From Bacteroidota bacterium (GTDB taxonomy: Bacteria; Bacteroidota; Bacteroidia; Chitinophagales; Chitinophagaceae), in the NCBI GenBank assembly GCA_018267675.1, contig JAFDYA010000175.1, forward strand, positions 1-52,180: a DNA stretch of 52,180 bases. Direction: 5' to 3'. A program made the position numbers and the translations under genes. The notes beneath the pieces are model-generated. The model was not told the DNA's origin and did not search any database. It saw only the letters and a list, made by a program, of their open reading frames with translations. Position 1 is the first letter of the stretch; each line of letters begins with the position of its first letter. Positions 1-52,180 of this stretch are shown one piece after another.

Positions 1-470
1 AGTAAAATAGCTTTCCCGATACCACGAGCTTTGTCGCGCGTGCGTACCGCCACCAGTAGCGCGATACTCACAAATATTAGTGTTAGCAGGAGGGCAATAA
101 TCAATAAACTCAAACCAGCCGCTGTAGGCTCGAAGAAAATTATAGGAAGCCCCATCCCAATGGCGACTGCTGAAACTAGCGCGCCGGCAAGACCCGAAAA
201 TAAGCTCAACCAAATGCTGGACCGTTGCAAAGGTTGGCTCAATAGTAGCTCTATAAACTCCGAACTGTTGTAGTAATAGATCGTTGCAAAGACAAGACTG
301 ATCATTGGAACAATGATGAGGACAATATTAAGCATACTCAGCAAGGCCTTTGCTGGATTGTCTTCGAGCGAAAAAAGCGTGAAGGACACTAGCAGAAGTA
401 ATAAGGTATAAAGTATCACCACTCGGCTTCTGAGGATATCCCAAAGAACATATTTGATCACCTTCTTCAT
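1..470 (-). CDS. nosY: NosY ABC-2 type permease, partial (cut by window edge)
   Basis: The reverse strand from 470 reads an open frame to the window edge without a stop, giving the first 156 residues, beginning MKKVIKYVLWDILRSRVVIL. Hydrophobic segments lie near residues 17-35, 45-67, 88-110 and 115-140, as in the membrane half of an ABC-2 exporter. The ATG overlaps the stop of the ATPase gene nosF in an ATGA junction (467-470), so the two are translationally coupled. In the NosDFY complex, NosY is the permease that lets the ATPase NosF act on periplasmic NosD during assembly of the copper-sulfide site of N2O reductase. The C-terminal part lies outside the window. Context makes the assignment fairly safe; sequence alone would only support an ABC-2 permease. 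Confidence 0.82.
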   Translation of the reverse strand, partial: MKKVIKYVLWDILRSRVVILYTLLLLLVSFTLFSLEDNPAKALLSMLNIVLIIVPMISLVFATIYYYNSSEFIELLLSQPLQRSSIWLSLFSGLAGALVSAVAIGMGLPIIFFEPTAAGLSLLIIALLLTLIFVSIALLVAVRTRDKARGIGKAIL

Positions 471-1177
471 ACTGCTACTTGATTTTGCATAATGGCTGCA
501 ATCGCCCTCTGGAGGCGGCTTTCGCCGGTCATTGTTTTCAATTGATCTATAGACTGAAAGATTCTGAGCTTCCCTTCTTGCATAAAAGCTACGTCAGTCG
601 CCAGCTCGTCAAGATCACTTAGAATATGGGAGGTGATAAGTACTAACTTTCCTCGTCCTAATTCGGTTTGGATCTTTTCACGGAGCTGCTCCGCAGATAC
701 TGGATCGAGACCCGCAGTAGGCTCATCCAGAATGAGCATTTGGGGTTGAAAAAGGAATGCGAGTGCGGCACTCAATTTCTGGCGCGTCCCACCGGAAAGT
801 GTGCCGGAGCGTTTCCCATAAAGGCTACTAAGTTGGAACGTATCAATTAGGCTTTCATCATAGCCAACTCCGGAACGGATATCCTTCATCATGGCAATTA
901 TTTGCCCAATGCTTGCAGCGTCCGGGTAGCGACCTATTTGAGGCATATAGCCAATCTGCTGTCGGTATTGCCAGGCCCCCAATATTTCTTTCCCCAAGAA
1001 CTTTATGGTGCCAGCATCGGGATGAACCATACCGAGTATCGTCTTGATGAGTGTAGTCTTACCACATCCGTTAGGGCCTATGAGGGCAACACATTGACCA
1101 GCCTTCATAGTTAGGTTGACACCATCCAATACTTGCAATTTGCCAAAACGTTTTGAAATACCATTGAGTTCAATCAT
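467..1177 (-). CDS. nosF: NosF, ABC transporter ATP-binding protein for N2O reductase maturation
   Basis: This 236-residue ATPase carries Walker A GPNGCGKTT (residues 34-42), the ABC signature LSGGTRQK (127-134) and Walker B LILDEPTAGLDP (148-159), with the switch histidine in LVLITSHILSD. Its length is normal for a stand-alone ABC-2 ATPase. NosF energises the NosDFY complex that supplies sulfur or copper intermediates for the CuZ centre of NosZ. The start ATG at 1177 is 34 bases downstream of the nosD stop, and the gene ends by overlapping nosY (ATGA), so it sits inside the nos operon. The family could also be a generic ABC-2 ATPase, but nosD upstream and the permease downstream fix the identity. 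Confidence 0.9.
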   Translation of the reverse strand: MIELNGISKRFGKLQVLDGVNLTMKAGQCVALIGPNGCGKTTLIKTILGMVHPDAGTIKFLGKEILGAWQYRQQIGYMPQIGRYPDAASIGQIIAMMKDIRSGVGYDESLIDTFQLSSLYGKRSGTLSGGTRQKLSAALAFLFQPQMLILDEPTAGLDPVSAEQLREKIQTELGRGKLVLITSHILSDLDELATDVAFMQEGKLRIFQSIDQLKTMTGESRLQRAIAAIMQNQVAV

Positions 1178-1211
1178 AGTGTTTGATATTGTCTGCTAAG
1201 GCTTCTACTTT

Positions 1212-2459
1212 TTATGATAGGGGTTTTATGTTTTCTTTCATACTCGGAGCATCATCTCTCAATCCTTCGGGAATGACACTGGGCAATATTTTTTCGGCTT
1301 TATCCAGAAGTACCACCATAAAACTCCGGAACAATACCATTGCTGTAGGCATACTTTCTACCACAGTAGAAAATAGTGAAACCGGGCGAAAAGGGACATC
1401 ACCAAGGCCATCATGCCGAAGGTCGTAGCCCTCGTATTTATCCCAATAATTATGATTAAAATAATTGAGTGACTGCGAACTGTTTGTCGCTACATCAAAA
1501 GTGTTTCCAATAAAATCATTGTTCAAAAGCGTGTCCTGATCACAACTTCCTTGTATGCGCAAGGCATAACCATTTCGCTCAAAAACATTACGCTGCATCA
1601 ATATTCGGGTGCCACCTTCCATATGAATCCCCGTAGTATTTCCCTGAAAATGATTGCCGGAAACCAGACTGTTGCTAATTTCTTTGAGTAAAAGGCCATA
1701 AGCAGCCTCCCCCCAATTATCAAGAAAATAATTGTTGAACATCTTAATGCCATGTGTAAACATTACAGCTACTCCGGCCCCATTCTGCGAAAAGACATTG
1801 CTGATATAGGCATCATCATGAGAGAACATGAAGTGTAGTCCGTAGCGAATATTGTGTTCACTAATATTCCTCCAAATGATGCTGGAAGTAACAAACTCAA
1901 AGTAGATACCATCCCGATGTCCAGATATCATATTTCCAAGGATGCGCATATCCACCGATTTCCAACAATGAATGCCATTCCCGCTTGTTTGTTCTCCCTT
2001 TCCGTAGGCTTTAATCTTGTTACCAGAAATGGTGCAACTACCACAATTGAGACTAAAAATGCCGAAATTATTATCGTCAAGAATGTTGTTGAGTATTTGC
2101 ACGCGGTACACTTGATTCAGCTTTATTGCGGCGACTTCTTTCAAACTACTTTGGCCACTGCGGATCACTCTGAATCCAGAAACTACAACGCTATCAGCAT
2201 TTATTGTGATCACTTCATACTTATGCGCTCCGTCTAGGGTAGGATAGTCTTTCCCGAGGAGTGTGAGGCGTTTGTTGATAATTATGTTTCCTTCTTTATA
2301 ATGCCCGGGAAGCACAATAAGGGTATCCCCGCTTTTCGCCGCATGAATTGCTGATTTGATGCTAAACTTCTTCCCATCAACTTCTATCCTGGCGCCGGAT
2401 GCACCAATAGCAAAAAGCAACAAAGGAAGTAAGCAAATAGCACTTACTATTCTGTTCAT
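1212..2459 (-). CDS. nosD: NosD, periplasmic right-handed beta-helix copper-site assembly protein
   Basis: The 415-residue product starts with a Sec signal peptide (MNRIVSAICLLPLLLFAIGASGA). It continues as parallel beta-helix repeats rich in asparagine-containing turns (for example ILNNILDDNNFGIF, ILGNMISGHRDGIYFE, ISNVFSQNGAGVAVMF), typical of the carbohydrate-binding/sugar-hydrolysis fold of NosD. NosD works in the periplasm with NosFY in maturing the copper centres of N2O reductase. The ATG at 2459 overlaps the TGA of the upstream nosL fusion in an ATGA junction (2456-2459). The C-terminal tail (residues about 360-415) includes a hydrophobic stretch with VESMPTAMVLFRSFMVVLL that may tether the protein to the membrane. 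The length is normal for the family. Confidence 0.92.
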   Translation of the reverse strand: MNRIVSAICLLPLLLFAIGASGARIEVDGKKFSIKSAIHAAKSGDTLIVLPGHYKEGNIIINKRLTLLGKDYPTLDGAHKYEVITINADSVVVSGFRVIRSGQSSLKEVAAIKLNQVYRVQILNNILDDNNFGIFSLNCGSCTISGNKIKAYGKGEQTSGNGIHCWKSVDMRILGNMISGHRDGIYFEFVTSSIIWRNISEHNIRYGLHFMFSHDDAYISNVFSQNGAGVAVMFTHGIKMFNNYFLDNWGEAAYGLLLKEISNSLVSGNHFQGNTTGIHMEGGTRILMQRNVFERNGYALRIQGSCDQDTLLNNDFIGNTFDVATNSSQSLNYFNHNYWDKYEGYDLRHDGLGDVPFRPVSLFSTVVESMPTAMVLFRSFMVVLLDKAEKILPSVIPEGLRDDAPSMKENIKPLS

Positions 2460-3517
2460 AAGCCTATTTCAGCGGGAGTAATGGTAGTACCTGGAAGGCT
2501 TTTTGCCGCAGCATCCAGTGCATTTTTATCAGCAAATGCCGCAACATTTCCGCCCATCGGCGATTTCAATTCCTCGGATTGATACAATAGGCAGGTCTCC
2601 AATTTCAGAAGATCATGAGCTCCATCAAACCCGACGAGAAAAATATCCTTCACTTGGCTACGGTGCACCCGATTTTCTTCTAAAAACTCGGCAAGGCAAT
2701 TGGTGTCATCAAACTTCCAAATCTTTCCTTTTTTGGAGACAATTTCAGCTCCAAAACGTTGGTCAGCAATGGTCATTTTACAATTATCGCACTGGTCTTT
2801 GTTTAGTTTAATTGGGGAGGGGGTTTGGGAACAGGAACTGAGCAAGGCCATCAATAACAGTACCGCTGAAGTATTTGCTAGCAACTTCTTCTGTTTTTTT
2901 AGGAGCATGAAGACGCATAATGCCATGATCCCGCCGGCGACAGCCATTAGCCAGCCTCCAATATCAGGAATGGAAAACGCGCCAAAATTCAACAATTGCT
3001 TAAATCCGATTAACGGGGGTTGGTAGCTCATTCCCGGCACTTGAATTGGCGCATTAGGGTCCAAGTTATGGCCATAGTTATATTCCCATTTCCAAAAATC
3101 AACAATAGACACAATTGCAAACAGTAGGAAGGCTCCTGTGAGCCAAAATACCGGCTTCTTTCGTCCTAGCAAGGCTACTACCATTGTGAATAGCGCGAAG
3201 AATCCGATCAGGTAGGGCAGTACAGTAAACTCGATGAAATCCGATTCATGTAAGGTTCTCATGCCAATATAATGGTTCAAACCATTGATGATATCGATGC
3301 TTCCTCCCAATTTGTAGGAATATATCTGCATGGCCAAGCCTTCCGGGTACTGAGGGGCATCTAATTCAATCCTCCAAATAGGCAAAATGATAGCAGCAGC
3401 AAGTGCCACGGCTCCCAACACAAGTAGGATGCGCATCCAAGCAGGGATCTTTTCTTTTTTCATTCCAAAGAATAGTAAGTTAAACAAAATGGGTAGGAGC
3501 CAGCGTTGCTTGCTCAC
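2456..3517 (-). CDS. nosL: Fusion of a polytopic membrane protein (NosB-like position) with NosL copper chaperone
   Basis: A single uninterrupted frame joins two parts. Residues 1-205 form a membrane protein with about four helices (near 30-48, 98-117, 124-140, 187-205) and a loop containing WKWEYNYGHNLDPNAP. From about residue 215 the sequence turns into NosL. It has a lipoprotein-type signal (n-region KKQKK, lipobox LSSC with Cys229) and the copper-binding CDNCKM motif (Cys243, Cys246, Met248), followed by the chaperone fold with KIWKFDDTNCLAEFL. NosL delivers Cu(I) to NosZ. Clade II nos clusters often carry a membrane protein called NosB between nosZ and nosD; the first half sits in that position, but family membership is inferred. 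The GTG at 3517 gives 353 residues; an in-frame ATG at 3463 (MKKEKIPAWMRILL) may be the true start. An internal ATG at 2908 precedes the lipoprotein signal. Confidence 0.8.
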   Translation of the reverse strand: MSKQRWLLPILFNLLFFGMKKEKIPAWMRILLVLGAVALAAAIILPIWRIELDAPQYPEGLAMQIYSYKLGGSIDIINGLNHYIGMRTLHESDFIEFTVLPYLIGFFALFTMVVALLGRKKPVFWLTGAFLLFAIVSIVDFWKWEYNYGHNLDPNAPIQVPGMSYQPPLIGFKQLLNFGAFSIPDIGGWLMAVAGGIMALCVFMLLKKQKKLLANTSAVLLLMALLSSCSQTPSPIKLNKDQCDNCKMTIADQRFGAEIVSKKGKIWKFDDTNCLAEFLEENRVHRSQVKDIFLVGFDGAHDLLKLETCLLYQSEELKSPMGGNVAAFADKNALDAAAKSLPGTTITPAEIGL

Positions 3518-3547
3518 TACCCATTATTAAAAAGTGACGCAAGCTGT

Positions 3548-5539
3548 TTAGTCAGCTACTGCAACTGTTGAGTCCTTTTGATTTAGACTGAATTTAATTG
3601 GCACATTACTTCCCGCAGGAGATACCCGGACGTAACCTTGCATTTCCTGGTGCAGCGCGCTACAGAAGTCGGTGCAATACATGGGGTACATTCCGGCTTT
3701 CTCAGGCTTCCATTTTAGGGTAGTTGTTTCACCGGGCATAATTAGGAGTTCGGCTGTATTAGCCCCCTTAACAGCAAAGCCATGTGGGATATCCCAGTCT
3801 TGTTCCAGGTTGGTAATATGGAAATATACCTCATCGCCTACGCGAATTCCTTCAATGTTATCTGGGGCAAAATGGGAGCGAATGGCGGTGGCATACACAT
3901 GAACTTTATTCCCTTCACGCACCACCTTTGTTTCTTTTTCACCCATTGTTTTATACGGGTGTTTATTTTCTTCGAGCTTAAAGAATTTCAAGGAATTTCC
4001 TTTCACCTTTTCCGCTACAATGGACTGTGCGTAGTGCGGTTCACCAATAGTTGGATAATCCAACAAAAGCTTCATTTTATCTCCGCTTATGTCTATGAGT
4101 TGAGCACTCTGCGCGAGTTCCGGGCCGGTAGGCAGATACCTGTCCTTTGTAATTTTGTTGTAAGCGACCATATACTTGCCGTAAGGCTTCTTAGAGTCGC
4201 CTCCGGGGATGTGTAGGTGACCAATAGAATAGTAAGTCGGTATCCGATCTAGAATCTTCAGATCTGACAAACGCCATTTTACAATTTCAGAGCTTACAAA
4301 CATTGAGGTGTAGGCATTGCCCTTATCGTCAAATTCTGTATGGAGTGGCCCTAGACCCGGTTTCTTTACTTCACCATGGAGTACATCTTCGTATTTTAAT
4401 ACGGGTATCCCTTGATAGTCGCCTTCAAAGTTCTTTGCACTAATAGCAGATTGCATTTTTGCAAATGAAAACACCGGTACTAAAGCAGCTAGCTTACCAC
4501 TACCTACGATATACTCACCTGAAGGGCTAACATCGCATCCGTGTGGGCTCTTGGGGCAGGGCATCAAGTAAACAAGGCCTGGATAATCTTTGTAATCAAG
4601 AACAGTAACTTCCTTTTCCATTACAGACTTAGCACTATGAGATGCTTCGTCCCAAGTATTGTGTGCATAGTTTACCGCTTGTTTTTTTCCTTTTCCTTCT
4701 TTGATAAGCTGTTCTGCCATCTTCCAGTTCAAGGCCATAATGAAGTCTTTATCCTTCTCAGAAGCATTCACTTCTAGCAGGGTATGGGCTCTTTCAGTAT
4801 TATAGCAGGAAAAGAAAAACCATCCATCGCTAGGTCCTTTGCCGGAGTGTGCTAAGTCAAAGTCCACACCGGGTAGCATAATTTGAAATGCAATCTTCAT
4901 ATTTCCATGCTGCGGATCAACACTTAAAAAAGAAACATTCCCCTTAAAATTTTGTTTGTAAGTATTGATGGGAACATCTCCATTTTCATTGTCCATAGGA
5001 ACAGAAAAGCGGGTACCGGCAACTACGTACTCTGAATTAGGCGTAGTGAACGCTGAAGAGTGGTTGCCGGAGCTATTCGGGATTTCAATGATCTCGGCAG
5101 TTCTGAAGGTTTTCAAATCTAGCCTTGCAACACGAGGAGTGTTATTGCCATTAATAAATAGCCAGCGGCCATCCACTTCCCCATTAGTTTGTGAAAGTTC
5201 CGGGTGGTGTGAGTCATCCCAAGGGACAAAGCCATGAGATGTATTGAGCATTGGAATAGTTTCTTCGCTATAACCCCAGCCCTTTTCAGGATCTTGTGAG
5301 AATACTGGAATTACTCGAAGCAAACGGCCAGAAGGCAAGCCATAGACTGCTACTTGTCCACTAAAGCCTCCAGAGACAAAATTGTAAAGCTCATCATATT
5401 TCCCAGGAGCTACATACACTTTTGAGGCTGCATCCGTGGCTGTAGCTGTGCCGGCTGTTTTCGGCTTACAGCCCACCATCGTTGCCGTGAGGCTAAGCCC
5501 GGCCAACACGACAGGTAAAATTTTTGTTGGATTTTTCAT
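3548..5539 (-). CDS. nosZ: NosZ, nitrous-oxide reductase (clade II, lipoprotein-type Sec signal)
   Basis: The 663-residue enzyme reduces N2O to N2 in the periplasm. The N-terminal signal is not a twin-arginine type but a Sec/lipoprotein signal ending TATMVGC (Cys24), a clade II hallmark. The seven-bladed propeller contains the CuZ histidine neighbourhoods DSHHPE, SGNHSS, FDLAHSGKGP, KSPHGCDVSP, PLHTEF, IGHLHIPGGD and PHYAQS. The C-terminal cupredoxin domain has the CuA ligands His586 and CTDFCSALHQEM (Cys622, Cys626, His630, Met633). All metal ligands appear present, so the enzyme should be functional. It follows a cytochrome c gene by 53 bases and precedes the nosL fusion by 30 bases, indicating one operon. 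Confidence 0.97.
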   Translation of the reverse strand: MKNPTKILPVVLAGLSLTATMVGCKPKTAGTATATDAASKVYVAPGKYDELYNFVSGGFSGQVAVYGLPSGRLLRVIPVFSQDPEKGWGYSEETIPMLNTSHGFVPWDDSHHPELSQTNGEVDGRWLFINGNNTPRVARLDLKTFRTAEIIEIPNSSGNHSSAFTTPNSEYVVAGTRFSVPMDNENGDVPINTYKQNFKGNVSFLSVDPQHGNMKIAFQIMLPGVDFDLAHSGKGPSDGWFFFSCYNTERAHTLLEVNASEKDKDFIMALNWKMAEQLIKEGKGKKQAVNYAHNTWDEASHSAKSVMEKEVTVLDYKDYPGLVYLMPCPKSPHGCDVSPSGEYIVGSGKLAALVPVFSFAKMQSAISAKNFEGDYQGIPVLKYEDVLHGEVKKPGLGPLHTEFDDKGNAYTSMFVSSEIVKWRLSDLKILDRIPTYYSIGHLHIPGGDSKKPYGKYMVAYNKITKDRYLPTGPELAQSAQLIDISGDKMKLLLDYPTIGEPHYAQSIVAEKVKGNSLKFFKLEENKHPYKTMGEKETKVVREGNKVHVYATAIRSHFAPDNIEGIRVGDEVYFHITNLEQDWDIPHGFAVKGANTAELLIMPGETTTLKWKPEKAGMYPMYCTDFCSALHQEMQGYVRVSPAGSNVPIKFSLNQKDSTVAVAD

Positions 5540-5592
5540 GATTGTTAAGAAACCTAGCTTTGGTTTAATTATTAAAAAAGTGAAAGAAGAGA

Positions 5593-6078
5593 TTATTTAG
5601 CTCCATCATTCTTACGCATAAACTCTAGTAAGTTTCGCGCATCATCATCCGTAAGGTTTTGATTAGGCATACGTACAAGACAAATTTCAAGCATTGCTTG
5701 GGCCTTAGGGTCTTTGTCCAACATTTCGTCAGTATTGGTAACGAAATTCATAATCCATTCAGGTTTGTGACGTTCGGTCACACCTTTCCAACCTGGGCCT
5801 ACTAACTTTTCATCAGTTAGTTTATGACAAGAAGCACATTTCACTTCGTACTCCTTTTCACCAGCAGCGGCTTTAGTAGCATCTATTGGCCCCAGCTCAA
5901 CACTTGTGAATTTGCCCATTCCCCTTTCTGGGTCTGCGGCGGGATTCTCAGGTGCTTTGTTGGCATCAGCGGAAGCGGCTTGCTCGGTTGCGGTTTGTTC
6001 TGGGCTTTTTTCAGTGCCACCGCATGCGGCCAGAGCTACTATCGCAAATGCGGAAAAGGCGAGGATGGTTTTTTTCAT
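5593..6078 (-). CDS. Lipoprotein monoheme cytochrome c, probable electron donor to NosZ
   Basis: This 161-residue protein has a lipoprotein signal (MKKTILAFSAFAIVALAACG, Cys19) and an Ala/Glu/Pro-rich linker to about residue 65. A class I cytochrome c fold follows, with the heme attachment motif CASCH (81-85) and a probable axial methionine in LVRMPNQNLTDDD. As first gene of the nos operon, transcribed divergently from a Crp/Fnr-type regulator, it is the likely electron donor to NosZ. This is an inference from position. The linker would let the heme domain reach out from the membrane anchor. The ATG at 6078 starts directly at the signal peptide. Confidence 0.88.
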   Translation of the reverse strand: MKKTILAFSAFAIVALAACGGTEKSPEQTATEQAASADANKAPENPAADPERGMGKFTSVELGPIDATKAAAGEKEYEVKCASCHKLTDEKLVGPGWKGVTERHKPEWIMNFVTNTDEMLDKDPKAQAMLEICLVRMPNQNLTDDDARNLLEFMRKNDGAK

Positions 6079-6105
6079 ACCTGCAAATTTTTAGTTTGGT
6101 TGCAA

Positions 6106-6113
6106 CAAATAAA
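6106..6113 (-). promoter_or_regulatory. Possible -7 promoter element for the nos operon
   Basis: The minus strand reads TTTATTTG, one mismatch from the Bacteroidota element TAnnTTTG, 28 bases before the cytochrome c start. If used, the transcript would begin near 6102, placing the centre of the palindrome at 6133-6152 about 40 bases upstream, the usual position of a class II Crp/Fnr activator site. The spacing is an estimate. Confidence 0.35.
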
Positions 6114-6132
6114 CTGATTAATGTGTGAATTT

Positions 6133-6152
6133 CCTATGACTATGGTCATAGG
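6133..6152. promoter_or_regulatory. Crp/Fnr-family operator-like palindrome in the nos divergent region
   Basis: The sequence is a perfect inverted repeat with 8-base arms CCTATGAC and GTCATAGG around TATG. Its core TGAC-N4-GTCA matches the spacing and core of FNR/NNR/DNR sites (TTGAC-N4-GTCAA form). It lies between the divergent nos operon and the Crp/Fnr-type regulator gene, 60 bases before the regulator start and 55 bases before the cytochrome c start. It is the obvious candidate binding site for that regulator, controlling both transcripts. Confidence 0.7.
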
Positions 6153-6211
6153 CTGTAGCAATTTGCTAAAGGTATTTTGCTTCCTTTTCATACAAAATAA
6201 ATTCCTTTGCA

Positions 6212-6811
6212 ATGTTATTGGATCATTTAGTGTTAAAGGCTGCCGGCGCTGTTTCCAAAAAATTCGAAAAGGGGCAACGCATATTCTTCGAGGGGGCAGA
6301 ATCCAACTCCTATTACCAGATAGAAAGTGGCGTGGTGGACGTTGTGAATTACAATGAAGATGGAGCTGCTTTCATACAGGGTAAATATTCAATGGGGCAA
6401 AGCCTCGGTATTTCCGCAGTACTATTGGGCGAACCCTTTCCTTATCATGCGGTAGCTGCAAGCGATACAATTGTCTCTGTGCTGAGTAGGGCTAACTTTT
6501 TTGAAATTCTAATGGGCGATATCAATCTTATGCTTCGAATCAATTTGCTTCTTTCGCAGCGTTTGTACAAGAACCATCAAATTGGGCGCGGAATCGCAAT
6601 TTTCAATCCGGAGAAGCGTATTGAGACTTTGCTCCAAGTGCTAAAAAAAGAACATCATAACCCGGAACTTTCAGAAAAATTCCGACTTCCATTTTCTCGG
6701 CAAGAGATTGCTGGCATGATCGGGCTACGTGTGGAGACTGTAATTAGAGCGATCAAAAAGATGGAACAAAGAGGGCTAGTTGAAATAATTAGGGGAAAAG
6801 TCTATTATTGA
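6212..6811 (+). CDS. Crp/Fnr-family transcriptional regulator of the nos cluster
   Basis: The 199-residue product has an N-terminal cyclic-nucleotide-binding-type beta-roll (residues about 15-110), a dimerisation helix (about 115-140, INLMLRINLLLSQRLYKNHQ) and a C-terminal winged helix-turn-helix, FSRQEIAGMIGLRVETVIRA. The recognition helix V-E-T-V-I-R keeps the Glu and Arg that contact the conserved bases in the FNR and CRP families. It contains no cysteine at all, so it cannot carry the oxygen-sensing [4Fe-4S] cluster of true FNR; a heme/NO sensor of DNR/NNR type or another signal is more likely. It is transcribed divergently from the nos operon, with a perfect TGAC-N4-GTCA palindrome between them. 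Control of nos is inferred. Confidence 0.85.
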   Translation: MLLDHLVLKAAGAVSKKFEKGQRIFFEGAESNSYYQIESGVVDVVNYNEDGAAFIQGKYSMGQSLGISAVLLGEPFPYHAVAASDTIVSVLSRANFFEILMGDINLMLRINLLLSQRLYKNHQIGRGIAIFNPEKRIETLLQVLKKEHHNPELSEKFRLPFSRQEIAGMIGLRVETVIRAIKKMEQRGLVEIIRGKVYY

Positions 6812-6899
6812 GTCGTTAAAAGCTATACGTCTCAAAGGGCTATCGGCAGTCTTCACCTAATATCCATCTAGAAAAAGCTAGCGTACAACTTTGTAAATA

Positions 6900-8138
6900 A
6901 TGGAACAAAAATTTGTCAATAAATGGGTTCGTATTTGTTTGTTCAATCTTTTGCTGGTAGCCGTCTTGGGCACAGCGATGCGTTACAAAATTGCCTATTC
7001 TTTACCTTGGCTTCCACAGAAAAATGTGCTTAATGCGCATTCTCATTTCGCATTTGCAGGTTGGCTGAGCCAAATACTGATGTTACTACTTGTGCGGTAC
7101 CTAAGCTTTCAGAAGGGGCATGAGGCGATCAATTTCAGAAAGTACCATTGGCTCTTTATGGCCAATTTGATTACAGCCTGGGCCATGCTACTTTCCTTTC
7201 CGTTTTTTGGATACAATCTAGTGTCCATCACGTTTTCCACACTTTCCATTTTTGTTTCTTATGCCTTTGCCCTTGCCTTTTGGAAGGATTTAAACCGATT
7301 AGAAACGATTGGGCTTGCTCCGGCTTGGTTTAAAATGGGGCTTATTTGGAATGTCTTCTCCTCGATAGGTCCATTTTTCTTAGCCTTCATGATGATGCAG
7401 CACATTAATCATGACCGTTGGTACCTCGGCGCCATTTACTTCTTTTTGCATTTTCAGTATAACGGCTGGTTTTTCTTTGCGTGTATGGGCCTACTCATGA
7501 GTGCCAATAGAGATAGGGGTGGAATTAGCAAGTATGCCTTCTACCTGTTAAGCTTTGCTTGTTTACCTGCCTATCTATTGTCGATACTTTGGGCAAAATT
7601 GCCAAGTGGATTTTATAGTGCTACGGTTGTTGCAGCCCTTGCTCAGTTTGTTGCTTGGGGTATGATTCTTAATCAAGCCTTGAAAGGACAAATTCGTAGT
7701 TTGCGCAATTTAAAATCCACAGAACGAATTCTTTTCATTATTGCCGGTCTTGCTGGTACTGTAAAGTTTTTGCTACAGGCAGGCTCGCTCCATCCCGGCT
7801 TAGCTAAGATTGCTTTCGGCTTCCGTCCTATTGTAATAGCCTATTTGCATTTAATCTTTCTAGGAATGCTGAGCATGTATTTAATCGCCTATCTAAAGCA
7901 TAATGGACTTGTGCTTCCCGGTAGTTGGCGTAGGAGTGGGCTTAGCATTTTTGTCGGTGGAATCGTTTTTCAGGAAGTGCTTCTCTTAATTCAAGGGTTG
8001 ATGTCCATGTTCTACATACCCACACCACACATAAATGAGTTGCTCTTACTCTCTGCCATAATAATGCTCGGCGGCCTTATGCTACTGAATTGGGGTATGC
8101 GAACACATGCAGCAAAGCAAGCGATGCAGGTGAGTTGA
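6900..8138 (+). CDS. Polytopic membrane protein with heme-ligand-like histidines (NnrS / oxidase subunit I-like), function unknown
   Basis: This 412-residue protein has about twelve hydrophobic segments and almost no soluble part. Histidines sit in or beside membrane helices in the patterns NAHSHFAFAGW (His47, His49), MMQHINHDRWYLG, FLHFQYNGW and AYLHLIFLG. These resemble heme- or metal-ligating histidines of NnrS proteins and heme-copper oxidase/NO reductase subunits, but no family can be named with certainty. It follows the Crp/Fnr-type regulator by 88 bases on the same strand and is divergent from nos. A role in NO/N2O metabolism or heme handling is therefore a reasonable inference. The ATG at 6900 is directly before the first helix. 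Confidence 0.6.
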   Translation: MEQKFVNKWVRICLFNLLLVAVLGTAMRYKIAYSLPWLPQKNVLNAHSHFAFAGWLSQILMLLLVRYLSFQKGHEAINFRKYHWLFMANLITAWAMLLSFPFFGYNLVSITFSTLSIFVSYAFALAFWKDLNRLETIGLAPAWFKMGLIWNVFSSIGPFFLAFMMMQHINHDRWYLGAIYFFLHFQYNGWFFFACMGLLMSANRDRGGISKYAFYLLSFACLPAYLLSILWAKLPSGFYSATVVAALAQFVAWGMILNQALKGQIRSLRNLKSTERILFIIAGLAGTVKFLLQAGSLHPGLAKIAFGFRPIVIAYLHLIFLGMLSMYLIAYLKHNGLVLPGSWRRSGLSIFVGGIVFQEVLLLIQGLMSMFYIPTPHINELLLLSAIIMLGGLMLLNWGMRTHAAKQAMQVS

Positions 8139-8342
8139 AGCCTTACTTGCAGGGCTGAGCAAAACAAACAATTAAGCTCACTTGAATATCTTTCAGCCCA
8201 AAACTCAACGTAGGAAATTAAGCCTAAGAATTTACGGAGCTATTGCCTTCGTAGCCTCAATAATTATGACTCTTTGAGCATTGGTTCAAATCTAAAATTG
8301 AGCACTATTGCTGCAAATGCGTTCCTGCTATATCCACTTCAA
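8139..8342. other. Convergent intergenic region with a long-range inverted repeat
   Basis: No gene is seen. GGGCTGA at 8152-8158 pairs with TCAGCCC at 8193-8199. A shorter overlapping stem, TGAGC/GCTCA, falls inside the same span. There is no adjacent T-run, so it is not a clear intrinsic terminator, although it sits where one would be expected, between two converging genes. Confidence 0.3.
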
Positions 8343-9743
8343 TCAAAGCGGCCAAACGCTGTGTTGCTCGGGTATTTCAACAGAGTTATAGCCAGCAGCT
8401 TTCAGCTTTTCGGCAAAGACTTGTTGGGTGTCGTAATCTCCATGCACGAGAAATACTTTCTTCACACTACTTGGCGTCTGGCTACTCAACCAATGGAGTA
8501 GGTCTTGATAGTCTCCATGCGCACTCATACTTTCAATTGAGCCCACCTCTGCATATACGTCAAAAGGTTTACCAAAAATTCGTACTTCTTTGTCGCCCGC
8601 TTTGAGTCGGCCACCCAGGGAACGAGGGTCACAGTAGCCTACAAGTAGGATCGTGTTCCGCTTGTCGTCAATATTGTGAACAATATGATGCTTAATCCTC
8701 CCGGCTTCTGCCATCCCTGACGAAGAAATAATAACGCAAGGCCCTTGAACTTCGTTTATGGCCATCGACTCTTCTACAGTTCGAGTATAGGTTAGTCCTT
8801 TGAATTTGAACACATCGGGGTCCTTCCTAAGGATCGCTTCCACCTCTGCATTGAAGCATTCCGGATGAGCTTTGATGATTTCTGTTGCCGTGATAGAAAG
8901 TGGTGAGTCCACAAAATATTTCAAGTCGGGCAACTTACCATTCAGTTCATAACGATTAAGCTGGTACAAAAGTTCTTGCGTTCTACCGACACTAAAGGAC
9001 GGAATGACGAGTTTTCCTTTTTTCTCAATACAAGTATGATTGATCCAGTCCAGTAATTCAGTAGAATTTGGTGGGATTGGCTTGTGCAATTTGTCTCCAT
9101 AAGTAGATTCCATGACCACATAATCATCTGCTTGAAAGCTAGCAGGGGAGCGGAGAATAGCATCCCGATACCGACCAATATCGCCGGAGAAGGTGAGTTT
9201 CGTTGTCTTTCCATTTTCCTGAATGGTCAAATTCACAGCGGCACTACCTAGTAGGTGGCCGGCATCGGTAAAAAGAAGACTAACGCCATCAAGGATTTCG
9301 GAGGATTCACCATATTCAAGTATGGAGAATTGCTCTGCCGCTGCTATTGCATCTTCCTCCACATAGAGTGGTTCTAAGAGTTCTCTATTTTCCTTTGCCC
9401 GGTGCTTGTTGAGGTATTTGATATCACTCTCTTGGATTCGTGCAGAGTCCCGCATAAGAATCTTGGCTAGGTCGGCAGTAGCAGAGGTGCACCATATTTT
9501 TCCTTTAAAGCCTTCTTTCACCAATTTTGGAACAAGTCCACAGTGATCGATATGAGCATGGGAAAGGACCATGACATCGACCTTTGCCGGTTCAAATCCG
9601 AAAACGGAATTCAAGTGTACGGTTTCTTTACCCATCCCTTGAAATAAGCCACAGTCTAACAAGATCTGCTTTCCGTTGTCAAGGGTGATGAGGTGTTTGG
9701 AGCCGGTAACTACCCGCGCTGCGCCATGGAATGAAATCTGCAT
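8343..9743 (-). CDS. Metallo-beta-lactamase fold hydrolase of the beta-CASP/CPSF (RNA-processing) type
   Basis: Starting at the ATG at 9743 (MQISFHGAARVVTGSKHLIT) gives 466 residues, the normal family length. The frame stays open further upstream, but that extension matches no family start. The zinc motifs of the MBL fold are visible: SHAHIDHCGLVP (HxHxDH), TDAGHLLGSAAV and FSGDIGRY. The beta-CASP motifs follow: VMESTYGDK, VIPSFSVGRTQELLY, VIISSSGMAEAGRIKHH and a C-terminal SAHGDYQDLLHWL plus VFLVHGDYD. Such proteins are predicted ribonucleases or RNA-processing exonucleases in the cytoplasm (YsbJ/CPSF73-like). It is convergent with the upstream membrane protein and lies downstream of metG on the same strand. 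The exact substrate is unknown. Confidence 0.9.
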   Translation of the reverse strand: MQISFHGAARVVTGSKHLITLDNGKQILLDCGLFQGMGKETVHLNSVFGFEPAKVDVMVLSHAHIDHCGLVPKLVKEGFKGKIWCTSATADLAKILMRDSARIQESDIKYLNKHRAKENRELLEPLYVEEDAIAAAEQFSILEYGESSEILDGVSLLFTDAGHLLGSAAVNLTIQENGKTTKLTFSGDIGRYRDAILRSPASFQADDYVVMESTYGDKLHKPIPPNSTELLDWINHTCIEKKGKLVIPSFSVGRTQELLYQLNRYELNGKLPDLKYFVDSPLSITATEIIKAHPECFNAEVEAILRKDPDVFKFKGLTYTRTVEESMAINEVQGPCVIISSSGMAEAGRIKHHIVHNIDDKRNTILLVGYCDPRSLGGRLKAGDKEVRIFGKPFDVYAEVGSIESMSAHGDYQDLLHWLSSQTPSSVKKVFLVHGDYDTQQVFAEKLKAAGYNSVEIPEQHSVWPL

Positions 9744-9828
9744 AAGTATGGAAAGATAAATAAGTTTTGTAGGATGGTGCTGCAACAAAATGTGTCGCAA
9801 CACTGTTGCTGCAAAAACCTTACCACGC

Positions 9829-11928
9829 TTATCGTACTTCTGCGCCGGGTGCGACTGCTGTGCCGGGTGCAACAAAGACCAACTTGCCTTCTGAGTCTTC
9901 GGACATGAGGATCATACCGGCACTTTCAATACCTTTCATTTTCCTGGGTGCAAGATTGGCAACAACTGTCACTTGCTTGCCAATAATCTCTTCGGGGCTA
10001 AAATGCTGCGCGATACCGGAAACGATCGTGCGTACTTCGCCATTGCCCATATCCACTTTTAGCTGGAGTAGCTTGTCTGCTTTTGCTACTTTTTCTGCAG
10101 CTTGAATGGTACCAATCTTCAAGTCAATTTTGGCGAAATCATCAAATGAAATTTCGGCTTTTGGCGGCGCCGAAGGCGCCGCCAAACTTGCTGCAGGTGC
10201 AGCATTGGTACTACTAGCGCTGGCCTTTTCTCTACTTGCAGCATGCAATTTCTCTACTTGCGCTGCAATCTCTACATCTTCAATTTTTCTAAACAAAAGC
10301 TCCGGTTCCCGCAGTTGATAGTTGGGGCGAAGCAAATCCATCTTGCCTGCATTTTCCCAAAACAACATCCTATCCACCACCTTCATCATGTGGCACATCT
10401 TCTTTGCGGTATCCGGAAGGAACGGGGCAATAAAAATGGCAAGGTTCGCGCTGAGCTGCAAGCAAAGTTGAACACAATTATCAATCAATTCCTGCACACT
10501 TGGATCTTCTTCCAGCTTCTTGGCAAGCAACCAAGGTGCTTTGTCCTGAAGGTATTTATTGCCTTTAGTTGAAAGCGCCATTATCTCAGCGAGCGCATCA
10601 CGGAAATGATACGTTTCAATACTGTCCTGAATCTTCTGTTTGGCTTCTTGGATAGCTGCTACTAAAGCCTGATCCGTATCATCTCTACGTGCCGCATGAT
10701 ACATCGGGACCCGTCCTTTGCAGAGTTTGTGCATCATGACCATGGCCCGATTCACAAAGTTTCCGAAATTACTGTTCAGCTCACTATTGACGCGAGTCTG
10801 GAAATCTTTCCAAGTAAAGTCATTGTCCTTAGTTTCCGGTGCATTTGCACAAAGTACATAGCGCAATAAGTCCGCTTCGCCAGGAAAATCTTGTAGGTAT
10901 TCATGCACCCAGACTGCCCAATTGCGAGAGGTACTCACCTTTTCTCCTTCGATATTCAAAAATTCATTGGCTGGAACAGCTTCAGGTAATACAAATCCAC
11001 CGTGTGCTTTGAGCATTGCCGGGAAAATGATGCAATGGAACACAATATTGTCCTTACCGATAAAATGGACCAATTTAGTATCTTCTTTTTGCCAATAGTC
11101 CGCCCAATGAGGTGTCAGCTCCTTGGTTGCAGAGATATACCCGATCGGTGCGTCAAACCATACGTACAACACTTTCCCCTCAGCATCTTTAAGCGGCACA
11201 GGCACACCCCAGTTGCTATCCCTAGTCATGGCGCGAGGCTGCAATCCGGCATCAATCCAACTCTTGCATTGTCCATACACGTTGGATTTCCATTGGTCTT
11301 TCTTTCCTTCAACGATCCACTCTCGTAGCCAATCTTCATACTTGTTTAGCGGGAAATACCAATGCTTGGTCTTTCGTTTCTCAGGGATCGCATCACTCAA
11401 GGCACTTTTAGGCTGGAGCAACATTTCTGGAGAGAGGGAACTACCACATCGTTCACATTGATCGCCGTATGCACCGGGATTACTACAAACGGGGCAAGTC
11501 CCAACAATATAGCGGTCGGCAAGGAATACCTTTTTCTCAGGGTCGAAGTATTGTTCACTTTCCGTCTCTTCAAAAATCCCCTTTTCGTATAGTTTGGTAA
11601 AGAAATCTTGTGCGGTAGCCCGATGTACCGAAGATGAGGTTCGAGCAAAAATGTCGCAAGACACACCCATTTGCGCCAAAGAATCTTTGATTAAGACGTG
11701 GTATTTGTCCACGACTTCCTGTGGTGTGACACCTTCCTTCATGGCTCGGATAGTAATCGGAACTCCATGCTCATCACTACCGCAAACGAACTGTACATCT
11801 CGCTTTTGTGCCCGTTGATAGCGGGTGTAGATATCTGCTGGAAGATAACAACCGGCTAAATGACCAATATGAACCGGCCCATTAGCATAGGGTAGTGCGG
11901 CTGTTACGAGCAAGCGTTTTTCTGTCAT
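9829..11928 (-). CDS. metG: Methionyl-tRNA synthetase with C-terminal tRNA-binding domain
   Basis: The 699-residue enzyme charges tRNA-Met with methionine. HIGH motif VHIGHLAG is at residues 19-26. Zinc-binding cysteines C145-x2-C148 and C158-x2-C161 mark the MetG1-type knuckle, and KVSTS (330-334) is the KMSKS loop. The anticodon-binding helical domain follows to about residue 560. A low-complexity Ala/Ser/Pro linker (about 580-600) joins the EMAP-II/Trbp111-like dimerisation and tRNA-binding domain (FAKIDLKIGTIQAAEKVAKA to the end). The linker DNA contains a perfect 12-base inverted repeat (10160-10186). The ATG at 11928 is only 8 bases from a -7 promoter element, so the leader would be very short. 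Confidence 0.98.
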   Translation of the reverse strand: MTEKRLLVTAALPYANGPVHIGHLAGCYLPADIYTRYQRAQKRDVQFVCGSDEHGVPITIRAMKEGVTPQEVVDKYHVLIKDSLAQMGVSCDIFARTSSSVHRATAQDFFTKLYEKGIFEETESEQYFDPEKKVFLADRYIVGTCPVCSNPGAYGDQCERCGSSLSPEMLLQPKSALSDAIPEKRKTKHWYFPLNKYEDWLREWIVEGKKDQWKSNVYGQCKSWIDAGLQPRAMTRDSNWGVPVPLKDAEGKVLYVWFDAPIGYISATKELTPHWADYWQKEDTKLVHFIGKDNIVFHCIIFPAMLKAHGGFVLPEAVPANEFLNIEGEKVSTSRNWAVWVHEYLQDFPGEADLLRYVLCANAPETKDNDFTWKDFQTRVNSELNSNFGNFVNRAMVMMHKLCKGRVPMYHAARRDDTDQALVAAIQEAKQKIQDSIETYHFRDALAEIMALSTKGNKYLQDKAPWLLAKKLEEDPSVQELIDNCVQLCLQLSANLAIFIAPFLPDTAKKMCHMMKVVDRMLFWENAGKMDLLRPNYQLREPELLFRKIEDVEIAAQVEKLHAASREKASASSTNAAPAASLAAPSAPPKAEISFDDFAKIDLKIGTIQAAEKVAKADKLLQLKVDMGNGEVRTIVSGIAQHFSPEEIIGKQVTVVANLAPRKMKGIESAGMILMSEDSEGKLVFVAPGTAVAPGAEVR
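10160..10186. repeat. Perfect GC-rich hairpin inside metG linker
   Basis: Twelve-base arms TTTGGCGGCGCC and GGCGCCGCCAAA flank the triloop GAA. The hairpin encodes part of the Ala/Pro/Ser linker between the catalytic and C-terminal tRNA-binding parts of MetG, keeps the frame, and is far more GC-rich than its surroundings. Confidence 0.85.
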
Positions 11929-11936
11929 AAGGATTG

Positions 11937-11944
11937 CAAAGGTA
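11937..11944 (-). promoter_or_regulatory. -7 promoter element TAnnTTTG before metG
   Basis: The minus strand reads TACCTTTG, an exact match to the Bacteroidota -7 consensus, 8 bases from the metG ATG. No convincing -33 TTTG was found. If used, the mRNA would be nearly leaderless. Confidence 0.4.
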
Positions 11945-12033
11945 AGCGGCTAAAGAGGATTAGCCTTGCTTGATAGCCGGAAGTGCAAAGCTGGATTTCC
12001 CGACCAATTCAAAATACAAGATCAAAGCGCTGC

Positions 12034-14451
12034 CTATAATTTATATTGTAAACTTAGAAAGAGTGCTCGTCCTTCTGATGGGACAATACCCGGGCCGGGG
12101 AAGCCGGTTGTCCGCCGGGTAAAGTATCGAGTATTCGTAAAATTATTGATGGACAATGTTGCTTGCCAATGTTTCCAATGATAGCCCCCGGTAAAATCAA
12201 AAGTGTGATAATGCGGAATAATACCAACCGTACCATCGGTAGATGAACGCGCATTAGTTGCATCTGAATACTGGTCGCTCGTATAAGAAAACTGCAAGCT
12301 CCCGAAAAATCGTTTATACCCAAAATCCATTCCACTTCGGCAAATCACCGGAGCAGCATACTCCACATACTTATTCTGGAATTTCCTTCGTTGCGGATCT
12401 TTATCTGCATTGATATAACGAGCATCAGTAAAGGCAACAGATCCAAACAACAAGGCTCGAAACGCCTTAGTGCTATTTGGCAATAGCGCCTTCCTCAGGT
12501 CAATATCAGCATAGAGTTCTGCACCTAGACTTCGGGAGTCACTAATATTGGTCGTGAATTGATAGACGTTGGAACTTCCATCAGTCTGTAGTAAAGTTCC
12601 AATCCGATTTTTATACAATAGGTAGTATAAACTCAAATCAAAATGAATGAGCCGACCCAACTCCCCACGATAGCCTAAATCAGCATTGTAGCCTTTTACA
12701 TCCTGAAGTGAAGAATCTACTTTCATACCCGGGTTGATAATGACAATATCACCGAAGTTTACCGGACTATAATTCTGCGAAAAGTTGGCATAAACATCTC
12801 GGCCTTTACCCAATTGGTAATCTATGCCGATGCCCAAAAGCGGGAAAACACGAACATGCCTTTCATTACCGAAAATCTTTTGCCCAAAACTTGTATCAGG
12901 AATTGTGTAGCCCTTTCCATTTGTCTGAAGATACTCAGCCCGCACTCCTGGCGTGATGCTCAACTTTGGCGCTATTTGAAATAGATGTTCTGCAAACGCC
13001 GCATAATTCCAAGAGGGGAAGCGATAATCGATTTGCAAACTATCCTGGTTTCTTATTGAAAAATCCGCATCACTTCCCGTGAAATTATAGCCCTGCGTCC
13101 GATGAGTGTTGCCATGATAGAAACGAATCCCTGCAGCTAATGAAGATTTCAAATCACCAATCATCCTGTAATGATGCATGTACCGGGCTTCCACAAAAAC
13201 ATTCCGATAATCATCTTCCATCACCAACCGCGGGCTATTCAAATCCTCGGTGATGGTGATCTTGCTAAGGTTGCCCACATAAGAACGATTTGCAACCAGA
13301 CCATAGACTTTCAAAGAAAAAAGGTTGTTGCTATCTCTTTGGTACTGCAGGCCAAGCTCGGGAATATTCCAATTCGCATTGAACCAATTCCGATCTCGGT
13401 AAGATTGTTGCGGATTTTGTGCAAAGGCTTTGTCCGTAAGACCTCCGGCTTGTTTCATATTGCTCTGCATGCCGGAATATTGCAAGCTCAACGCCACCTT
13501 GTTCGACAATTGGTAGCTTATCCCTAAATACTCATTATGCACGCCAAACGCTGTATTGTCCCGCCATCCATCACTACGTCTATAATTGTAAAAGCCATAA
13601 TAATTCAACGGACCTACTTGCCCCCCAACACTATTAAAACTGGAGAAGAATCCATAGCTGCCAATTGTCTGCTTACTCAGTACGCCGACTTCCTTTTCCC
13701 TATCTCCTTCTTTAAAATGAAAATTGAGTAAGCCGCCAAATTGTGTCCCATATTGTAGCGAAGCAGCACCGCGAATTATTTCAATTGAAGACAAGCCATC
13801 TGCCGGCGGGGTGTAATAGGTCTCCGGGTAACCAATTGGATCCGCACTTATATCATAGCCATTCTGTCGTGTATTGAAAGCAGTAGTACGATTAGGATTG
13901 AGACCTCTGGTTGCAATGCCCAATGCGATACCGGCTTCGTCATTCTCCACAATATTGATCCCCGGCACCTGTGCATAAATCTGCCGGGAATTGTTGGTGG
14001 CTGTATTGGCTGGAAGCTTGGCTAGACTTATGGTTTCATTCTTTTTGCCAGCATAAATAGTGGTACCTTTTGTCCCTTTTATCTGTTGAATATTTCCGCT
14101 GCGGCGCGTAGCAACAATCGTCACTTCACCTAAGTGCTTCGGCTGCGTTTCTAGTGTAAAAATCCGATGCCTGTTCCGTTCGTTAATATCCCATGTTTCC
14201 TGCACGCTCCGATAAGACTCGGCAGTAACCATGATAGCATGAACACCAATATCCGCGAAGGTGGAATAATGCCCTTTTCCATCGGACTCCAACCGCAGGC
14301 CGTTGTCTAATTGAACAGTTGCATGAGGGATACTATTGCCCTCCTCATCTTGCAGTACTACCTGAACATTAATTTTCTGAGCATGAGCATTATTAAGACC
14401 TAGTCCAATCATCCCAACAAAGAAGAAAAATAGTGCTAATAATCTTGTCAT
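12034..14451 (-). CDS. TonB-dependent outer-membrane receptor, FecA-like
   Basis: The 805-residue protein has a Sec signal (MTRLLALFFFFVGMIGLGLNNAHA). A carboxypeptidase-regulatory-like beta-sandwich follows (about 25-105, DEEGNSIPHATVQLDNG). The plug domain spans about 120-250 (RQIYAQVPGINIVE, IEIIRGAASLQYGTQFGGLLN), and a 22-strand barrel ends with the aromatic terminus LFLSLQYKL. It resembles the FecA/iron-siderophore branch of TonB receptors rather than the SusC type: it has no SusD partner, and its length is near 800. It is the last gene of a minus-strand group with two imelysin-like lipoproteins, a di-heme oxidoreductase and an HTTM protein, separated from the HTTM gene by 17 bases. Iron or iron-chelate uptake is therefore inferred; the substrate cannot be read from sequence. 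Confidence 0.9.
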   Translation of the reverse strand: MTRLLALFFFFVGMIGLGLNNAHAQKINVQVVLQDEEGNSIPHATVQLDNGLRLESDGKGHYSTFADIGVHAIMVTAESYRSVQETWDINERNRHRIFTLETQPKHLGEVTIVATRRSGNIQQIKGTKGTTIYAGKKNETISLAKLPANTATNNSRQIYAQVPGINIVENDEAGIALGIATRGLNPNRTTAFNTRQNGYDISADPIGYPETYYTPPADGLSSIEIIRGAASLQYGTQFGGLLNFHFKEGDREKEVGVLSKQTIGSYGFFSSFNSVGGQVGPLNYYGFYNYRRSDGWRDNTAFGVHNEYLGISYQLSNKVALSLQYSGMQSNMKQAGGLTDKAFAQNPQQSYRDRNWFNANWNIPELGLQYQRDSNNLFSLKVYGLVANRSYVGNLSKITITEDLNSPRLVMEDDYRNVFVEARYMHHYRMIGDLKSSLAAGIRFYHGNTHRTQGYNFTGSDADFSIRNQDSLQIDYRFPSWNYAAFAEHLFQIAPKLSITPGVRAEYLQTNGKGYTIPDTSFGQKIFGNERHVRVFPLLGIGIDYQLGKGRDVYANFSQNYSPVNFGDIVIINPGMKVDSSLQDVKGYNADLGYRGELGRLIHFDLSLYYLLYKNRIGTLLQTDGSSNVYQFTTNISDSRSLGAELYADIDLRKALLPNSTKAFRALLFGSVAFTDARYINADKDPQRRKFQNKYVEYAAPVICRSGMDFGYKRFFGSLQFSYTSDQYSDATNARSSTDGTVGIIPHYHTFDFTGGYHWKHWQATLSINNFTNTRYFTRRTTGFPGPGIVPSEGRALFLSLQYKL

Positions 14452-14468
14452 ATTCCGTATTACCTATC

Positions 14469-15833
14469 CTAATACTGTTGCGGGTTTTCAGGAAGGATCC
14501 AGTCTTTGCCGGCAAAGGTATCTTCAATTGCCGCAAGGTTCACGTCAGGATTGATAAATTGTCGCCCAGGCCTGCCGTTTAACGATACATAGACATCCGC
14601 GTAAACCGCCACAGGGTGTCCAAGCTTTTGTTCATAGATACCCGCCAAGTAGTGTGCATACTGCAAAATCATGTCAGGTTGTGTACTCATCATCTTCTCT
14701 TGAAGTGCCGTCAAATGTTTTTTTGGGTACTCGATATAGCGCATGTGCGTTGTCTTATCCTCTACCCAAAATTCCGCAAAGCCATCCTTTTCCATAAGCA
14801 TCACATGCCAAGCATAGCGGTAGCCCTGCTCTGTCCACAGCACATTGCCTGAATAAAGAAAATGCCGAAGCGGCATCAATATCTGCCAAACAAAAAATAA
14901 TGCAAACACCCAAAACATCAGCTTAGGTATATAAAGCGACCGACTACTATCTGCGGCGACTAGGGTAGGTTTCAGTAAACGTTGCAACACACTTCTGTGC
15001 CATCTTGGAGGGAAGAAAACCAACGCTGCGGCCATCATGATTAGTGGAAACATCCCGATGTAGAATAGCCACATGGTGAGGAGATGAAACACGACAATCA
15101 GAAAATAGGCGAATCCGCGACTGCGCCTATTGAGTAATAAGAATGGTACCGAAAGGTCAAACAACATCCCGATCCAACTAAAGACCCATGCGGTAATTGG
15201 TAGCGCAAGCAGTGCCCCAAAGACAGGCAAATTACTTGTAGTCGCCAACCAAATTTTTAATGGTTGTGCATCCAGCAACCAATCTGATTTTATCTTGGCA
15301 AAACCTGCAAAAAAATAGACCAAACCAACCTGAAGCCGGAAACAAAGCAACATCCAGCGTGGGACAGATGCAACACCTCCATTCCTTCGGGCATCCACGC
15401 TAAATGCCGCATGCATGGGCAGAAAGAGCATCAAAAAAAGAACGAGCGTGATAAAATAATAGTGATTCAGGTAGTTGGTAAGATCCAAGAGCTCCGTATA
15501 GCAAAACAGCACAAAAAACACACTGATACTCAACCGATACCATTTCCCCAAAATGATCCCTATAAGGCAAATAATCATGACCACCCAAGGCAGGTACATC
15601 CATTGGCCGGGTAGCGTATGTACCCAGGAAAATCCAAAATATTTAAAATGAAACTCGGGCTTAATATACAATTGCTCCACCCATCCTTTTGCAAGGAATC
15701 GGATTTGTGCAAAAAGTAAGATACAGCCAAAGAGTATCCGGAAAAAGGCTAAAGAAGCTGCATCCGTCGGTTCCTGAAGTGTGCCGATTATCCTTTCAAC
15801 ACAGCTGAACTTTCTGACGAAGGTCTGGCTCAT
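14469..15833 (-). CDS. HTTM-domain (vitamin K-dependent gamma-carboxylase-like) membrane protein
   Basis: The 454-residue product has several membrane helices in residues about 25-290, beginning PTDAASLAFFRILFGCILLF. This is the typical opening of the horizontally transferred transmembrane (HTTM) domain related to gamma-glutamyl carboxylase. Its central part FRLQVGLVYFFAGFAKIKSDWL is a family hallmark. The C-terminal 130 residues are soluble (YAWHVMLMEKDGFAEFWVED onward), as in longer HTTM proteins. It lies between an imelysin-like gene (19 bases upstream) and the TonB receptor (17 bases downstream). HTTM proteins recur beside imelysins in Bacteroidota iron loci, but their reaction here is unknown. 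Carboxylation of a glutamate in a partner protein is only a possibility. Confidence 0.82.
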   Translation of the reverse strand: MSQTFVRKFSCVERIIGTLQEPTDAASLAFFRILFGCILLFAQIRFLAKGWVEQLYIKPEFHFKYFGFSWVHTLPGQWMYLPWVVMIICLIGIILGKWYRLSISVFFVLFCYTELLDLTNYLNHYYFITLVLFLMLFLPMHAAFSVDARRNGGVASVPRWMLLCFRLQVGLVYFFAGFAKIKSDWLLDAQPLKIWLATTSNLPVFGALLALPITAWVFSWIGMLFDLSVPFLLLNRRSRGFAYFLIVVFHLLTMWLFYIGMFPLIMMAAALVFFPPRWHRSVLQRLLKPTLVAADSSRSLYIPKLMFWVFALFFVWQILMPLRHFLYSGNVLWTEQGYRYAWHVMLMEKDGFAEFWVEDKTTHMRYIEYPKKHLTALQEKMMSTQPDMILQYAHYLAGIYEQKLGHPVAVYADVYVSLNGRPGRQFINPDVNLAAIEDTFAGKDWILPENPQQY

Positions 15834-15852
15834 AACAGAAGATGCTCAATAC

Positions 15853-16947
15853 TTAATCCCCATCAGTATCCGAAAAGGTGATGGTTACACCTAGGTTGTT
15901 GGCAATATCTACTTTGAAAAAGGCAATCAACTTCTTCAAGGATTGAAATAGGGCGACAACATCCTGTTTTTGGCTAACTACCGCTAGTTGAAAGGGCTTG
16001 TGCAGTCCACTAATCTTAGTTAAGGCATCATCAAACTGAGCATTGACCAATACCGAAAGGTCCTGACCATCTTTCTTTGCCTGTACAAAATTCAATAGAT
16101 CATCAATACCTTGACCGGAACCACCATTAAAGGCATCCTTCAAGCTGATCAAATTCTGTTGCATCGCGCCCAATGAAGCATTGGCACGAGCATATTCTAC
16201 TAAATCCGGGTGGGAAAGATTGTCATTTACTTTCACACCCAGACCAATGGTATTGCCCACCTTCATATTCTTCACCTCATCCAAATTCAAGGCTATAGCA
16301 TTTACCAAAAGCCCAAGCGAACTACTCACATCATTGCCCAGCGCTTGGACAAATTCTTCCCGATAAGTGCTCGCCCAGTCCTGCGCCAATACAGATGCTT
16401 TTGCGTCCAAATCAGTAATAACTGAAGCGGCATAGTTTGCCCGATTGACCGCTCCAGGCGCACTGCTGAGCTGTTGCCATGCTGCACTGAAGCTAGAATC
16501 AAAAAGAAGGTATTCTAAGGCTTTCATTCCCTTCGCATCTGCTCCTTGTGTGCTTGCGGATGCATTTGCTGATATCGCTGCTTCAATTTTATAGGCTTTC
16601 ACCGGCCAAGTATTGATTTGCACAGCCCAGAGTTTATCATTTATTGGACCAAGATTGAAGGGTTCTACACCTGCCCAGGAATTAACGAGTTGCAAATAGC
16701 TACTTTGAACCGCTACAAAATGTACCGAATCTGGATTGGTCAAAAAAGCTGTGTACTTAGTCTTTAAATCAAGGGTAGAAGAAGCAAACTGTGCGTAGGT
16801 AGGAATTAAAACTGCGTCTGCAATATTGCCCAACATGGTCTTCTGATCATAACTATCAAATAAGCTTCCATTATCACTAGCCTTATTGCAACTCAGGAGC
16901 AAACTGCCGAACGCCAGGATAGAAACTATTTTCTTAAAGCGACTCAT
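15853..16947 (-). CDS. Imelysin-like lipoprotein lacking the GxHxxE histidine
   Basis: The 364-residue lipoprotein (signal MSRFKKIVSILAFGSLLLSC, Cys20) has the two-bundle helical imelysin (peptidase M75/IrpA) fold: an N-terminal bundle with LQLVNSWAGVEPFNLGPIND and a second bundle with VNAIALNLDEVKNMKVG. The site corresponding to the family motif GxHxxE reads GMKALE, so the conserved histidine is replaced by lysine while the glutamate remains. Imelysin family members are periplasmic or surface proteins regulated by iron and are thought to bind iron rather than act as peptidases. It lies 11 bases downstream of the di-heme oxidoreductase gene and 19 bases upstream of the HTTM gene. The motif change suggests a binding role different from the upstream paralogue. 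Confidence 0.85.
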   Translation of the reverse strand: MSRFKKIVSILAFGSLLLSCNKASDNGSLFDSYDQKTMLGNIADAVLIPTYAQFASSTLDLKTKYTAFLTNPDSVHFVAVQSSYLQLVNSWAGVEPFNLGPINDKLWAVQINTWPVKAYKIEAAISANASASTQGADAKGMKALEYLLFDSSFSAAWQQLSSAPGAVNRANYAASVITDLDAKASVLAQDWASTYREEFVQALGNDVSSSLGLLVNAIALNLDEVKNMKVGNTIGLGVKVNDNLSHPDLVEYARANASLGAMQQNLISLKDAFNGGSGQGIDDLLNFVQAKKDGQDLSVLVNAQFDDALTKISGLHKPFQLAVVSQKQDVVALFQSLKKLIAFFKVDIANNLGVTITFSDTDGD

Positions 16948-16958
16948 TGGATTAAAAA

Positions 16959-18407
16959 TTAAAGGTCATTTACAAATTTGATTAAGGCATCCCGGTCGGA
17001 CTTAGGCAGGTTCATAAAGCTTTGTTTGGACTTTTCTGCTTCGCCACCATGCCATAGAATTGCTTCCTCAATGGTTCTTGCACGCCCATCATGGAGCAGA
17101 AACATTCCGGAGTTGTTGTTCACTAAATTCACAAGACCAATGCCCCAAAGCGGTGCAGTCCTCCATTCGTTGCCCTCTGCAAGAAAATCTTTACGACCAT
17201 CTGCCAAAGCCGGCCCCATGTCATGCAATAATAAATCAGTGTAGGGGTGAATAACCTGGTTGGACAACAATGGAATTTGAGGGAAGGAGCCTGTTGGCAT
17301 TTGTGGCTTATGGCATTTGTTGCAGGAAACTTGGGCAAAAAGCGCTTTACCTCTGAGGACTTCTGGGTTGGTCCAAGCACGCCTCTGTGGCACAGAAAGC
17401 CCCTGAACGTAAAAAACCAAATTACTGAAAAGTGGCTCAGGAAGTTCCGGCTCGCCGGGTGTGTCACTACCGGAAGGCAACTTGCTATACAAGGCTAATG
17501 CAGTACCCCAAAGGTTGGGATTGGGGTAGATCGGACTGGTGATACCCATATCGCCACTCAAGGCTCCCGCTGCCTGCTGGCGAACACTAGGTTCATTGGC
17601 CTTCCAGCCAAATCGCCCCAACCTTGTCTGTTGTAATTCGTCGTCCCAAACATAATTGGGGCGACCGGAAATACCATCAGCATTGGCATCCAGCTCGTCC
17701 GCAAAGGAAAGAATCGTCTCCTCAGAGATAGCATCCAATAGTCCGGCACCGGCAATCTGGTTAGCTATTCGTGGGGAATAGAATTGCGGGAATGCTGCGC
17801 CGCCTCGCAATTTTGTAAAATGATAACTCGGCTCCCGAAGGCTAGCCGAACTCCCATCGGGATAGGTAATCTTCTTCTCTGTATAGCTCACGGTGACATC
17901 TCCGTCAGGGCTTGCATTCAAGGTGCTCTTGTTTCTAAATTGTAGTCCGAAATCCGGATTGGGTTTAGGCCCACCATGTGCATCTTCACCCGCATCACTC
18001 ACTCGAATAATAATAGAATTCAAACTTTCTGTTTGAGAAAACGGCGTACGTCCCCGCCCATTTTCTATATGGCAACTATTGCAGGAATTGGTATTGAAAA
18101 GCGGGCCAAGTCCATCTACAGCAGTGGTAGAAGCCGGCGCCATCACCCAAGCAGTATGAAAAAAAGACCGACCGACCTTAAAATTAATTACCTCGCTTGT
18201 CGGTAATCCCGGTAGTGCTTGGGTAAAGGCCAAATTGGTTGCAAGGTTGATCGTACCATTGTTGCCACCCTGCAGGGCTTCATCATACAGGTTCATGGTT
18301 TCATTCGCCTCCAGCACATCATCCTTGCTCTTTTGGCAACTTTGATTCCCAACAACGAGCAGACCGGTTGCTGTTGCCAAACCTATAAATACGATTAATT
18401 TTTTCAT
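16959..18407 (-). CDS. Di-heme oxidoreductase, DUF1111 (thiol oxidoreductase/peroxidase-like)
   Basis: The 482-residue protein begins with a lipoprotein-like signal (MKKLIVFIGLATATGLLVVGNQSC, Cys24). It carries two c-type heme motifs, CNSCH (109-113) and CNKCH (about 365), as in DUF1111 di-heme proteins distantly related to MauG and bacterial cytochrome c peroxidase. Other family signatures are GRGRTPF, DELDANADGISGRPNYVWD, FGWKANEPSVRQQ and the C-terminal LLHDGRARTIEEAILWHGGEAE. Genes of this family sit beside imelysins in many iron-regulated loci, where a redox change of iron or of a partner protein is suspected but unproven. It is 74 bases downstream of the first imelysin gene, across a strong hairpin. 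Confidence 0.9.
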   Translation of the reverse strand: MKKLIVFIGLATATGLLVVGNQSCQKSKDDVLEANETMNLYDEALQGGNNGTINLATNLAFTQALPGLPTSEVINFKVGRSFFHTAWVMAPASTTAVDGLGPLFNTNSCNSCHIENGRGRTPFSQTESLNSIIIRVSDAGEDAHGGPKPNPDFGLQFRNKSTLNASPDGDVTVSYTEKKITYPDGSSASLREPSYHFTKLRGGAAFPQFYSPRIANQIAGAGLLDAISEETILSFADELDANADGISGRPNYVWDDELQQTRLGRFGWKANEPSVRQQAAGALSGDMGITSPIYPNPNLWGTALALYSKLPSGSDTPGEPELPEPLFSNLVFYVQGLSVPQRRAWTNPEVLRGKALFAQVSCNKCHKPQMPTGSFPQIPLLSNQVIHPYTDLLLHDMGPALADGRKDFLAEGNEWRTAPLWGIGLVNLVNNNSGMFLLHDGRARTIEEAILWHGGEAEKSKQSFMNLPKSDRDALIKFVNDL

Positions 18408-18423
18408 TTTTGTATCTACTACA

Positions 18424-18459
18424 ATGCCGGAGCGACTATTTTATAATCTGCTCCGGCAT
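18424..18459 (-). other. Strong intra-operon hairpin without T-run
   Basis: Ten-base arms ATGCCGGAGC and GCTCCGGCAT enclose a 16-base A/T-rich loop, between the imelysin stop (18482) and the oxidoreductase start (18407). No T-run follows in the direction of transcription. It may be an mRNA-processing, stabilising or attenuating structure rather than a normal terminator. Confidence 0.7.
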
Positions 18460-18481
18460 CGTCATAACAGGTATTTGCTCC

Positions 18482-19744
18482 TTAATTTTCGTTCGGAATG
18501 TTCACATTAGTCAACTTTAGGTCGTGTGCAATCTGCGACACCCAGTCTGCAACAGCAGAAACATCCTTTACCCCTTTTTGTACAATCTGATTACCGGAAG
18601 GATTTGACCCATCAATCAAATAGTCAAATGGCTTATTGTCTTCAATTGCCTGAAGGCTTTGCTTAGCTTCTTCCAACAAACTCTTCATTTTAGTATCATC
18701 CTCTGCTTTCTGGATTTGAACATAATCACTCAAGCCCGGCCCACTGATTTTTGAACCATTTGTACGAGTATATTGGCCGGTATAAACATTGTTGATGCCC
18801 ATCATGTCCAAGTATAGGTCGCGATGTGTATTATCACTAAAGCAGGAATGCTCTTGTTCCTGTGCATGAATTGCTAATGGTACTCCCATTCGCTCACCTG
18901 CGAGTTCACCTTTTGCGAGACGACCAATACCATTAAACATATTAGCAATACCGATAGCAGGATCTGCCACAAATTGCTTCCGGTAGTTATCTTGATTTGG
19001 TGCCCAGGCTGCCACTAATCCGGCAAGGTTGTCCACAAGCAATTGTGTAACTACTTTGAGGTAAGTGCCGCGCCTGTCTTGATTCTGAGCAGTTCCTCCG
19101 ACTACATAATCTGTATAAGGTCTTTGCCCAGCAATTTTCTGAACTGCGGGAGTATTGTCTTGTCCCCAAAGCAAAAATTCAATAGCGTGATAGCCAACAC
19201 TAACATCCACATCATCACCATTAGCGTTTGTAGTACCACCGTCGGGTTGATTGTTATCGATCAATGTTGCCCGATCGATCGTTGGAAATTTAGCAGGTAG
19301 GTTGATTATACCTGTAGTGAAAATCGGGCCTCCGGGATAAGAGCTGTAACCATGCGAGTCGCCATTGAGATAGTCAATATACCCTTCATCCAAAGGCCAA
19401 GAATTGAGCCAACCATCACCGGCATCATCGGCATCAATAGGCCCTCCATAAAATCGAGCTGCTTCTGTCTGCATATAAGGCTCGCGTGCAGCAAGCCAGG
19501 CAGCCTTAGCATCTTCCAATCCTTGTGCTGTTGGACTAGCCAAAAACGTATTGATTTTGCTCTGCATCACTAGGGCAGCATTATAAGAATCTTCGTAACC
19601 TGCATGGAGTATGTTCGCATAGTTTTCAACAATAGCTTGTTGCTTTTCGGTAGATACCGGAGGCAGACCACTATTGTCATCTTTCTTACAGGCGCTAAAG
19701 AACAATACGGTCAGTGCAGTAATCGGGAGGAAAAACTTCTTCAT
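18482..19744 (-). CDS. Imelysin-family lipoprotein (M75/IrpA-like) with intact GxHxxE
   Basis: The ATG at 19744 starts a lipoprotein signal (MKKFFLPITALTVLFFSAC, Cys19), giving 420 residues; the longer frame begins with TTG and is unlikely. The imelysin motif is intact as GYHAIEFLLWGQD, together with NSWPLDEGYIDYLNGD and the second-bundle sequence QEQEHSCFSDNTHRDLYLDMMGI. Members of this family (IrpA, EfeO-related) are iron-regulated envelope proteins. This gene heads the minus-strand iron operon. A Fur-box-like sequence lies 45-63 bases upstream (19789-19807), overlapping the region expected to hold the -33 promoter element, so repression by iron-loaded Fur is likely. Confidence 0.92.
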   Translation of the reverse strand: MKKFFLPITALTVLFFSACKKDDNSGLPPVSTEKQQAIVENYANILHAGYEDSYNAALVMQSKINTFLASPTAQGLEDAKAAWLAAREPYMQTEAARFYGGPIDADDAGDGWLNSWPLDEGYIDYLNGDSHGYSSYPGGPIFTTGIINLPAKFPTIDRATLIDNNQPDGGTTNANGDDVDVSVGYHAIEFLLWGQDNTPAVQKIAGQRPYTDYVVGGTAQNQDRRGTYLKVVTQLLVDNLAGLVAAWAPNQDNYRKQFVADPAIGIANMFNGIGRLAKGELAGERMGVPLAIHAQEQEHSCFSDNTHRDLYLDMMGINNVYTGQYTRTNGSKISGPGLSDYVQIQKAEDDTKMKSLLEEAKQSLQAIEDNKPFDYLIDGSNPSGNQIVQKGVKDVSAVADWVSQIAHDLKLTNVNIPNEN

Positions 19745-19773
19745 TAATTGGCTGATTTTTTGGGAAGGCAAAG

Positions 19774-19781
19774 GAAACTTA
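19774..19781 (-). promoter_or_regulatory. Possible -7 promoter element of the imelysin operon
   Basis: The minus strand reads TAAGTTTC, one mismatch from TAnnTTTG, 29 bases before the imelysin ATG. The Fur-like site starts 7 bases further upstream, where it would block RNA polymerase. Confidence 0.35.
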
Positions 19782-19788
19782 GCGATTT

Positions 19789-19807
19789 GGCAATGACTTG
19801 CATTATC
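19789..19807. promoter_or_regulatory. Fur-box-like operator
   Basis: The 19 bases starting at 19789 match the classical Fur consensus (GATAATGAT-A-ATCATTATC) at 13 of 19 positions, counted by hand, including AATGA on the left and CATTATC on the right. It overlaps a second small inverted repeat, CATTAT-N6-ATAATG (19801-19818). The position upstream of an imelysin gene supports iron control. Confidence 0.5.
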
Positions 19808-19894
19808 GGGAAATAATGATGGTGCACACCGATTTTATCTGTGGAGCATTCCTATCGGATATTCGCAGGGCATTCAAAAAAACAGTATTGAACT

Positions 19895-20221
19895 ATGGCA
19901 TGGTTACTCCTTATTCTAGGTGGATTCTTTGAAGTTGGCTTCACATTTTGCCTAGGGAAGGCAAAAGACAGTGTCGGCACGAGCTCAGCTTGGTGGATCC
20001 TGGGATTCTTTGTATCACTGAGCCTGAGTATGTTCTTACTTTATCGGGCCACGCAAACACTTCCGATTGGTACGGCTTATGCTGTCTGGACGGGTATCGG
20101 CGCTGTGGGAACTGTAATTATTGGCATTCTATTTTTCAAAGAGCCGGCAAGTTTCCTTCGGCTGCTGTTCCTAATTACCTTAATCGGTTCCATCATTGGG
20201 TTGAAGTATGTTTCCAGCTAG
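19895..20221 (+). CDS. Small multidrug resistance (SMR) family transporter, Gdx/SugE-like
   Basis: The 108-residue protein has four hydrophobic helices and the SMR signature: the membrane-embedded glutamate Glu13 in MAWLLLILGGFFEVGFTFCL, and LPIGTAYAVWTGIGAVG in helix 3. A glutamate at position 13 and no large loops fit the Gdx (SugE) branch, which exports guanidinium or quaternary ammonium compounds as an antiparallel dimer, better than EmrE (Glu14). It is transcribed alone, divergent from the iron operon. Substrate choice between guanidinium and larger cations cannot be settled by eye. Confidence 0.88.
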   Translation: MAWLLLILGGFFEVGFTFCLGKAKDSVGTSSAWWILGFFVSLSLSMFLLYRATQTLPIGTAYAVWTGIGAVGTVIIGILFFKEPASFLRLLFLITLIGSIIGLKYVSS

Positions 20222-20349
20222 GGCCTACTGATTTTCTTCAGGAATTTTATTGATAACGGGCATATTTTTCCAATGTATTTCATGCTAATTTGTGGACAAC
20301 ATTTTCAACAAGAAAGGCGTTAAGACCCAAAAGCACAAATCCCTGAAAC

Positions 20350-20775
20350 ATGAAAAACAACCACCGAATTCCAGTATTGATGACCCGTGGCGACTACGGA
20401 ATATTGAAATCGATAACCCCAAGTCCTCAACAATATGAGCTTTCCGAATTTACAGAGGAGCTCAATCGGGCGATACTAGTTCAGGACTATGCATTTCCAC
20501 ATCATGCCATCCGCCTATACTCCCAAGTGACTCTTCAGGATGAATCAACAAATACAAAAACACAATTCACCATCGTACTACCTGACGAAGCCAATGAGGA
20601 AAGTGCAAGAAAATCTGTCCTAGAACCTCTTGCTACTGCTGTCTTAGGATTTCGGGAAGGTGAGGAAATTGTTTGGGCTAATGCAAAGGGAAAAGGAAAG
20701 TTTAAAATTGTGCAAGTGAACAATAGTCAACTCCCAGTTTTTCAAAATAATCTTCATCCAAAATGCATTGACTAG
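20350..20775 (+). CDS. GreA/GreB C-terminal domain protein (Rnk-like)
   Basis: The 141-residue protein lacks the N-terminal coiled coil of GreA/GreB but keeps the C-terminal FKBP-like domain (residues about 50-135). It contains RLYSQVTLQDE, the GreA-type stretch TIVLPDEANEESARKSVLEPLATAVLGFREGEEI and a closing GKGKFKIVQV. Rnk-type proteins bind RNA polymerase near the secondary channel or act as nucleoside diphosphate kinase regulators. Without the coiled coil it should not stimulate transcript cleavage. The stop is 15 bases before terC, so the two genes are probably co-transcribed. Confidence 0.82.
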   Translation: MKNNHRIPVLMTRGDYGILKSITPSPQQYELSEFTEELNRAILVQDYAFPHHAIRLYSQVTLQDESTNTKTQFTIVLPDEANEESARKSVLEPLATAVLGFREGEEIVWANAKGKGKFKIVQVNNSQLPVFQNNLHPKCID

Positions 20776-20790
20776 GTAATTTCGGCGCTT

Positions 20791-21552
20791 ATGGAATTGA
20801 TGCTCCCCGATTTTGCGCTGCCCAGTGTATGGATAAGCTTGCTGACACTTTGTTTCCTGGAAATTGTTCTTGGGATTGATAACATTATCTTCATTTCAAT
20901 TGTTTCAGCAAAGCTCCCTGCCCAACAACAAAAACGCGCACGCAACATTGGCTTACTCTTGGCTATGGTGTTCCGTTTGGCCTTGCTACTAAGCATAAAA
21001 TGGATTATTAGTATGAAAGACCCAATTGTCACGATTCCGGCGATGGGCGATTTCTTTATTCATCCTATTTCACTAAGTATAAAAGACCTCATCTTAATTG
21101 CGGGTGGTATTTTTCTAATTGTAAAAAGCACAATGGAAATCCACCATAAAATTGCTGATGTTGAAAGTGCCGAGAAAGCATCCGGTAAAGTGGCAAAAAG
21201 TGTTGGTGCTGTACTTTTTCAGATTGTACTCGTGGATGCGGTATTTTCATTTGACTCCATCCTCACAGCGGTAGGTTTGGTAGAAAATGTAGTGGTCATG
21301 ATGATTGCCGTAATCGTATCTATTGGTGTGATGATGCTCTTTGCGGGGCCGGTTACTCGAATCATTAATGAGCAGCCAACACTACAAATGTTGGCGCTCA
21401 CTTTCCTCATCGTAATTGGGGTTGTACTCATCGCAGGCGGCTTCCATCAGGAAGTGAGCAAGAGTATCATCTATTCTTGCCTCGGCTTCTCCTTAATCGT
21501 GGAGTTTCTCAATATTCGGCTTCGGAAAAAAGCAGTCACCGAAAAACAGTAA
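20791..21552 (+). CDS. TerC family integral membrane protein
   Basis: This 253-residue protein has about seven hydrophobic helices. It contains the TerC signatures FLEIVLGIDNIIFISI (helix 1) and QIVLVDAVFSFDSILTAVGL (helix 4), with paired acidic residues inside the membrane characteristic of the LysE/TerC metal-export superfamily. Related proteins export manganese or support metal loading of exported enzymes; others belong to tellurite-resistance loci. There are no other ter genes here, so a housekeeping metal-homeostasis role is more likely than tellurite resistance. Confidence 0.9.
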   Translation: MELMLPDFALPSVWISLLTLCFLEIVLGIDNIIFISIVSAKLPAQQQKRARNIGLLLAMVFRLALLLSIKWIISMKDPIVTIPAMGDFFIHPISLSIKDLILIAGGIFLIVKSTMEIHHKIADVESAEKASGKVAKSVGAVLFQIVLVDAVFSFDSILTAVGLVENVVVMMIAVIVSIGVMMLFAGPVTRIINEQPTLQMLALTFLIVIGVVLIAGGFHQEVSKSIIYSCLGFSLIVEFLNIRLRKKAVTEKQ

Positions 21553-23371
<1,819 letters not shown>

Positions 23372-23385
23372 GAGAAGCTACACCG

Positions 23386-23643
23386 ATGCAATTAGAAATT
23401 TTAACGCCCGAGCACCAAGTGTTTAACGGCAATGTTTACGGAATTTATCTACCCGGAGTAGAAGGTACTTTTGAATTACTCGATATGCACGCACCTTTGA
23501 TTGCTTCTTTGGGTAAAGGCAAAATGAAAGTGCTGAAAGAGAAAACCGGACAAACTGATGTATTTGAAATCAGTGGTGGTTTTGTAGAGATGCTCAACAA
23601 TAAGGCTACCGTCCTCATTGAAGATGCTACCTCTATGGAATAA
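23386..23643 (+). CDS. atpC: F-type ATP synthase subunit epsilon (short form)
   Basis: The 85-residue product (MQLEILTPEHQVFNGNVYGI) is the N-terminal beta-sandwich domain of epsilon, with PGVEGTFELLDMHAPLIASL. It ends after FVEMLNNKATVLIEDA and lacks the C-terminal two-helix inhibitory domain found in the 130-residue form. The short form is usual for Bacteroidota. It follows atpD by 14 bases and is followed by a strong terminator. Confidence 0.96.
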   Translation: MQLEILTPEHQVFNGNVYGIYLPGVEGTFELLDMHAPLIASLGKGKMKVLKEKTGQTDVFEISGGFVEMLNNKATVLIEDATSME

Positions 23644-23666
23644 TACATACACCAATCATGCCTATT

Positions 23667-23699
23667 AAAAGAGATAGCTTCGGCTATCTCTTTTTTTTT
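23667..23699 (+). terminator. Rho-independent terminator of atpDC
   Basis: Arms GAGATAGC (23671-23678) and GCTATCTC (23683-23690) close a UUCG tetraloop, extended by AAAA/TTTT pairing and followed by a run of nine T. Confidence 0.93.
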
Positions 23700-23771
23700 A
23701 ATTGTGACTAGGTATCAACATCAAACACTGCTGTAGTCAAATGGTTCAAAAAAATGTAGGATCCGCATCAA

Positions 23772-23823
23772 CAAACACAATCCAGAGGCAAGGATGCCAA
23801 TTTCACACATTGTAAAATTGCCC
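23772..23823. repeat. Direct repeat copy A (52 bp), downstream of the giant T9SS protein gene
   Basis: These 52 bases, starting CAAACACAATCCAGAGGCAA, recur in the same orientation at 28516-28567 with one difference (A at 23799, T at 28543). Each copy contains a small hairpin GGCA-AGGA-TGCC; copy A also has CAATTT-N11-AAATTG. Copy A starts 19 bases past the stop of the intervening 4.6-kb gene. The flanks outside the repeat keep weaker similarity on the left side. Confidence 0.92.
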
Positions 23824-23842
23824 CCAATCAGTTCAGAACAAT

Positions 23843-26800
23843 CTAACGAATTAGCAAAACGTCGCCTTTCTTAAGATAAAGTTTATTTTTTTCGTCAGTG
23901 ATTCTGTACTGCAATTGCCAAAAGTAGGTTCCTGCAGCTGCCGGTTGCCCATTCAGGGTTCCATCCCATCCTTGTGAATTTTGGTCACTGGCATACACCT
24001 GCTGCCCCCATCTATTATAAACATTCAACCCAACTAATCGGATATTTGGGTTGTCTGTGATGATATGAAAAAAATCATTCCTGCCATCATTGTTTGGCGT
24101 AAAAGCATTGGGCATCCATAAATCATTTGGGATATCCAACACTTGGATTGCGTAGGTACAGCTATCACGACAATCGCCGTTTCGTAAAATGCAACGATAG
24201 ACAGTTTGATAGTTCTTAGCATTTAGGTGAAGGCTTGCGCAGTTGGCACAAATCAGTGAATCACCAAGATACCAATCTTTGTTCATAGCCTCACCACATG
24301 CCGGGAGGTCTAAATTTGTTTTATAAGGTATTGTTAGTGCCGTATCCTCAAATCGCGCCTTGGGCAATGTAGTTACCAAAATAGCTGATGTTGCAGTATC
24401 TATACCAAAACGATTCTGAGCAACTACGGAAATCGGATATATTCCGGACGAATCATAACAAATTAAACCTGGTTGGACTTCTGTGGAACTACTCGGATGA
24501 CCACCCGGGAAACTCCATAGAAAGAACTTTGGAAAGTTTCTAAATTCAGCATGTGGACTGATGCAATCTCCTGCGCAGATGGTGGCATTTGAAAGGGCTA
24601 ATTTTGAAATATTTGGTTTGCAAAATTGAATATTTAGCGTATCCTGAATATATCCACAAGGCGTAGATACTCTAACCCAAATCGTTGTTGGTGAATCAAC
24701 TCGAATCCGGTATGAAGTGCTACCTGTACTCCAAAGAACATCTTCCAGTTTGGTCGAAACACCAAAATAGGTGTAGCCAGCCGGGTTGCAGACGATCGTA
24801 TCTTCAGGCCATTTAGGCAACAATTCACCCACACCAATAATCTTGATCGTATCGTGAAATGTACCACATTTATTGGAAGCGCTTACCCAATATGTTCCCG
24901 GCTTGGTTACAACAATTCGTGAACCAGTTGCTCCGGTGCTCCATAAAATTCCGGTAAATCCAGTATCAATTGCCAATGGAATTTGAAAGCTTTTGTTGCA
25001 AACTAATGTGTCATTTCCCAAGAAAATTGATCTTTCATAAAGTACAATTTCTACTGAATCCGAAATTACAGCTGGGCAAATCGGTGTATTCACTTTCACA
25101 AAATACACACCGGATAGTGCTGTTGTAATTGTATCAGTGCTTGCGCCTGCAATCAGTGTGTGATCTCGAAACCAAGTGTATGTCCACGTAGAATCTGCTT
25201 TGGATTTTATTGTTATCGTTTGCCCCGGACAAAGGCTAACTTTTCCTGATGGCTTGAGGCGTACAGTAGGTGCTGGAGTCACGACCAAGGTAAATTTTGA
25301 AGAAGTAGCAATACAACCACCATTTGAAACGACAACGCTATAATTTCCGGCCACTAGAGCATAATACACTTGCTTTGTTGCCAATGCAATCGGACCACCA
25401 TTATACTGCCAACTATAACTAAGTCCAGTACCCGAATTTGCAGTCAATCTAACACTATCCCCTTGACAAATTTGATTTTTAAACGCAATAATAGTTGCAA
25501 CCGGGCGCGGCGTCACAATTATAGTATCTTCTTGCGATGTATCAATTTGACATAGTCCGGCGTCTATTGCTACCCGATACCTCCCAGAAGCCGAAACAGG
25601 TAAAGTGACGGAATCAGCCCCAGGAATAGGGACTCCATTTCGATACCATTGAAAAGTTGTTGACGATGCATCGTAAAATCCAACCGCCGTCAAAGTGGTG
25701 GTGTCTCCAGTACAAAGTTTCTTATGTGTATTGTTGATTCCAGCCACTAATATCTTTGTTGGGTCGGATAAAAATTCAATGCTGTCACTTTTTGTCTTAC
25801 ATTGGCTAAGTGTATCAATAGCAATTGCAGCATAACTACCCGCGACTAGTACCGATTTTTGAAAGATACTGTTAGCTGGCTCTAAAGTGTCATGAATAAA
25901 TGTCTTTCCTAGTATGCCATAGTTCAAAATGCCAACATCCCACATGTAGGCAAAACTACTGTTTGGGTTGGTGATGTTTACAGTTATCGGTCTTGGCAAA
26001 CAATTATAACTAAGCTGTGGTTTGGGAGGCTGAGGTGCTATTGCAATCCGAACACTATCCCTAACAGGTGAGCCGCAAGCAGTTGTAGAAATGCTGACGT
26101 AATACTTACCTGCATTGTTGTTGCTGATTTTTGAAATAATCGGGTTTCGTAAGCTTGAAGTAAATCCACCCGGCCCGGTCCATGCGTAAGTAGCGTTAGG
26201 TAGATAGATGGCACTTAGCTGTACATCCTCGTTAAGACATGCAAGATAAGCAGAACTCGAGATAGCCCGAACATGATCTAAGTCAATGATATACACTCGT
26301 TGCACTGCAAAGGCCCCACAACTATCTTCCACTTTAACATCGAACGAATCTCGGGCATTACCACCAAATCCTGCAAAAAATCCAGAGTCATTGCTTGCCA
26401 AAAAGGGACCAGAACTTACCTTTCCCGGCAGAGCTAATGTATATTTGTAATGTGATACGGGTGCTTTATACGGAAAGCCTCCTTGTCCTTTCACTGCAAT
26501 AATAGCCCCACCCTGATTGGCACCGCTACAGATAAACCCTTGTGTTTGATTATTATTAATACTAAGAGAATCATAGACATAATCGAACGAAAAACTCTTT
26601 GTATATTTGTTGGGGTATCCTAGGTAAAAGCCAGTAGGAGTATAATATCCTGAAATTGTATTCTGACCGTTAGCAACCGAAGGAATGATAGTATAATGTC
26701 CGGATTCCGGTAATAGAACTGAACTACCTGAAGGGTAGGATGGCCACTTTGTGGTTCCTCCTATTGTTACATAATATGGCGAGCCGTTTCGAAATAAAGA

Positions 26801-28405
26801 AAAAGTAAATTGTCCAGATGCGCCGGCAACAGTTACCGATCCATTTACCCGAAGGTTTAATCCCTGACAGGTTTGTTGCATTGTCGGAGTTGGAAGAGTA
26901 AATTGACAAAGGTCAGAATTGGAAACTGTAACACTTAGGTAATAAACCGCACACTCGTCAGTGATTTTCCATACATAATTTCCAACTGGAAACTTCAAAG
27001 TGTTAGCTGTAGGAAAGCCATTATTGTAAATGTTTATTGCGCTTCCTATCCACGAGCTCTTGTAACTATATCCTATCGGACCGCTAAATAATTCTATTGT
27101 TCTATTACCACCGATATTACCATAATTTGAGTTGAAATAAAAGTAATCAACATAGTTATGCAATCCAAATAAGGCAGTCCCTACATGAACAGTGTACGGT
27201 ATCCCGGTCAATGCTTGGGTGCTTATTCTAATCGAATCTTTATATCCATCAGAAGTTGTGTACACTAAATAATAGGAGCCTAATGGATAACTTGGAGTAG
27301 TAAAATAGTTTCCCGTAATGACTTGGGAGCTGAACAAACGATTTGAATTTACATCCCTCAGATGATATGTTACTGGGAAACAAATAGGTGCGTCATAATC
27401 AAAATATGCATTTAAATAGAAGTTTGAATCACATTTTTGATTATTTTCATAATAAATTCTCGGCTTTGGAAACGAAGTGATCAATTTTCTAGTTGTACCA
27501 CATGGAAATCTAAATGTATATTCAATTTTACTAGAATATAAATCCTTAATAGTATATGGGCTAGTCAAATGCACTCCAATTCCTTTCTTTAATTGCGCAA
27601 ATGCTGTAGATGCAATTGCCCCTCCTTTTATCTTGACTGAATATTGAAAACCTGTATCATTCAAGTAAACATCCCAATCCCCGCCAAACACCAATGGTGG
27701 ATGAATAAGCAATGAATCGCAAGCCAAAGCGAAGCAATTGTTATCGTACAAGTTAGCCGACACCGGGTTGATTACAGATACAGAAAAAGTGTATAATGCT
27801 GTTCCGGAATTACACCCATCAACAACCTGTACCGTATAGTTACCACTGGGTAAATTAGAAAATCTAAATTGCCCTAAAGTATCGCTATATTGTTTACTAC
27901 CGGTGTAGGTACTTGGCCAAGCCTTTAGTGTATAGGTAAAGGCTTTGGTTCCGCCACTGACTTTTCCATATATTTCACCTGTTGTTCGACAGCTCAAAGT
28001 TGGAATAGATCCCGTTTGAATAATCTTCGGTAGCGTATAATTTCCAGGAACATTTACTTGAATCGTTCTTCCCACATTTGTACCACCGCAGCTAGCAATT
28101 GCTGTGACACTTATCGTACCTTGGGGAATGCTACGGAAATTAGAGTCAGAATTCAAGGGTACAGAAAAACCGTTTGGTTGTGTGGGAATCCCAAATTCGA
28201 TATTGCTCAAATTAGCCACATCTGTACCGTGCATTTTGACTACAAATGATCCATTCGCTGCGCAAGTTGCTGTGGTGACGGTATTTACTGAAATACCCCA
28301 ATTGCTGCATTGAGCGAAAGACTTTGAGCTGTAAAATAGAATCAAAATCCCTAGAAATAAGACAAATTTCAGGTAGTCGAATATGCCATCTTTTTTACTT
28401 TTCAT
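23843..28405 (-). CDS. Giant T9SS type B surface protein with Ig/PKD-like domains
   Basis: The 1520-residue protein has a signal peptide (residues about 10-32, FLGILILFYSSKSFAQC). Many repeated beta-sandwich modules with the wording TVQVVDGCNSG, YYVSISTTACGSPV, YSVVVSNGGC, YFVKVNTPIC and YWVSASNKCG follow. A PKD-like domain comes next (FLWSFPGGHPSSSTEVQPGL). The last 90 residues are the gliding-motility-associated type B sorting domain: WMPNAFTPNNDGRNDFFHI, NVYNRWGQQVYAS, GWDGTLNGQPAAAGTYFWQL. Such proteins cross the outer membrane by the type IX system and act as cell-surface adhesins or matrix components. The gene is bounded by near-identical 52-bp direct repeats and appears transcribed alone. 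Confidence 0.93.
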   Translation of the reverse strand: MKSKKDGIFDYLKFVLFLGILILFYSSKSFAQCSNWGISVNTVTTATCAANGSFVVKMHGTDVANLSNIEFGIPTQPNGFSVPLNSDSNFRSIPQGTISVTAIASCGGTNVGRTIQVNVPGNYTLPKIIQTGSIPTLSCRTTGEIYGKVSGGTKAFTYTLKAWPSTYTGSKQYSDTLGQFRFSNLPSGNYTVQVVDGCNSGTALYTFSVSVINPVSANLYDNNCFALACDSLLIHPPLVFGGDWDVYLNDTGFQYSVKIKGGAIASTAFAQLKKGIGVHLTSPYTIKDLYSSKIEYTFRFPCGTTRKLITSFPKPRIYYENNQKCDSNFYLNAYFDYDAPICFPVTYHLRDVNSNRLFSSQVITGNYFTTPSYPLGSYYLVYTTSDGYKDSIRISTQALTGIPYTVHVGTALFGLHNYVDYFYFNSNYGNIGGNRTIELFSGPIGYSYKSSWIGSAINIYNNGFPTANTLKFPVGNYVWKITDECAVYYLSVTVSNSDLCQFTLPTPTMQQTCQGLNLRVNGSVTVAGASGQFTFSLFRNGSPYYVTIGGTTKWPSYPSGSSVLLPESGHYTIIPSVANGQNTISGYYTPTGFYLGYPNKYTKSFSFDYVYDSLSINNNQTQGFICSGANQGGAIIAVKGQGGFPYKAPVSHYKYTLALPGKVSSGPFLASNDSGFFAGFGGNARDSFDVKVEDSCGAFAVQRVYIIDLDHVRAISSSAYLACLNEDVQLSAIYLPNATYAWTGPGGFTSSLRNPIISKISNNNAGKYYVSISTTACGSPVRDSVRIAIAPQPPKPQLSYNCLPRPITVNITNPNSSFAYMWDVGILNYGILGKTFIHDTLEPANSIFQKSVLVAGSYAAIAIDTLSQCKTKSDSIEFLSDPTKILVAGINNTHKKLCTGDTTTLTAVGFYDASSTTFQWYRNGVPIPGADSVTLPVSASGRYRVAIDAGLCQIDTSQEDTIIVTPRPVATIIAFKNQICQGDSVRLTANSGTGLSYSWQYNGGPIALATKQVYYALVAGNYSVVVSNGGCIATSSKFTLVVTPAPTVRLKPSGKVSLCPGQTITIKSKADSTWTYTWFRDHTLIAGASTDTITTALSGVYFVKVNTPICPAVISDSVEIVLYERSIFLGNDTLVCNKSFQIPLAIDTGFTGILWSTGATGSRIVVTKPGTYWVSASNKCGTFHDTIKIIGVGELLPKWPEDTIVCNPAGYTYFGVSTKLEDVLWSTGSTSYRIRVDSPTTIWVRVSTPCGYIQDTLNIQFCKPNISKLALSNATICAGDCISPHAEFRNFPKFFLWSFPGGHPSSSTEVQPGLICYDSSGIYPISVVAQNRFGIDTATSAILVTTLPKARFEDTALTIPYKTNLDLPACGEAMNKDWYLGDSLICANCASLHLNAKNYQTVYRCILRNGDCRDSCTYAIQVLDIPNDLWMPNAFTPNNDGRNDFFHIITDNPNIRLVGLNVYNRWGQQVYASDQNSQGWDGTLNGQPAAAGTYFWQLQYRITDEKNKLYLKKGDVLLIR

Positions 28406-28860
28406 GAGTCGTCTAGATATTGAGTTTATAAACTAACACACATCCGTATATGTGAAGCTAATGCAAAAAAGTTAAACGCCCAATATTTCGAAAAAATTGT
28501 GCTCCATCTCCTCAGCAAACACAATCCAGAGGCAAGGATGCCTATTTCACACATTGTAAAATTGCCCAAAATTGCAAAGCTGCTTGACTTCTGCGCCCGG
28601 TAATTGTAGCCAATAATGGTACAATAAATCCAGCATTTGAACGAGCAAAATTGCTCCATTTCTGAACATCAGAGTGGCATGGATGATGCATTTGAATGCT
28701 TCATTTCAAACGGCCATGTGAATATGTTTAGGCTTTCCTAAAGCAACGGAATTGAACCAACGATTTCTTCTAAAATTCAGTCTTCTTTGGCACTAGGGAA
28801 GCCGAAAACTATACAGAGTAGGCAATTTCATTTTTCAACAAACTTTCAGTCCAAACCATC
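28406..28860. other. 455-base divergent intergenic region
   Basis: It separates the giant surface-protein gene (minus) from the GEVED protein gene (plus). It contains direct repeat copy B at 28516-28567, 110 bases before the surface-protein start. No exact TAnnTTTG element was found for either gene. Open frames here are short and unlike known proteins. Apart from the repeat nothing was recognised. Confidence 0.6.
28516..28567. repeat. Direct repeat copy B (52 bp), upstream of the giant T9SS protein gene
   Basis: It is identical to copy A (23772-23823) except for one base. The hairpin here is one pair longer, AGGCA-AGGA-TGCCT (28530-28543), because of that substitution. The distance between copies is 4744 bases, nearly all of it a single gene. 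Confidence 0.92.
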
Positions 28861-29706
28861 ATGAGGAAATTCTTCCTTTTTAGCTGTGTCGCGATCTTCA
28901 GCCATTCTGCTTACGCGCAAACGACCAATCCCACGCCTTACTGTGTAGCCACTTTTGATGATGCACAGGGCTTTCCTGTCGATGACCACATTAACAGTGT
29001 TGTTTTTGGTGGCCTATCCAGCACTTCCAACGCGCAGTATCAAGCGCCCCACTATGTGTTTTACAACAACTTGGCAGTGAAAGATTTTATCAAAGATTCT
29101 ACTTATAACCTAAGCCTAAGTTTCAAAGTATCCGGAGGCTGCGGATACGGTGTTTGGATCGATTATAACCGAAATAACACCTTCGAAGCCAACGAAAAAG
29201 TCGCCGGCACAACCGGAACCGAAATGCTAAATCTGGGTAACAACACGATGGTCAATAAAACTGTGAAGATCCCATCAACTGCCGCTACAGGCAATACGCG
29301 CATGCGAGTACGCATCGTTGAGGATGACAACCACAACATGACAAACACCAGCCAACTTCCCTGCAATGCAAGCAATTCCGATGAAGATGTAATGGACTGG
29401 GGCGAAACAGAAGATTATACCATTAACATTAAAGCGAAACAAACACCATCTGCAATCAACGACGCAAATCATACAACTGCATTTACAGTAGCCCCCAATC
29501 CGGGAAACGGCCTCTTCAAAATTTCTTCCGAATCATCATTCGCTGATGTGATCTCTGTGTACAACTTGATGGGTAAACTAATCCTTCAAGTACATCCTAA
29601 AAGCAATCAAAGCACTATTGATCTGAGCAATCAACCCAAAGGAATCTACATACTTAAGCTGGGTAGCAATAGTCAAGAAGTGACGCAAAAAATCATAATT
29701 CAATAG
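28861..29706 (+). CDS. Secreted GEVED-domain protein with T9SS type A sorting domain
   Basis: The 281-residue protein has a signal peptide (MRKFFLFSCVAIFSHSAYAQ). A GEVED domain (about 25-195) follows, with VWIDYNRNNTFEANEKV, MRVRIVEDD and the closing WGETEDYTINI. The C-terminal type A sorting domain (about 205-281) reads VAPNPGNGLFKISS, VYNLMGKLILQ, IDLSNQPKGIYILKL, VTQKIIIQ. GEVED domains are common in extracellular Bacteroidota proteins, including some linked to adhesion or proteolysis, but no catalytic domain is visible. It is followed by a strong terminator and is probably monocistronic. Confidence 0.92.
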   Translation: MRKFFLFSCVAIFSHSAYAQTTNPTPYCVATFDDAQGFPVDDHINSVVFGGLSSTSNAQYQAPHYVFYNNLAVKDFIKDSTYNLSLSFKVSGGCGYGVWIDYNRNNTFEANEKVAGTTGTEMLNLGNNTMVNKTVKIPSTAATGNTRMRVRIVEDDNHNMTNTSQLPCNASNSDEDVMDWGETEDYTINIKAKQTPSAINDANHTTAFTVAPNPGNGLFKISSESSFADVISVYNLMGKLILQVHPKSNQSTIDLSNQPKGIYILKLGSNSQEVTQKIIIQ

Positions 29707-29726
29707 AAAATTAAACACCGAAATTG

Positions 29727-29755
29727 GAGGCTGCCTAGTTAGAGCAGCCTCTTTT
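29727..29755 (+). terminator. Rho-independent terminator after the GEVED protein gene
   Basis: Arms GAGGCTGC (29727-29734) and GCAGCCTC (29744-29751) with a 9-base loop are followed by TTTTAATTT, 20 bases past the stop codon. Confidence 0.9.
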
Positions 29756-29884
29756 AATTTAAAAACCGAATAGACAACTTTCTAGGAATTTGAGCAACGG
29801 CTCAACTGGCTCACTCACGCTTCCACAAGAAAATACAATCCAAGATCCATTTACCTTCGCCCGCTCAATCTTGATTCAAAACAC

Positions 29885-30325
29885 ATGAGAAAGCATGTCT
29901 TGTTCATCCTGTTTCTAATCGGGCTATCGCTCAGCTCCGGATGGCTCATGAGTCGGATGTCCTGGATTGGACGGCTTGGGGTCAATTGGTTTCACCAAGA
30001 TTTGAAATTCCTTAAAACTTGGTATTGGGGTGGTGGATTAGAGTTTATTCTGCTCTTCGTCTTGTTCGTACTTCAATATTCCTTGCGTAGAAAATGTCTG
30101 CCTTTAGTGGGGATTTCAGTCCAACTTGTAGCACTACTTCTTGCGGTGTTGGGTTTTTGGCTCTGCTGGGTAGATTTCAAAAGTGATCTTTCACATCATC
30201 TGATGAAGCAGAATTTCCATGCTGGTGTGTACCTCTTCTGGATTGGATGGGCTTGCGTCAGTAGCTATGTATCGCTCCAGGTTACGTCCAAGAATAGCAA
30301 AGGGAATTCGCCCGTTAAAGCTTAA
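29885..30325 (+). CDS. Hypothetical four-helix membrane protein
   Basis: This 146-residue protein is not recognised. Hydrophobic helices are visible near residues 4-24, 48-66, 74-96 and 112-132, with a basic C-terminus (SKNSKGNSPVKA). The topology resembles small integral membrane proteins of unknown function. Its 3' end overlaps the convergent trmN6 gene by 11 bases. A TACCTTCG sequence (one mismatch from TAnnTTTG) lies about 35 bases upstream of the ATG. The overlap with a real gene and the coherent hydrophobicity pattern support it being coding. Confidence 0.65.
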   Translation: MRKHVLFILFLIGLSLSSGWLMSRMSWIGRLGVNWFHQDLKFLKTWYWGGGLEFILLFVLFVLQYSLRRKCLPLVGISVQLVALLLAVLGFWLCWVDFKSDLSHHLMKQNFHAGVYLFWIGWACVSSYVSLQVTSKNSKGNSPVKA

Positions 30326-31028
30326 GATAAAAGGCTTGTAGCAATTCCTGAAAAGCACTAGTGTACGCGCCAGTTTCCGTCTTAATCACCAAATGCTCTG
30401 TAACAATCTCCGCATGGAAACGGGAGCCGAAGCAACCAATAATACGCCCTACTTTATTCCGGTCCCGATCACAGATGTGCAACTGCTTTTGTAAGAAAAG
30501 GCCAAGTGAAAATGCCGCTTGCTTAAATAGCTCGTGTTCCTTAACCGGCCATAGCACACAAGCCAGACCATCTGGAGCTAAATGCTCTTTAATTATGCTT
30601 GCTAGCCCCAGTGGGGATAGCGTATCTGCATGGCGGGCGGCATTCCGTGCGTCGTCGGGGCCTTTCAAACTATTCTGAAAAAATGGAGGATTACAGATGA
30701 TCATGTCATACTTGGCCATGAATTGCCATTGAAAAACATCAGTATTATGAACCATTACTTGCCCTACAAATGGAGAACGGCCAACATTTTCCCGAGCTTG
30801 TTCTGCTGCCGCATCATTTAGTTCCAATGCATCAATTTTGAGCTGTACTCCGCGCTGGGCTAACATCAGCGCGAGCAGTCCTGTGCCCGTGCCAATATCC
30901 AAAGCCCTACGAAAATCCGCTGCGATTGGCGCCCACGCACCTAGGATACAAGCATCCGTACTCACCTTCATGCCACACCGATCTTGCTCAATGCCGAATT
31001 CTTTAAACTGAAACCAGGTATTGCTCAT
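30315..31028 (-). CDS. trmN6: tRNA1(Val) (adenine(37)-N6)-methyltransferase, TrmN6/YfiC family
   Basis: The 237-residue enzyme has the Rossmann methyltransferase motifs ALDIGTGTGLLALMLAQ (SAM-binding motif I) and MIICNPPFF, the NPPF catalytic motif of N6-adenine methyltransferases. It opens with FQFKEFGIEQDRCGMKVSTDACILGAWA, the usual YfiC start. It methylates A37 of tRNA1-Val, next to the anticodon. The ATG overlaps the TGA of tsaD (ATGA, 31025-31028), so translation is coupled to another gene that modifies tRNA position 37. Confidence 0.93.
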   Translation of the reverse strand: MSNTWFQFKEFGIEQDRCGMKVSTDACILGAWAPIAADFRRALDIGTGTGLLALMLAQRGVQLKIDALELNDAAAEQARENVGRSPFVGQVMVHNTDVFQWQFMAKYDMIICNPPFFQNSLKGPDDARNAARHADTLSPLGLASIIKEHLAPDGLACVLWPVKEHELFKQAAFSLGLFLQKQLHICDRDRNKVGRIIGCFGSRFHAEIVTEHLVIKTETGAYTSAFQELLQAFYLKL

Positions 31029-32056
31029 GACCAGGTAGCTCGGGCTGATGGAATAATATCCATGGTTGCAAATTCCCCACGTTGATACTTATACCATGCC
31101 GTGATGGCAATCATGGCGGCATTGTCCGTACAATATTGAAAGTCGGGAATATATACCTGCCATCCTTCCTTTTGCCCTGTTTCCTGTAATGCTGCACGAA
31201 GCCCGCTATTAGCGGACACTCCACCCGCAATACCAACATGCTTTGCACCCGTTTGCTTTGCTGCTTTAATTAGTTTCGTCAGCAGCATTTTAATGATTGA
31301 GTATTGTACGGAAGCACAAATATCATCGCGATTATCTTGAATAAAATTCGGGTTGGCCTTTTGTTCTTTTTGTAGAAAATAAAGGATAGACGTCTTTAAA
31401 CCACTAAAGGAAAAATTGAGCTCCGGCATTTCTGAAGTAGAAAACTTAAACCGATGAGGGTCGCCCTCTTTAGCATACCTATCTACCAATGGACCACCAG
31501 GGTAGGGAAGTCCCAGAATCTTGGCTGTCTTGTCAAAAGCCTCTCCTGCAGCATCGTCTAAGGTTTCACCAAGCACTTCCATCTTCAAGTAGTCGTGACA
31601 AAGCACTAGCTGTGTATGTCCACCGGAAACTGTAAGGCAAAGGAACGGAAACTGGGGCCTTGGCTCTGTAATAAAATGTGCTAATACATGCGCCTGCATG
31701 TGGTGTACCGCTATCAGTGGAATATTTGCTGCTTGCGCAAACGCTTTAGCAAAAGAAGCCCCGACCATCAAAGAGCCTATTAACCCGGGAGATTGGGTAA
31801 AGGCAATTGCGGACAATTGTTGTCTATCAATTCCGGCTTCCTTCAAAGCAGCATCCACCACGGGAACGATATTGCTCATATGGGCTCGAGAGGCGAGTTC
31901 CGGCACTACTCCACCGTATTGTGCATGGACGATTTGATTGGCTACCTTATTGCTCAAGACCTCAGCATCTCGGATCACTGCTGCAGATGTGTCATCGCAA
32001 GAAGACTCTATTGCAAGAATATACGTTGACAACGACGATGTTTGTAAATCCGGCAC
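31025..32056 (-). CDS. tsaD: tRNA N6-adenosine threonylcarbamoyltransferase TsaD
   Basis: The 343-residue enzyme transfers threonylcarbamoyl to A37 of ANN-decoding tRNAs, with TsaB and TsaE as partners. Family motifs are ILAIESSCDDTSAAVI, the metal-binding HHMQAH (His119, His123), VSGGHTQLV, GEAFDKTAKILGLPYPGGP, AGGVSANSGLR and CTDNAAMIA. The start is GTG at 32056; no ATG precedes the conserved N-terminus. It is the first gene of a two-gene unit with trmN6, so both tRNA A37 modifications are co-expressed. The divergent promoter region towards 32176 is short. Confidence 0.97.
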   Translation of the reverse strand: MPDLQTSSLSTYILAIESSCDDTSAAVIRDAEVLSNKVANQIVHAQYGGVVPELASRAHMSNIVPVVDAALKEAGIDRQQLSAIAFTQSPGLIGSLMVGASFAKAFAQAANIPLIAVHHMQAHVLAHFITEPRPQFPFLCLTVSGGHTQLVLCHDYLKMEVLGETLDDAAGEAFDKTAKILGLPYPGGPLVDRYAKEGDPHRFKFSTSEMPELNFSFSGLKTSILYFLQKEQKANPNFIQDNRDDICASVQYSIIKMLLTKLIKAAKQTGAKHVGIAGGVSANSGLRAALQETGQKEGWQVYIPDFQYCTDNAAMIAITAWYKYQRGEFATMDIIPSARATWS

Positions 32057-32114
32057 GTTTTAAAAAATTGAAAAAAATTAGCACTGCAAATTTAAGGAGG
32101 CCAAAGTGGCTCAA

Positions 32115-32122
32115 TACCTTTG
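32115..32122 (+). promoter_or_regulatory. -7 promoter element TAnnTTTG before the atpZ-containing operon
   Basis: TACCTTTG matches the consensus exactly. A TTTA at 32091-32094 is 20 bases upstream, near the -33 position. The leader to the ATG at 32176 would be about 50 bases. Confidence 0.5.
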
Positions 32123-32175
32123 CACCAAATGCTTTTGTGGTAGATTAGTTTCTAGTAGCCATCAATATCCGGACT

Positions 32176-32661
32176 ATGCGCCCCATTTCCTTTAAACCAC
32201 CGAGACCTTTCAAAAACCTGAATGCACCATACCGCATGGTGTTTATCAATGAAGATTCTTTGGATGAAGTGGCTTCTTTCCGATTGACAAAAAAGAGCCT
32301 ATACACTCTATTTAGTACAATATTCCTCCTTACTATTTTGGGTACTGTAGGTATCCTACTCTTCACCCCGCTCAAATACTATATTCCGGGCTACGGGAAC
32401 AATCAGGTGCGGAAAGAAGCATTAGCCTTGGAACGAAGAGTAGATTCGCTATCCGCATTAGTTCAAGCCAGCCAAGCACGCGCCACCAGAATATCTGAGC
32501 TCATTGCAGGTAAAGATGTGCCGCAGCGGGATACCGCCATGCTAAAGCCCAGCCTTATCCTCAATCCGCCTGAGAGTATCTTACCGGAACCGACTGAAAT
32601 AAAAACACAAGTGCAAGCAGAATCCAAAGCGCAACATAAAAATGGTAAAAGGAAGAAATAG
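32176..32661 (+). CDS. Membrane-anchored protein resembling the N-terminus of M23 peptidases without the peptidase domain
   Basis: The 161-residue protein contains YRMVFINEDSLDEVASFRLTK, one transmembrane helix (about 43-63) and FTPLKYYIPGYG. This combination also forms the N-terminal anchor of Bacteroidota LytM/M23 peptidoglycan hydrolases. A coiled-coil-like stretch (EALALERRVDSLSALVQA) and a charged tail ending KNGKRKK follow. The M23 catalytic domain is absent, so this is either a stand-alone adaptor or a truncated relative. The last 20 bases overlap atpZ, indicating co-transcription. Function is unknown. Confidence 0.72.
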   Translation: MRPISFKPPRPFKNLNAPYRMVFINEDSLDEVASFRLTKKSLYTLFSTIFLLTILGTVGILLFTPLKYYIPGYGNNQVRKEALALERRVDSLSALVQASQARATRISELIAGKDVPQRDTAMLKPSLILNPPESILPEPTEIKTQVQAESKAQHKNGKRKK

Positions 32662-32860
32662 CAACAAGAACGCTACTTTACTCCGATACTCCGGTTTGGC
32701 CACTCAACTTTTAGCGCTACTGGGTATCGCTGTCTGGCTAGGGCTGAAACTGGATGCTTATTTGCAATTTCGCGCCCTTTTCGTAATCATTTTTCCTTTG
32801 CTAGCACTATCATTTTCACTTTGGCAACTTATACGCAGCCTCAACAAACCAAATTCATGA
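32642..32860 (+). CDS. atpZ: AtpZ/AtpI family small membrane protein
   Basis: The 72-residue protein has two membrane helices (about 14-32 and 40-60) and the family pattern YSGLATQLLALLGIAVWLGLKLD. AtpZ/AtpI proteins assist assembly of the F0 c-ring and magnesium handling and normally sit directly before atpB. Here the next gene is another small membrane protein, followed by a SprT-like gene rather than atpB. It overlaps the gene before it by 20 bases and the next gene by 4 (ATGA). Confidence 0.82.
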   Translation: MVKGRNSNKNATLLRYSGLATQLLALLGIAVWLGLKLDAYLQFRALFVIIFPLLALSFSLWQLIRSLNKPNS

Positions 32861-33237
32861 ATATTAAACTCCCTTTACTCTTAGCTATTATTGGTGTTGC
32901 CCTTGCCCTATTTCTAAAGATATTCTGTGATTCCCATCCGGCATATGATTTCGTTGCCTTGATGACCGCCAATTGTATCATGTTCCTATTGTCCCTAATC
33001 GGATGGTATATGATGCGCCGCAAAGCCAATCAACGAGCACAAGTATTTGTAAACGGAGTGTATGGAACCACTATGCTCCGATTATTCGTTTGTATCATTG
33101 GTGTGCTCGCTTATGCCCTTATCAATAAACCAAATGTTCATCGTCCGACGCTTTTCATGATGTTTGGCATCTATATCATCTACATGGTTGTAGAAACCCT
33201 GTATTTTAGTAAGCGTACCCGGAAAGTAGAAGCATAG
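32857..33237 (+). CDS. Hypothetical membrane protein in the atpI-like position
   Basis: The ATG at 32857 overlaps the atpZ stop (ATGA), giving 126 residues starting MNIKLPLLLAIIGVALALFL. Four hydrophobic helices are visible (about 4-20, 27-45, 60-78, 88-108), with a basic tail KRTRKVEA. In many Bacteroidota a similar protein sits between atpZ and atpB, which suggests a role in ATP synthase assembly. The sequence itself is not recognised, and the longer frame from 32821 lacks support. Confidence 0.7.
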   Translation: MNIKLPLLLAIIGVALALFLKIFCDSHPAYDFVALMTANCIMFLLSLIGWYMMRRKANQRAQVFVNGVYGTTMLRLFVCIIGVLAYALINKPNVHRPTLFMMFGIYIIYMVVETLYFSKRTRKVEA

Positions 33238-33252
33238 TTTTCTCAAAGCACA

Positions 33253-33906
33253 ATGGCCAAACAGGAAAGTCCACTGGCAGCACTCGAACCCTTTCTCCCC
33301 GAAGGAAGTTTTGATGCAGTGATGTTTTATTTCCGTGAATATTGCATTCACCTTACCCTTACTCAAAACCGAAAAACTAGGCTAGGAGACTATCGGCCAC
33401 CGGAACGAGGAAAAACTGCCCACCAAATTTCGGTCAATGGTACGCTCAATAAATACAATTTCCTGATTACCCTCCTCCATGAGATTGCCCACTTGCTCAC
33501 CTATGTAGAACATAAAAATAGGGTAGCACCGCATGGTCCGGAATGGAAGAAGATGTTTCAACGAGTGTTAGCACCTTTTTTGGGAAAAAAAATATTTCCG
33601 GTTGATTTAGAAAAAGCCATCAGCAATTATTTGAAGAACCCTGCCGCAAGTTCCTGTGGTGACCCGGAACTATACAAAGCATTGCGCCGCTACGACCCGA
33701 AGACAAGCACATTGGTGCCTGTCGAGGAGATTCAGGATGGGGCACATTTTGAGCTGGAAGGCAAGGTATTTGAAAAGATCAACCAACTACGTACACGTGC
33801 TCGCTGCAAGGATATCCAATCCGGAAGGCTGTATTTTGTGCAGGGAGTGGCAATGGTCAGTCCGCTGAACCGCTCCCTGGAAAGCAAGGTAAATTCCTCA
33901 AAGTGA
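33253..33906 (+). CDS. SprT-like zinc metallopeptidase-domain protein
   Basis: The 217-residue protein contains the zinc motif LLHEIAHLLTYVEH (HExxH), followed by HGPEWKKMFQRVL, the SprT family hallmark. A C-terminal zinc-ribbon-like region with only scattered cysteines comes after it (SSCGD, RTRARCKD). SprT/SPRTN relatives act on DNA-protein crosslinks in eukaryotes; the bacterial role is unclear. It is 15 bases downstream of the membrane-protein gene and probably the last gene of this operon. Confidence 0.88.
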   Translation: MAKQESPLAALEPFLPEGSFDAVMFYFREYCIHLTLTQNRKTRLGDYRPPERGKTAHQISVNGTLNKYNFLITLLHEIAHLLTYVEHKNRVAPHGPEWKKMFQRVLAPFLGKKIFPVDLEKAISNYLKNPAASSCGDPELYKALRRYDPKTSTLVPVEEIQDGAHFELEGKVFEKINQLRTRARCKDIQSGRLYFVQGVAMVSPLNRSLESKVNSSK

Positions 33907-34089
33907 AGCGTCGCCTCCAAAGGCTAGCACAAAGTACCAAGTGTATGACGAGTTCACGATCTTTTGCCTGGACTTAACCCAGTTGCCTATTTAGCCATTT
34001 GACTAAGGTAGAACCAAGCTTATTCTTGACGGCTCGGATAATGTGTAAAAATCACGATAGATTTCAATGGTTCAAAACGGCACAACGAT

Positions 34090-34097
34090 TATCTTTG
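34090..34097 (+). promoter_or_regulatory. -7 promoter element TAnnTTTG before the pyrophosphatase-OmpA gene
   Basis: TATCTTTG matches the consensus exactly, 39 bases before the ATG at 34137. No exact -33 TTTG was seen. The 230 bases between the SprT-like gene and 34137 hold nothing else that I recognised. Confidence 0.5.
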
Positions 34098-34136
34098 CGG
34101 CCTTTTAAAAGGAAATTTACCAATAATCATTATTAA

Positions 34137-36905
34137 ATGAACAAAGAAGTACTGTTGTACCTCGTCCCGGCTTGCGGTGTAGTAGCCTTACTCTTCACCG
34201 CTGTAAAGAGTGCCTGGGTAAGCAAACAAGATGCGGGTTCTGACCGCATGAAAGAAATCTCGAAATACATTGCCGAAGGAGCGATGGCCTTTCTAAAGGC
34301 TGAATGGAAAATCTTGGGCTATTTTGCTATAATCGCAGCCCTACTGCTCGGCGTAATGGGCGCATCAAATCCTGAAAGCCACTGGAGCATTGCCATCTCC
34401 TTTTTAGTAGGTGCTGTATTTTCTGCTACCGCCGGTTATATTGGTATGAACATTGCCACAAAAGCCAATGTCCGTACCGCACAAGCCGCTCGTACATCCT
34501 TGTCAAAGGCATTGAATGTCTCTTTTACCGGAGGCTCCGTAATGGGCTTGGGCGTTGCCGGTTTGGCCGTCCTTGGGCTGGGTGCTTTATTTATCATCTT
34601 ACTTCAGGTATTTGTCCCTTCATTAAGTGGTACAGCAGGGTTTGACCATGCGCAGATGAAACAAGCTATTGAAGTCCTTACAGGATTTTCACTTGGTGCC
34701 GAATCCATTGCCTTGTTTGCCCGCGTAGGTGGCGGTATTTATACCAAAGCTGCAGACGTTGGTGCTGATTTAGTAGGTAAGGTAGAAGCCGGAATACCAG
34801 AAGACGATCCACGTAATCCTGCTACAATTGCCGACAATGTAGGGGACAACGTAGGAGATGTAGCCGGTATGGGGGCAGACTTGTTTGGCTCCTATGTTGC
34901 TACAGTATTAGCCACAATGGTGTTGGGCTCTGAAACAATTTCTCAAGATGCCTTTGGTGGCATTGCGCCAATTCTGTTGCCCATGCTAATTGCCGGTATA
35001 GGCATTCTCTTGTCTATCATCGGTACTTTCTTTGTCCGCATCGCGGAAAATGCAAAACTGAATACAGCAGTAGTGCAAAAGGCATTGAACATGGGGAATT
35101 ATGGTGCCATGATTTTGACAGCTATTGTGTCCTACATCCTAGTACAGTTCCTTATGCCGGATACGATGACCCTTCGTGGCCATGAATTCACAAAGAATGG
35201 CGTGTTTGGTGCGATCATGGTAGGTCTTGTAGTCGGTACACTCATGAGCTTCATCACCGAGTTTTATACAGCAATGGGCAAGCGTCCGGTGCTTTCTATC
35301 ATCAAGCAATCATCCACCGGCCATGCTACAAATGTTATTGGCGGTTTAGCAGTAGGTATGGAGTCCACATTCTATCCAATTTTGGTATTGGCTGGAGGTA
35401 TCTATGGCTCCTTCTATTTTGCCGGCCTTTACGGTGTGGCTATAGCTGCTGCAGGTATGATGGCGACCACTGCTATGCAATTAGCGATTGATGCCTTTGG
35501 CCCTATTGCCGACAATGCGGGAGGTATTGCTGAAATGAGTGAACTACCTGCTGATGTTCGGGAAAAGACAGATATTTTGGACGCTGTGGGCAACACGACA
35601 GCGGCATCCGGTAAAGGCTTCGCTATTGCCTCTGCTGCGCTCACTGCCTTAGCTTTATTTGCAGCTTTTGTCGGTATTGCAAAGATTGATGGTATTGACA
35701 TCTATCGTGCCGACGTACTTGCCGGCTTGTTTGTAGGTGCCATGATTCCATTCATCTTTTCGGCATTGGCTATCCGTGCTGTGGGTGAGGCTGCCATGTC
35801 TATGGTGCAGGAAGTTCGCCGGCAGTTCCGCGAGATTCCAGGTATCATGGAAGGTAAGGGCAAGCCTGAGTATGATAAATGTGTTGCGATTTCTACTCGT
35901 GCATCATTAAGAAAAATGATGTTGCCCGGTGCTATCGCCATTATCACACCGGTAATTATTGGGTTTGTATTCGGTCCTGAAGTATTAGGCGGATTCCTAG
36001 CAGGCGCTACTGTGTCCGGAGTGTTGATGGGTATGTTCCAAAACAATGCCGGTGGTGCATGGGATAATGCCAAAAAGAGCTTTGAAAAAGGGGTAGAGAT
36101 TGACGGGCAAATGCACTACAAAAAGAGTGACCCACACAAAGCTTCTGTGACCGGCGACACTGTTGGTGATCCTTTCAAAGACACTTCCGGCCCTTCAATG
36201 AACATCTTAATCAAGTTGATGAGTATTGTATCCCTGGTGATTGCTCCTACCTTGGCCAAAGTTCATGCAGATAGTATTGCAGCACGCCGGCAGGCATCTA
36301 TAACGGCTATGACTTCAGTTACTGTGCCCAATATGGAACACACTGCAACAACAGGGTCTTCTGATACTTTGGTAGTACCACAGCCCGCCACGACAACTAT
36401 CGACGGTACCGTAAACGAACAAGGAGACTTCGTATATAATGTTGGTACCCTTAGCCCACTGCAATTGAAAGATGGCGTGAGCTTGGAAGTTGGGGCACAA
36501 TCCTCAGAGCGGAAACTTGTGGACTTCATCAATGATGCAGCAAAGCAAGTTGATAAGGATACTTGGTTTACGATGGATCGGCTGTATTTCGAAACTGGCA
36601 AAACAGTCTTGAAACCAGAATCTCAAACTCAGATTCAAAACATCAAAGCCATCATGATGGCCTATCCTAATTTGAAAATCAAATTGGGAGGCTATACAGA
36701 CAATACCGGCGACGATGCAGCAAATATGAAATTGAGCAGCGAAAGAGCACAAGCAGCCAAAGCAGCTATAGTAAAGTTGGGAGTTGATGGCCGCCGTATT
36801 GAGACTGAAGGTTACGGAAGTCAGTATCCGATTTGTCCGGCAAATGATACTCCTGAGTGCAAAGCCAAAAACAGAAGAATTGATATTCGGGTAACTCAGA
36901 AATAA
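34137..36905 (+). CDS. hppA: Membrane-bound ion-translocating pyrophosphatase fused to a C-terminal OmpA domain
   Basis: Residues 1-715 are a complete M-PPase with the substrate motifs [11 protein letters not shown] (207-217), [19 protein letters not shown] (223-241) and DNVGD-type repeats near the C-terminal half ([19 protein letters not shown]). [10 protein letters not shown] (485-494) with Ala at the key position predicts a K+-dependent enzyme. TM5 carries an extra glutamate (FSLGAES, Glu189), while TM6 reads ADLFGSY instead of the Na+-pump ADLFESY, which favours H+ pumping. A Thr/Pro-rich linker (about 715-800) leads to an OmpA peptidoglycan-binding domain (805-922: [43 protein letters not shown]). 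M-PPases end in the periplasm, so the OmpA domain would face the cell wall. The pump hydrolyses PPi in the cytoplasm. Confidence 0.95.
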
Positions 36906-36924
36906 TACCCTTTCTCATTGATTT

Positions 36925-36964
36925 ACGCCTTTGTAGCCCTCCCTGCTGCAAAGGCGTTTTTTTT
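36925..36964 (+). terminator. Rho-independent terminator after the pyrophosphatase-OmpA gene
   Basis: Arms ACGCCTTTG (36925-36933) and CAAAGGCGT (36949-36957), with a 15-base loop, are followed by eight T. Confidence 0.9.
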
Positions 36965-36994
36965 ATTTACTTTGCAGCTCTTTTACAATCCACT

Positions 36995-37702
36995 ATGATA
37001 CCCAAATTTTCCGCGATGTTAAGAACTCGTTATGTTGCATTAATCTTTGCCTTGCTCATAGTACAGGCCATTCCTTCTACGGCACAAAGTAGAAAGGTCA
37101 TTTTTGCACCACATCTCGATTTAGGTTTTGCTAGCGGCTATAATGCGAAGAATTCCCCCAAGCTTGCTATCGGGAATTCCGGCGGTGCCACCCTGTTGGG
37201 CTTTAATTTAGGCTATTATCTCAATAACAATATCTCGGTTTATACCGGTTTGGGCTTTGGTATGTACGACTATGATCTCCGCTATGGTACCAATGCCAAT
37301 CCCAATTTAGATACCGTACGCAAGCAGAGTGAAAATCTGTTGGAAGTGCCGCTGGGCATACGATACACTAGTTTTCCTAAAAAACAATTCAAGACAAGGC
37401 ACTACGTTGGGGCCGGATTTAGATTCGCTTTTTTGAATGATGCACGCGCCAAAACATTTACTAAAGACGGCAGCTATTATATCGAAGGGACAAAAGCATC
37501 CGACTTCAACCCCATGTATTTGCGCTTTTTTGTTGAGGCCGGATTGGATATTCCACTGGACTACAACTCAGCATTCCTTGTTGGTGTGTCGCTTTCTAAT
37601 GGAATCACGAGGAATATGAGTAAGACCGGAGCTTTGGCAAATGCTAACTATGGCATGTTCGTAGCTAACTTATCAGTCGGCTTCCGATTTGGTATGTTTT
37701 AA
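36995..37702 (+). CDS. Outer-membrane beta-barrel protein (PorT/OmpW-like size)
   Basis: The 235-residue protein begins with a signal peptide (about residues 8-31, ending VQAIPSTAQS). It continues as alternating amphipathic strands separated by short turns (LGFASGYNAKN, LGYYLNNNISVYTGLGFGMYDYD, RHYVGAGFRFAFLND, YLRFFVEAGLDIPLD) and ends with a C-terminal phenylalanine (LSVGFRFGMF), typical of outer-membrane barrels. It resembles the 'outer membrane beta-barrel/PorT' group, but no specific function can be given. It is separated from the pyrophosphatase gene by a terminator. Confidence 0.8.
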   Translation: MIPKFSAMLRTRYVALIFALLIVQAIPSTAQSRKVIFAPHLDLGFASGYNAKNSPKLAIGNSGGATLLGFNLGYYLNNNISVYTGLGFGMYDYDLRYGTNANPNLDTVRKQSENLLEVPLGIRYTSFPKKQFKTRHYVGAGFRFAFLNDARAKTFTKDGSYYIEGTKASDFNPMYLRFFVEAGLDIPLDYNSAFLVGVSLSNGITRNMSKTGALANANYGMFVANLSVGFRFGMF

Positions 37703-37745
37703 CCCCACTTTACTGCAGTCCACCATTAGTAGCTTAGTCTGCTTT

Positions 37746-38801
37746 CTATTGGTACACCAAGTGAACATCTCCTCCTACAGCATGCCCCTTGCAGGTGAGT
37801 ACCCGCCCCGAGCGTAGATCGTTTTCGGTGAGTACTTCATTATAGCTCATCCAAACGCGACCATCAGTACAAACAGCAGTACAAGCACCACATTGGCCCG
37901 TCTTACAACTATAGGGAAGTTGAATCTCGGCCTCCAAAGCACTGTCTAAAATAGACAATGGATATCGATTGATAAATTGAACTTGTTGGCCGGAAAAGCT
38001 AACTGTAACGGTATGGGGAGCCTTGTCTTGGGGCAAAAGCACCGAAGACAGCTCTCGTGTCTGAAAAACCTCCCGCCGAATGTTTGATTCAGGAATACCG
38101 GATTGCTCCAAGAGCAATTGTACCATCCACATATACTGCCGTGGGCCACAAATAAAACTGAGTAATTTTCGCCTATCCTTTGGCCAATATGGTGCCAATA
38201 TCGTATTGAATGAAGCACTAGAAAGCCTTGCACGGAGCATATCTAAAGAATTACTCCAAAGCCAAACAACAGAGAGCCGCTCAGGAAACTGAATAGCCAA
38301 GCCTTCAATTTCTTTCAAAAAAACGGTGCTCCCGGGGTTGGAATTACTATAGATAAGTACGACTCTCTGAGTCCGATGGTATAAGATATCCTTGAGCAGT
38401 GAAAAGATCGGAGTAATCCCAATACCGGCTGCAAACAACCAAATCACTTCGACATTAATTGGCTCGGAGGGTAGTGTAAATATCCCGCTTGGCGGGCTAG
38501 CCAACTGAAGCTTAGTCCCAACCTGCACTATATCCAACAGCCACCGAGATACCGAGCCATTATCAACTCTCTTTACTGTGATAGCTGCTTGCTGATCCAC
38601 ATCGGGGCAAGATGAAAAGGAGTAGGACCGTCGGACTGATTGCCCGTTTATACGCTGATCTAAAGTAAGAAACTGCCCTGCTGTATACACCCAATGTTCC
38701 CCTGCTTCCGGGCTTAGGTAAAACGTTTTTACATCCGGGGCTTGCTCCAGAATATCGGTAACAATCAAGGTTGATAAGGATGATTTGATTAAAAGAAGCA
38801 A
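37746..38801 (-). CDS. Ferredoxin-type NAD(P)H/FAD oxidoreductase with C-terminal [2Fe-2S] domain
   Basis: The product has a ferredoxin-reductase FAD domain with RRSYSFSSCP, an NAD(P)-binding domain with WLFAAGIGITPIFSLL and a C-terminal plant-type ferredoxin domain, LPYSCKTGQCGACTAVC...LTCKG (Cx4Cx2C...C). This order matches PaaE/VanB-type electron-transfer reductases that feed oxygenases or other acceptors. No ATG precedes the conserved fold. The frame is open to 38873, but TTG at 38801 (351 residues) is my choice because a -7-like TTAATTTG lies 26 bases upstream and the far N-terminus crosses the divergent gene's promoter. The partner is unknown, as no oxygenase gene is near. Confidence 0.85.
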   Translation of the reverse strand: MLLLIKSSLSTLIVTDILEQAPDVKTFYLSPEAGEHWVYTAGQFLTLDQRINGQSVRRSYSFSSCPDVDQQAAITVKRVDNGSVSRWLLDIVQVGTKLQLASPPSGIFTLPSEPINVEVIWLFAAGIGITPIFSLLKDILYHRTQRVVLIYSNSNPGSTVFLKEIEGLAIQFPERLSVVWLWSNSLDMLRARLSSASFNTILAPYWPKDRRKLLSFICGPRQYMWMVQLLLEQSGIPESNIRREVFQTRELSSVLLPQDKAPHTVTVSFSGQQVQFINRYPLSILDSALEAEIQLPYSCKTGQCGACTAVCTDGRVWMSYNEVLTENDLRSGRVLTCKGHAVGGDVHLVYQ

Positions 38802-38858
38802 ATTACGAAACCGAGAATTGAGAAAACAAATTAACCAAAGCAAGCCATTTGATACCCG

Positions 38859-38866
38859 TAATTTTG
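38859..38866 (+). promoter_or_regulatory. -7 promoter element TAnnTTTG before the class D beta-lactamase-like gene
   Basis: TAATTTTG fits the consensus exactly and lies 31 bases before the ATG at 38898. It falls inside the upstream extension of the divergent reductase frame, arguing that the reductase starts later. Confidence 0.45.
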
Positions 38867-38897
38867 CCGCCAATTGCCATCAAAATATAGAAACTCA

Positions 38898-39755
38898 ATG
38901 AAGTCGCTCCTTGCAGCAATAATTATCTGCCTCGGCCTTAGCTCTTGCACTGATTCCCATATCAAAGACCATCCTGATTGGGGTAGCTATTTTACGAAAA
39001 ATGGAATCAATGACGCTTGTTTTATGCTGCGGGATCATAATCATGACTTGGTGCACATCTACAATAAAGAACGCTGCCTGGAGCGATTTTCACCTGCCTC
39101 CACCTTCAAGATTTTTAACTCATTAGTTGCTTTGGAAGTGGGTGTGGCAGAGGATGACGCCCTTGTATTGCCGTGGGATGGGGTACACCGGCGGCCGGAA
39201 GTAGATACCGCCATGAATATGCGAGATGCCTTCCGCCTTAGTAATGTTGGGTATTACCAGGAAATTGCCCGTAGAATAGGTCGGCAAAATTTCAAACATT
39301 ACCTCGACTCTGTAAAGTATGGCAACATGGAAATGAGCGATTCTGTGACACAATTTTGGTTGGACAATTCCCTAAAGATTTCGGCAGACGAGCAAGTCGG
39401 CTTCATAAAAAAATTGTACTTCAACGAGCTTCCCTTCTTGGAACGTACTCAAAACATCGTGAAGAGCATGATGCTCCGCGAAGACAGCACCACAAACCGG
39501 CTTTACTACAAGACCGGTACCAATAACCTTGGAAAAGACAGCATGATTTATTGGGTAGTAGGGTATCTGGAGCATGTAGTGCCGGTAAAAGAAGACCCCA
39601 AAAGCATGAACAAAAGCGGAGTTCGTAATTACCCTTACTTCTTTGCACTGAATTTTACAGTTGCCGGAACGAATAGCAACCAAAACTGGCTTGATCTGCG
39701 AATTAGTATCCTCAAGCAAATCTTACACGACTACGGAGCCTACCGTAACGACTAA
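38898..39755 (+). CDS. Class D beta-lactamase-like lipoprotein
   Basis: The ATG at 38898 starts a lipoprotein signal (MKSLLAAIIICLGLSSC, Cys17) and gives 285 residues. The active-site motifs of class D serine beta-lactamases are all present: Ser68-Thr-Phe-Lys71, Ser115-Asn-Val117, Tyr141-Gly-Asn143, FWLDNS (153-158), and Lys205-Thr-Gly207. The enzyme would acylate beta-lactams at Ser68, with Lys71 as the carbamylatable base. The family also contains penicillin-binding-like sensors of the BlaR type, but the length and lone soluble domain fit an enzyme. Activity against a particular drug cannot be predicted. It is divergent from the reductase, and its stop overlaps metF by 4 bases. Confidence 0.85.
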   Translation: MKSLLAAIIICLGLSSCTDSHIKDHPDWGSYFTKNGINDACFMLRDHNHDLVHIYNKERCLERFSPASTFKIFNSLVALEVGVAEDDALVLPWDGVHRRPEVDTAMNMRDAFRLSNVGYYQEIARRIGRQNFKHYLDSVKYGNMEMSDSVTQFWLDNSLKISADEQVGFIKKLYFNELPFLERTQNIVKSMMLREDSTTNRLYYKTGTNNLGKDSMIYWVVGYLEHVVPVKEDPKSMNKSGVRNYPYFFALNFTVAGTNSNQNWLDLRISILKQILHDYGAYRND

Positions 39756-40705
39756 AACAACTGCTTGAGTGCATTGTACACCACATGTGGCTTGCCTAGA
39801 GTGTAGAAATGCAGTATAGGTACTTCTTTTGCCAGTAGATCTTTGCATTGCGCCACCAGCCATTCTGTGCCGATTTGATCGCAAGCTGCTTCCGTCTTTG
39901 CTTCCATCAATGCTTTACTCAGGTCTGAAGGAATCTCAACATGAAAAATACTTGGAATGACCGTGAGTTGCCGTTTGTTGGTGACCGGCTTCAGGCCAGG
40001 AATAATCGGCGCCTGTATCCCAAAATCTTTTGCCGATTTTTGGAAAGCATAAAAATGCTTGTTGTCAAAGAACATTTGAGTAGTGATGTAGGAGGCGCCG
40101 CCGTCTATCTTTTGTTTTAGATAGTGAAGGTCGGTCTCCAAGTTGGGCGACTCAAAATGCTTTTCGGGATAGCCAGCTACGCCAATACAAAAATCTGTTT
40201 TGAAGCCATCAATAATATCATCCTCCTGATAGTGCCCTGAATTGAGTGCGACTATTTGATCCACCAAATCCTTAGCAAAATGATGCCCTTTGGGATGCGG
40301 AACAAAGAATTTTTCATTTCCAGCAGCATCGCCCCGAAGTGCTAATACATTCTTCACGCCTAAATAATGAAGATCAATGAGCGCATTCTCTGTCTCTTCT
40401 TTTGAAAAGCCGCCACAGATGAGGTGGGGTACTGCATCCACACCATACCGCTGCATTATGGCAGCACAAATCCCAACCGTGCCCGGGCGTTTCCGAATTT
40501 CGGCACGTTCAAAACTACCATCAGCCCTCCGTTTAAATACCTGCTCCGCCCGATGGTAGGTCACATTTACAAACGCTGGAGAAAACTCCCGAAATGGATC
40601 AAGCAGATTAAAAATGGACTCTACACTTTTCCCTTTGGTAGGTGGCAGGATTTCAAGGGAGATTATTGGCTTTTTTGCTTGGGCAAGGTGCTCGGTAACT
40701 TTCAT
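39752..40705 (-). CDS. metF: Methylenetetrahydrofolate reductase
   Basis: The ATG at 40705 gives 317 residues (MKVTEHLAQAKKPIISLEIL). The FAD-dependent TIM-barrel enzyme reduces 5,10-methylene-THF to 5-methyl-THF for methionine synthesis. Motifs include SLEILPPTKGKS (the start of the barrel), FVNVTYHRA, VPHLICGGFSKEE, NVLALRGDA, FCIGVAGYPEKHFE, GASYITTQMFFD and IIPGLKPVTNKRQL. Length and motif order are normal. The frame extends to a TTG at 40726, but the promoter element at 40724-40731 lies there. Confidence 0.96.
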   Translation of the reverse strand: MKVTEHLAQAKKPIISLEILPPTKGKSVESIFNLLDPFREFSPAFVNVTYHRAEQVFKRRADGSFERAEIRKRPGTVGICAAIMQRYGVDAVPHLICGGFSKEETENALIDLHYLGVKNVLALRGDAAGNEKFFVPHPKGHHFAKDLVDQIVALNSGHYQEDDIIDGFKTDFCIGVAGYPEKHFESPNLETDLHYLKQKIDGGASYITTQMFFDNKHFYAFQKSAKDFGIQAPIIPGLKPVTNKRQLTVIPSIFHVEIPSDLSKALMEAKTEAACDQIGTEWLVAQCKDLLAKEVPILHFYTLGKPHVVYNALKQLF

Positions 40706-40723
40706 ACTTTTCAATAGAACCAA

Positions 40724-40731
40724 CAAAAGTA
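40724..40731 (-). promoter_or_regulatory. -7 promoter element TAnnTTTG before metF
   Basis: The minus strand reads TACTTTTG, an exact match, 18 bases before the metF ATG. A short leader of about 15 bases is predicted. Confidence 0.45.
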
Positions 40732-40950
40732 CTAGAACAAGGACTTATTTGATCCCGGATTTTGAACAAGAACCATCTTGAAGAATACCCCGACTATGTC
40801 AGCAACTTTTACAACACTCCATCCTATATGGTTTGATCATTGCCACCAATGCATACGCTTGTTCCGCTACCTCGCTGGAATAGACAAAATGCTTCCTCTT
40901 TACCCCGAATTCAGTATTTATACACATACCAAAATGCCGTGTTTTGCCGT

Positions 40951-40958
40951 TAATTTTG
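40951..40958 (+). promoter_or_regulatory. -7 promoter element TAnnTTTG before the beta-propeller lipoprotein gene
   Basis: TAATTTTG matches the consensus and lies 40 bases before the ATG at 40999. The rest of the 293-base gap from metF shows no gene; a 73-codon frame there needs a TTG start and was rejected. Confidence 0.4.
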
Positions 40959-40998
40959 AACAATTCGACGTAATAAATTGGTTGACAACTAACAATTA

Positions 40999-42501
40999 AT
41001 GAAAATCCATATCCTAAAGCTAGTTCTTTTATTTGGTGCTGTAGTATTTATTGGGATGCTTGGATGTAAACATCCTATTGCGTCAAGCACTGAAATCCGC
41101 CTGGATGATGGGCATTACCCAACCGAAGTCAATCGAATCATTATGCTTCATTGTACGAACGGGCCTACAGGAGGCGGCTGTCACAACACAGTCGGTGCAA
41201 AAAATGCCGCCGGCCTCAATCTTGAAACCTGGGAAAAAGCTTTTGAAGGCTCAAACCATGGCTCAGTAATCATCCCCTACGATACGACAAACAGTCCCTT
41301 GCTTTATTATATCTGCCCAGATTCGACTCTGGGCCCGCAAGCACTACCGGGCATGCCTTATACCGGCACCAACAAATCAAACACACCAATCACAGCTGAT
41401 GAATACAAGGCAATCCGCAATTGGATTGCCCAGGGTGCTCCGGATAAAGACGGGAACATACCTTTTGGTAGCAATGCCGATACCCGGCAAAAATTATACA
41501 TGACAGAGCAGGGGAGTGATGTGCTTAGTGTGATAGATGCCGCAAGCCATTTGGTCATGCGAAATATCAATATCGGAGTAAGTTCAAGCATCGAAGGCCC
41601 ACACTTTGTCCAAGTTTCGGGTGATGGACGCTATGCTTACATGGCCTTTCTACATGGCGACTACATACAAAAGGTAGATACCCGAACAGACCAAGTGGTC
41701 GGTTCGGTACAAGTAAGCAATGGGGATGGCAACTGGAATGTATTACATGTTTCACCAGATGGCAGCCAACTTCTAGCCAGCGATTTTTTAGGTACCCGGC
41801 TCACGTTCATCAATACTGAAGACATGTCAATTGCCAGAACATTAAGAACCGGCGTTGCTAATCTGCATGGTATCACCGCTACTAGAGGCTTTGACACGTT
41901 TTTTGTAACCGTTCAATACGGCAATGCGGTGTATAAACTCTACCCGGACAATAGCTTCAAATTCGTCAAAATAGACAACGGTCCACTCACATTCTCCGCT
42001 CAGACCCGCGACCCACATGAGATCCTTATGGCACCGGACTACTCCAAATATTTCCTTAGCTGCGAAGCTAGCAACGAAATTCGAGTGATGGATCCCCGTG
42101 CTGATACACTTATTGCTACAATTCCTGTACCAACCAAACCCCAGGAAATGGCAATTTCTGAGGTCAAACCATACTTGTTTGTATCCTGTATTGAGGCTAA
42201 TTCTACCATACCTGGAGCCTATGGTGCGGTTGCCGTAATTAACTACAATACACTGAAGTTGGAAAAAGTTATTTATGGCGATTTCTGGCAACCGCATGGT
42301 GTCGCAATTGATGACCGGAATGGTTTACTATACGTTGGTTCTACAAACCAAACCGGGCCTTCTGTCGGCCATAACCATACCTCCGGTGGGAAGCATGGCT
42401 GGTACACCATTTACGATATTGGCACTTTGCAAGCAATCAATACCATTCAATACGAAACCCTAGTACTTCCTTATTCCATTGATACGCGGTTCAAGGACTA
42501 A
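40999..42501 (+). CDS. Beta-propeller (YVTN-type) lipoprotein with an atypical cytochrome c-like N-terminal domain
   Basis: The 500-residue lipoprotein (signal MKIHILKLVLLFGAVVFIGMLGC, Cys23) has an N-terminal domain (about 35-150) laid out like a cytochrome c domain: VNRIIMLHCTNGPTGGGCHN, ITADEYKAIRNWIAQGAP. The two cysteines are separated by eight residues rather than two (C-x8-CH). Residues 155-500 form a propeller with repeated SVIDAASHLVMRNINIG, QKVDTRTDQVVGSVQ, EIRVMDPRADTLIATI and VAVINYNTLKLEKVI blades. Such proteins are often surface or periplasmic redox or binding proteins. Heme binding is uncertain because the motif is non-canonical. It is followed by folB. Confidence 0.83.
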   Translation: MKIHILKLVLLFGAVVFIGMLGCKHPIASSTEIRLDDGHYPTEVNRIIMLHCTNGPTGGGCHNTVGAKNAAGLNLETWEKAFEGSNHGSVIIPYDTTNSPLLYYICPDSTLGPQALPGMPYTGTNKSNTPITADEYKAIRNWIAQGAPDKDGNIPFGSNADTRQKLYMTEQGSDVLSVIDAASHLVMRNINIGVSSSIEGPHFVQVSGDGRYAYMAFLHGDYIQKVDTRTDQVVGSVQVSNGDGNWNVLHVSPDGSQLLASDFLGTRLTFINTEDMSIARTLRTGVANLHGITATRGFDTFFVTVQYGNAVYKLYPDNSFKFVKIDNGPLTFSAQTRDPHEILMAPDYSKYFLSCEASNEIRVMDPRADTLIATIPVPTKPQEMAISEVKPYLFVSCIEANSTIPGAYGAVAVINYNTLKLEKVIYGDFWQPHGVAIDDRNGLLYVGSTNQTGPSVGHNHTSGGKHGWYTIYDIGTLQAINTIQYETLVLPYSIDTRFKD

Positions 42502-42549
42502 GATCATTAGTAATTTCTATAAAAATGCCGAACTTGCAAAGCGGAAAAA

Positions 42550-42903
42550 ATGGAACAAAACATGTTGAGCATTGCGGTAAATAATATTCAGATCCGCGCC
42601 GGGCATGGTATGTATCCGGAAGAAGCCATCCGTGGCAATGATTTTGAAGTGGATGTTGCCGTTTTTCTACCAATAGGGATTCAGGACGATTGGCCCTTGA
42701 TCGACTATTCACGAATCAGCGAAATCGTACATTTTGTGATGTTAGCAGAGACAGTCCCCATCATGGAAATGCTGGTTCAGGATATATGGATCCGCATCAA
42801 GCAGGAATGGCCCGAACTGGCAAAGATCCGAGTGGCCATCCGCAAGCTAAATCCGCCTATGAAGGGTGACGTTCATCATGCACAAGTAAGTTTTGAAGGC
42901 TAG
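42550..42903 (+). CDS. folB: Dihydroneopterin aldolase
   Basis: The 117-residue enzyme of folate synthesis cleaves dihydroneopterin to hydroxymethyl-dihydropterin and glycolaldehyde. It shows the FolB pattern SIAVNNIQIRAGHGMYPEE with the catalytic glutamate after HGxY, DYSRISEIV, and the C-terminal VAIRKLNPPM with the catalytic lysine. The length is normal for a stand-alone FolB. An in-frame internal ATG (MLSIAVNN) is an alternative start four residues later. Confidence 0.93.
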   Translation: MEQNMLSIAVNNIQIRAGHGMYPEEAIRGNDFEVDVAVFLPIGIQDDWPLIDYSRISEIVHFVMLAETVPIMEMLVQDIWIRIKQEWPELAKIRVAIRKLNPPMKGDVHHAQVSFEG

Positions 42904-42982
42904 ATCAATCGGTTGTACCCCTGCTGAACCTACTTTAACCTCATGTTATTAACCAAAGGGAGATTTGCCAGTGTTTTTTCAA

Positions 42983-42990
42983 TAATTTTG
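42983..42990 (+). promoter_or_regulatory. -7 promoter element TAnnTTTG before the small lipoprotein gene
   Basis: TAATTTTG matches the consensus, 14 bases before the ATG at 43005; a TTTG lies 15 bases further upstream, shorter than the usual 19. Confidence 0.4.
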
Positions 42991-43004
42991 AAGCAAAGAA
43001 TACC

Positions 43005-43508
43005 ATGCAGAAATCATTTATTTTCAGTGCGATTTTGATGCTGTCTTTTAGCTTGAGCGCATGTGCACAAACCAAAAAAGGCAGCTCAAAATCAAGCTAC
43101 TTCTCGGTTAAGTCGGCCACAGTCCGCAACACCCTTATGGGCCGGCAGGAGTCGGGAACACGAACAGAGTACAATTTCCATATAACATGGAAAAGTGTAG
43201 AAAAACCCGAAGTCTTTTATTGGCGGCCAAGTAAATATGACTGGGCTGACGTGCGCTTGGCATATCCGTTCCGGCGGCCAGGGCTTACGCCAAATGACTA
43301 TATGATTGTTGAAAAAACAAAGAAATATGAAGATGTGAAAGTTGGTGATGAGCTTATCGTATCGCCTCATAGTCACAGCCACGACGAGGAAGGGATGCCC
43401 GCTGCAGTGAAAAACCTGCCGGTAAGTGCCTTATATTTTAAAATTAAAGGACAGTGGAAGTACCAAATCATTAAACCAAAAAAGTTGCCGGATATAGTAA
43501 TGCCCTAA
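43005..43508 (+). CDS. Hypothetical envelope lipoprotein
   Basis: The 167-residue protein has a signal ending LSFSLSAC (Cys20), with AQTKKGSSKS after it. The remainder is a predicted beta-rich soluble domain with KSVEKPEVFYWRPSKYDWAD and a histidine-rich stretch SPHSHSHDEEG that could bind metal. No family was recognised. It stands alone between folB and the BNR-repeat protein. A TAnnTTTG element immediately upstream and a normal start support expression. Confidence 0.72.
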   Translation: MQKSFIFSAILMLSFSLSACAQTKKGSSKSSYFSVKSATVRNTLMGRQESGTRTEYNFHITWKSVEKPEVFYWRPSKYDWADVRLAYPFRRPGLTPNDYMIVEKTKKYEDVKVGDELIVSPHSHSHDEEGMPAAVKNLPVSALYFKIKGQWKYQIIKPKKLPDIVMP

Positions 43509-43579
43509 AAAATTCTTAGCGCATATCACATTAAACGCACCAGTATTTAATTCAAAAATTCAGTATCTCAATCAAATTT

Positions 43580-46189
43580 ATGCAGAAGTTATTTTTAACT
43601 ATAGCACTAGTCGCAGCGACAGGAATTACACAGGCACAGCCTTGGATGGAGCCGTTTAAAAATCAAGATAAAGTAAAACTTGCCGATGTAGTTACTTATT
43701 TTGAACAAAACAGCAAACTAAATCCAAGCTCCACTCAGCCGGAAAATGTAAATTCAGAAAAAGAAATGAAAGCCGCACTCAAGGAGGGGCACAATTTCCA
43801 ATTTGATCGCTGGCGCTGGTATTGGGAGCAGCATTTGGATCAGGACGGCTACATGGTACCTCATTCAAAAAACTATGAAGAATGGCTCAAGCTGAAGAAT
43901 GAGGAAAAAGGCATAGCAAATAAGACAGCAAAAACCACAAAAAACCTTGTCTCCAACTGGACATTTCAAGGCCCCATAAGCTCACCTGCCAATGGACGTG
44001 GCTTAGGAAGAATACAAACTGTAGTATTTCACCCGACAGACCCCAATACCTTTCTCGTTGGTACGGCGGGTGGAGGTGCCTGGAAGACAACAACCAACGG
44101 AACAAGCTGGACCAATTTGACAGATGGCTTCCCAGTTCTTGGTGTGGCCGATTTGGCGTATAACCCGCTAAATCCCAATGTGATTTACCTAGCTACTGGT
44201 GACCGAGATGCTAATGATAACTCTAGCCTAGGTATATTCCGCTCCAATGACGGTGGAGCGACTTGGAACGTTACCGGCTATACCTTTTTACGAAGTGCTC
44301 AAAAAAGAATTGGCGCTGTTTTAGTCAATCCCAAAGACACAGCTTCTGTTTTAATCGCGTCCTCAGACGGTATTTATAACTCTCGTGATGGGGGGAACAC
44401 ATGGTTGCGCCGTGCATCCGGTAGCTTTCGAGAGCTACTATATAGCCCGGTAGATACCTCAATTGTTTATGCAACCACTACCGATCAGGTTTACCGCTCC
44501 GCAGATGGTGGATTAAGCTGGACAAAAATCACAAATATTTCCGGCGCATCTCGCGTCACCATAGCTGTGACCAAAGCCAACCCCGCGATGGTAAAAGCAA
44601 TTTTTGCCAATTCCAGTGATCAGGGCCTATTGGGTGTCTATACCTCATCCGATACTGGAAAAAGCTTTAGAATTACCTTTATACCATCCGATTGCTCAGA
44701 AAACTATCTAGCCAACAGCCCTGCGCCCAGAACAAGCGACTGCGACGGGCAAGGCTGGTATGATTTGAGCATAGCCATTTCCCCCTTAGATTCCAACAAA
44801 GTATTGATCGGCGGTGTCAATACATGGTATTCAACAAATGGCGGGATCTCTTGGCGTCTTGCCAATCAGTGGTATAGCTCATCAATAACTACTGTAAATA
44901 CAGTCCATGCCGACAAGCACTACATCACCTATCATCCGCTCCGACCCAATGATGTGTACGAATGCAATGATGGAGGCCTATATCGTACTTCCGGCGACCC
45001 ATCCACCATCGGCTGGATGGATTTGACAAACGGTCTAGGGATTACACAATTCTACAGAATGGCAACTGCCGACTACGCAACATGGGCTATCGCTGGTGCA
45101 CAAGATAATGGTAGCAAACGGATGAATAGCCCGTCTAGTTCAACAGAACTTACCGGTGGTGATGGTATGAATTGCGAAATGGACCCATCAAGTGCTTTAT
45201 ATTACTACACTTCCTATCAATACGGTAATATTTATAGGAATAGCACCACCCTTATTTCTCGAAATATCCCGGGCAGACCATCCGGCGCTTGGGTCACTCC
45301 GTTTAAAATTCACCCTAAAGATCCTAGCCGAATTGTTGCAGGGTTTGACAAGATTTACGTTTCCCGAGATCAAGGTGATTCTTGGACGATCAATTCGCCG
45401 ATACTCAGTAGCCAAAAGGTGGCTAGAGTGGTATTTTCCCCTACCGACTGGAACACCATTTATGCCTTATGGAATAATCGCGTGCGCGTCACATTTGACA
45501 ACGGAACCAATTGGAATAGTCTTGACCCCTTCTTGGGTGGGGCACCAAGTGATATTTTAGTGGACATCCGACAAAAAGACCGTATCTGGAATACCTTTAG
45601 TGGATACGGCACCGTAAGGGTTGCGGAATATGACTCTACTAATGGCTGGAACGATATTTCCTACAACCTACCTAATGTACCCGTCAATTGCATTACTCAA
45701 GATACTTCCAACTATACTTTGTATGTAGGTACTGATATCGGTGTGTTTTATTTGCTTCCTGGTCAAGCTTCCTGGACTTTCTATTCTAACAACCTCCCCT
45801 CGGCTGAAGTGACCGACATGGACATTAACTATGGTACAAATGATATCTGGGCTTCCACCTATGGTCGTGGGCTATGGAAATCTCCTCGCTATTATGAAGT
45901 GAACGTGGGCGTATCAATTATTCCTTATGCCGCTAATGCACTCAGCATCGTACCCAATCCTAGTAAAGGATCCTTTGACATAATAGCCAACAATCCAGGC
46001 TTCGCATCGGAAACGGCCACAATTAATATCATCGATATGACCGGTAAATCAGTAGGGAATTCTAAAGTCACTTTTGACCCTTCGGGGAAAGCCCATGTGA
46101 CTGCTCCGGACAATGCGGTCGGCATTTACTTGGTAGATGTAATCACAGACAAGGGCAACCGAGCAAAGGCCAAAATCGTACTTCAATAA
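43580..46189 (+). CDS. Secreted BNR/[12 protein letters not shown] propeller protein with T9SS type A sorting domain
   Basis: The 869-residue protein starts with a signal peptide (MQKLFLTIALVAATGITQAQ). Residues about 130-780 form a large propeller of BNR/Asp-box repeats (SNDGGATW, SRDGGNTW, SADGGLSW, STNGGISW, SRDQGDSW, TFDNGTNW), as in VPS10/[12 protein letters not shown] domains and sialidase-fold glycosyl hydrolases. Blade-ending ASTYGRGLWKS is typical of the group. The C-terminal 80 residues are a type A sorting domain: IVPNPSKGSFDI, INIIDMTGKSVG, AVGIYLVDV, AKAKIVLQ. It should be exported by T9SS to the cell surface or medium. No catalytic residues of a sialidase could be assigned, so the role is probably binding. 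Confidence 0.92.
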   Translation: MQKLFLTIALVAATGITQAQPWMEPFKNQDKVKLADVVTYFEQNSKLNPSSTQPENVNSEKEMKAALKEGHNFQFDRWRWYWEQHLDQDGYMVPHSKNYEEWLKLKNEEKGIANKTAKTTKNLVSNWTFQGPISSPANGRGLGRIQTVVFHPTDPNTFLVGTAGGGAWKTTTNGTSWTNLTDGFPVLGVADLAYNPLNPNVIYLATGDRDANDNSSLGIFRSNDGGATWNVTGYTFLRSAQKRIGAVLVNPKDTASVLIASSDGIYNSRDGGNTWLRRASGSFRELLYSPVDTSIVYATTTDQVYRSADGGLSWTKITNISGASRVTIAVTKANPAMVKAIFANSSDQGLLGVYTSSDTGKSFRITFIPSDCSENYLANSPAPRTSDCDGQGWYDLSIAISPLDSNKVLIGGVNTWYSTNGGISWRLANQWYSSSITTVNTVHADKHYITYHPLRPNDVYECNDGGLYRTSGDPSTIGWMDLTNGLGITQFYRMATADYATWAIAGAQDNGSKRMNSPSSSTELTGGDGMNCEMDPSSALYYYTSYQYGNIYRNSTTLISRNIPGRPSGAWVTPFKIHPKDPSRIVAGFDKIYVSRDQGDSWTINSPILSSQKVARVVFSPTDWNTIYALWNNRVRVTFDNGTNWNSLDPFLGGAPSDILVDIRQKDRIWNTFSGYGTVRVAEYDSTNGWNDISYNLPNVPVNCITQDTSNYTLYVGTDIGVFYLLPGQASWTFYSNNLPSAEVTDMDINYGTNDIWASTYGRGLWKSPRYYEVNVGVSIIPYAANALSIVPNPSKGSFDIIANNPGFASETATINIIDMTGKSVGNSKVTFDPSGKAHVTAPDNAVGIYLVDVITDKGNRAKAKIVLQ

Positions 46190-46207
46190 TCAATTCTAGT
46201 TTTATAA

Positions 46208-46242
46208 GCGCCTTTCGGAATCCGAGAGGCGCTCATTTTTTT
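46208..46242 (+). terminator. Rho-independent terminator after the BNR-repeat protein gene
   Basis: Arms GCGCCTTTCGG (46208-46218) and CCGAGAGGCGC (46222-46232), with one G-U pair and an AAT loop, are followed by seven T. Confidence 0.9.
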
Positions 46243-46265
46243 AAGCGATTTAACCCAACATTGAG

Positions 46266-46937
46266 ATGAGCCTATTAGCATCCGACTACCTAAAATTATG
46301 CAGCTCCTTGCCCGAATCCGTAAGTTTGGTAGCTGTGTCCAAAAAGAAAACACTCGCCGACATACGTACACTCTATGAGCAAGGCCAGCGCGACTTTGGC
46401 GAAAACTACGTCCAGGAATTATTGGATAAGCAGGGACAATTACCCGCAGAAATTCGTTGGCATTTCATCGGTCATCTGCAACGCAATAAAGTAAAAGCAA
46501 TCGTGCCATTTGTACACATGATTCAAAGTGTGGACTCCTTTAAGCTACTCCTGGAAATTAATAAACAAGCAGCTGCTATTGAGCGTAGGCTAGATGTGTT
46601 GCTTCAGGTGCATATCGCTGAGGAAGAGACAAAATTTGGGCTGGACGAAAAAGAAGTGTTTGAACTACTGGAGTATTTCGAAGCCCAGAAAGGTCAATTG
46701 CAACATGTGCGCATCTGTGGGCTGCTGGGGATGGGCACTGCTACAAACGACGAAGGGCAAACCCATAAGGAATTTGCCCGACTACATGCCCTGTTCCTTA
46801 ACCTAAAAGCAGTACAATTTTTGGGGCAAGATCATTTTTCTGTTTGCTCCATGGGCATGAGTGGTGATTACAAAATTGCTATCAGTGAAGGAAGCAATAT
46901 GCTGAGGATCGGTAGTTTGATTTTTGGGCTGCGTTGA
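46266..46937 (+). CDS. YggS/PROSC family pyridoxal-phosphate homeostasis protein
   Basis: The 223-residue alanine-racemase-fold protein carries the PLP-binding lysine in SLVAVSKKKTLADI and the family motifs DFGENYVQELLDK, WHFIGHLQRNKVK, LDVLLQVHIAEEETKFGL, CSMGMSGDYKIAISEGSNMLRIGSLIFG. Members maintain the cellular PLP pool and amino-acid balance and have no known enzymatic reaction. It is 23 bases downstream of a terminator, so it is transcribed separately. Confidence 0.96.
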   Translation: MSLLASDYLKLCSSLPESVSLVAVSKKKTLADIRTLYEQGQRDFGENYVQELLDKQGQLPAEIRWHFIGHLQRNKVKAIVPFVHMIQSVDSFKLLLEINKQAAAIERRLDVLLQVHIAEEETKFGLDEKEVFELLEYFEAQKGQLQHVRICGLLGMGTATNDEGQTHKEFARLHALFLNLKAVQFLGQDHFSVCSMGMSGDYKIAISEGSNMLRIGSLIFGLR

Positions 46938-46998
46938 TCGTTTTATCCTGATCCAACAATAATGTTACTTATACTGTTGATGAGCGAACGTACTCCTG

Positions 46999-48891
46999 CT
47001 ATTTCCTAATCACAATTTCCACGCGCCGGTTTTGATCGCGGTGTTCTTCGGTATCGTTGTCCACAAGACTGTTCGCTTCCCCCCAGCCCTGACTATGGAT
47101 CGTGTTTTCATCCCAACCTTGGGTCATGATAAAATTGCCGACAAGGCGGGCGCGAGTAAACGATAGCTGTTCATTGAGCATTGGCGTACCGGAATTGTCG
47201 GTGTAGCCATTTACATAGATACTGATATTGGGTATGGCTTTCCAGGCTTCCATAACCTGTGCGATTACGGCTTGTGCCGAATCACTCAATTCCACTTTAT
47301 TCTTTGCAAAATAAACACGAGCCACTAAGCTGTCATGAGTAGGTGCCTGATAGTCCGAGGGGAGCAAGGCAAAATTTTTGATAATTGCCGTGCCGGCAGA
47401 GTCAGTAGCGCACCATACCGTATCTTCTCTACTCTGGTAGCTGATGCGATCTGTGTAGAGGTAGTAGGTGTGCCCGACGGGTAGGGAAATAGTATAAGAC
47501 CCATCTCCACGATTACTCAGTACCTGATACAGTTCCTTTCCGGTATTGCTGTCTGTAATGTAGATATTGGAATAGTTGAGGCGTTGTTGTGTCAAGCTAT
47601 CATACACATATCCTTTCAGGCTGAGTACGGCAAGGGGCTTGAATCTGCTCGGTAAGGGGCACTGATACAAATCAAAATTGCTAGCGAGGCTATCCCTATT
47701 GGAAGCTAAGTAGGCGGTGTCGCCGGCAGCATTCAGAGAAAGACTAGTTTCATCAAACACCGAATTGATGGGGATGCCAAGGTTTTCGGCACGGCTCCAG
47801 GTACTGTCCCCAGTCTTGTGACTGACGAAAAGATCCGTGCCTCCCATGCCCGGCCATCCTGTGGATGCAAAGAAGAGTGTTGCATTATCGGCATAGATAA
47901 ATGGAGCTGTTTCATCGCCGGGTGTATTGATTTCCGGCCCAAGATTCCTGGGCATTTGCCATAGGCCACGATCAAATCGGGAAGACCAGATATCCAAACC
48001 ACCATAGCCACCCGGTCGGTTGGAGACAAAATAGAGCTCTCTGTTATCACTGCTCAAACTCGGCATTCCCTCAAACCCAGGCGTATTGATCGTGCCACCA
48101 AAACTCTGCGCAATACTCCAAACACTATCGGCAGTATAGGACATGAATAGGTCGCAGCCACCTTGGTCCCAGCCGGAAAGCGTCCGATTGCCACAGCGTT
48201 GAAAGAACAAATAATGCCCATCCGCTGAAATGAACTGAGCAGACTCTTGCTCCAGCGTATTGGGAGGGGAGCCCATATTACGGGCACTCTGCCAGCCACC
48301 ACAAGTATCCGGAATGGAAAAAAAGAAGTCCTCGTCCTGCCCATGAATTCGGCGGGTGAAATAAAAATGCTTTCCATCGGCAGCAATACTGGGGAAGAGT
48401 TCGGCATCCGGTGTATTGATGCCCCAAAGTGGGCCAACAGGGGTAAGGGGATGGACAACCGGCACCTTTGCACGTTGTTGTTGAATGAACCGAGCTTGTT
48501 GTCTTAGAAGCACCCAAAAACTATCGTTTGTCGTTGGCGGCACCAGCCCAAGTGCCGCATTTTCATTCCCGGAAAGGATAAGGCTTTTCGCCAATTGCTT
48601 AGCAAATACAGTGCTTCCCTTGGGACAAAGTGAATACCCATCTTTCAACACGCTGGCAGCAGCGGCAAATTGGTTCCGGTCCATCAGCCATTGCCCATAG
48701 GTCTGGTAGGCCTGAGTATAACTCCGGTATTCTTTAATGGCTTTGCTGATTTCTCGTTCTGCTTTGGGCCAATTGCGAACAGCTTGATAGCGTTCCGCTT
48801 TCAAATAGGCTCTACGAGCTGCCCCAGGTATTTCCTGCGCCGAACAGCAATACCCGAAAAGCAATAGACAGCAAAAGAGCAATGACTTCAT
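46999..48891 (-). CDS. PorE-like OmpA-family protein (TPR - WD40/PD40 - CRD - OmpA)
   Basis: The ATG at 48891 gives 630 residues with a signal peptide (MKSLLFCCLLLFGYCCSAQ). The domain order is TPR-like helices (about 30-130), PD40/WD40-type blades (about 170-410: GMPSLSSDNRELYFVSNRPGGYGGLDIW, SLNAAGDTAYLASNRD), a carboxypeptidase-regulatory-like fold (about 425-500: LKGYVYDSLTQQRL) and OmpA (about 520-630: VYFAKNKVELSDSAQ, VNGYTDNSGTPMLNEQLSFTRA, RDQNRRVEIVIRK). This is the same architecture as PorE of the type IX secretion system, which ties the outer-membrane ring to peptidoglycan. Bacteroidota have several paralogues, so a T9SS role is an inference from domain layout and the T9SS substrates nearby. 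PorE itself is a lipoprotein; here no clear lipobox is visible. Confidence 0.85.
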   Translation of the reverse strand: MKSLLFCCLLLFGYCCSAQEIPGAARRAYLKAERYQAVRNWPKAEREISKAIKEYRSYTQAYQTYGQWLMDRNQFAAAASVLKDGYSLCPKGSTVFAKQLAKSLILSGNENAALGLVPPTTNDSFWVLLRQQARFIQQQRAKVPVVHPLTPVGPLWGINTPDAELFPSIAADGKHFYFTRRIHGQDEDFFFSIPDTCGGWQSARNMGSPPNTLEQESAQFISADGHYLFFQRCGNRTLSGWDQGGCDLFMSYTADSVWSIAQSFGGTINTPGFEGMPSLSSDNRELYFVSNRPGGYGGLDIWSSRFDRGLWQMPRNLGPEINTPGDETAPFIYADNATLFFASTGWPGMGGTDLFVSHKTGDSTWSRAENLGIPINSVFDETSLSLNAAGDTAYLASNRDSLASNFDLYQCPLPSRFKPLAVLSLKGYVYDSLTQQRLNYSNIYITDSNTGKELYQVLSNRGDGSYTISLPVGHTYYLYTDRISYQSREDTVWCATDSAGTAIIKNFALLPSDYQAPTHDSLVARVYFAKNKVELSDSAQAVIAQVMEAWKAIPNISIYVNGYTDNSGTPMLNEQLSFTRARLVGNFIMTQGWDENTIHSQGWGEANSLVDNDTEEHRDQNRRVEIVIRK

Positions 48892-48954
48892 GTATCCAGC
48901 ACAAGTAAACAAAGCCTTAAAAATAAGCGTCCTGCCGGAATGCAAGTATCAGTT

Positions 48955-48962
48955 TAAATTTG
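48955..48962 (+). promoter_or_regulatory. -7 promoter element TAnnTTTG before the DUF2130 gene
   Basis: TAAATTTG matches the consensus, 34 bases before the ATG at 48997, within the short divergent region shared with the PorE-like gene. Confidence 0.4.
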
Positions 48963-48996
48963 ACTTTCTCGATTTTACCATTCAAATCCATGCTCA

Positions 48997-50274
48997 ATGG
49001 CCAATACCATCACTTGCCCAAACTGCCACAATTCCTTTGAACCAACTGCCGCCTTGGATTCCGCAATTGAAAACGCGGTGCGGTTACAAAGAGAAGAAAT
49101 GATCCGCAAATGGAAAGAAGCTGATGCAAAAAAGCAACAAGAATTCCTAAAGCGCGAAGAGAGCATTGCACAGCAAAGCAAGGCACTACAAGACCAGCGG
49201 GCTCATCTGGACGAAGAGCTGAACCAACGGCTACAAAAGGCATTGGGCGAACAAGAACAAGCTATTCAAAAGAGTTTGCGCCAAAAGATTACAGAAGATT
49301 TTGAGTTGCAACTGAAAAATCTGGAAGAACAAAAACAGGAACAAGCAGAAAGATTAAGAGAAAGTCGGCTTCGGGAACTGGAATTTCTAAAAAATGAAGA
49401 AGCCTATAAACAGAAATCCGAAGAGCAAGAGCTACTACTCCAGCGCACAATCAATCAAGAACGAGAGCGGATAAGACAAGAAGAAAAGAAACATGCCGAT
49501 GCTATCCTAAAGGAAAGAGAAGAACTGCAACACATCAAAACCAAAGAACTAGAAAAACAACTTCAAGATCAGAAAAATCTGATTGAAGAAATGAAGCGGA
49601 AAAGTGAACAGGGTTCTATGCAATTGCAAGGCGATGCAAAAGAAATTTTTGTCGAAGAATTGTTGAGCAATTTGTTCCCTTTTGACCTCATCACCCGTTC
49701 CCGAAAAGGTGTTGAAGAGACTGACCTCAGCCAGGAGGTAATCAACAATTTCCGGCAATCTTGTGGCAAGATTGTGTACGAGATTAAGAATACAAAGACT
49801 TGGAATGAAAAGTGGATTGACAAATTGAAACTGGATATGCGTCAAGGGCAGGCAGAGGCAGCTGTAATTGTCACAAAAACGCTACCTAAAGACTGCGATG
49901 GCTTTATGGAAAAGGACGGTATCTGGGTGTGCAATCAAGAAAACCTACGCATTGTCGCTGCATTACTTCGGGAAGGATTAATCCGAATCTTTGAAGCCAA
50001 CAAGCGAGCAGAAAATGTAGGCGACAAAAAGGAGCTATTGTACAAGTATCTTACCAGTACGGAGTTTCGGCTCAAATGGGAAGCTATTTTGGATGTCTAT
50101 ACTAACCTAAAAGCACAATTGGCTAAGGAGCGGGTGCAAATGCAGAAAATATTCAACGAACGCGAGAAACAGTTGCAGGTATTAATGACTAATTCCGCAG
50201 GATTTATTGGTGATATCCGTGGACTTGGTGGATTGGAGATGATGGATATTGCGATGATAGGGGAGGAAGAGTAG
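48997..50274 (+). CDS. DUF2130 coiled-coil protein
   Basis: The 425-residue protein has a zinc-ribbon-like N-terminus (ITCPNCHNSFEP), a long charged coiled coil (about residues 30-205, rich in Glu/Gln/Lys/Arg), then the DUF2130 domain (about 210-380). Motifs there are GDAKEIFVEELLSNLFPFD, IVYEIKNTKTWNEKWIDKLKLDMRQGQAEAAVIVTK and FMEKDGIWVCNQEN. The domain has features of a restriction-endonuclease-like fold: an EIKNT stretch and QGQAEAAVIVT. Members are widespread, but the biological function is unknown; nucleic-acid metabolism is likely. No partner restriction or methylase gene is near. Confidence 0.87.
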   Translation: MANTITCPNCHNSFEPTAALDSAIENAVRLQREEMIRKWKEADAKKQQEFLKREESIAQQSKALQDQRAHLDEELNQRLQKALGEQEQAIQKSLRQKITEDFELQLKNLEEQKQEQAERLRESRLRELEFLKNEEAYKQKSEEQELLLQRTINQERERIRQEEKKHADAILKEREELQHIKTKELEKQLQDQKNLIEEMKRKSEQGSMQLQGDAKEIFVEELLSNLFPFDLITRSRKGVEETDLSQEVINNFRQSCGKIVYEIKNTKTWNEKWIDKLKLDMRQGQAEAAVIVTKTLPKDCDGFMEKDGIWVCNQENLRIVAALLREGLIRIFEANKRAENVGDKKELLYKYLTSTEFRLKWEAILDVYTNLKAQLAKERVQMQKIFNEREKQLQVLMTNSAGFIGDIRGLGGLEMMDIAMIGEEE

Positions 50275-50479
50275 CGATTTTGTGTAATTCTTCCGTTTAT
50301 CCATAGGAGTACTGTAAATTCGCGGTAATATTTTTTTTAACTCCGGCGAGGATCTTTGTTTTCAACCCAATTCTTTCGTGCAGCACGACACGTTCAATAT
50401 ATTTTATGTTTTTAATTAGTACTAAACTTTTGTGCAGGAAACAGAAACATACCCGCCGTATAAATAAGCAACATTTATT
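50275..50479. other. Intergenic region before ricT
   Basis: The 205 bases are A/T-rich with an eight-T run around 50330 but no stable hairpin in front of it. No exact promoter element or gene was recognised. Confidence 0.4.
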
Positions 50480-51886
50480 ATGGCCTGTGGCAATTGTGGC
50501 ACATCAGGCTCCGGAAAGTCCGGGGGCTGTAGTACCGGAGGGTGTAGTACCCGTATGAATACCCATGATTGGTTGAGTGGAATGCCCTTATCGGATATCG
50601 GGCAACCCTTTACCATCGTTGAAATATCATTTAATAAAGGTAGTCGGAAAGATTTCTTTAGGAATAGTAGCCCACACTTCTTTGAAAAAGGAGAGTGGGT
50701 AGTAGTGGAAGGGGTGAATGGATGGGATGCAGGCCAGGTGAGCCTTCAGGGGGAGTTGGTAAAACTTCAGATGAAGAAATACAACGTAGAGGACAATGCG
50801 GAGATCAAGCGCATCCTACGGTCTGCGAGTGAGCTAGATTTGAAAATTTGTGAAGAAAACAAAGGTCGCCAGCAGGAAATAATGGTGCGGAGCCGCGCTA
50901 TTGCCCGTAGCATGAAGCTGGAGATGAAGATCTCCGAAGTGGAGATCCAAGCTGACGGTAAGAAGGCAACCTTCTTTTATATTGCAGAACATCGCGTAGA
51001 TTTTCGCGAACTGATTAAGGTATATGCCACCGACTTCAAGATGAAAATCGAAATGCGGCAAATCGGTGCCCGTCAGGAAGCAGCGAAAATTGGCGGTATC
51101 GGCTCTTGCGGACGGGAGTTGTGCTGTTCTACTTGGATCACGGACTTCAAAGCGGTCAATATCGCCGCCGCTCGCTACCAAAACCTGTCCATCAATCAAG
51201 TAAAACTATCCGGTCAATGCGGTCGTCTTAAATGCTGCCTCAACTATGAGTTGGATACCTACATGGATAGCCTGAAAGCTTTCCCAACTGATGCTGATTT
51301 GATTGAAACAGCCCAAGGAAAAGCTTCCTTACAAAAGCGGGATATTTTCAGGAATTTGATGTGGTATAGCTATCATGGGAGCAATCAACAATACCCGCTA
51401 ACGATTGAACGGGCCAAAGAAATCCGGGACTTGAACAAGGCCGGAAAAAAGCCCGAAGAGCTCGGATCCGTAGAAATAGAACGTCATAACAAGCCGGAAG
51501 TTGAGCTAGATAAAGGTTTTGTAAATGATGTGGGGCAAATTTCTCTGAAATCCTTGGAGCGAAGTGCGAAGAACCTAAAGAAAAAGAACAAAGAAAAACA
51601 AGCACATTCTAGCCCTACCGGTCAAAATGCTAAAAAGGCAGAGGCTAACAAGCGGAATCAAGCTCCACGCCAGAACAATCCGAATACCAACCAAGGGCTA
51701 AAAGAAACAACGAAAAAAGAAGCCAACCCTCAAAACAGAAATTCGGACCAGGCCGGAAACAATCGTCAGGGTAAACATCCCAAAAACAGACCGCACAAAA
51801 AGCCGCGCAACCAACAGGAGCAAAACGACCCTAATAAGAAAAATACCAGTTCGGAATCCAACACCCCAAATAGTTCCGCTGATTGA
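50480..51886 (+). CDS. ricT: RicT/YaaT (PSP1) family protein with a long basic tail
   Basis: The 468-residue protein begins with a cysteine-rich segment (CGNCG, CSTGGCS). The PSP1 domain follows (about 50-290), with the family cysteines in GGIGSCGRELCCSTWITDF and GQCGRLKCCLNYELDTYMD. In Bacillus, RicT (YaaT) is part of the iron-sulfur Ric complex that works with RNase Y in mRNA processing. Bacteroidota carry this cysteine-rich N-terminal form. Residues about 360-468 are a disordered Lys/Asn/Gln-rich tail that may bind RNA. The N-terminal cysteines probably add another metal or Fe-S site. Confidence 0.92.
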   Translation: MACGNCGTSGSGKSGGCSTGGCSTRMNTHDWLSGMPLSDIGQPFTIVEISFNKGSRKDFFRNSSPHFFEKGEWVVVEGVNGWDAGQVSLQGELVKLQMKKYNVEDNAEIKRILRSASELDLKICEENKGRQQEIMVRSRAIARSMKLEMKISEVEIQADGKKATFFYIAEHRVDFRELIKVYATDFKMKIEMRQIGARQEAAKIGGIGSCGRELCCSTWITDFKAVNIAAARYQNLSINQVKLSGQCGRLKCCLNYELDTYMDSLKAFPTDADLIETAQGKASLQKRDIFRNLMWYSYHGSNQQYPLTIERAKEIRDLNKAGKKPEELGSVEIERHNKPEVELDKGFVNDVGQISLKSLERSAKNLKKKNKEKQAHSSPTGQNAKKAEANKRNQAPRQNNPNTNQGLKETTKKEANPQNRNSDQAGNNRQGKHPKNRPHKKPRNQQEQNDPNKKNTSSESNTPNSSAD

Positions 51887-52058
51887 TCCGAGGTGGTGCT
51901 ACCGCAAGCGGAGGGAGTGATAGCATACGAGCCTTCCGCTCGACTTGTTCCTCAACCTAGGTATTGCGATTACCTATTTGCCACGAAATCTAAGTTCAAA
52001 TACTAAAACGGATCCGGATCGAAAGAAAAAACCCGCTACTGGAGCGGGTTTTTTCTTG
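51887..52058. other. Intergenic region between ricT and tRNA-Leu
   Basis: No gene was recognised. It holds the hairpin at 52026-52054 that probably ends the tRNA transcript, and perhaps ricT from the other side. Confidence 0.5.
52026..52054 (-). terminator. Bidirectional terminator beside tRNA-Leu
   Basis: Arms CCCGCT (52032-52037) and AGCGGG (52043-52048) with a 5-base loop are flanked by runs of six A and six T, giving a 12-base stem that can end transcription from either strand. It starts 5 bases past the tRNA 3' end. Confidence 0.88.
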
Positions 52059-52140
52059 TGCGCGTGGAGGGACTCGAACCCCCATGCCTCGCGGCGCCAG
52101 ATCCTAAGTCTGGTACGTCTACCAATTTCGCCACACGCGC
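52059..52140 (-). tRNA. tRNA-Leu (anticodon UAG, CUA codons)
   Basis: Read on the minus strand, an 82-base cloverleaf is complete. The 7-pair acceptor stem is GCGCGTG with CACGCGC, with discriminator A. The anticodon stem CCAGA/TCTGG has loop CTTAGGA (anticodon bases 52104-52106), then a variable arm typical of leucine tRNAs and the T arm GGGGGTTCGAGTCCCTCC. The CCA end is not encoded. Confidence 0.96.
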
Positions 52141-52180
52141 TTTTGGTGGAGCGCAAATGTACAGCAAGATGTCATTCAAC

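Follow-up and report, generated by a model that had tools for sequence, protein, structure and literature searches.

Direct repeats at the two ends of a gene are known from several systems. In integrative elements bounded by attL and attR and in integron gene cassettes, a gene lies between direct repeats. Genomic islets and additive (Campbell-type) insertions combine foreign-looking cargo with unique end repeats and have no transposase. In tandem arrays of surface-protein genes, such as that of genome G029 discussed below, a gene can be framed by direct repeats in the spacers. Here, we analysed a contig of a Bacteroidota bacterium of the family Chitinophagaceae (GenBank assembly GCA_018267675.1, contig JAFDYA010000175.1, positions 1 to 52,180); this whole stretch of 52,180 nucleotides is called the window. 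A giant surface-protein gene in it is framed by two direct repeats, and the locus is similar to each of these systems in the respects just named. However, attL/attR elements and integron cassettes differ from it, because the window has no integrase, no further sites and no demonstrated circular form. Genomic islets and Campbell-type insertions differ in that the cargo here is one gene and that its donor and empty site are unseen. Compared with the tandem array, the locus has a single gene, a shorter and sharper repeat, and no homology past the repeat. The arrangement is rare, though not fundamentally new; our literature search returned background on T9SS proteins and no account of a single surface gene framed by such repeats.

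The repeats were read directly from the sequence, extended without gaps and searched for in the assembly. Copy A is located at 23768..23828 (52-bp core, 23772-23823) and copy B at 28512..28572 (core, 28516-28567), both on the forward strand. The two cores are identical at 51 of 52 positions in the same orientation, with the sole mismatch at 23799 (A) versus 28543 (T), and the ungapped extension covers 61 nt with 57 matches (93%). The core of copy A is 19 nt downstream of the giant gene's stop and is separated from the end of atpC by about 128 nt, and the core of copy B is 110 nt upstream of the giant gene's start. An earlier note on this DNA had described a near-identical 52-bp pair with one difference, framing one 1520-codon gene at these two distances, and our reading agrees with it on every point. 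When three mismatches were allowed, a 27-nt core occurred exactly twice in the window, and 0 occurrences were expected in shuffled sequences. Thus, chance is excluded as the origin of the pair.

The draft assembly is fragmented (211 contigs, 84% complete), and this could suggest that the repeat pair is an assembly artefact. However, there is a one-base difference between the two copies, all four of their flanks are distinct, and apparent overlaps of about 125 bp between contig ends imply a k-mer length far above 52-61 bp. Because the k-mer was probably longer than the repeat, the four repeat junctions are probably genuine, and we regard an artefact as highly improbable.

The 52-bp repeat has only two copies in the whole assembly (2.7 Mb, 211 contigs) and was found in none of the 395 other genomes of the family. 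Many dispersed copies, which the earlier note had named as one of the results that would count against its interpretation, were looked for and are absent. A 21-nt exact pattern from the repeat had no match in the genome-contig collection, and the plasmid and phage collections contained nothing similar to the 52-bp repeat. One viral 21-mer match (L063) was rejected as a coincidence, because the phage gene in which it falls has an otherwise unrelated sequence. In a survey for similar pairs, 0.96 Mb of the window's genome yielded a single clean non-coding direct repeat of this type, the 52-bp pair; all others were GC-rich and REP-like, made of short units, or probably coding. With 0.67 Mb from congeners included, the clean pairs were that of the window and one in congener G001.

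The same genome contains other repeat families. A MITE-looking non-coding family of 220-275 bp has copies that are 68-83% alike (L091:4555-4825, L112:6078-6344, L131:13355-13630, L096:3617-3893, L126:13360-13624, and L069:2040-2260), most of them bounded by terminal inverted repeats of the form CCCAAAAAGGTCATTAG / CTAATGACCTTTTTGGG. Two GC-rich palindromic intergenic families are REP-like, for example CCCCTCAACGAGTGAGGGG and GCGCCC...GGGACGCAAA..., and occur on L096, L142, L064, L104, L115, L111, L118, L122, L090, L075, L077, L099, and L136; several of their copies are on contigs with CHU_C-type genes. The 52-bp repeat is unrelated to these REP-like and MITE-like families, and its membership in a REP or integron/attC class was rejected.

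The direct orientation and sharp ends of the repeats, their dyad-like core and the one-gene cargo could also be explained by attL/attR-like sites at which a site-specific recombinase acts in trans, so that the giant gene would be an excisable cassette. We consider this rather improbable. A recombinase is absent from the window, no further site was found in the genome, in the family genomes, or in plasmid or phage records, and the lone viral match belongs to the unrelated phage gene. The absence of transposase and integrase genes that the earlier note had reported holds for the main ORFs of the window.

The giant gene is located on the reverse strand (23843-28405) and was annotated by Pfam and translation as a T9SS substrate of 1520 aa, with a long N-terminal part, Ig_7 and PKD domains, and CHU_C at aa 1431-1510 (PF13585, 71.5 bits versus a cut-off of 27). 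Its N-terminus reads as hydrophobic in the translation (MKSKKDGIFDYLKFVLFLGILILFYSSKSFAQ) and may be a Sec signal for export. Judged by the C-terminal CHU_C together with Ig_7 and PKD, the product is a large T9SS surface protein of the ordinary kind. It has CHU_C, Ig_7, PKD, and large size in common with CHU_C-tailed (type B CTD) T9SS surface proteins such as SprB-like adhesins, and it shows no departure from them; the subfamily to which its N-terminal half belongs is patchily distributed.

We compared the base composition of the giant gene with that of its genome, and the gene was a low-GC3 outlier. Its GC3 is 0.322, and the mean over 436 ORFs of the genome is 0.461 (sd 0.057), which places the gene at the 2.8th percentile. 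Among the 14 CHU_C-like genes it has the lowest value, and the others range from 0.40 to 0.54. None of the three congeneric genomes has an orthologue; their best matches are confined to the shared Ig/CHU_C domains. Of 296 family genomes, 11 have a relative of the N-terminal half, as do 9 of 398 genomes sampled from the order; both counts include the window's own genome. Full-length orthologues with about 40% identity are present in other genera (G263, G105/G187, G036, and G029), although contig ends truncate some of them. No close donor emerged from a peptide pattern scan of the genome contigs, from plasmids, or from the 398 order-level genomes. The cargo thus looks foreign in being a GC3 outlier that is missing in congeners and patchy in the family. 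The outlying GC3, the absence from congeners, and the distant orthologues in few other genera together indicate that the giant gene was acquired horizontally.

Two of the genomes with an orthologue could be compared as an empty and an occupied locus. G105 (L189) has an extra gene of 1386 aa between a conserved gene and the giant orthologue, relative to G187 (L190), and no repeats flank this extra gene. The protein of the conserved gene has the end LGALAALKDKMKKAEEGDGQ.

The left flank of the locus contains atpD, which encodes the beta subunit of the F1-ATPase and is conserved by sequence comparison (21629..23371, forward strand), and atpC, which encodes the epsilon subunit and was assigned by similarity, position, and translation (23389..23643, forward strand, start approximate). 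A strong intrinsic-terminator-like hairpin of the atpDC operon was found by a terminator scan at 23667..23694 on the forward strand. The right flank contains a gene for a GEVED and Por_Secre_tail protein (28861..29706, forward strand), which has a 71% identical orthologue in congener G002. Upstream of this gene, at 28792-28824 (+), there is a match to the Rfam cis-regulatory RNA DUF805b (36.4 bits versus a gathering score of 35.6); the gene behind it is not a DUF805 gene, and G002 has conserved the upstream DNA around the match.

On the left flank, DNA homology with relatives extends as far as the atpC stop codon; on the right flank, homology with G002 starts at window position 28721. The repeats are about 128 and 153 bp inside these two points. 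Thus, they lie near both edges of a lineage-specific stretch, and the segment between them makes up most of that stretch. A clean empty site is absent from the comparison: in G002 the two flanks are on different contigs with different neighbours, and no empty site could be defined in G001-G003 and other relatives, because the gene order around atpC is not conserved in them.

We propose that the repeats are the duplicated scar of a horizontally acquired single-gene insertion behind the atpDC operon, and we give this explanation a probability of roughly 45%. It is favoured by the occurrence of the repeat only twice in the genome and in none of the other family genomes, by the atypical GC3 and patchy distribution of the gene, by conserved flanks that end near both repeats, and by the absence of a mobile-element gene from the window. 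The occurrence of an insertion, the way in which it happened, and any deletion that may still take place are inferred from these observations. We favour an additive insertion: a donor fragment, circular or looped, that carried the giant gene and one copy of the repeat would recombine by a single crossover with a repeat copy already present in the chromosome, and one copy would then be left on each side of the gene. Such a scar would need no transposase and would be unique in the genome. The difference of 1 base in 52 between copies A and B may represent donor versus recipient sequence or a later mutation. Recombination between the copies could occasionally remove the giant gene.

Several results count against the insertion scar. 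Neither an empty site nor a donor turned up, which leaves the insertion without direct observation, and selection on long surface genes can also lower GC3. The only repeat-framed parallel, in G001, has an unrelated repeat. With orthologues that are only about 40% identical, the gene may have been acquired long ago, yet the repeats differ by only 1/52. The suggestion of the earlier note that the segment is a cassette able to be deleted or exchanged by recombination is supported in part: the gene fits it as acquired, patchy, and compositionally foreign, and on the evidence so far a recombining cassette is plausible only as a past event.

The main rival is that the locus is the remnant of a tandem array, in which the repeat would be an old spacer between paralogues and the other paralogues would have been lost by recombination between spacers or by decay. 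This rival draws on G029 (L186/L187, G029:C23, about 57384-73921), where the orthologous giant gene is present as a tandem array of three copies. The two 110-bp spacers of this array are about 87% identical, and the genes are about 70% identical. Such conservation of the spacers beyond that of the genes suggests either spacer conversion or fast-diverging genes. Because of the near-identical spacers, the middle gene of G029 is framed by direct repeats much as in the window. Members of this giant-gene family can thus be framed by spacer repeats, and no other result speaks as strongly for an array origin. However, the orthologues in G263 and G105 are single and have no spacer repeats. In the window, the flanks past the repeat share nothing significant: in an anchored extension, shuffled sequences did as well in 26 of 300 cases downstream and 246 of 300 upstream, and degenerate homology past the repeats was rejected. 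Neither copy is adjoined by a fragment of a paralogue, and the locus contains no duplicate coding segment. The leftover of a tandem array that the earlier note had suggested is therefore tentative and somewhat doubtful: the array in G029 speaks for it, and the lack of homology past the window repeats and of a nearby paralogue speaks against it.

The similarity of the two copies, which is much higher than that of their flanks, could also be caused by a functional cis element that is used twice, once at each transcript end (for instance a binding site for a regulator, or an RNA element), and is kept alike by selection or gene conversion. Copy A contains an imperfect palindrome found by a palindrome search, CAATTTCACA-CAT-TGTAAAATTG (23798..23820, 9/10 pairs), and this near-perfect 23-bp sequence has no other occurrence in 0.96 Mb of the genome with up to 3 mismatches. 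The uniqueness might favour a special element; at the same time, a regulon was rejected on this basis. However, the sole difference between the copies damages the palindrome, which is degraded in copy B, and about 3% of the non-coding 52-bp stretches in the genome have a palindrome as good as that of copy A. A hairpin of 4 or 5 bp is present in both copies; the base changes that the earlier note had claimed for such small hairpins are correct as written, and the hairpins themselves are unexceptional.

The 61-nt copies were folded as RNA from both strands; the z values relative to shuffles were −0.2 to −1.1, which is within the shuffled range, and the predicted folds differ between copies A and B, with none common to both. 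No Rfam family matches the 52-bp repeat, and the repeat is found at no other gene of the genome. A structured regulatory RNA was rejected on the grounds of Rfam and folding, as was a terminator at the repeats, where the terminator scan found none. The shared regulatory RNA suggested earlier thus has no support, nor does any possible regulatory role of the repeat, and a cis element used twice is an unlikely explanation of the pair.

A parallel to the insertion scar was found in G001. In this congener (L057:9417-10251, minus strand), a lipoprotein-like gene of 143 aa (9539-9970) is located directly behind atpC and is framed by a direct repeat of 97 bp with 82% identity, which consists of the atpC 3' end and the terminator. 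Among the atpC-side loci compared in relatives, only G001 has such a pair, but most of the others gave only about 1.2 kb of downstream sequence. There is a slim chance that the gap behind atpC is a recurrent landing place in this genus, where single genes are added without a transposase and with direct duplication of local sequence. If this were true, the window and G001 would be two independent cases, and each added gene would form a cassette of its own, which recombination between the copies could remove again.

As it stands, the finding is a scar in one genome, and the picture of T9SS proteins is unchanged. If the insertion scar is the right explanation, a very large adhesin-like gene was gained, and possibly can be lost, as a unit without mobile-element machinery. 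The position behind atpC would then be a specific site at which single-gene gain can be checked across strains.
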